DNA of 22,230 nt from a virus: the IMG/VR virus record IMGVR_UViG_3300035169_000089, positions 1 to 22,230 of that record; one strand, written 5' to 3'. Positions 1 to 22,230 of the stretch are shown here, piece after piece. The position numbers and the translations under genes were made by a program. The notes under the pieces are model-generated. The model was not told the DNA's origin. It did no database searches and saw only the letters and a program-made list of their open reading frames with translations. Every line of letters starts with the position of its first letter. The first letter of the stretch is position 1.

Positions 1-2
1 AC

Positions 3-890
3 CCGATCGTCCGGTCGGCGATGACCCAGGAGCAGGCCTGGTGGGCCGCGATGCAGGGGCTCAGCCACGAGGTCCTGGACAAAGAGCCGGACGTTATCTT
101 GTTCATTTCCGCGTTCTTCGCCAGCAAGCTCACCCTCGGCCTGCTGCGTAAGTCGAAACTGCAGCCCAAGGTCGTGATCGTTCATACCGAATGCCCGTAC
201 GAAGATTCGAAACAGGTCATGCGGGCTGCGTACGCTCACCTGAACCTCGTCAATGACGAGGCTTCCCTGAGTCAATTCCAGCAGCTCGGGCCGGCCATCT
301 ACCAGCCGCACGGGTACCAGCCGCACGTTCACTACCCCCGGACGGGCCCGGTCGACCCGGAACTGGCCAGCGACTTCATCTTCATCGGGTCGGCGTTCGA
401 CTCCCGGAAAAAGTTCTTCGGGGCGATGGACCTGCGCGGGATCGACGTGCTGATCGGCGGCGCGGACTGGGGCAGCCTGGAGCCGGGCAGCCCGCTGGTC
501 CCGTTCATCGGGACAGACCCGGGCACGCCGGATTGCATCGACAATCCGCAGGCGGCGGCCCTGTACCGGAACGCGAAGGCCGGGATCAACTTCTACAGAA
601 GGGAATCCGAGGAGGGCGCGATCCAGGGCGTTTCGATGGGGCCGAGAGAGGTTGAGCTGGCCGCCTGCGGGCTGTTCTTCCTGAGAGACCCGAGGCCGGA
701 AAGCGACGAGCTGTTCGGGAAGGCCCTGCCCTCGTTCAGCGGCCCGGAGGATGCATCGGATCAGCTGCGCTGGTGGCTCGCGCACGACCGGGAGCGCCAG
801 CTCGCCGCCGACAAGGCCCGGCTGGCGATCGTGGACCGGACTTTCGAGTCACATGCCAAGCGGCTCCTGCGCCTGATCGAGAACCTGTAG
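3..890 (+). CDS. Glycosyltransferase, GT-B/CgeB-like (5' partial)
   Basis: Likely transfers a sugar from an activated donor; acceptor unknown. The C-terminal half carries the family signature GPREVELAACGLFFLRDPRP followed by a helical tail ending in FESHAKRLLRLIENL, which matches the Glyco_trans_1_2 (CgeB-like) C-terminal domain. The middle contains the pattern VVIVHTECPYED and later PHGYQPHVHYP, also typical of this group. The frame is open to the left edge (P I V R S A before the first ATG at 21), and relatives are longer at the N-terminus, so the true start probably lies outside the window and ATG 21 is an internal Met. Third codon positions in the first 300 bases are less GC-biased than in the tail genes, which may mark later acquisition. 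Phage glycosyltransferases near structural genes are known in mycobacteriophages to decorate capsid or tail proteins; that role here is inference. Confidence 0.8.
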   Translation, partial: PIVRSAMTQEQAWWAAMQGLSHEVLDKEPDVILFISAFFASKLTLGLLRKSKLQPKVVIVHTECPYEDSKQVMRAAYAHLNLVNDEASLSQFQQLGPAIYQPHGYQPHVHYPRTGPVDPELASDFIFIGSAFDSRKKFFGAMDLRGIDVLIGGADWGSLEPGSPLVPFIGTDPGTPDCIDNPQAAALYRNAKAGINFYRRESEEGAIQGVSMGPREVELAACGLFFLRDPRPESDELFGKALPSFSGPEDASDQLRWWLAHDRERQLAADKARLAIVDRTFESHAKRLLRLIENL

Positions 891-911
891 CCGTCTGGCA
901 GACTGGGGACC

Positions 912-1280
912 GTGACCGAGCCACTGCCGCCGCTGATCTCGCTGACGACGGATATCGCGCGTCAGTCGTCCATGCAGGCGAGCTTTGCGGCGGTCCTGGC
1001 AGCCCTCTCAGCCCTCTCCGCGAAAGTAGACGAACTCATGAGCCAGGACGCATCCGTAGCCGCCGTCGCCCAGCAGATCCTCTCCGACGAGCAGGCCACC
1101 CTGTCGGCGGTCAGCTCGCTGCAGTCCCTGATCGTGACCCTTCAGGCCGAGGTGGCCGCGAACACGCCGCTGAGCCAGGCCACGCTGGACGCGCTGAGCC
1201 AGGCCGAGGCGAACATGACCTCCCTGCGCACCGCGGCCGAGGCCGACGTCGCAGCCGACGCTCCCCCGTCCGGCGCCTGA
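912..1280 (+). CDS. Small helical protein, possible coiled coil, unknown function
   Basis: A 122-residue protein with a GTG start 21 bases after the glycosyltransferase stop; a weak SD-like GGGGAC precedes it. The sequence is almost entirely Ala, Ser, Leu, Gln and Glu with heptad-like hydrophobic spacing from about residue 12 to 110, predicting a long helix or coiled coil. It has no cysteines, no signal peptide and no membrane segment. I do not recognise a family. Its position just before the tail genes suggests a minor structural or assembly protein, but that is inference from location only. The GC-rich codon usage and its linkage to the upstream gene support it as real. It ends 41 bases from the end of the convergent minus-strand gene. 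Confidence 0.65.
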   Translation: MTEPLPPLISLTTDIARQSSMQASFAAVLAALSALSAKVDELMSQDASVAAVAQQILSDEQATLSAVSSLQSLIVTLQAEVAANTPLSQATLDALSQAEANMTSLRTAAEADVAADAPPSGA

Positions 1281-1321
1281 GGCGTTATCCACATATCCAC
1301 ACGCGCCCTGTGCGGGACCGG

Positions 1322-1759
1322 TCAGATCCCAGGCAGCGTCCCGGGCGGCAGCAGCGGCGTAAGTGACGGCAGCTGCCATGCCGCGTTCAGCGAGGCCATC
1401 CGCTGAGTCGACCGCTGCACGGCATCGTCCAGCTGGGTCACGCTCGCCTGGATCGAGATCGCGGCGGACGCGACCTGGAATGACTGGCCGGGCCCGGCCG
1501 TCCAGGGGCCTTCCCGCGACGGCTTCGCGATGTCCTCCGGGATGATCTCCAGGGGCAGCCGGCGCACCCGGTCACGCCAGCGCGGGGGCGCGTCCGGGCA
1601 GGTGACCGCCAGCTCCGCGTCATCCATTCCTTTGCCAGGCGGGCAGATCGAGCACGTGATCAGGCCGCAGAACCTGCACTGCAACGCGGGGCTGTGCGAG
1701 TCCGGGACATCCCAGTCAGCCCAGACGTCGTGGCTCGGATGGATGTCCTCGCGCTGCAC
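1322..1759 (-). CDS. Hypothetical protein with CxxC-x4-CxxC metal-site-like cluster
   Basis: A 145-residue protein read on the minus strand from a GTG at 1759. The start is well supported: the sequence GGAGGTAGC lies directly before it, and that SD overlaps the end of the HNH-like gene upstream, so the two are translationally linked. Residues 28-39 hold Cys28-x2-Cys31-x4-Cys36-x2-Cys39, with another Cys at 54, which looks like a zinc-binding cluster. The middle is charged (WRDRVRRLPLEIIPEDI), and the C-terminal third is helical and Ser/Gln/Ala-rich. I do not recognise a family. It runs opposite to the structural genes around it, so it is probably a non-structural cargo gene that travels with the endonuclease gene. 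Confidence 0.6.
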   Translation of the reverse strand: MQREDIHPSHDVWADWDVPDSHSPALQCRFCGLITCSICPPGKGMDDAELAVTCPDAPPRWRDRVRRLPLEIIPEDIAKPSREGPWTAGPGQSFQVASAAISIQASVTQLDDAVQRSTQRMASLNAAWQLPSLTPLLPPGTLPGI

Positions 1760-1760
1760 G

Positions 1761-2054
1761 CTACCTCCAGCTCAGGTTCGCCAGGCTGTCGTCCGCCTTG
1801 CCGCCCGGACCGTGCCTGGCGCGGCGGCCGGCCGCCGGGGAGTCGAACGCCTCCAGCACCAGCCTGCCCACCATGACCGTCCGGGTCTCGCCGTACTTAG
1901 CCAGGGTAACTATATGGTACCCGCGTGAATTCCGCCGGAGCGCGAGGATCCCGCCGGCCGTGGCAGCCCGGGGCAGCGAGTACACCCGGCCGCGGTCGCT
2001 GACCTCGTAGAAGCCGGCGTACCCGCGGGCCGGCAGCCAGCGTTCTCCGGTCAT
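1761..2054 (-). CDS. NUMOD4-type HNH endonuclease-like protein, short form
   Basis: A 97-residue protein starting at ATG 2054. Residues 5-30 (W-x-PARGYAGFYEVSDRGRVYSL) fit the NUMOD4 motif of phage HNH homing endonucleases. The C-terminus has RLVLEAF followed by RHGPGGKADDSLANLSW, which fits the HNH core, where the His of RHG would be the metal/catalytic residue and N-L-S-W the end of the fold. Homing enzymes of this type usually continue after the HNH core with a DNA-binding tail; here the stop follows one residue after the Trp, so this is a minimal or truncated form that may or may not cut DNA. Its stop is followed one base later by the start of the Cys-rich gene. It is inserted against the direction of the tail operon, as free-standing homing endonuclease genes often are. 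Confidence 0.75.
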   Translation of the reverse strand: MTGERWLPARGYAGFYEVSDRGRVYSLPRAATAGGILALRRNSRGYHIVTLAKYGETRTVMVGRLVLEAFDSPAAGRRARHGPGGKADDSLANLSWR

Positions 2055-2186
2055 GGCGCAGGCCAGGATACTGCGAGTTCCTCAACTGGCAGCGTATTCT
2101 GTTACTGACGTTGCCGTGGCCCGTAGCTGCCCATCAGGCGTACGGATGAGGAGCCGGCTCCCTTTTCTTTCGAGGAGCTGGTTGAA
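2055..2186. promoter_or_regulatory. Divergent leader between HNH gene and major tail protein
   Basis: This 132-base gap separates the minus-strand island from the major tail protein and must hold start signals for both directions. It is less GC-rich than its surroundings. A TATTCT hexamer at 2094-2099 could be a plus-strand -10 box, but I see no good -35 at the right distance. No convincing minus-strand promoter was found either. The right end carries the GAGGAG ribosome binding site (2172-2177) and a hairpin with T-rich tail, listed separately. Confidence 0.35.
2150..2170 (+). terminator. Hairpin plus T-rich tract in major tail protein leader
   Basis: GGAGCCGGCTCC (2150-2161) is a perfect 12-base palindrome followed by TTTTCTTT (2163-2170), one of very few T-rich tracts in the window. 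In RNA it would fold as a 4-bp stem with a CCGG loop, short for an intrinsic terminator. It ends two bases before the ribosome binding site of the major tail protein, so it could be a weak attenuator, a terminator for upstream transcripts, or a 5' stabilising hairpin. Confidence 0.35.
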
Positions 2187-2633
2187 ATTTCCCGGATCCA
2201 CGGCCGTAACGGCGTCGCGTACGTCTCGGTCGACGGCCTGGGCGGCGCGAACCCCACGGCGTCCCCGATGGCGTTCCTGTCCGACTGGTCGATCAACTTC
2301 ACGGTGGCCAAGGTCGACGTGACCGCCATGACCGACACCAACCTCATCTACGTGTCCGGCCTGCCCGACGCGTCGGGTGACTTCACCGGGTTCTACGACA
2401 CCGCCACCGCGCAGACGTACGTGTCCGCGGTCGACGGCCTGCCGCGGAACTTCTACCTCTACCCGTCGAACCTGGCCGCGCAGATGTCGCCGATCCCGCA
2501 GTATTTCTTCGGGACGATCCTGCCCGACTACTCGCTGGCCGGCGGCGTCACCGCTGCGGTGAGCCTGAAGTCGACCTGGAACGCGGCCAGCCGCATCTCC
2601 AGGTACCCGACCTACGGCCTGCCGGGCACCTGA
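2187..2633 (+). CDS. Major tail (tube) protein, probable non-ATG start
   Basis: Forms the tail tube. The protein pattern is that of actinophage major tail proteins: SRIHGRNGVAYVSV near the start, then FLSDWSINF, KVDVTAMTDTNLIYVSGLPD, GDFTGFYD, RNFYLYPS and YFFGTILPDYS, with about 148 residues in total. It is followed by the tail assembly chaperone, as expected. The first ATG in frame is at 2268, but the 27 preceding residues (from SRIHGRNG) look like true protein and match the family N-terminus. No ATG, GTG or TTG occurs in frame upstream before a stop at 2124. The best start is ATT at 2187, placed 9 bases after GAGGAG (2172-2177), where the family would have M-S/A-R-I-H-G. CTG 2178 is possible but abuts the SD. 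A sequencing error (ATG to ATT) is an alternative. The function call is firm; the start is not. Confidence 0.85.
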   Translation: MSRIHGRNGVAYVSVDGLGGANPTASPMAFLSDWSINFTVAKVDVTAMTDTNLIYVSGLPDASGDFTGFYDTATAQTYVSAVDGLPRNFYLYPSNLAAQMSPIPQYFFGTILPDYSLAGGVTAAVSLKSTWNAASRISRYPTYGLPGT

Positions 2634-2686
2634 CAGCCCCGGGGCGCCGGCGTAACCCAGCACCGTTCCCGGCGTCCCGGATCATC

Positions 2687-2717
2687 CCGCGCACGGCCCG
2701 CCCCGGCGGGAGCTGCC
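2687..2717 (+). repeat. 31-base hairpin element, copy 1
   Basis: A 31-base stretch repeated at 14713-14743 with one mismatch (C at 2704, T at 14730). The core folds as CCCGC-CCCG-GCGGG, flanked after a 3x3 internal loop by GCA/TGC pairing. It ends 25 bases before the ATG of the tail assembly chaperone, and copy 2 ends 26 bases before another ATG. No T-tract follows, so it is not an obvious terminator. It may be a translation- or transcript-associated element. Confidence 0.6.
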
Positions 2718-2742
2718 TCCACCGCCATGAGAGGACGCAGCC

Positions 2743-3381
2743 ATGTCCGAGGACGCAGGGCTGGACATCGACTACGACGCCGAGCTGGCCCGGATGCAGG
2801 GCATCGTCGCCCAGGTGCCGCAGCCGCCGCCCGCGGCCAAGGTGGAGATCGCGCCCGGCAAGGTCACCGAGTCGGACCGGACCGTGGAGTTCATGGGCGA
2901 GCGGTTCCGGATCGCGGACAAGACCGGCCTGATGCCGATGCTGAAGTTCTCGGCGTCCGCGGAGCTGAGCACGGCTGACTCCGGCGCGCTGGCGGCCATG
3001 TACGCGATGCTGAAGGACTGCATCCATCCCGGCCACCCGGGCTGCGGCGACTGCCTGTTCTGCGACCCGGACCCGTGCGGGCAGTGCCGGGCCTGCCAGC
3101 AGGCGGCCGTCAACGAGGAGGAGCCGGCCTGCCTGCGGAACCCGGCGGACGAGACCCGCTGCGCGGAGTACGACCCGGGTGACTGGCGCCGGTTCGAGCA
3201 GCACGCGATCGACACCCGGGCCGGCGCGGACGAGCTGCTGGACGTCATCACCAAGGCGATCGAGCTGATCGCCGGCCGCCCTACCGAGCCGCCGTCAGCC
3301 TCCTCGCCTGGGCGGCGGTCCATTCGGGACGCCTCGATGGCACGCTCCTCCGCTCGTCGGGGCGGGGGATCGAGGCGCTGA
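2743..3381 (+). CDS. Tail assembly chaperone, short form (lambda G-like), with Cys-rich insertion
   Basis: Cytoplasmic chaperone that coats the tape measure protein during tail assembly. A 212-residue protein; GAGAGGA lies 8 bases before the ATG. Position between tail tube and tape measure genes, the acidic N-terminal half, the pattern YAMLKDCIHP, the later DPGDWRRFEQHA and DELLDVITKAIELIAGRPT, and a frameshift into the next frame identify it. Unusually, between LKDCIHP (to about residue 96) and DPGDW (from about 144) sits a segment with cysteines at 93, 101, 104, 107, 112, 115, 118, 130 and 140, including two CxxCxxC triads. In the relatives I know, the DCI and W-x-RF motifs are nearly adjacent, so this reads as an inserted metal-binding-like module. 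The tail after residue 180 (Ser/Arg-rich) is read only by ribosomes that do not shift. Confidence 0.85.
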   Translation: MSEDAGLDIDYDAELARMQGIVAQVPQPPPAAKVEIAPGKVTESDRTVEFMGERFRIADKTGLMPMLKFSASAELSTADSGALAAMYAMLKDCIHPGHPGCGDCLFCDPDPCGQCRACQQAAVNEEEPACLRNPADETRCAEYDPGDWRRFEQHAIDTRAGADELLDVITKAIELIAGRPTEPPSASSPGRRSIRDASMARSSARRGGGSRR

Positions 3382-3626
3382 CGGTCCGGCAGTGCTGCAA
3401 CGTCGCCTACTCGATGCTGGCGGACCAGTGCCGGGACGACGAGCAGCTGGCCGAGCTGGACTCCCGGCTCGGCATGGCCGACAGCCCGCAGGACGAGGCC
3501 CTGCAGGCGCTGCGAGAGCACCAGGAGGCGGCAGGCATGACGTTCGACTCCCCCGATGCCCCGGTGGCCGCGCCGGACCGCGGTGACCTGCCCGGCTGGA
3601 TGACGGCGAATGAGGAGTTCCGGTGA
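2743..3626 (+). CDS. Tail assembly chaperone, long form by -1 frameshift (lambda G-T-like)
   Basis: The -1 frame relative to the short form is open through the end of that gene and on to TGA 3624-3626. Its reading from about 3282 is YRAAVSLLAWAAVHSG..., then TVRQCCNVAYSMLADQ and a charged tail ending NEEFR, plausible for the T-like extension. It has no SD-led start: the first ATG in that frame (3414) lies deep within the segment. Shifting after Pro180 at CGC-CCT-ACC (3277-3285), where tRNA-Pro can re-pair from CCT to CCC, gives a fusion of about 294 residues. Actinophage chaperones commonly shift at or near this GRPT sequence, though the classic X-XXY-YYZ heptamer is absent here. The long form is normally made as a small fraction of the product. 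The next gene starts in a 4-base GTGA overlap with its stop. Confidence 0.7.
3277..3285 (+). other. Candidate -1 frameshift site
   Basis: Zero-frame codons CGC CCT ACC encode the R-P-T of GRPT. Backward slip by one base lets the Pro tRNA pair with CCC (3279-3281) and the next codon becomes TAC. A second run, GGGGGA at 3364-3369, lies in the overlap but fits less well because the P-site codon would have to re-pair with CGG. Confidence 0.5.
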
Positions 3627-3988
3627 ACCTGCTCGTCTTCAACGACGCGGTGATCCATGACATGCTCAACGACCCGTACGGGCCGGTCGGGCAGCTGGTC
3701 GGCGAGCTGAGCCAGCGCGGCGTGACCGTGGCCCGCTCCGTCGTCCATGTCCGCGACCCGAACACCAAGGACCGCCGCAAGCGAGCCGGCCGGAACTCCA
3801 CCGCGCGCCCGCCCGGGTTCACCAAGGCCAGCATCCACGTGCACGGCCCGGTCGTCGGCAGCCGGGGCGGCCTGTACGGCGGCGGCAACTCCGCGGCCGA
3901 CCCGACTGTGTTCCTGGAGGACCCGGCCAGCCAGATGTACCAGAAGTACCCCTTCATGACCACCGGCCTGGACTCGCTGGAGATCTGA
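3623..3988 (+). CDS. Small tail-completion / HK97 gp10-like protein
   Basis: A 121-residue protein starting at GTG 3623, overlapping the stop of the frameshifted chaperone by 4 bases (GTGA). It is basic in the middle (KDRRKRAGRN) and has the pattern RPPGFTKASIHVHGP, a Gly-rich turn GLYGGGNS, then ADPTVFLEDPASQMYQKYPFM. This layout (short N-terminal helix, basic loop, β-rich middle, and a closing FLE-PA-Q motif) resembles small actinophage connector or tail-completion proteins often compared with HK97 gp10, which seal the head-tail or tail-end interface. Such genes usually lie before the major tail protein; here it sits between the chaperone and the tape measure, which makes a minor tail role equally possible. 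The family call is tentative, the gene itself is secure. Confidence 0.7.
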   Translation: MNLLVFNDAVIHDMLNDPYGPVGQLVGELSQRGVTVARSVVHVRDPNTKDRRKRAGRNSTARPPGFTKASIHVHGPVVGSRGGLYGGGNSAADPTVFLEDPASQMYQKYPFMTTGLDSLEI

Positions 3989-4011
3989 TGACCGCAGCGG
4001 GAGCGCACTGA
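3988..4011 (+). other. Seven-codon minicistron bridging two genes
   Basis: ATG 3988-3990 shares its A with the upstream stop (TGA 3986-3988) and reads MTAAGAH before TGA 4009-4011, whose A is the first base of the tape measure ATG. It also contains the GGGAG ribosome binding site for that gene. It could keep ribosomes moving from the small tail protein to the tape measure gene, or be chance. Confidence 0.3.
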
Positions 4012-7000
4012 TGGCCCGGATGCTGGGCGAGGCCTTTTTCACGGTCTACCCGGACAGCACGGGCTTCCGCACGCTCCTGGACCTCCAGATCCGCAAGGCG
4101 ATCGCCGGGATCAGGCCGACCGTGCCGATCGGGGTGGACGCCAAGAACGTCCTGTCCACCATCCTGGATCTGCAGGCCCGGATGAAGGCACTGTCCGGAA
4201 CGCTGGCCAAGATGCGGATCGACGCTGACGGAAAGCCGGCCGAGGCCACGATCGCCAGGCTCCAGACCCGGCTGCTGGCCCTGTCCAAGAAGGTCGCGTC
4301 CATCACGATGAACGCGGACACGACCAAGCTGGACGCGCAGATCGCCGCCGAGGAAGCCAAGCTGGCCAAGCTGCGGCTCCAGGCATCGGACCTGGTGATG
4401 GACGCCGACACGGCCAAGGCCGCCGCCAAGATCGCGGCCATCCAGAAGCAGATCGCCGGACTCAACAAAAGCCTGGACAAGCTGACCGCCGACGTCGACA
4501 TCGACGCCGCGATAACCAAGATCTACGCGCTCGAAGCCGAGCTGAAGGTGCTGCAGTCGAACGCCAAGGCGGTGAAACTGGCCGCCGACACCGCCGCTTT
4601 CGATGCTGCGATCAACGCCAAGATCGCCCTGATCGCCACGCTGAAAGCGCAGGCTGCCGACGTCAAGATCGGCGCCAACGTCGATGTCGCCGGGCTGGCC
4701 GCCGCCGACGCCGCGCTGCTGGGCATCCGGAACGCGATGCAGGACATCAACGCGATCAAGCCCGGCCCGGCCTTCCAGGTCATCAGCGGCGGCGGGTTCG
4801 CCAACCTGGGCGGCCAGGTCGCCGGGATCAAGGTGTGGCACCTGGCCCTGGACACCGCGCTCGAATCGATCATCGCGGTAACCGGCGCGCTGATCGCGCT
4901 GGGCGCCGGCCTCGCGGCCATCTCCGAGCCGGCCGCCAACATCGGCACCCGGCTGAAGGCCGTCGACACGGTATCGGCCGCGCTGGGCGTCACCATCCCG
5001 CCGCTGACCGGCAAGATGGACGCGCTCATGAAGGCCATGGTGCCGCAGACGATCGAGCTGTTCGGCGCCGGCCTCAACATCGTCCAGAGCCAGTCCGGCC
5101 AGCTGCTCAAGCAGATGGCGCCGGTCGTCAACCTGTTCGACACCTGGGCCGCCAAGATCGTCATGTGGGTGGCCAACCAGCACTCGTTCGGCGCGGCGGT
5201 GCAGGCCGGGGCGGGGTACCTGGCCCAGTTCGGCACCGCTGTCGGGCACCTGGTCGACGCCATCTCCAACCTGCTGTCCAAGGACCCCGGGATGGCCCAC
5301 TACTTCCTGGACATCATCCAGGGGTTCACCGGGCTGCTGGACATCATCTCCAAGCTCCCCGGCCCGCTGCTGGCCACCGCGCTGGCCCTGCACGGGGTCT
5401 ACCTGTGGACCAAGGTGCTGGTCGTGGCGCCGGTCCTGGCCCTGGCCAAGGCCCTCGGCCTGCTGTCCGACGAGCAGGCCGCCGCCGCGGTCTCGGGGCT
5501 GAAGTTCAAGAACATCATCGGGACGATCATCGCCAACCCGCTCATCGCCGCGCTGGTCGCGCTGGGCGCCGCCATGGTCTACATGGGGATCGCGTCCAAG
5601 CAGGCCAGCAATACCACCCGCGACTTCATCACGAACCTGGAGACCGGGCTGTCCAACATGTCCGCCAGCGATGCCATCGTCGGGATCAGCAAGGACATCG
5701 GGCTGCTCAACCAGCAGATCGCCAAGACCACGCCCGCGGAGGAGTACTCCAAGGGCTGGAACACCCTGGGCCAGACCTTCCGGTCCACCGGCCTGGACGC
5801 CCGCGCGTTCGGCAGCGACTGGGCCAAGACCGTCACCCAGTTCACCTCCGGTAACACCCTGGGCGCCCTCCAGTCCTTCGGCAAGGCCCTCAAGGACCTG
5901 TTCGTGCCCGGCGGGGGCTCGGCCATCGCCGCCTCGCAGGACATCGCGAAGATGCGCGCCGAGATCGACAAGCTGTCCAGCTCCCAGAGCAACCTGGTTC
6001 AGGTCATGGGCCACTTCGCCAGCTCCGGCTTCACCGTGGAGCAGTCGCTGGCCCTGATGGACCTGGCCGGGGTCAAGTTCAACGACAGCGTCGGCCTCAT
6101 GATCTCCAAGGTCAACAACCTGATCACCGGCTACAAGAACGTGACCGGCACGGGCGGGGCCCTGGAGAACAGCGTCAACGCGGTTACCTTCGCGGCCCTC
6201 CAGCAGCAGGAGAAGGTCCAGCAGCTCAACGACGGCTGGGACGCGTTCTTCAAGACGGTCTCCGGCGGCCAGTCCGGGTTCCTGTCGTTCGCCCAGCAGA
6301 CGATCGGCCTGTACGCCTCGCTGAACGCCTCCGGGGTCAAGCTCACCGACTCCAACGGAAAAGTCTCCGCGTCGCTGCAGGGCCTGGCCACGGGCGCGGG
6401 CAGCGCGAAGATCAGCATGACCGGGCTGAACAGCGCGTCGATCACGGCCCAGCAGACCTTCCTGCAGTCCGCCACGGCGGCCAACGCGCAGATGGACAAC
6501 CTGAACCTGCTGGCCAACGCCGCCGGGCTCGGCCAGCACGGCGTGGACCTGCTGGCCCAGGCGAACCGGGACATGGTGGCCTCGCTGCTGCCGGCCGCGA
6601 AGAACAGCCAGGTGCTGACCGACGTGCTGTACGCCCTGGCCCAGCGCGGCGGCTACCAGGGCGCCAACTCGTTCAAGGCGCTGTCGGAATGGGTCGGCAA
6701 GGTCAAGGATCCGATGCAGAACCTGGAAGGCGTCACCGCCACGCTGACCGGCAAGGCCGCCGGGCTGACCCAGGACGTCAAGAACCTGTCCCTGGCGCTG
6801 GGCACCACCTTGAACAACGCCATGGCCGATGTGGTCTTCACCTTCACCGGGGGCAAGCAGGCCCTGATCGATTTCGGGACCGCGCTGAAGACCAGCACCT
6901 TCAACAGCAAGGACCAGCAGACGGCGGCCAAGAACCTGGCCGATCAGTTCATCAAGCTGACCGGGAACACCCGGGACGCCCACAACGAGTTCATCACCTT

Positions 7001-8405
7001 CGCCACCCAGCTCGGCCTGAACAAGACCCAGGCTGAGCAGCTGTGGCAGGAAGTCGAGGGCAAGCTCAGCCCGTCCATCCAGAACCTGGCCACCACGGTC
7101 CTGGCCAACGCCAAGGGCCAGTTCACCACGTTCGCCGAGGTCGGCCTGAACCAGACCAAGACCCAGGCCGACCAGCTGTGGAGCGAGATCACCAGCAAGC
7201 TCGGCCCGGGGCTGGACAACCTGGGCAACCTGGCCGGCGGGACGGCGAAGGCCAAGTTCATCGACTGGGCCGAGAACGGCCTGAAGCTCACCCAGACCCA
7301 GGCCACCGCCCTGTGGAACGAGCTGGTCGTCCTCCAGAACCACATCAACTCCCTGCAGGGCAAGACCATCACCCTGCAGATGATCGCCTCCGGGCAGGGC
7401 GGCGTGTCGGTCACCGCGTCGGGCCTGGCCGCCAAGGAGATCATGCTGTCCAAGCTGGCCGGCGGCGGCCTCATCCAGATGGGATCCGGGCCCACCGCCG
7501 ATGACGTGCCCGCGATGCTGTCCAAAGGCGAGCTGGTCGTGCCCGCGAAGATGGTCAAGGGCGGCGCGGTCGATCATCTCCGCGGGATGCTGCCCGGGTT
7601 CGCGGCGGGCGGCCTCGTCAGCCTGCCCGGCGAGGCCAGCGCCCTGCCCGAAGCCGTGGGCAGCGCGACCAGCTCGGATACCGCGACCATCCTGTCATCC
7701 GACCTGACCACCGTCCTGGCGCAGATGAAGCAGCAGATTATCGCCGCCGAGCAAGCTGCGCTGATCGCGGCGATCGGGGCCAAGGGCATCACCGGGGCCG
7801 GGGTGACCAACTCCAGCGCGTACGCCGCGCTCCAGGCCGCGGCGGCGAAGGCCGGCTGGACCGGGGCCCAGTGGGCGGCCCTGGTCCAGGTGGAGAACCG
7901 GGAAGCCGGGTTCAGCCTCACCGCGAAGAACCCGTCCAGCGGCGCCTACGGCCTGGCGCAGTTCATCAACGGCCCGTCCGAGTACGCCACCTACGGCGGT
8001 AATTCGACCACGGCAGCGGGCCAGGCCGTCGCGATGGTCAATTACATCAAGCAAAGGTACGGAACGCCGGCCGCGGCGCTGGCGCACGAGAACGCCTACG
8101 GCTGGTACGGCAAGGGCGGCCTGGTCGCGCAGTCCTACGACGCCGGCGGGTACCTGCGGCCGGGCGCGACGCTGGCCTGGAACGGCACCGGGCGCCCCGA
8201 GCCGGTGGGCAGCCCGGGTGCCGCGCTGGATACCAAGCTGGACAAGCTGATCGCCCTGACCGCCAGCCACGTCGCGCTCACCCGCAAGCTGATCGACACC
8301 ACGGCCTCGGTGCCCTCCGGGGTCGGCAACGCGGTCGGCGGGGCGTTCGGCGGGGCGTCCGCCGCGGCCGGCTTCCGCAACCGCTACGCACGAGGCGGTG
8401 CCTGA
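4011..8405 (+). CDS. Tape measure protein with C-terminal lytic domain
   Basis: Sets tail length and is ejected ahead of the DNA. 1464 residues; GGGAG precedes the ATG. Residues about 40-225 are an exact 30-residue repeat of form [hydrophobic]-x-[A/V]-D followed by an amphipathic helix, with Asp at 43, 73, 103, 133, 163 and 193 and Asn at 223. Hydrophobic segments include about 283-305, 460-490 and 502-525, suitable for membrane insertion. Three repeats of GLN-x-TQ-x-A-x-x-LW occur at about residues 1001, 1044 and 1089. The C-terminal part (from about 1265) is a lysozyme-like transglycosylase domain: REAGFSLTAKNPSSGAYGLAQF with probable catalytic Glu1298, then YIKQRYGTPAAALAHE and GWYGKGG. 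It would cut peptidoglycan locally during infection. Its stop overlaps the next start (TGATG). Confidence 0.93.
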   Translation: MARMLGEAFFTVYPDSTGFRTLLDLQIRKAIAGIRPTVPIGVDAKNVLSTILDLQARMKALSGTLAKMRIDADGKPAEATIARLQTRLLALSKKVASITMNADTTKLDAQIAAEEAKLAKLRLQASDLVMDADTAKAAAKIAAIQKQIAGLNKSLDKLTADVDIDAAITKIYALEAELKVLQSNAKAVKLAADTAAFDAAINAKIALIATLKAQAADVKIGANVDVAGLAAADAALLGIRNAMQDINAIKPGPAFQVISGGGFANLGGQVAGIKVWHLALDTALESIIAVTGALIALGAGLAAISEPAANIGTRLKAVDTVSAALGVTIPPLTGKMDALMKAMVPQTIELFGAGLNIVQSQSGQLLKQMAPVVNLFDTWAAKIVMWVANQHSFGAAVQAGAGYLAQFGTAVGHLVDAISNLLSKDPGMAHYFLDIIQGFTGLLDIISKLPGPLLATALALHGVYLWTKVLVVAPVLALAKALGLLSDEQAAAAVSGLKFKNIIGTIIANPLIAALVALGAAMVYMGIASKQASNTTRDFITNLETGLSNMSASDAIVGISKDIGLLNQQIAKTTPAEEYSKGWNTLGQTFRSTGLDARAFGSDWAKTVTQFTSGNTLGALQSFGKALKDLFVPGGGSAIAASQDIAKMRAEIDKLSSSQSNLVQVMGHFASSGFTVEQSLALMDLAGVKFNDSVGLMISKVNNLITGYKNVTGTGGALENSVNAVTFAALQQQEKVQQLNDGWDAFFKTVSGGQSGFLSFAQQTIGLYASLNASGVKLTDSNGKVSASLQGLATGAGSAKISMTGLNSASITAQQTFLQSATAANAQMDNLNLLANAAGLGQHGVDLLAQANRDMVASLLPAAKNSQVLTDVLYALAQRGGYQGANSFKALSEWVGKVKDPMQNLEGVTATLTGKAAGLTQDVKNLSLALGTTLNNAMADVVFTFTGGKQALIDFGTALKTSTFNSKDQQTAAKNLADQFIKLTGNTRDAHNEFITFATQLGLNKTQAEQLWQEVEGKLSPSIQNLATTVLANAKGQFTTFAEVGLNQTKTQADQLWSEITSKLGPGLDNLGNLAGGTAKAKFIDWAENGLKLTQTQATALWNELVVLQNHINSLQGKTITLQMIASGQGGVSVTASGLAAKEIMLSKLAGGGLIQMGSGPTADDVPAMLSKGELVVPAKMVKGGAVDHLRGMLPGFAAGGLVSLPGEASALPEAVGSATSSDTATILSSDLTTVLAQMKQQIIAAEQAALIAAIGAKGITGAGVTNSSAYAALQAAAAKAGWTGAQWAALVQVENREAGFSLTAKNPSSGAYGLAQFINGPSEYATYGGNSTTAAGQAVAMVNYIKQRYGTPAAALAHENAYGWYGKGGLVAQSYDAGGYLRPGATLAWNGTGRPEPVGSPGAALDTKLDKLIALTASHVALTRKLIDTTASVPSGVGNAVGGAFGGASAAAGFRNRYARGGA

Positions 8406-11400
8406 TGACCGACTCCCTGGTCCTGGGGAACAGCATCGAGCTGCTGGGCGGCGGTGTGGTCTCGGTCAACCCGCTGTGCGCCGGCGCCTCGTTCAAGCTC
8501 CGCTACGGCGGCGACTACGACCTGGGGGCACCGCAGCCCACCTCGAACTTCGTGGCCAGCCTGATCCTGGACGGCGAGCGGCCGTTCGGGCGGCGGTCAT
8601 CCAACCGGGCGATCAAGCTGCCGGTCGTGATCACCGCGCCCACCCGGAAGATCCTGGCCGCCGCACGGGAAGTGCTGGAGCAGGTGGTCGACCAGGACGT
8701 CTGGACGATCACCTGGACCCGCGACGCCGCGGGCGGCACGCCGCTGCCGCTGATCATCGACTGCTTCCGGGCCCAGCCGTCCGTGCCGACCTACGACCTG
8801 ATCACCGAGCAGCGCGGCTTCGCGATGCAGCTGGAGCTGACCATCCCGGCGCTGCCGTACGGGCGCTCCGACGTCCAGCAGCAGATCGCGTTCGCCTCGC
8901 CGGTCCCGCAGACGCCGCCCCCGCCGCCGGCGCCCGTGGTGATCGACACCTTCTCCTCGATCTCCTCCTCCCAGCACTTCCAGTCGACCCAGTGCATCGT
9001 CGGCCCGCGGTCCTGCGGCTGGGACCCGGACGACGGGCGGGTGGGCGACCCGGGCGGCCAGTCCACCCCGTTCGTCTACACCGCCGCGCTGAGCACGCCG
9101 CTGAACCTGACCGGCATGACGTCGGTCGCGATGTGGCTGGGCTTCGGCTCCCGGTACTACACGAACCTGGAGTACCACGGCAAGACGCACGGGGTGAACG
9201 TCTTCATCACCTTGACCGATACCTCCGGCGGCACGCTCGGGATGAGCCGGGCCGGGCTGCGGCTGGCGGCCAGCCCGGTCGCCCAGACGCCCGTGTTCTC
9301 CCGCGTGTCCATGCCCATCCCGCAGGGCACGTCCGGGTTCAATTACGCCTCGGTCGGCGGCTACACCCTGACGATCATCAACCGGAACGACCGGGTGCGC
9401 CGGCTGAGCTGGGTGACCGCCTACGTGGACGCGCTCACCGCCTACCCGCCGTCGCAGACCAGCGTGCCGGTCGTCCGCGGGTCCCTCTACACGCTGTACG
9501 GGCTGCAGGGAACCGCCCGCGCGGCAGCCTCGCTGTCGTTCCAGCAGCCGCCCACCGCCGGCACGCCCACGACCGTCACCTCGGCCGGGGTCGGGAACTA
9601 CACCGTCCCGGTCGGGGCCGCGTGGCTGAAGGTGGAGGGAATCGGCGGCGGCGGCGCGGGAGCCTCGCTGACGACGACCGGGAACGGCGGCGGGGGCGGG
9701 GGCGGGGCGTACGCGGCCGAGCCCCTGTTCGCCTGCACGCCCGGCCAGGTCATCCCGTACAACGTGGGCGCTGGCGGCACCGCGGGCGCCACCCCGGTCG
9801 ACGGCGGCTCCACCGTGTTCGGGCCGGGACCGTCCAGCACGATGGTGGTCACCGCGCTCGGCGGGGCGTCCGCCGCGCAGAACTCCTCTGCCGGAGGGGC
9901 AGGCGGGGCGGCGGGGCTGAACTCTGCCCGGTTCGCGGGCGGCACCGGGCGGACTGCCTCGGGGTCGGTCGGCGGCGGCGGCGGCAGCTCGGCCGGCAAC
10001 TCCTCGGCGGGCCTGTCGCCGACCGGCACGGCAGCTACCGTGTTCACCTCGCCCGGCACGACCACCTGGACCTGCCCGGCCGGCGTCACCCAGGTCTTCG
10101 CCGAATGCTGGGGCTCCGGCGGCTCCGGCGCGACCGGCAACTCGGGCAACGGCGGCGGCGGGGGCGGCGGCGAGTACGCGGCCCAGTTCGTCGCCGTCAC
10201 GCCGGGCAACAACTACTCCTACACGGTGGCGGCCGGCGGCGCGACATCATCCGGCAGCGCGGTCAACGGCCACGCGGGCGCCAGCTCCACCTTCGCCGGG
10301 GACTCGGTTACGGTCACCGCGCACGGCGGCGCGGCCGGCACGTTCCAGTCGCACAGCGGCGGCGGCGGCAGCGGCGGGTCCGGCTCCTCTAATACGGTGA
10401 ACTTCCCGGGCGGCGCCGGCGGCCCGGCCTTCCCCTACAGCGGGTCCGGGGGCAGCTCGGCGGGAACGGCGGCGGCCGGCCAGATCGGGAACGGCTACGG
10501 GAACGCGCCGGCCGCGCCGACCGGAGGCGGGGCCGGGGGAGCCGGGACCGGGGCTAACAGCGGGGCGAACGGATCGGCCGGAGCGGCACCGGGCGGAGGC
10601 GGCGGGGGCTGCTTCCACAGCACCACGTCCGGGGCAGGCGCGGCCGGCCAGGTCCGGCTCACCTTCCCGGGCGGCGCCCCGACCAACAACGGGGCCGCGG
10701 CCGTGACCGGGGGCGGCGCGGGCGGCGCGGGCGGGCCGTCCGCCAACACGGCGGGCAGCGCGGGCAGCGCCCCGGGCGGCGCGGGCGGCGGCGCCTGCTC
10801 CACCGGCACGGCCGAGGCGGGCGGCGCCGGAGCTGCGGGCCAGCTGATCATCACGCCGTTCTCCTCCGCGCCGTTCAAGTCGCTGATCGTGCACCGGCCG
10901 CCGCTGGGCGCGCTGAAGACCTTCGTCCCGCTGGTCAGCGTCGGGGCCGGCGCGGACGCCCCGGACGGCACCCACCAGTACGCGATCCCGCAGCCGGTCA
11001 CCGGGGTCAACGCCGACTTCAGCGGCACCTACACGCTCTACCTGATCGCGAACTCGCTGAACGGCAGCTCGGCCCGGACGATCACGGTGACCGTCACGCA
11101 GTTCGAGTACGCGGGCGGGCCGTCTTACGCGGTCAGCACGCTGCCGGTCACGGTCACGCCGGCCCAGCTGGCCAACGGGATCCTCACCGCCGGCGTGCTC
11201 ACCCTCCCGCTCAAGGCGGTCGCCTCGGACAACGCGAACGGCTACTACTCCGTCACGGTCACCGACACGAACACCGCGGACCGCTGGAATGACCTCATCT
11301 TCCTGGACACCCAGGGCCAGACCGTGGTGATCAACGGCACCGGCAGCGGCTACATCAACTACTACCTGGACGCGCCCGAGCCCAACCTGGACCTGGGCCT

Positions 11401-11593
11401 GGTCATGGGCTCCAGCCAGGGCCGCCCCAGCGCGATCAGCGTGTTCGACATCTGCCAGGCGATCAGCGGCGGCGCGATGTCGATCGAGCCGGCGGACGGG
11501 GAAAACCAGTTGTTTGCCTACTCCGCGGACGCGCTGGCCCCGAACATCTCCGTCAGCTACTACCCGAACTGGTTCTTCGACCGGTTCCAGTGA
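8405..11593 (+). CDS. Distal tail / minor tail protein with two glycine-rich adhesin modules
   Basis: 1062 residues, starting in a TGATG overlap with the tape measure gene. Residues 1-155 are a distal-tail-like N-terminal domain (LPVVITAPTRKILAAAREVLEQVV, then QLELTIPALPYG). A Pro-rich hinge (PPPPPAPVV, about 173-181) leads to a β-sandwich of about 180-375 that looks like a carbohydrate-binding or jelly-roll domain. About 388-545 and 545-815 are two tandem Gly-rich modules, each opening with a TVP/TCP-x-GV/A-x-x-x-x-V-x-x-x-G pattern, then runs of 7 Gly, E/A-Y-A-A and TPG-x-x-x-x-Y. Such modules occur in phage tail fibre tips that bind hosts. From about 815 a closing β-rich domain ends YYPNWFFDRFQ, close to the C-terminus of typical actinophage distal tail proteins. 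The Gly-rich part therefore appears inserted into the usual protein. Confidence 0.85.
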   Translation: MTDSLVLGNSIELLGGGVVSVNPLCAGASFKLRYGGDYDLGAPQPTSNFVASLILDGERPFGRRSSNRAIKLPVVITAPTRKILAAAREVLEQVVDQDVWTITWTRDAAGGTPLPLIIDCFRAQPSVPTYDLITEQRGFAMQLELTIPALPYGRSDVQQQIAFASPVPQTPPPPPAPVVIDTFSSISSSQHFQSTQCIVGPRSCGWDPDDGRVGDPGGQSTPFVYTAALSTPLNLTGMTSVAMWLGFGSRYYTNLEYHGKTHGVNVFITLTDTSGGTLGMSRAGLRLAASPVAQTPVFSRVSMPIPQGTSGFNYASVGGYTLTIINRNDRVRRLSWVTAYVDALTAYPPSQTSVPVVRGSLYTLYGLQGTARAAASLSFQQPPTAGTPTTVTSAGVGNYTVPVGAAWLKVEGIGGGGAGASLTTTGNGGGGGGGAYAAEPLFACTPGQVIPYNVGAGGTAGATPVDGGSTVFGPGPSSTMVVTALGGASAAQNSSAGGAGGAAGLNSARFAGGTGRTASGSVGGGGGSSAGNSSAGLSPTGTAATVFTSPGTTTWTCPAGVTQVFAECWGSGGSGATGNSGNGGGGGGGEYAAQFVAVTPGNNYSYTVAAGGATSSGSAVNGHAGASSTFAGDSVTVTAHGGAAGTFQSHSGGGGSGGSGSSNTVNFPGGAGGPAFPYSGSGGSSAGTAAAGQIGNGYGNAPAAPTGGGAGGAGTGANSGANGSAGAAPGGGGGGCFHSTTSGAGAAGQVRLTFPGGAPTNNGAAAVTGGGAGGAGGPSANTAGSAGSAPGGAGGGACSTGTAEAGGAGAAGQLIITPFSSAPFKSLIVHRPPLGALKTFVPLVSVGAGADAPDGTHQYAIPQPVTGVNADFSGTYTLYLIANSLNGSSARTITVTVTQFEYAGGPSYAVSTLPVTVTPAQLANGILTAGVLTLPLKAVASDNANGYYSVTVTDTNTADRWNDLIFLDTQGQTVVINGTGSGYINYYLDAPEPNLDLGLVMGSSQGRPSAISVFDICQAISGGAMSIEPADGENQLFAYSADALAPNISVSYYPNWFFDRFQ

Positions 11594-11603
11594 GGAGGAC
11601 ACC

Positions 11604-12152
11604 ATGTTCCGCAAGCTCTGCCTGATCGCGCTGGCGTTCATCGCCGCCCGGATGGCCGCCAAGGCGATGCGCCGCGAGGCCGAGGTCATCAGCCTGCTCT
11701 GGACGCTGGTCCAGATGACCGCCGCGACCGGGATGGCCGGCACCGCTAAGAGCCGGTCCACCGAGGACCGCCTCAATAACGCGATGCCGCGGATCCCGTG
11801 GCCGCAGTCCAACCCGGGCGGCGCCGGCAACTCCTCGTACGGCATCAACTCCGGCACGAACGGCATCGGCGGCGCGGACAACGGCAGCAATACCAGCAAC
11901 ACGGGCGCCGGGAACACCGGAGGGTCTGACAACGGCGGCGTTACCTCCGGGCAGATCGGCGGCGCGTCCCAGCACTATCACGACATGTCCCACTCGCATC
12001 CCGGCGGCGCGCACCAGCACTCCATGGCGCACGGCCACGCCTACGGGAACCTTGCCACGGATTTCAACACCCTGCGGAACTCCTATTCGGACCTGGTTTC
12101 CTCGCACAACACCCTGATCACCAAGCTGGCCAGCGCCAACATCCTGCAGTAA
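11604..12152 (+). CDS. Gly/Asn-rich virion protein with His-x-His tip motifs
   Basis: 182 residues; GAGGAGG is placed 5 bases before ATG 11604, which fixes the start against an earlier in-frame ATG at 11514. The N-terminus (about 1-45) is a hydrophobic helix, MFRKLCLIALAFIAARMAAKA, which could anchor in a membrane or pack in a bundle. Residues about 70-120 are Gly, Asn and Ser-rich. Then comes a His-rich stretch (HYHDMSHSHPGGAHQHSMAHGH), broken into several H-x-H units, and a C-terminal helix ending ANILQ. In T4 gp37 repeated H-x-H motifs bind iron ions in the fibre needle; a similar metal-stabilised trimer is possible here, by analogy. It lies between the distal tail and hub genes. Structural role likely, exact role unknown. 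Confidence 0.7.
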   Translation: MFRKLCLIALAFIAARMAAKAMRREAEVISLLWTLVQMTAATGMAGTAKSRSTEDRLNNAMPRIPWPQSNPGGAGNSSYGINSGTNGIGGADNGSNTSNTGAGNTGGSDNGGVTSGQIGGASQHYHDMSHSHPGGAHQHSMAHGHAYGNLATDFNTLRNSYSDLVSSHNTLITKLASANILQ

Positions 12153-12165
12153 GGAAGGACTCACC

Positions 12166-12456
12166 GTGGCTGATCCCGCCTGGAAGGGCACTATCGTCTC
12201 CGCGTTCGGCGGGGGGACCGTCTCGTTCGTCATCGACCCGGTAAGCGGGCTGATCACCAAGGCCACCTGGGGCGGCCCGATCGCGGGCCATCCGGCTCCC
12301 GGCTACGCGTCCCTGTCCGGGATCCTCAACTGCGACGTGGACTTCAAGCCGGGCGGCCTGCCGTCCCACCCGGGCGATGCCTGGGCCGCGGCCGAGACCG
12401 GGCTGCTGCGGCTGGTGCCCGGCAAGACCTACACGATGACGATCACCGAGGACTGA
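12166..12456 (+). CDS. Small β-rich protein in tail operon, unknown function
   Basis: 96 residues from GTG 12166, preceded by AAGGAAGGA and lying 13 bases after the previous stop. The sequence alternates hydrophobic and polar residues (TIVSAFGGGTVSFVIDPVSGLITKATW) and ends LVPGKTYTMTITED, predicting a compact β-sheet fold. There is one Cys, no signal peptide and no membrane segment. Placement between the His-x-His protein and the hub protein suggests a minor tail component. I do not recognise a family. Confidence 0.7.
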   Translation: MADPAWKGTIVSAFGGGTVSFVIDPVSGLITKATWGGPIAGHPAPGYASLSGILNCDVDFKPGGLPSHPGDAWAAAETGLLRLVPGKTYTMTITED

Positions 12457-12497
12457 CGCCCGGACGGGCAGCGGCGCAGGACGGGAGGTGAGATCGC

Positions 12498-14696
12498 ATG
12501 ACGCTGGCGCTTGACGGCTCCACGCCGGCCAACGTCGATCTCACCGGCAACACGTCGGCCACGGCCAGCACGGCCAGCTTCAGCCCGCCGGCCAACTCCC
12601 TCGTCGTCATCGTCGTCAACATCTCGTTCTCGGCCGGGAACGGGACCGGGCCCACGGTGACCGTCGCGGACTCGGGCAGCACGTCGTACACGCTCGGCCC
12701 GAACGTCTACGACGCCCACTTCGACGGCAGCTATATCTTCACCCACTATTACTCCTCGGCGCCCGGCTCGATCACCGTCACGGCCACCCGGTCGCTGACC
12801 GCGGCGGCGCTGTACCAGCTGGTCCCGTACGTGCTGACCGGGGCGGCCTCCAGCCAGGCCGGGGCCGCGTCGAACACCAACTCCAGCGGCACCAACTCCA
12901 CCGCCCCGGGCGCGACCCTGACCGCCGGGTCCGCCACCAGCTGGGTCATCGCCTGCGCAGCCGGCGGCAACACCGAGGCCTCGTTCACCCCGGTGAACCT
13001 GAGCACCGACCACAGCGCGTCCGACACCACCGACGTGTGCTACGGCGTCGCCGGGCACAAGACGTCGCCGGCCACGTCCAGCACCACGTACGGCTGGACC
13101 GTCCCCACCAGCACCCTCTTCTCGGCTGCCGTGCTGGAGATCAAGGCGTCCTCGGGCACGACGCACAGCGGAACCGCGAGCCTGTCCGGGTCGGGCACGC
13201 TGACCGGGACCGGGGTTTTCGCCGGGACCGCGAGCATGTCCGGAATAGGCACGCTGACCGGCACCGGCACCTCGGCCGGGCACGGCGGCGGCGGCGCGCT
13301 GTCCGGCCTGGGCACGCTGTCCGGGACCGGGACCGGCATCTTCGGCCAGGTCGCCGCGCTGGACGGCAACGGCACGCTGAACGCCACCTGGATCGGCACC
13401 CTGATCCAGCCGCCGGCCGGGCTGGACGGCGAGGGCACGCTGCAGCTGTCCGGCTACATCCTGAAAAAGCCGGCCGCGCTGTCCGGCAACGGCACGCTGT
13501 CGGTGCTGCAGGCCACCGGGGGCCTGGTCTTCGCCAGCCCGGGAGCAGCCACCCCGTACGCCTACCCGCTGTCCTCCACGGTCATGGTGGCGCCGCCCGG
13601 GTCCGCCGACTGGCGCCCGCTCGGCGCGGTCGGGTCGGTCAACACGCTGACCTACAGCTACGTGTGCCCCGGCGGGGCGGACAAGATGAGCTGCACCATC
13701 ATGGTGCCGGCCACCTACCGGACCCAGCTGTTCAACCCGGGCTGGCAGGTCAAGATCACCCGCGGCGGCCACCAGGTGTGGTCCGGGAAGCTAGACGAGC
13801 CGGTGCCCACTACGTCCGGCTGGAACCTGACCGCGGTCGGCACCGGGAACCGCGGCCAGGACTACCTCGCCATCTACACCAGCACCTGGCCGGCGTCCGA
13901 GCCGGACCAGAGCATCAACAACGCGATCAGCCGCGGGCTGCCCTGGATCAACCCGGGCGTGGGCACGCCGTCCGGGGCCTGGTTCGGGCAGGGCGTCGAC
14001 TCCGGCGCGCAGACGGTCACCGACCTGCTCAACCTGGTCTGCACCCGGGGCGGCCTGACCTGGTACGTCAACAGCCAGCCGGGCGGCCAGCCGGGCGACG
14101 ACCTGTCCGTGTTCCCGCTGCCCACCGTGGTGAACCGGCTGCTGACCTGTATCGACCCGGTACCCCGGACGCTGGGCGGCGACATCAACACCATCTACCT
14201 GCGCTACCAGGCCACAGCTGACAACTCCTCCAACGGCGGCACCGCGGCCACGTTCGCGATCACCTCGGTGCAGAACGCCGCCTCGGTCACCGCGCACCAG
14301 GAGATCGAGACGTACATCGACATCTCCGACGCCGGGGTGATGACCGCGGCGTCGGCGCAGGCGGTCGGGAGCAAGGTGCTGGCCATCTACCAGCGGGCCT
14401 CGTTCGCCGGCCCGTTCACCGCCCACTACGGCCAGCTGACCAACACCGGGGGAGCGCCCGTCGACCCGGGCACCGACCAGGCCGGCACCATGGTCAAGCT
14501 GATCCTGACCGACTTCGGGTTCGGCGGCGAGGTCACGCCTCAGTTCCCGGTCACCTTCATCGTGGGCGCATATGAGTGGGACGACCTGGCCCAGACGGCT
14601 ACGATCACCCCGTACCAGACGGTCGATGAGTCCCTGACGGGGCTGCTGACCCTGGCTAACAACGACCTGACCCCGGTCACCGTGGCGTCCACGTGA
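12498..14696 (+). CDS. Minor tail protein / tail hub with N-terminal adhesin-like domain and repeats
   Basis: 732 residues; a strong SD (GGGAGGTGA) precedes ATG 12498. Residues about 1-213 form a Thr/Ser/Gly-rich β-domain resembling secreted adhesin-like sandwiches (ASTASFSPPANSLVVIVV, TVTVADSGSTSYT). About 224-335 hold six diverged repeats of A-x-L/M-[SD]-G-x-GTL spaced about 17-22 residues apart. From about 350 comes the part common to actinophage minor tail proteins of the hub type: SYVCPGGADKMSCTIMVP, FNPGWQVKITRGGHQVWSGK with LDEP, GWNLTAVGTG, and a closing domain ending DLTPVTVAST. In that family the C-terminal part forms the tail-tip hub below the distal tail ring. The N-terminal part is probably displayed and could bind host surface polymers (inference). 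Confidence 0.85.
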   Translation: MTLALDGSTPANVDLTGNTSATASTASFSPPANSLVVIVVNISFSAGNGTGPTVTVADSGSTSYTLGPNVYDAHFDGSYIFTHYYSSAPGSITVTATRSLTAAALYQLVPYVLTGAASSQAGAASNTNSSGTNSTAPGATLTAGSATSWVIACAAGGNTEASFTPVNLSTDHSASDTTDVCYGVAGHKTSPATSSTTYGWTVPTSTLFSAAVLEIKASSGTTHSGTASLSGSGTLTGTGVFAGTASMSGIGTLTGTGTSAGHGGGGALSGLGTLSGTGTGIFGQVAALDGNGTLNATWIGTLIQPPAGLDGEGTLQLSGYILKKPAALSGNGTLSVLQATGGLVFASPGAATPYAYPLSSTVMVAPPGSADWRPLGAVGSVNTLTYSYVCPGGADKMSCTIMVPATYRTQLFNPGWQVKITRGGHQVWSGKLDEPVPTTSGWNLTAVGTGNRGQDYLAIYTSTWPASEPDQSINNAISRGLPWINPGVGTPSGAWFGQGVDSGAQTVTDLLNLVCTRGGLTWYVNSQPGGQPGDDLSVFPLPTVVNRLLTCIDPVPRTLGGDINTIYLRYQATADNSSNGGTAATFAITSVQNAASVTAHQEIETYIDISDAGVMTAASAQAVGSKVLAIYQRASFAGPFTAHYGQLTNTGGAPVDPGTDQAGTMVKLILTDFGFGGEVTPQFPVTFIVGAYEWDDLAQTATITPYQTVDESLTGLLTLANNDLTPVTVAST

Positions 14697-14712
14697 TGAG
14701 CCGGGGACGGAA

Positions 14713-14743
14713 CCGCGCACGGCCCGCCCTGGCGGGAGCTGCC
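14713..14743 (+). repeat. 31-base hairpin element, copy 2
   Basis: Second copy of the element at 2687-2717, identical except T at 14730, which falls in the loop (CCTG) of the CCCGC/GCGGG stem. It begins 16 bases after the hub gene stop and ends 26 bases before the ATG of the small Cys/His protein. The stem is unchanged and the only difference is in the loop, as expected if structure is kept. Confidence 0.6.
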
Positions 14744-14769
14744 ATCACCCACCGGAACGGAGAAACCTG

Positions 14770-14970
14770 ATGGCACGCGTCATCGTCTGCAAGGGCTGCC
14801 AGGCCGCGGTCACGCTGTACGGGGATGAGGACCCGCACGGCGAGCTGGAATGCGACTGCTGCCCGGAAGACCACCACCACGGGCAGGCCACCGCCGCGAG
14901 CGGGACCGCCTGCCGCCCGGTCACCCACATCTACATCGGCGAGCTGGCCGCGCCGGGACCGGGACTCTGA
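14770..14970 (+). CDS. Small Cys/His-rich protein, probable zinc-binding
   Basis: 66 residues; CGGAG precedes the ATG by 7 bases. Cysteines at 7, 10, 28, 30, 31 and 48 and His35-37 are arranged as CKGC ... CDCCPEDHHH ... C, suggesting a small zinc ribbon or similar metal site. Small proteins of this kind are common in actinophage late operons but their work is unknown. It sits between the hub and fibre-like genes and ends three bases before the next start. No enzyme motif is visible. Confidence 0.7.
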   Translation: MARVIVCKGCQAAVTLYGDEDPHGELECDCCPEDHHHGQATAASGTACRPVTHIYIGELAAPGPGL

Positions 14971-14973
14971 CCC

Positions 14974-15423
14974 ATGGCCAACATGACTGACCAGAACCGG
15001 GTCAACTCCATCATCCAGGGGCTGTTCACCAGCTCCACCACGTTCACCACCACCCCGGGGACCGGCGGCGGGTCGGCGTACATCGTCACCCCGCCGTACC
15101 ACCTGCGGCTGATGTCCGCGCAGGGCAGCAACACCTCCAACGGCACCGAGCTGACCACGACCGGCGGGTACACGGCCGGGGGCGCCACCCTGGGCAGCAC
15201 GTTCTGCGCGGCGCCGTCCGGCGGGTCGATGACCAACTCCAACCTGGTGTCCTGGTCCGCGACCGGCACCTGGGCGACGGTGGTCGCGATCGAGATCTGG
15301 GACACGGCCGGCACGCCGCTGCGCTGGCTGCAGGGCTCGATCACCTCGATCACCGGGGTGGTCAACGGCGATACGGTCCAGTTCGCGATCGGCTCGATCA
15401 CGGTGAACGCCTCGCAGTGGTGA
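14974..15423 (+). CDS. Tail fibre-like virion protein
   Basis: 149 residues from ATG 14974; a second ATG at 14983 is possible but has no SD. The sequence is rich in Thr, Ser and Gly and β-strand-like. The pattern LRLMSAQGSNTSNGTELTTTGGYTAGG, then SNLVSWSATGTWATVVAIEIWDTAGTPLRWLQGSI and VNGDTVQFAIGSITV, is a recurrent actinophage structural protein, usually at the end of the tail gene set and thought to be a fibre or decoration protein. It is the last plus-strand gene before the strand switch, so it probably closes the tail operon. Host receptor or virion location cannot be read from sequence. Confidence 0.75.
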   Translation: MANMTDQNRVNSIIQGLFTSSTTFTTTPGTGGGSAYIVTPPYHLRLMSAQGSNTSNGTELTTTGGYTAGGATLGSTFCAAPSGGSMTNSNLVSWSATGTWATVVAIEIWDTAGTPLRWLQGSITSITGVVNGDTVQFAIGSITVNASQW

Positions 15424-15441
15424 GCTGCCCGGCCCGGGGTA

Positions 15442-15612
15442 TCAGTACCAGCGGCGGTGATACCACGGGCCGGCGCCCTCGCCCGCGTACGGCCGGAACG
15501 ACAGCGCGAGCAGGACGACGCCGATCACGAGCAGGATGATGCCGAGCCACCAGAGGATGGCGATCCCGGTCAGGAAGCCGAGCAGCAGCAGGACGATGCC
15601 GGCGACGATCAT
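15442..15612 (-). CDS. DUF6131-like small membrane protein
   Basis: A 56-residue protein that is easily missed because of its length. The minus-strand ATG at 15612 is preceded by AGGAGA at 5-6 bases, and the upstream gene stops 9 bases before it. The protein starts MIVAGIVLLLLGFLTGIAIL, continues with WWLGIILLVIGVVLLALSF and ends RPYAGEGAGPWYHRRWY. Two hydrophobic helices separated by a short polar-poor turn and a basic aromatic C-terminus match the actinobacterial DUF6131 family, whose function is unknown. It is the last gene of a three-gene minus-strand set of membrane proteins beside the lysis genes, so a role in membrane disruption or its control is possible but unproven. Confidence 0.75.
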   Translation of the reverse strand: MIVAGIVLLLLGFLTGIAILWWLGIILLVIGVVLLALSFRPYAGEGAGPWYHRRWY

Positions 15613-15621
15613 GACGGTCTC

Positions 15622-16080
15622 CTATTCTCCGGCCCGCACGACCGGGAGGTGGTAGTACGCGGCCCCCGCCACGAACGTGGGGTTCGGGGGCGGCAGCTTT
15701 CCCCGGCAGCCGTGACCGACCCAGGCCACGCGGGAATCTGAGATGATCTTGACGCCCAGCTCGGACGGGTGCCCGTTCGGGGCGGTGGCCAGCGGCAGGC
15801 CGGCCAGGTCACCGTAGAACCCGCAGTCCCCGGTGATCTGCCGGGCCAGCCGCGCGTTCGCCTGGGCCAGCCCGGCGCTGACCGACCTGACCTCCTGCAC
15901 CTGGCTGCTGGTGAACAGCAGGTTGGCCGCGCCGATCCCGATCATGAAGATGAACAGCACGCACAGCGAGTACGCCAGCAGCCTGGCCTGAGTCCTGGAC
16001 GCCGGGGTCACCTCGGCCTCGTTCACCTGGATCGTGGCGTGCTCGATGTGGTCCGTGTGCTCCGGATGCTCAGTGCTCAT
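15622..16080 (-). CDS. Single-pass membrane protein with extracytoplasmic domain
   Basis: 152 residues from ATG 16080 (GGGGGA upstream). The N-terminus is His/Glu-rich (EHPEHTDHIEH), then one membrane helix at about 34-57 (LLAYSLCVLFIFMIGIGAANLLF), then a helical linker (SSQVQEVRSVSAGLAQANARLARQ) and a small domain with Cys86 and Cys125 (CGFYGDLAGLP ... HGCRGKLPPP) that could form a disulphide. Topology N-inside, C-outside is suggested by the cysteines. Similar proteins of unknown function occur in actinobacteria and their phages. It overlaps the upstream gene by 11 bases, marking an operon. A helper of holin or a spanin-like role is conceivable but not supported by a motif. Confidence 0.72.
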   Translation of the reverse strand: MSTEHPEHTDHIEHATIQVNEAEVTPASRTQARLLAYSLCVLFIFMIGIGAANLLFTSSQVQEVRSVSAGLAQANARLARQITGDCGFYGDLAGLPLATAPNGHPSELGVKIISDSRVAWVGHGCRGKLPPPNPTFVAGAAYYHLPVVRAGE

Positions 16081-16366
16081 CTGATTTCCCCCGCGTAATA
16101 GAGGATTGCGACGATCCAGGCCCAGCAGGTGGCGAGGAGCCAGAAGACTTCCCGATGAAACCGCCGAGAATGGCCCCGACGTGGAAGCTGGCGCCGATCC
16201 CGGACATGGCGAGGCCGGTGATGATCACGGCGTCGTTCGGCTCGGAGGCCGCGAAGACTTCGACCATGATCAGGGTCAGGCCGCCCGCGGTCAGCACGAT
16301 GTCCTTGATGATGGTCCATGAATCCAGGAACGCCGCGAATCCTGCCCATCGCCACCGCCCCACCAT
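16070..16366 (-). CDS. Small two-helix membrane protein, holin-like
   Basis: 98 residues. A much longer open frame runs upstream, but its first part is basic, low-complexity shadow sequence; the protein-like part begins at ATG 16366, with GGTGAGG shortly before it. Two hydrophobic segments, about 18-40 (TIIKDIVLTAGGLTLIMVEV) and 46-70 (AVIITGLAMSGIGASFHVGA), are followed by a Ser/Pro/Gly-rich charged tail ending KSDEH. Size, two helices, hydrophilic tail and position beside peptidoglycan hydrolase genes fit a class II-type holin or a partner of one. It lies opposite in strand to the second holin-like gene at 16505, with which it shares an intergenic region. The holin call rests on topology only. 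Confidence 0.65.
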   Translation of the reverse strand: MVGRWRWAGFAAFLDSWTIIKDIVLTAGGLTLIMVEVFAASEPNDAVIITGLAMSGIGASFHVGAILGGFIGKSSGSSPPAGPGSSQSSITRGKSDEH

Positions 16367-16466
16367 CACCTGCCTCACCGTGAGACGACATGGATGAAGG
16401 CCGGCTCCGGCGGTACCAGGATCGCGGGGCGCTCCGTGATACAAGCATAGCTCTGAGGCCCCGGAG

Positions 16467-16472
16467 TATGAT
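16467..16472 (+). promoter_or_regulatory. Possible -10 box for lysis operon
   Basis: TATGAT, close to the TATAAT consensus, lies 32 bases before ATG 16505 in the gap between divergent genes. No good -35 is found 16-18 bases upstream, so this is a weak candidate. The gap (16367-16504) must also start the minus-strand membrane gene set. Confidence 0.3.
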
Positions 16473-16504
16473 CTATCCCGGGATCGCGACCTGGAGGCCC
16501 TGCC

Positions 16505-16780
16505 ATGAGCGCATGGATAGCGCAGCACCGCAAGCTGATCGCAGCCGTTGCCGGGGCGGCGGTAACCGTCGCGGTCCAGGTCTGGGGCACGACCACCCCG
16601 TGGGTGACCATTCTGGTCCTGGCGGCGACGGCCGCTGGTGTCTACGCGGCGCCGAACGAGCCCCAGTCCGCCCCCGCCGCGCCGGCTCTCCCAAGCGCGG
16701 GCGGCGGGGGCCCCGAGCCTGCCGCGGGCACCATCGGGTTCCCGCCGAGCGCGTTCCCGGCCGGCCACCCCGGCACCTGA
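16505..16780 (+). CDS. Holin-like two-helix membrane protein
   Basis: 91 residues; GGAGG is placed 8 bases before the ATG. Two hydrophobic helices at about 10-27 (KLIAAVAGAAVTVAVQVW) and 33-49 (WVTILVLAATAAGVYAA) are followed by APNEP and a Pro/Ala/Gly-rich tail. The closing GVYAAPN pattern is typical of actinophage proteins usually annotated as holins next to endolysin genes. It would form or trigger membrane lesions late in infection; because the downstream hydrolases have their own signal sequences, its main effect here could be membrane depolarisation rather than enzyme release (inference). It is the first plus-strand gene of the lysis block. Confidence 0.75.
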   Translation: MSAWIAQHRKLIAAVAGAAVTVAVQVWGTTTPWVTILVLAATAAGVYAAPNEPQSAPAAPALPSAGGGGPEPAAGTIGFPPSAFPAGHPGT

Positions 16781-16791
16781 TTTGCCGGCCG

Positions 16792-16811
16792 GGCCCCGTT
16801 CCGGCGGGGTC
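16792..16811 (+). terminator. Hairpin after holin-like gene
   Basis: GGCCCCG-ttccgg-CGGGGTC forms a 7-bp stem (one G-T pair) with a 6-base loop, 12 bases after the holin-like stop and 18 bases before the next ATG. There is no T-tract, so termination would be inefficient or factor-dependent. Confidence 0.3.
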
Positions 16812-16828
16812 TCGGCGATACTGTATTC

Positions 16829-17113
16829 ATGACCACTGCCGCTGAAGTGAATACCGAACCGCTGCGTGATGAATCAGGAATCCTCGATACCGGGCCGCGT
16901 GCCGTGCTCCATCTCTCCGAGCAGGGGCTGCCCCAGCGCACCATCGCCGACCTGCTGCACATCTCCCAGGCCACCGTCACCCGGCGGCTGAAGGAAGCGA
17001 TCGAGACGCGCCAGGCCCAGCGCGTCCGGTACGTGATGCTCCTGCTGTACTCCGTGCTGACCATGTGCGCCGTGATCGTGGCGGCAGCCGTGGCGTCACT
17101 GGCCTGGGGCTGA
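16829..17113 (+). CDS. Helix-turn-helix protein with C-terminal membrane anchor
   Basis: 94 residues. About 24-60 (AVLHLSEQGLPQRTIADLLHISQATVTRRLKEAIE) is a helix-turn-helix of the type seen in sigma-factor region 4, LuxR and related domains; the turn lies near LLHIS and the recognition helix near QATVTRRLKEA. A basic linker (RQAQRVR) leads to one hydrophobic helix at about 69-92 (MLLLYSVLTMCAVIVAAAVA). This predicts a DNA-binding domain tethered to the inner face of the membrane. No SD precedes ATG 16829; the AT-rich TACTGTATTC directly before it could mean a leaderless transcript. Position inside the lysis block suggests control of lysis genes, perhaps sensing membrane state, but that is inference. 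Alternatives: the HTH is degenerate and the protein serves as a holin-like membrane protein. Confidence 0.72.
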   Translation: MTTAAEVNTEPLRDESGILDTGPRAVLHLSEQGLPQRTIADLLHISQATVTRRLKEAIETRQAQRVRYVMLLLYSVLTMCAVIVAAAVASLAWG

Positions 17114-17122
17114 TTCGCCTCC

Positions 17123-17157
17123 CCGTGAATACCAGTCAGATCTGATTCGGTTCACGG
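17123..17157. promoter_or_regulatory. Nested palindrome, candidate operator or RNA hairpin
   Basis: Outer arms CCGTGAA (17123-17129) and TTCACGG (17151-17157) enclose a perfect palindrome TCAGATCTGA (17136-17145), with near-equal spacers of 6 and 5 bases. It lies between the HTH gene and the secreted hydrolase gene. The twofold symmetry fits binding by a dimeric HTH protein; as RNA it could also fold into an interrupted stem. No T-tract follows. Confidence 0.45.
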
Positions 17158-17227
17158 ATGTTATTGCCGCGTGATCTGCCGTGATGGCACGCTTCAGCGA
17201 GCTGCTGCCACTGCCGGGAGATCACAC

Positions 17228-18073
17228 ATGCGCCACAGCGCTGCAGGACGCCATGCTCGGTACCCTGCCCACCCGCACCGGGTGTCTTACCTGATAGCCG
17301 TACTCGCCGCGCTCGCCGCCCTGGTCGCGGCGTTCGCACTGGCCGGCCAGTCCCAGTCCGCCCAGGCGCAAGCCGCCCCGGCCCGCCTGCTGGACCGGTC
17401 AGCCGAACTGGCCCTGCCTGATGACACGGCCGTTACGCTCGCGCAGGACAAGACAGTGGCCGCGCGATCGCAGCTGGCTTTTCAGCGGGCCAGGGAAGCG
17501 ATCACCGCGGCTACGTACACGGTGCGGGCCGGTGATTCACTCTCGGCAGTGGCAGCAGACCACTGCGGGCCCCCGCGCGACTGGACCGGCATCTACGCCG
17601 CCAGCCGGGCCCGGGGCTGGACCGCACGGAACGCCAACGACCTGACCGCCGGGCAGCACCTGTTCCTCGCGTGCTCCTGGGTCCCGGCCGAGCTGAAGTT
17701 CGCGCCGGAGCCGCCCCCGCCGCCGCGGCCCGCCGTCCAGGTCCTCACGCACGTGCAGCATTCCGCCGTCGTCCATATCGCCGTCGCGGCCCCCGCCTAC
17801 GTCTCGTCCGGGATCTACTCCTACGGCGCGCTGGAAGCCCTGTGGGTGAGCGCCGGCGGCCCGGCCTGGGCGGCCTCGCACGCAGCCGAGATCGCCGAGT
17901 GCGAATCCGGCGGCAACCCGTCCGCCTACAACCCCAGCGGGGCGACCGGCCTGTGGCAGATCCTCGGCTCGGTCGTGCCGGGCAACCTGGACAACCCGTT
18001 CACCAACGCGCTGAACGCGGTAGCGAAGTTCAGGGCCAGCGGCGGCACGTTCGCCCAGTGGGTCTGCACCTGA
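17228..18073 (+). CDS. Secreted LysM / lysozyme-like peptidoglycan hydrolase (endolysin)
   Basis: 281 residues from ATG 17228, chosen because GGGAG (17217-17221) precedes it; an earlier in-frame GTG at 17171 lacks an SD. A basic start and a hydrophobic stretch at about 19-40 (VSYLIAVLAALAALVAAFALA), followed by Gln/Ala-rich sequence, form a signal peptide or anchor. A LysM domain at about 96-148 (TYTVRAGDSLSAVAADHCG ... LTAGQHLFLAC) binds glycan. A Pro-rich linker (PEPPPPPRP) leads to a lysozyme/transglycosylase-like domain at about 195-281 (AECESGGNPSAYNPSGATGLWQIL ... FAQWVCT). Glu226 is the probable catalytic residue, and Cys225 and Cys280 may pair. It would cleave the glycan strands outside the membrane. 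The next gene starts 4 bases after its stop. Confidence 0.87.
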   Translation: MRHSAAGRHARYPAHPHRVSYLIAVLAALAALVAAFALAGQSQSAQAQAAPARLLDRSAELALPDDTAVTLAQDKTVAARSQLAFQRAREAITAATYTVRAGDSLSAVAADHCGPPRDWTGIYAASRARGWTARNANDLTAGQHLFLACSWVPAELKFAPEPPPPPRPAVQVLTHVQHSAVVHIAVAAPAYVSSGIYSYGALEALWVSAGGPAWAASHAAEIAECESGGNPSAYNPSGATGLWQILGSVVPGNLDNPFTNALNAVAKFRASGGTFAQWVCT

Positions 18074-18077
18074 TCCC

Positions 18078-18725
18078 GTGCTGCGCAAGCTGCCCCCGTA
18101 CAAGAGGGCCTGGATCGCCCTGCTCCTGGCGTGCGCCGGGGTCACCGCCGGCGGCGTCATGACACTGGCGGCCAGCGGCCGGATCCCTGCCGCGCTGCAC
18201 GCCCGGATGACGTTCTCGGCCAGCCAGGTCCCGTCCGCTCAGGCCGGCGCTCCGGCCGGCACGCAAGTGCAGGACCCGGCCGCGCCGAGCCCCGCCCAGA
18301 CCACCGCCGGGGAACCGGGACCCCCTAATCCCCCTAGCTCCCCCGGTTCCCCGGCGGCGTCACCGTCTTCCCGGTCCCTGTTCTCCCCGCCATCTGCCGG
18401 CCCGGATCCCGCCTCCCCGGTACTGCCCGGGGCGCCGTCAGTGAGCGCGATCGTCGTCACCCGGACCGCGACCGCAGCGCCGCCGTCATCAGCAGTCACG
18501 TCATCAGCCCCGGCCGCGCCGTCTTCCAGCCCAGCTCCGATCTCGATCCCGCCGGGTGATCCCGGGCCGACGCCCGAGCCGCCGCCCGTGACGGTGACCG
18601 AGACGGAGACCACGACCGCGCCGCCCCCGCCGCCGACCGCGTTCATGCCCACCCGGGCACGTACCCCGGACCCCGTGCCCGACCCGGCGCCGGACCCGGG
18701 ACCGACAGGAGGATTACCGTCATGA
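18078..18725 (+). CDS. Pro/Ser/Ala-rich membrane-anchored protein
   Basis: 215 residues from GTG 18078. A basic N-terminus (MLRKLPPYKR) precedes one hydrophobic helix at about 11-32 (AWIALLLACAGVTAGGVMTL). The remainder is low-complexity and Pro, Ser, Ala and Thr-rich with segments such as TVTETETTTAPPPPPT and PDPVPDPAPDPG, and no cysteines. This predicts a membrane-anchored, extended segment reaching into the cell wall. It lies between two hydrolase genes and overlaps the second by ATGA, so it is co-translated with them. It may act as a wall-spanning spacer or scaffold; spanins are not expected in a host lacking an outer membrane. I know no family. Its start has a poor SD, and translation may depend on coupling. 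Confidence 0.6.
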   Translation: MLRKLPPYKRAWIALLLACAGVTAGGVMTLAASGRIPAALHARMTFSASQVPSAQAGAPAGTQVQDPAAPSPAQTTAGEPGPPNPPSSPGSPAASPSSRSLFSPPSAGPDPASPVLPGAPSVSAIVVTRTATAAPPSSAVTSSAPAAPSSSPAPISIPPGDPGPTPEPPPVTVTETETTTAPPPPPTAFMPTRARTPDPVPDPAPDPGPTGGLPS

Positions 18726-19171
18726 GGCGACTTCTCGCCGCCCTGCTCGTCGCGGCCGGCGCGCTCGGAGCCAGCGCCATGCTGCCCGCCGCCGCGCACG
18801 CATCGACCGGATCCCTCGGCGACCAGGTGCTGAACGAAGCCGAAACCCGGGCCGGGGACTGGTACTCCTACGGCGCCGCCGGCCCTTCGGCGTTCGACTG
18901 CTCGGGGCTCGTCGTGTGGTCGGCCGCCCAGCTCGGCAGGACGCTCCCGCGCACCACGTTCAGCATGCTGGCCGACGCCGGGCACTTCTACGCCGTGCCG
19001 GTCAGCCAGGCCCGGCGGGGAGATCTGATGTTCTTCGGGACCGGGCACGTGGAGATCATGACCAGCTGGTATCACACCACGTTCGGAGCCCAGCAGACGG
19101 GAACCCGGGTGGGCTGGCACAGGTGGTCGGCCGGCTGGGCCCCGACGATGGCCCTGCGCTGGCGCGGGTAA
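18722..19171 (+). CDS. Secreted NlpC/P60 peptidoglycan endopeptidase
   Basis: 149 residues; AGGAGG lies 9 bases before the ATG, which overlaps the previous stop (ATGA). A signal peptide MRRLLAALLVAAGALGASAM with probable cleavage after AHA (about residue 27) is followed by an NlpC/P60 domain. The catalytic Cys60 is in SAFDCSGLVVW and the His109 in GTGHVEIM, with RRGDLMFFG between them, the standard order for this cysteine peptidase family. It would cut peptide stems or crosslinks of peptidoglycan outside the membrane, complementing the glycan-cutting enzyme upstream. At 149 residues it is essentially one catalytic domain with no wall-binding domain. It is the last plus-strand gene; a strong hairpin follows. 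Confidence 0.88.
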   Translation: MRRLLAALLVAAGALGASAMLPAAAHASTGSLGDQVLNEAETRAGDWYSYGAAGPSAFDCSGLVVWSAAQLGRTLPRTTFSMLADAGHFYAVPVSQARRGDLMFFGTGHVEIMTSWYHTTFGAQQTGTRVGWHRWSAGWAPTMALRWRG

Positions 19172-19181
19172 CCTGGAGGCC

Positions 19182-19222
19182 AACCATAAGCAGTCCGGAA
19201 CTGCCTGTGGTCCTGCATGGTT
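19182..19222 (+). other. Structured RNA-like segment before the terminator
   Basis: AACCAT (19182-19187) can pair with ATGGTT (19217-19222), enclosing a smaller hairpin GCAGT-ccgga-ACTGC (19190-19204). It sits between the NlpC/P60 stop and the large terminator hairpin, sharing one base with it, so both cannot fully form at once. It may be part of a processed 3' end or chance pairing. Confidence 0.3.
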
Positions 19223-19258
19223 CAGCCCCCGCACCCTGGCGACGGATGCGGGGGCTGA
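19222..19258. terminator. Strong hairpin between convergent operons
   Basis: TCAGCCCCCGCA (19222-19233) and TGCGGGGGCTGA (19247-19258) form a perfect 12-bp, very GC-rich stem with a 13-base loop. It lies between the last lysis gene and the end of the minus-strand operon, 12 bases from the latter's stop. There is no T-run on either side, which is usual in high-GC actinobacteria. It most likely ends transcription from both directions. Confidence 0.75.
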
Positions 19259-19270
19259 GCTGCGTGCGGG

Positions 19271-19573
19271 TCAGGTCTCCTGCGGTGACGGCACCCGGCC
19301 GGCGGCCAGGGCTTCCAGGTCAGAGAGTCCGGCGGTGTACTTGCGCGCCATCAGCTCGGCGAGGACCTGGCCGAACGCCTCGGCCCGGAGGCTGGCGCAG
19401 TCCTCCTCGGCGGCCTGGATAGATACCGGGATGCGGTCTTCCTTCGGGATGACCGGCGGGACCTCCAGCGGCAGCGCGGCGTTGACGACCAGGGCGGCCA
19501 GCTGGACGGTCCGGGTCAGGGCACCCAGGTCCCCGGCCTCCTCGTCCTGGCTCTCGATCAGGAATGTGCTCAT
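19271..19573 (-). CDS. Hypothetical protein
   Basis: 100 residues from ATG 19573, fixed by AGGAGA 6 bases upstream; the longer open frame before it is shadow of neighbouring sequence. The sequence is acidic at the N-terminus (ESQDEEAGD), then helical (LGALTRTVQLAALVVNAAL), a Pro-rich joint (PLEVPPVIPKEDRIP) and further helix ending in a Met-Ala-Arg-Lys stretch. There is no membrane segment or metal site. I do not recognise it. It is the last gene of the leftward operon and ends 12 bases from the terminator hairpin. Confidence 0.65.
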   Translation of the reverse strand: MSTFLIESQDEEAGDLGALTRTVQLAALVVNAALPLEVPPVIPKEDRIPVSIQAAEEDCASLRAEAFGQVLAELMARKYTAGLSDLEALAAGRVPSPQET

Positions 19574-19596
19574 CGTTCTTCTCCTGTCTGGGGAGG

Positions 19597-19773
19597 TTAC
19601 GGGTGCTCGCACACCCAGCTGAGAGGAGTCCGGCCGGCCGAGTGGACCACCATCCGCTGGCAGGAGGCCGGGCTCGGGTTGAAGGCCATGAAGACGATCA
19701 GGCCGGTGAGGACGCCTACGGCCATGATGAGGATGAACGTGTCCCACTCGTGCAGCCAGCGTTCCAGTTTCAC
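19597..19773 (-). CDS. Small single-pass membrane protein
   Basis: 58 residues from GTG 19773, overlapping the stop of the upstream gene by GTGA. A longer frame continues upstream but is the shadow of that gene. MKLERWLHEWD is followed by one hydrophobic helix (TFILIMAVGVLTGLIVFMAF, about 12-31) and a short tail with Cys38 and Cys55 (NPSPASCQR ... WVCEHP). Topology with the tail outside and a disulphide is plausible. No family recognised. Small single-pass proteins of this kind are common in actinophage non-structural operons. Confidence 0.65.
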   Translation of the reverse strand: MKLERWLHEWDTFILIMAVGVLTGLIVFMAFNPSPASCQRMVVHSAGRTPLSWVCEHP

Positions 19774-20123
19774 GACCCCGCTGCCTTCCCCGGCGATGCG
19801 GCCAGCATGGCGTTCCACTCGGCCGCGCTCACCAGCTTCGCCAGGCCGCGATTGGTCCGGGCCTGCTCGGCCGGGCTGAACTGCAGGCCGAGGGACCACA
19901 GGTGGCGCCAGCAGTAGGTGCCGTCGTCGGCCCGGATCTGAGCCCTGCGGTCAGCCCGGAACCGCCACTTGGCCGAGGCCCGGCACTTGTACCGCGCCAT
20001 CAGCTCCGGGTCCCGGCGGGCCTTGAAGGACATGCGCGACCAGCGGTAGCCGTCGCAGTCCCGCGACTGGTTCAGCCGGGTCACCCAGGGCAGCCGGGCC
20101 ACCAGGTCGGTCACCGCGCTCAT
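19770..20123 (-). CDS. Hypothetical basic Cys/His protein
   Basis: 117 residues from ATG 20123, with GGGAGG 7 bases before it; the start overlaps the upstream stop (ATGA). It is strongly basic (RYKCRASAKWRFRADRRAQIR), with Cys23, Cys47, Cys71 and His74 (YCWRH), which may bind a metal. Aromatic residues are frequent (YRWSRMSFKARRD). The composition fits a nucleic-acid-binding protein, but no known domain is recognisable. It lies in the middle of the tightly overlapped leftward operon. Confidence 0.65.
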   Translation of the reverse strand: MSAVTDLVARLPWVTRLNQSRDCDGYRWSRMSFKARRDPELMARYKCRASAKWRFRADRRAQIRADDGTYCWRHLWSLGLQFSPAEQARTNRGLAKLVSAAEWNAMLAASPGKAAGS

Positions 20124-20461
20124 GACGCCGCCTCCCTCGCCCGCTTCCGGGCGGCCTGGACGTTCCGGGCTCGCTCGGACCGGATGAAAGACCCGTAGCC
20201 ATCCCGGGAATCGCCGAACAGATCCCGTTCGCACCGGGCGCAGAACTGGCCGTCCCGGTACCGGCTGCGCGGGCCGAAACACTCGGCGCAGACGTGCTCC
20301 TCACGGCCGGCATGCGGGATACGGGGATGAGTCAGCGGGCGGTCCGGCTGCCCCTGCTGGGGAACGCGCCTCGCCGTCCGCACGCGGATGAGCCTCGTGC
20401 CCCTCCGGAGCGGAACGTCGCGGTACTCCGAGCCGCTGTTCGCCCGGTACTCGTCGCTCAC
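20120..20461 (-). CDS. Zinc-ribbon-like hypothetical protein
   Basis: 113 residues from GTG 20461 in a GTGA overlap with the upstream stop. The N-terminal half is basic and disordered-looking (RRGTRLIRVRTARRVPQQ). Then Cys58-x2-Cys61 and Cys74-x2-Cys77 (HVCAECFG ... FCARCERD) form a clear four-cysteine zinc ribbon, followed by an Arg-rich helix at the C-terminus (RSERARNVQAARKRAREA). A nucleic-acid or protein-binding adaptor is likely. No specific family is recognised. Confidence 0.7.
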   Translation of the reverse strand: MSDEYRANSGSEYRDVPLRRGTRLIRVRTARRVPQQGQPDRPLTHPRIPHAGREEHVCAECFGPRSRYRDGQFCARCERDLFGDSRDGYGSFIRSERARNVQAARKRAREAAS

Positions 20462-21015
20462 GATGCTGCCTCCGGGATCTTGATGCCGTCCCAGTCCAGG
20501 TACGGGTACCGGTCTCGCAGCTCCAGCAGCGCCATCCGCTCCGCGCGGGCAGCCGCTTCCTTCCGGCGGGCCGCCGTCTCACCTGGGGTCTCGGTACCTT
20601 CAGCCGGCGGTACTGCCGCGATGACCTCATCGTCGTACAGCAGCCGGTCGCCGGGCTTACCGGGCACGACGTCGCGTTCCCACCAGCGCACCGGATCCAG
20701 GCCGAGGAACCGGCGCCGGGCCGAGAGGATCACCCTGGCCTCCGACAGGAACTGGCCGGGGCCGTCGCCGTCGAAGTGCTTCGCTGACCAGCGCCCGAAC
20801 CTCTCCTCGGTCCAGGCGGCCTCCACGTCCCATTCCTCTCGCTCCGGCAGCTCGTGGCCCTCGAAGCAGGTGGTCTTGCCGCGGTGCTCAGGGGCGTTGT
20901 ACCTGGTGCCGCCGTGGCAGGACTCCGGGTACGGTCCCTTCACCACGCCGCGGTAGTGCACCGCCACGGCCACTGTGCCTTTCCAGGACAGGACGTTCAG
21001 CTCGTAGTCAGTCAT
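20458..21015 (-). CDS. Hypothetical protein
   Basis: 185 residues from ATG 21015, supported by GGGGAGGAATC directly upstream and an ATGA overlap with the previous gene. The N-terminal part has β-like character (YELNVLSWKGTVAVAVHYRGVVKGPYPESC) and a pair of Cys/His positions (SCHGGTRY ... TTCFEGHEL). The middle is rich in Trp, Arg and Glu (RREWDVEAAWTEERFGRW-like pattern), and the C-terminal third is a charged helix (ARRKEAAARAERMALLELRDRY). I do not recognise a family or a catalytic motif. It belongs to the leftward non-structural operon. Confidence 0.65.
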   Translation of the reverse strand: MTDYELNVLSWKGTVAVAVHYRGVVKGPYPESCHGGTRYNAPEHRGKTTCFEGHELPEREEWDVEAAWTEERFGRWSAKHFDGDGPGQFLSEARVILSARRRFLGLDPVRWWERDVVPGKPGDRLLYDDEVIAAVPPAEGTETPGETAARRKEAAARAERMALLELRDRYPYLDWDGIKIPEAAS

Positions 21016-21251
21016 GATTCCTCCCCGGGCCTCAGCCCGTGCGGGCGCATCCCGGCCAGGTCGCCATCCAGCGCGAGGTAGACGCCCTCGATCCAGGTCA
21101 GCTTCCCCTGCATCCCGGCCCGCATCTCATCGGCTTCAGCCGGGCTCTGGCCGGGGTGCGGGGCGAACGAGCTGAGCCGGCGGCGGCGCCTGCGGATCTC
21201 CATCCGGACCAGGCTGCGCAGGTAGCCGGCCTGGTTCTCGTCCAGGTTCAT
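21012..21251 (-). CDS. Small basic hypothetical protein
   Basis: 79 residues from ATG 21251, overlapping the upstream stop by ATGA; a much longer frame upstream is the shadow of neighbouring genes. It starts MNLDENQAGYLRSLVRMEI, then a run of six Arg, a Ser/Pro/Gly loop, and a second helix (EMRAGMQGKLTWIEGVYLAL). Two helices with a basic strip suggest nucleic acid contact or a small structural adaptor. No family recognised. Confidence 0.65.
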   Translation of the reverse strand: MNLDENQAGYLRSLVRMEIRRRRRRLSSFAPHPGQSPAEADEMRAGMQGKLTWIEGVYLALDGDLAGMRPHGLRPGEES

Positions 21252-21619
21252 TCCGGCGCCTCCTCCCCGGGCACGCCGTCCGGGAAGGCGGCCAGGGTCA
21301 GGTTGCCGATCGGGCTCCCTGGCTGCCGGCCGGCCTCGGTGGTGAACTCGTGCGCGAACAGGACCAGGGCCTCCAGGTCGTCCAGCCGGACTTCCACCGT
21401 CTCGCTGCCGGCCGCGCCGTCCTCGCTGAGCATGTCCAGCGCGGTCAGGATGACCCTGGCGTACTCGTACTTCTGCACGCTGGGCCAGAAGTTGCTTTTC
21501 GGGATGACATCTTCCTTCAGCAGGCCCAGGTGCTGAACAGCCGCGTCGCGGACCAGCTCCAGGGACCGTATGGCCGAAGCCTTGCTCCGCCTGCGCAGCG
21601 TCGCGATCGTAGCGGGCAT
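21248..21619 (-). CDS. Hypothetical protein
   Basis: 123 residues from ATG 21619; AGGAGA lies 8 bases upstream and the previous stop is 2 bases away. The N-terminus is basic (MPATIATLRRRSKASAIRSL), the middle helical (ELVRDAAVQHLGLLKEDVIP, then FWPSVQKYEYARVILTALDML), and the C-terminus acidic (EVRLDDLEALVLFAHEF ... PGEEAPE). No Cys, no membrane helix and no catalytic motif. Unrecognised; member of the leftward overlapping operon. Confidence 0.65.
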   Translation of the reverse strand: MPATIATLRRRSKASAIRSLELVRDAAVQHLGLLKEDVIPKSNFWPSVQKYEYARVILTALDMLSEDGAAGSETVEVRLDDLEALVLFAHEFTTEAGRQPGSPIGNLTLAAFPDGVPGEEAPE

Positions 21620-21621
21620 GG

Positions 21622-22230
21622 CTACTTCTCCTGGTCCCGGGCGAATGCCCCGTGCGTGCGGACGTAGATGACGGCGGTGGTAGTGGCAGGCGATCCCGGG
21701 CGGTGGTACCCGGCGCCGGCCACCGGCTCATCGCGGTCCCCGGTCAGGATGCGCGTATCCCCGTCGTCCCCGGCCGTGATGATGACGTCGGGCAGGGTCT
21801 CCAGCTGGCTTGCGTTCTCGTCGGTCTTGCCCCACGGGGTCCTGGTGACGAACGGCCCGAGCGCGGCGCGGGTGAAACTGATGATCTCGCGGGCCTCCGC
21901 GTCATGCTCTTTCCGCCCGTGACCCTCGATGTCCAGGTACAGCTGCCGGGGCTTACCGGGGTACATCAGCCCGGCCTGGCGCACCATGACCCACAGCAGC
22001 CCGGCCGTGGTGATGAAGTCCTCCCGGGCGCGCATGAAGTGGTAGATGCCGATCCCCTTGGGGACTCTCCCCGCTCGTTCCGACTGGCCGGAATGTTCGC
22101 CGGCGTGGATCCGGGCCAGCTGCCCGATGGTCTTGCCGACCGGGCCGATGAACATGCCGTGCCCCGCGTCCAGGTGCAGCAGCAGCTCGTCCATGCCCGG
22201 CCACGCTTCTGCCGCCAGCTCACTGGCCGG
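21622..22230 (-). CDS. Hypothetical protein (5' partial at window edge)
   Basis: The frame is open from its TAG at 21622-21624 to the right edge. The first ATG in the window is at 22194 (190 residues), but the twelve residues before it (P A S E L A A E A W P G) read like real protein and no SD precedes that ATG, so the gene probably starts outside. Visible pattern: MDELLLHLDAGHGMFIGPVGKT, then KGIGIYHFMRAREDFITTAGLLWVM-type helix, LYLDIEGHGRKEHDAEAREI, and LPDVIITAGDDGDTRILTGDRD. The Gly-rich IGPVGKT is faintly like a nucleotide-binding loop but lacks the required GxxGxGK spacing. Function unknown. Confidence 0.6.
   Translation of the reverse strand, partial: PASELAAEAWPGMDELLLHLDAGHGMFIGPVGKTIGQLARIHAGEHSGQSERAGRVPKGIGIYHFMRAREDFITTAGLLWVMVRQAGLMYPGKPRQLYLDIEGHGRKEHDAEAREIISFTRAALGPFVTRTPWGKTDENASQLETLPDVIITAGDDGDTRILTGDRDEPVAGAGYHRPGSPATTTAVIYVRTHGAFARDQEK

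Follow-up and report, generated by a model that had tools for sequence, protein, structure and literature searches.

A variable cysteine-rich insert, probably a structural zinc module, in an HK97 gp13-type tail assembly chaperone

The tail assembly chaperones (TACs) of phages self-assemble into rings or spirals (PMC9603447), and three solved chains of this type, 3fgx (RBSTP2171), 2ob9 (HK97 gp13) and 3klu (YqbN), are also the top DALI matches of another TAC-like protein (PMC9603447). The genes of such chaperones commonly lie between those of the major tail protein and the tape measure protein, and in many long-tailed phages a -1 frameshift gives rise to a longer fusion product. We know of no metal site in HK97 gp13, YqbN or RBSTP2171, and our search of open-access papers turned up none described for any tail assembly chaperone. 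Two kinds of cysteine-rich zinc site from other proteins are relevant to the chaperone described here. The structural zinc of the medium-chain dehydrogenases (MDR), the family of the alcohol dehydrogenases (ADH), is held by Cys97, Cys100, Cys103 and Cys111 (PMC9895041). The solved CXXC domains, such as that of MBD1, follow the pattern CXXCXXC-X4/5-CXXCXXC; their first zinc ion (Zn1) is bound by cysteines 1, 2, 3 and 8 and their second (Zn2) by cysteines 4 to 7 (PMC4642587).

The DNA that we analyzed (the window) comprises positions 1 to 22,230 of the IMG/VR virus record IMGVR_UViG_3300035169_000089 and has a G+C content of 70%. From this high G+C content, a relative of the chaperone in Actinomadura and the fact that the tape measure domain matches actinophages, we infer that the phage's host is an actinobacterium; its habitat would be soil. 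The tail genes are arranged in the order described above: a major-tail-protein-like open reading frame (ORF; positions 2268–2633, + strand; phrog_10528, major tail protein, E 0.00096) is followed by the chaperone ORF (2743–3381, +), one small ORF and the tape measure gene (4011–8405, +). The 1464-residue product of the latter matches both a tail length tape measure family (phrog_991, E 2.7e-11) and a transglycosylase family (phrog_12661, E 5.8e-10). Among the relatives looked at for this feature, a downstream open frame of more than 1000 codons is present in three that have no insert (L034, L037 and L096) and in the distant L072.

The 212-residue product of ORF 2743–3381 is, judging by its predicted fold, its gene order and its frameshift architecture, a tail assembly chaperone, as the initial annotation had proposed, and one of the HK97 gp13 type. 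When the AF2 model of a short-form relative was compared with solved structures by VIA-align 2, the top three rows were all solved TAC-type chains, namely 3fgx (Z 7.4), 2ob9 (Z 5.3) and 3klu (Z 3.8), the Z values being modest ones obtained on a predicted model with rows drawn from Foldseek's own candidates. This product corresponds to the short, gpG-like form of the chaperone. The -1 frame is open from 3282 to 3626 (+) and is conserved in relatives as PYRAA..LL.W; this C-terminal extension would produce a gpGT-like fusion of about 294 residues. At the junction of the two frames lies the sequence CGCCCTAC (3277–3284, +), which 42 of 43 relatives share without change and which contains a CCT codon, although none of the 36 proline codons of the tape measure gene is CCT. 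An open -1 frame and a sequence conserved in spite of a codon that is otherwise unused are what a programmed frameshift would lead one to expect; CGCCCTAC is its probable site, with a slip from CCU to CCC. We know of no standard heptamer of such a kind.

The feature that sets this chaperone apart from HK97 gp13, YqbN and RBSTP2171 is a cysteine-rich insert in a loop between two helices. The initial annotation had noted nine cysteines in the segment 3019–3174, which is exactly codons 93 to 144 of the chaperone ORF, with two CxxCxxC triads spaced four residues apart. The positions (Cys93, 101, 104, 107, 112, 115, 118, 130 and 140) and the spacing of the triads, which start at 3043 and 3076, are indeed as it described. 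Cysteine makes up only 0.57% of the residues of the twelve other plausible ORFs in the window, and with such a background the binomial probability of at least nine cysteines in 48 residues is about 9e-12, so the cluster cannot be attributed to chance; these two triads are also the only CxxCxxC motifs in the plausible genes of the window. The count of nine must nevertheless be reduced by one. Cys93 belongs to the chaperone core, and of the 44 insert-bearing sequences 30 retain it and 14 have Val or Ile instead, which rules it out as a metal ligand and leaves a module of eight cysteines.

Profile searches of viral contigs gave two overlapping sets of 32 and 76 loci, to which a single locus from an Actinomadura genome was added; after identical cores had been removed there remained 49 sequences including the window (48 distinct relatives). 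Three states of the insert coexist in this collection. Four sequences (L034, L037, L096 and L097) have none: their junctions, DCIHPDDW, DCLHEDDW, DCIDADEW and DCVDESEW respectively, pass almost directly from DCI, DCL or DCV to DW or EW. They lack any counterpart of the window's insert, approximately residues 95–146 (3025–3180, +), which lies between helices 80–93 and 148–157 of the AF2 model, and this absence, together with the frameshift architecture and the predicted fold, bears out the claim of an insertion in a tail assembly chaperone. The short insert, with four cysteines in the pattern CGxCxxC-x7..13-C, is present in 34 complete copies and one degenerate copy. The long insert has eight, arranged as CGxCxxC-x4-CGxCxxC-x9..16-C-x9/10-C, and occurs in ten sequences, the window among them. 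In all 44 complete distinct inserts the first three cysteines and the closing one are invariant, and the glycine after the first cysteine (Gly102 in the window) is present in 43, amid residues that are mostly hypervariable. The cysteines are thus all present or all absent, with the single exception of the degenerate copy (L095, 4001–4513), whose insert, CIHPGSPCTCGAPVPDGQTIREALHRSGCGYDPGDW, has lost its triad and could be a decaying metal site.

The four-cysteine insert is therefore the usual state within this phage family. The annotation had called a metal-binding module in a chaperone unexpected, a word that must be qualified for the relatives of this one. It had also named, as grounds for refutation, a segment present across the family with poorly conserved cysteines; the segment is indeed common, but its cysteines are perfectly conserved. 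All of the insert-bearing sequences are IMG/VR contigs; tblastn searches with long, short and insert-free chaperones gave no relevant match among 50,697 phage records and hence no relative from an isolated phage, whereas the window's tape measure domain matched 687 of the phage records. When genome contigs were scanned, a single chaperone relative emerged; it belongs to Actinomadura litoris and lacks the insert, and sampling of about 100 genomes each from the family and the class of this bacterium revealed no others. Nor were relatives found by a search based on the tape measure gene, and nothing useful came of a lead offered by phrog_915. A DNA-pattern search of the viral contigs for two CGxCxxC units returned mostly short repeats in frames that are unlikely to be genes. 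Another phage protein (L153, 6153–7286; L156, 2661–3986) has two CGCCxxC units close together, PCGCCEWCSGIGCGCCDGC; one copy weakly matches a head maturation protease family, and that of L156 also has CPTC/CPDC pairs.

Comparison of the two forms of the insert indicates how the long one is built. In short and long forms alike, the first module cysteine is eight residues past the invariant Asp92 (two apparent exceptions, L049 and L051, have an extra cysteine three residues earlier that was caught by the pattern), and the closing cysteine always stands five residues ahead of the motif [GDSE][DE]W. Since the triad and the closing cysteine keep a fixed register to both helices, the inner four cysteines are truly nested, and from the aligned sequences the long form is the short form with a CxxCxxC...C unit placed between its third and fourth cysteines: (101,104,107,[112,115,118,130],140). 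We propose that the first CGxCxxC (Cys101/104/107; 3043–3063, +), found in all 44 distinct inserts, forms an outer zinc site with Cys140 (3160–3162, +), whose position before the [GDSE][DE]W motif is the same in all 44. The second CGxCxxC (Cys112/115/118; 3076–3096, +), present in all ten long forms and missing as a set from the short ones, would form an inner site with Cys130 (3130–3132, +), which in each long form is 9 or 10 residues before the last cysteine.

In trees made without the insert columns the long and short forms interleave, and in a 21-row tree with the insert left out a single origin, as a clade, was rejected for both the long (AU p 0.00014) and the short form (AU p 0.0006). 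A larger tree requires at least eight changes to account for the long state, and its well-supported branches force five. In pairs such as the window with L002 and L026 with L029, the sequences that flank the missing stretch are similar at either end. The interleaving and the rejection of one origin per form imply that the inner module was repeatedly gained, lost or swapped, always as the full set of four cysteines. The similarity of the long inserts across lineages (CAPERCGxC...PCTVN) makes repeated loss, or exchange through recombination, no less likely than repeated gain. The placement of L034 among insert-bearing sequences suggests that it may have lost the entire insert.

The short form has much in common with the structural zinc lobe of the alcohol dehydrogenases, with which it shares the spacing C-x2-C-x2-C-x7-C, the motif CGxCxxCxxG and a predicted local backbone. 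This spacing is found in 18 of the 34 complete short inserts, while in the other 16 the last cysteine comes after 10, 11 or 13 residues, lengths that are seen in distant relatives and lie outside the ADH spacing, as does the window's long form. Nearly all of the weak PDB sequence matches were to ADH-family enzymes (32 of 33 for one short insert, 9 of 10 for another), and none were for two inserts shuffled with their cysteines fixed, one of these controls giving E 0.028 to an unrelated protein. The five most frequent of the weak NCBIfam matches were likewise all of the ADH type. The AF2 model of the short insert is confident (block means of pLDDT above 90), and Foldseek with this model listed mostly ADH lobes, the best rows with an rmsd of 0.5–0.8 Å over 19 columns, a likeness in local fold that is not independent of the ADH structures, on which AF2 was trained. 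The catalytic MDR domain (ADH_N) gave a best E of 0.026, below the cut-off, and only the lobe was covered. The short insert would work like the ADH structural zinc lobe without being a member of the MDR family. It is a stand-alone loop insert in an unrelated protein, and the likeness need not reflect common descent.

The long form, in contrast, departs from the ADH lobe and approaches the CXXC zinc fingers (PF02008; MLL, DNMT1, MBD1). All ten have the same CXXCXXC-X4/5-CXXCXXC, in the form CGxCxxC-x4-CGxCxxC, plus two distal cysteines, and the nested order fits two zinc ions; since the division into outer and inner cysteines obtained from the long-short comparison is exactly that of Zn1 and Zn2, the layout is CXXC-like. 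The Pfam model zf-CXXC matched ten alignment members, with E values down to 0.002 that are below the cut-off, its scores being 13.4 bits for the window and at most 18.4 for relatives against a gathering threshold of 26.5. The DNMT1 CXXC region was the sole VIA row (Z 2.0) for the long-form model, in which the insert is more weakly predicted (blocks of mean pLDDT 63–84), and Foldseek gave no significant match with it, the DNMT1 and MLL CXXC domains being among its few rows. On the other hand, the long inserts lack both the KFGG motif of the type 1, CpG-binding domains and the distal CXXRC motif, their last two cysteines being 9 or 10 residues apart in a different sequence, and they occur in a phage protein whose family also includes one-site inserts that lack the inner unit. 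It is possible, if somewhat doubtful, that this bacterial virus has in its long form a genuine two-zinc CXXC-type fold, derived from an ADH-type one-zinc lobe when CGxCxxC...C became nested within it. CXXC domains are, to our knowledge, otherwise eukaryotic. Were the long form such a fold, the states with no site, one site and two sites, existing side by side, would record the steps by which a two-zinc CXXC domain can be built.

Every one of these ADH or CXXC sequence matches is individually insignificant (E from about 0.002 to 10), but the sequences, the predicted fold and the nesting revealed by comparison agree, and it is this agreement that leads us to a zinc module. A metal-binding insert is strongly indicated by the invariant, all-or-none cysteines, the zinc-site spacing and the predicted local fold; the metal is most likely zinc, with presumably two ions in the long form. 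The initial annotation, which left open a metal or an Fe-S cluster, is partly borne out, an Fe-S cluster being the less likely of its two options. Admittedly, [4Fe-4S] clusters can likewise show a CxxCxxC triad with a distal cysteine, ferredoxin-type chains are weakly matched by one shuffled insert, and single members match the Fe-S models NADH_4Fe-4S and fumarate reductase at E of about 0.1–0.15, so that one or two such clusters might be imagined to make the chaperone responsive to redox state or iron. This is nonetheless unlikely, since the matches of the natural inserts are to the zinc sites of ADH and CXXC proteins rather than to ferredoxins, the glycine after the first cysteine (43 of 44) is that of the ADH and CXXC sites, and the tape measure and major-tail-protein-like proteins contain no cysteine at all. 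The structural zinc sites of ADH have no redox role, and we saw no sign of the control of tail assembly by metal or redox state that had been suggested.

The CXXC layout of the long form raises the idea of a zinc finger that binds DNA or the phage's own mRNA, for example in autoregulation, as many CXXC domains bind CpG DNA (PMC4642587). We consider this quite improbable: KFGG is absent, the stretch from the second triad to Cys130 is mostly rich in Glu and Asp, the hMBD1 CXXC1 domain, with no KFGG and a negative loop, belongs to a type without CpG binding (PMC4642587), and the commoner one-site form does not have the CXXC layout. That the insert is missing from some relatives and variable in length, in tail genes known to be mosaic, could suggest a neutral, tolerated surface loop whose cysteines are kept by shared descent alone. 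Among proteins only 40–74% identical to that of the window, however, the invariance of four cysteines amid hypervariable residues, the repeated changes of the inner unit by all four cysteines at once and the lack of any cysteine substitution beyond L095 make such neutrality highly improbable. Least probable of all is a loop stabilized by disulfides with no metal; the number of cysteines is even (four or eight), but CxxCxxC triads are typical metal ligands, the insert resembles zinc sites and the cytoplasm, where tail chaperones do their work, is reducing.

We therefore think it likely that a structural zinc module, with an ADH-like Cys4 base and a nested CXXC-like inner unit, has been inserted between two helices of an HK97 gp13-type chaperone and braces the loop that joins them. 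Its base would be a single Cys4 site (Cys101, 104, 107 and 140), folded as in the ADH structural zinc lobe, a knuckle that pins the loop between the two chaperone helices. In the ten long forms, that of the window included, another CGxCxxC...C unit (Cys112, 115, 118 and 130) nested in the tip of the lobe would add a second knuckle and yield the two-zinc layout of CXXC zinc fingers. The metal-braced loop could then serve as a rigid knob where chaperone subunits meet around the tape measure protein, or where they touch that protein. We advance this location at a contact of either kind tentatively and with somewhat less than even confidence. A structural contact role is favored by the rings or spirals that TACs form (PMC9603447) and by the zinc lobe of xylitol dehydrogenase, which is a major contact of its tetramer (PMC9895041); against it is the fact that some relatives manage without the insert. 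Because the tape measure and major-tail-protein-like proteins have no cysteine, a shared disulfide or cysteine-metal bridge with them is excluded in the window phage. Naturally matched chaperones whose shared loop has zero, one or two predicted metal sites are available in this family, which makes both the part of this loop in chaperone assembly and the route from a one-zinc knuckle to a two-zinc finger directly testable with small proteins.

Elsewhere in the window, a glycosyltransferase-like gene (21–890; PF13524, E 5e-14) lies upstream of the tail genes, and two probable cell-wall enzymes are encoded at 17171–18073 and 18722–19171; one of this pair weakly matches endolysins and transglycosylases (E about 4e-5), and in the other, residues 26–141 match a minor tail protein family of PHROG (E 2e-17).
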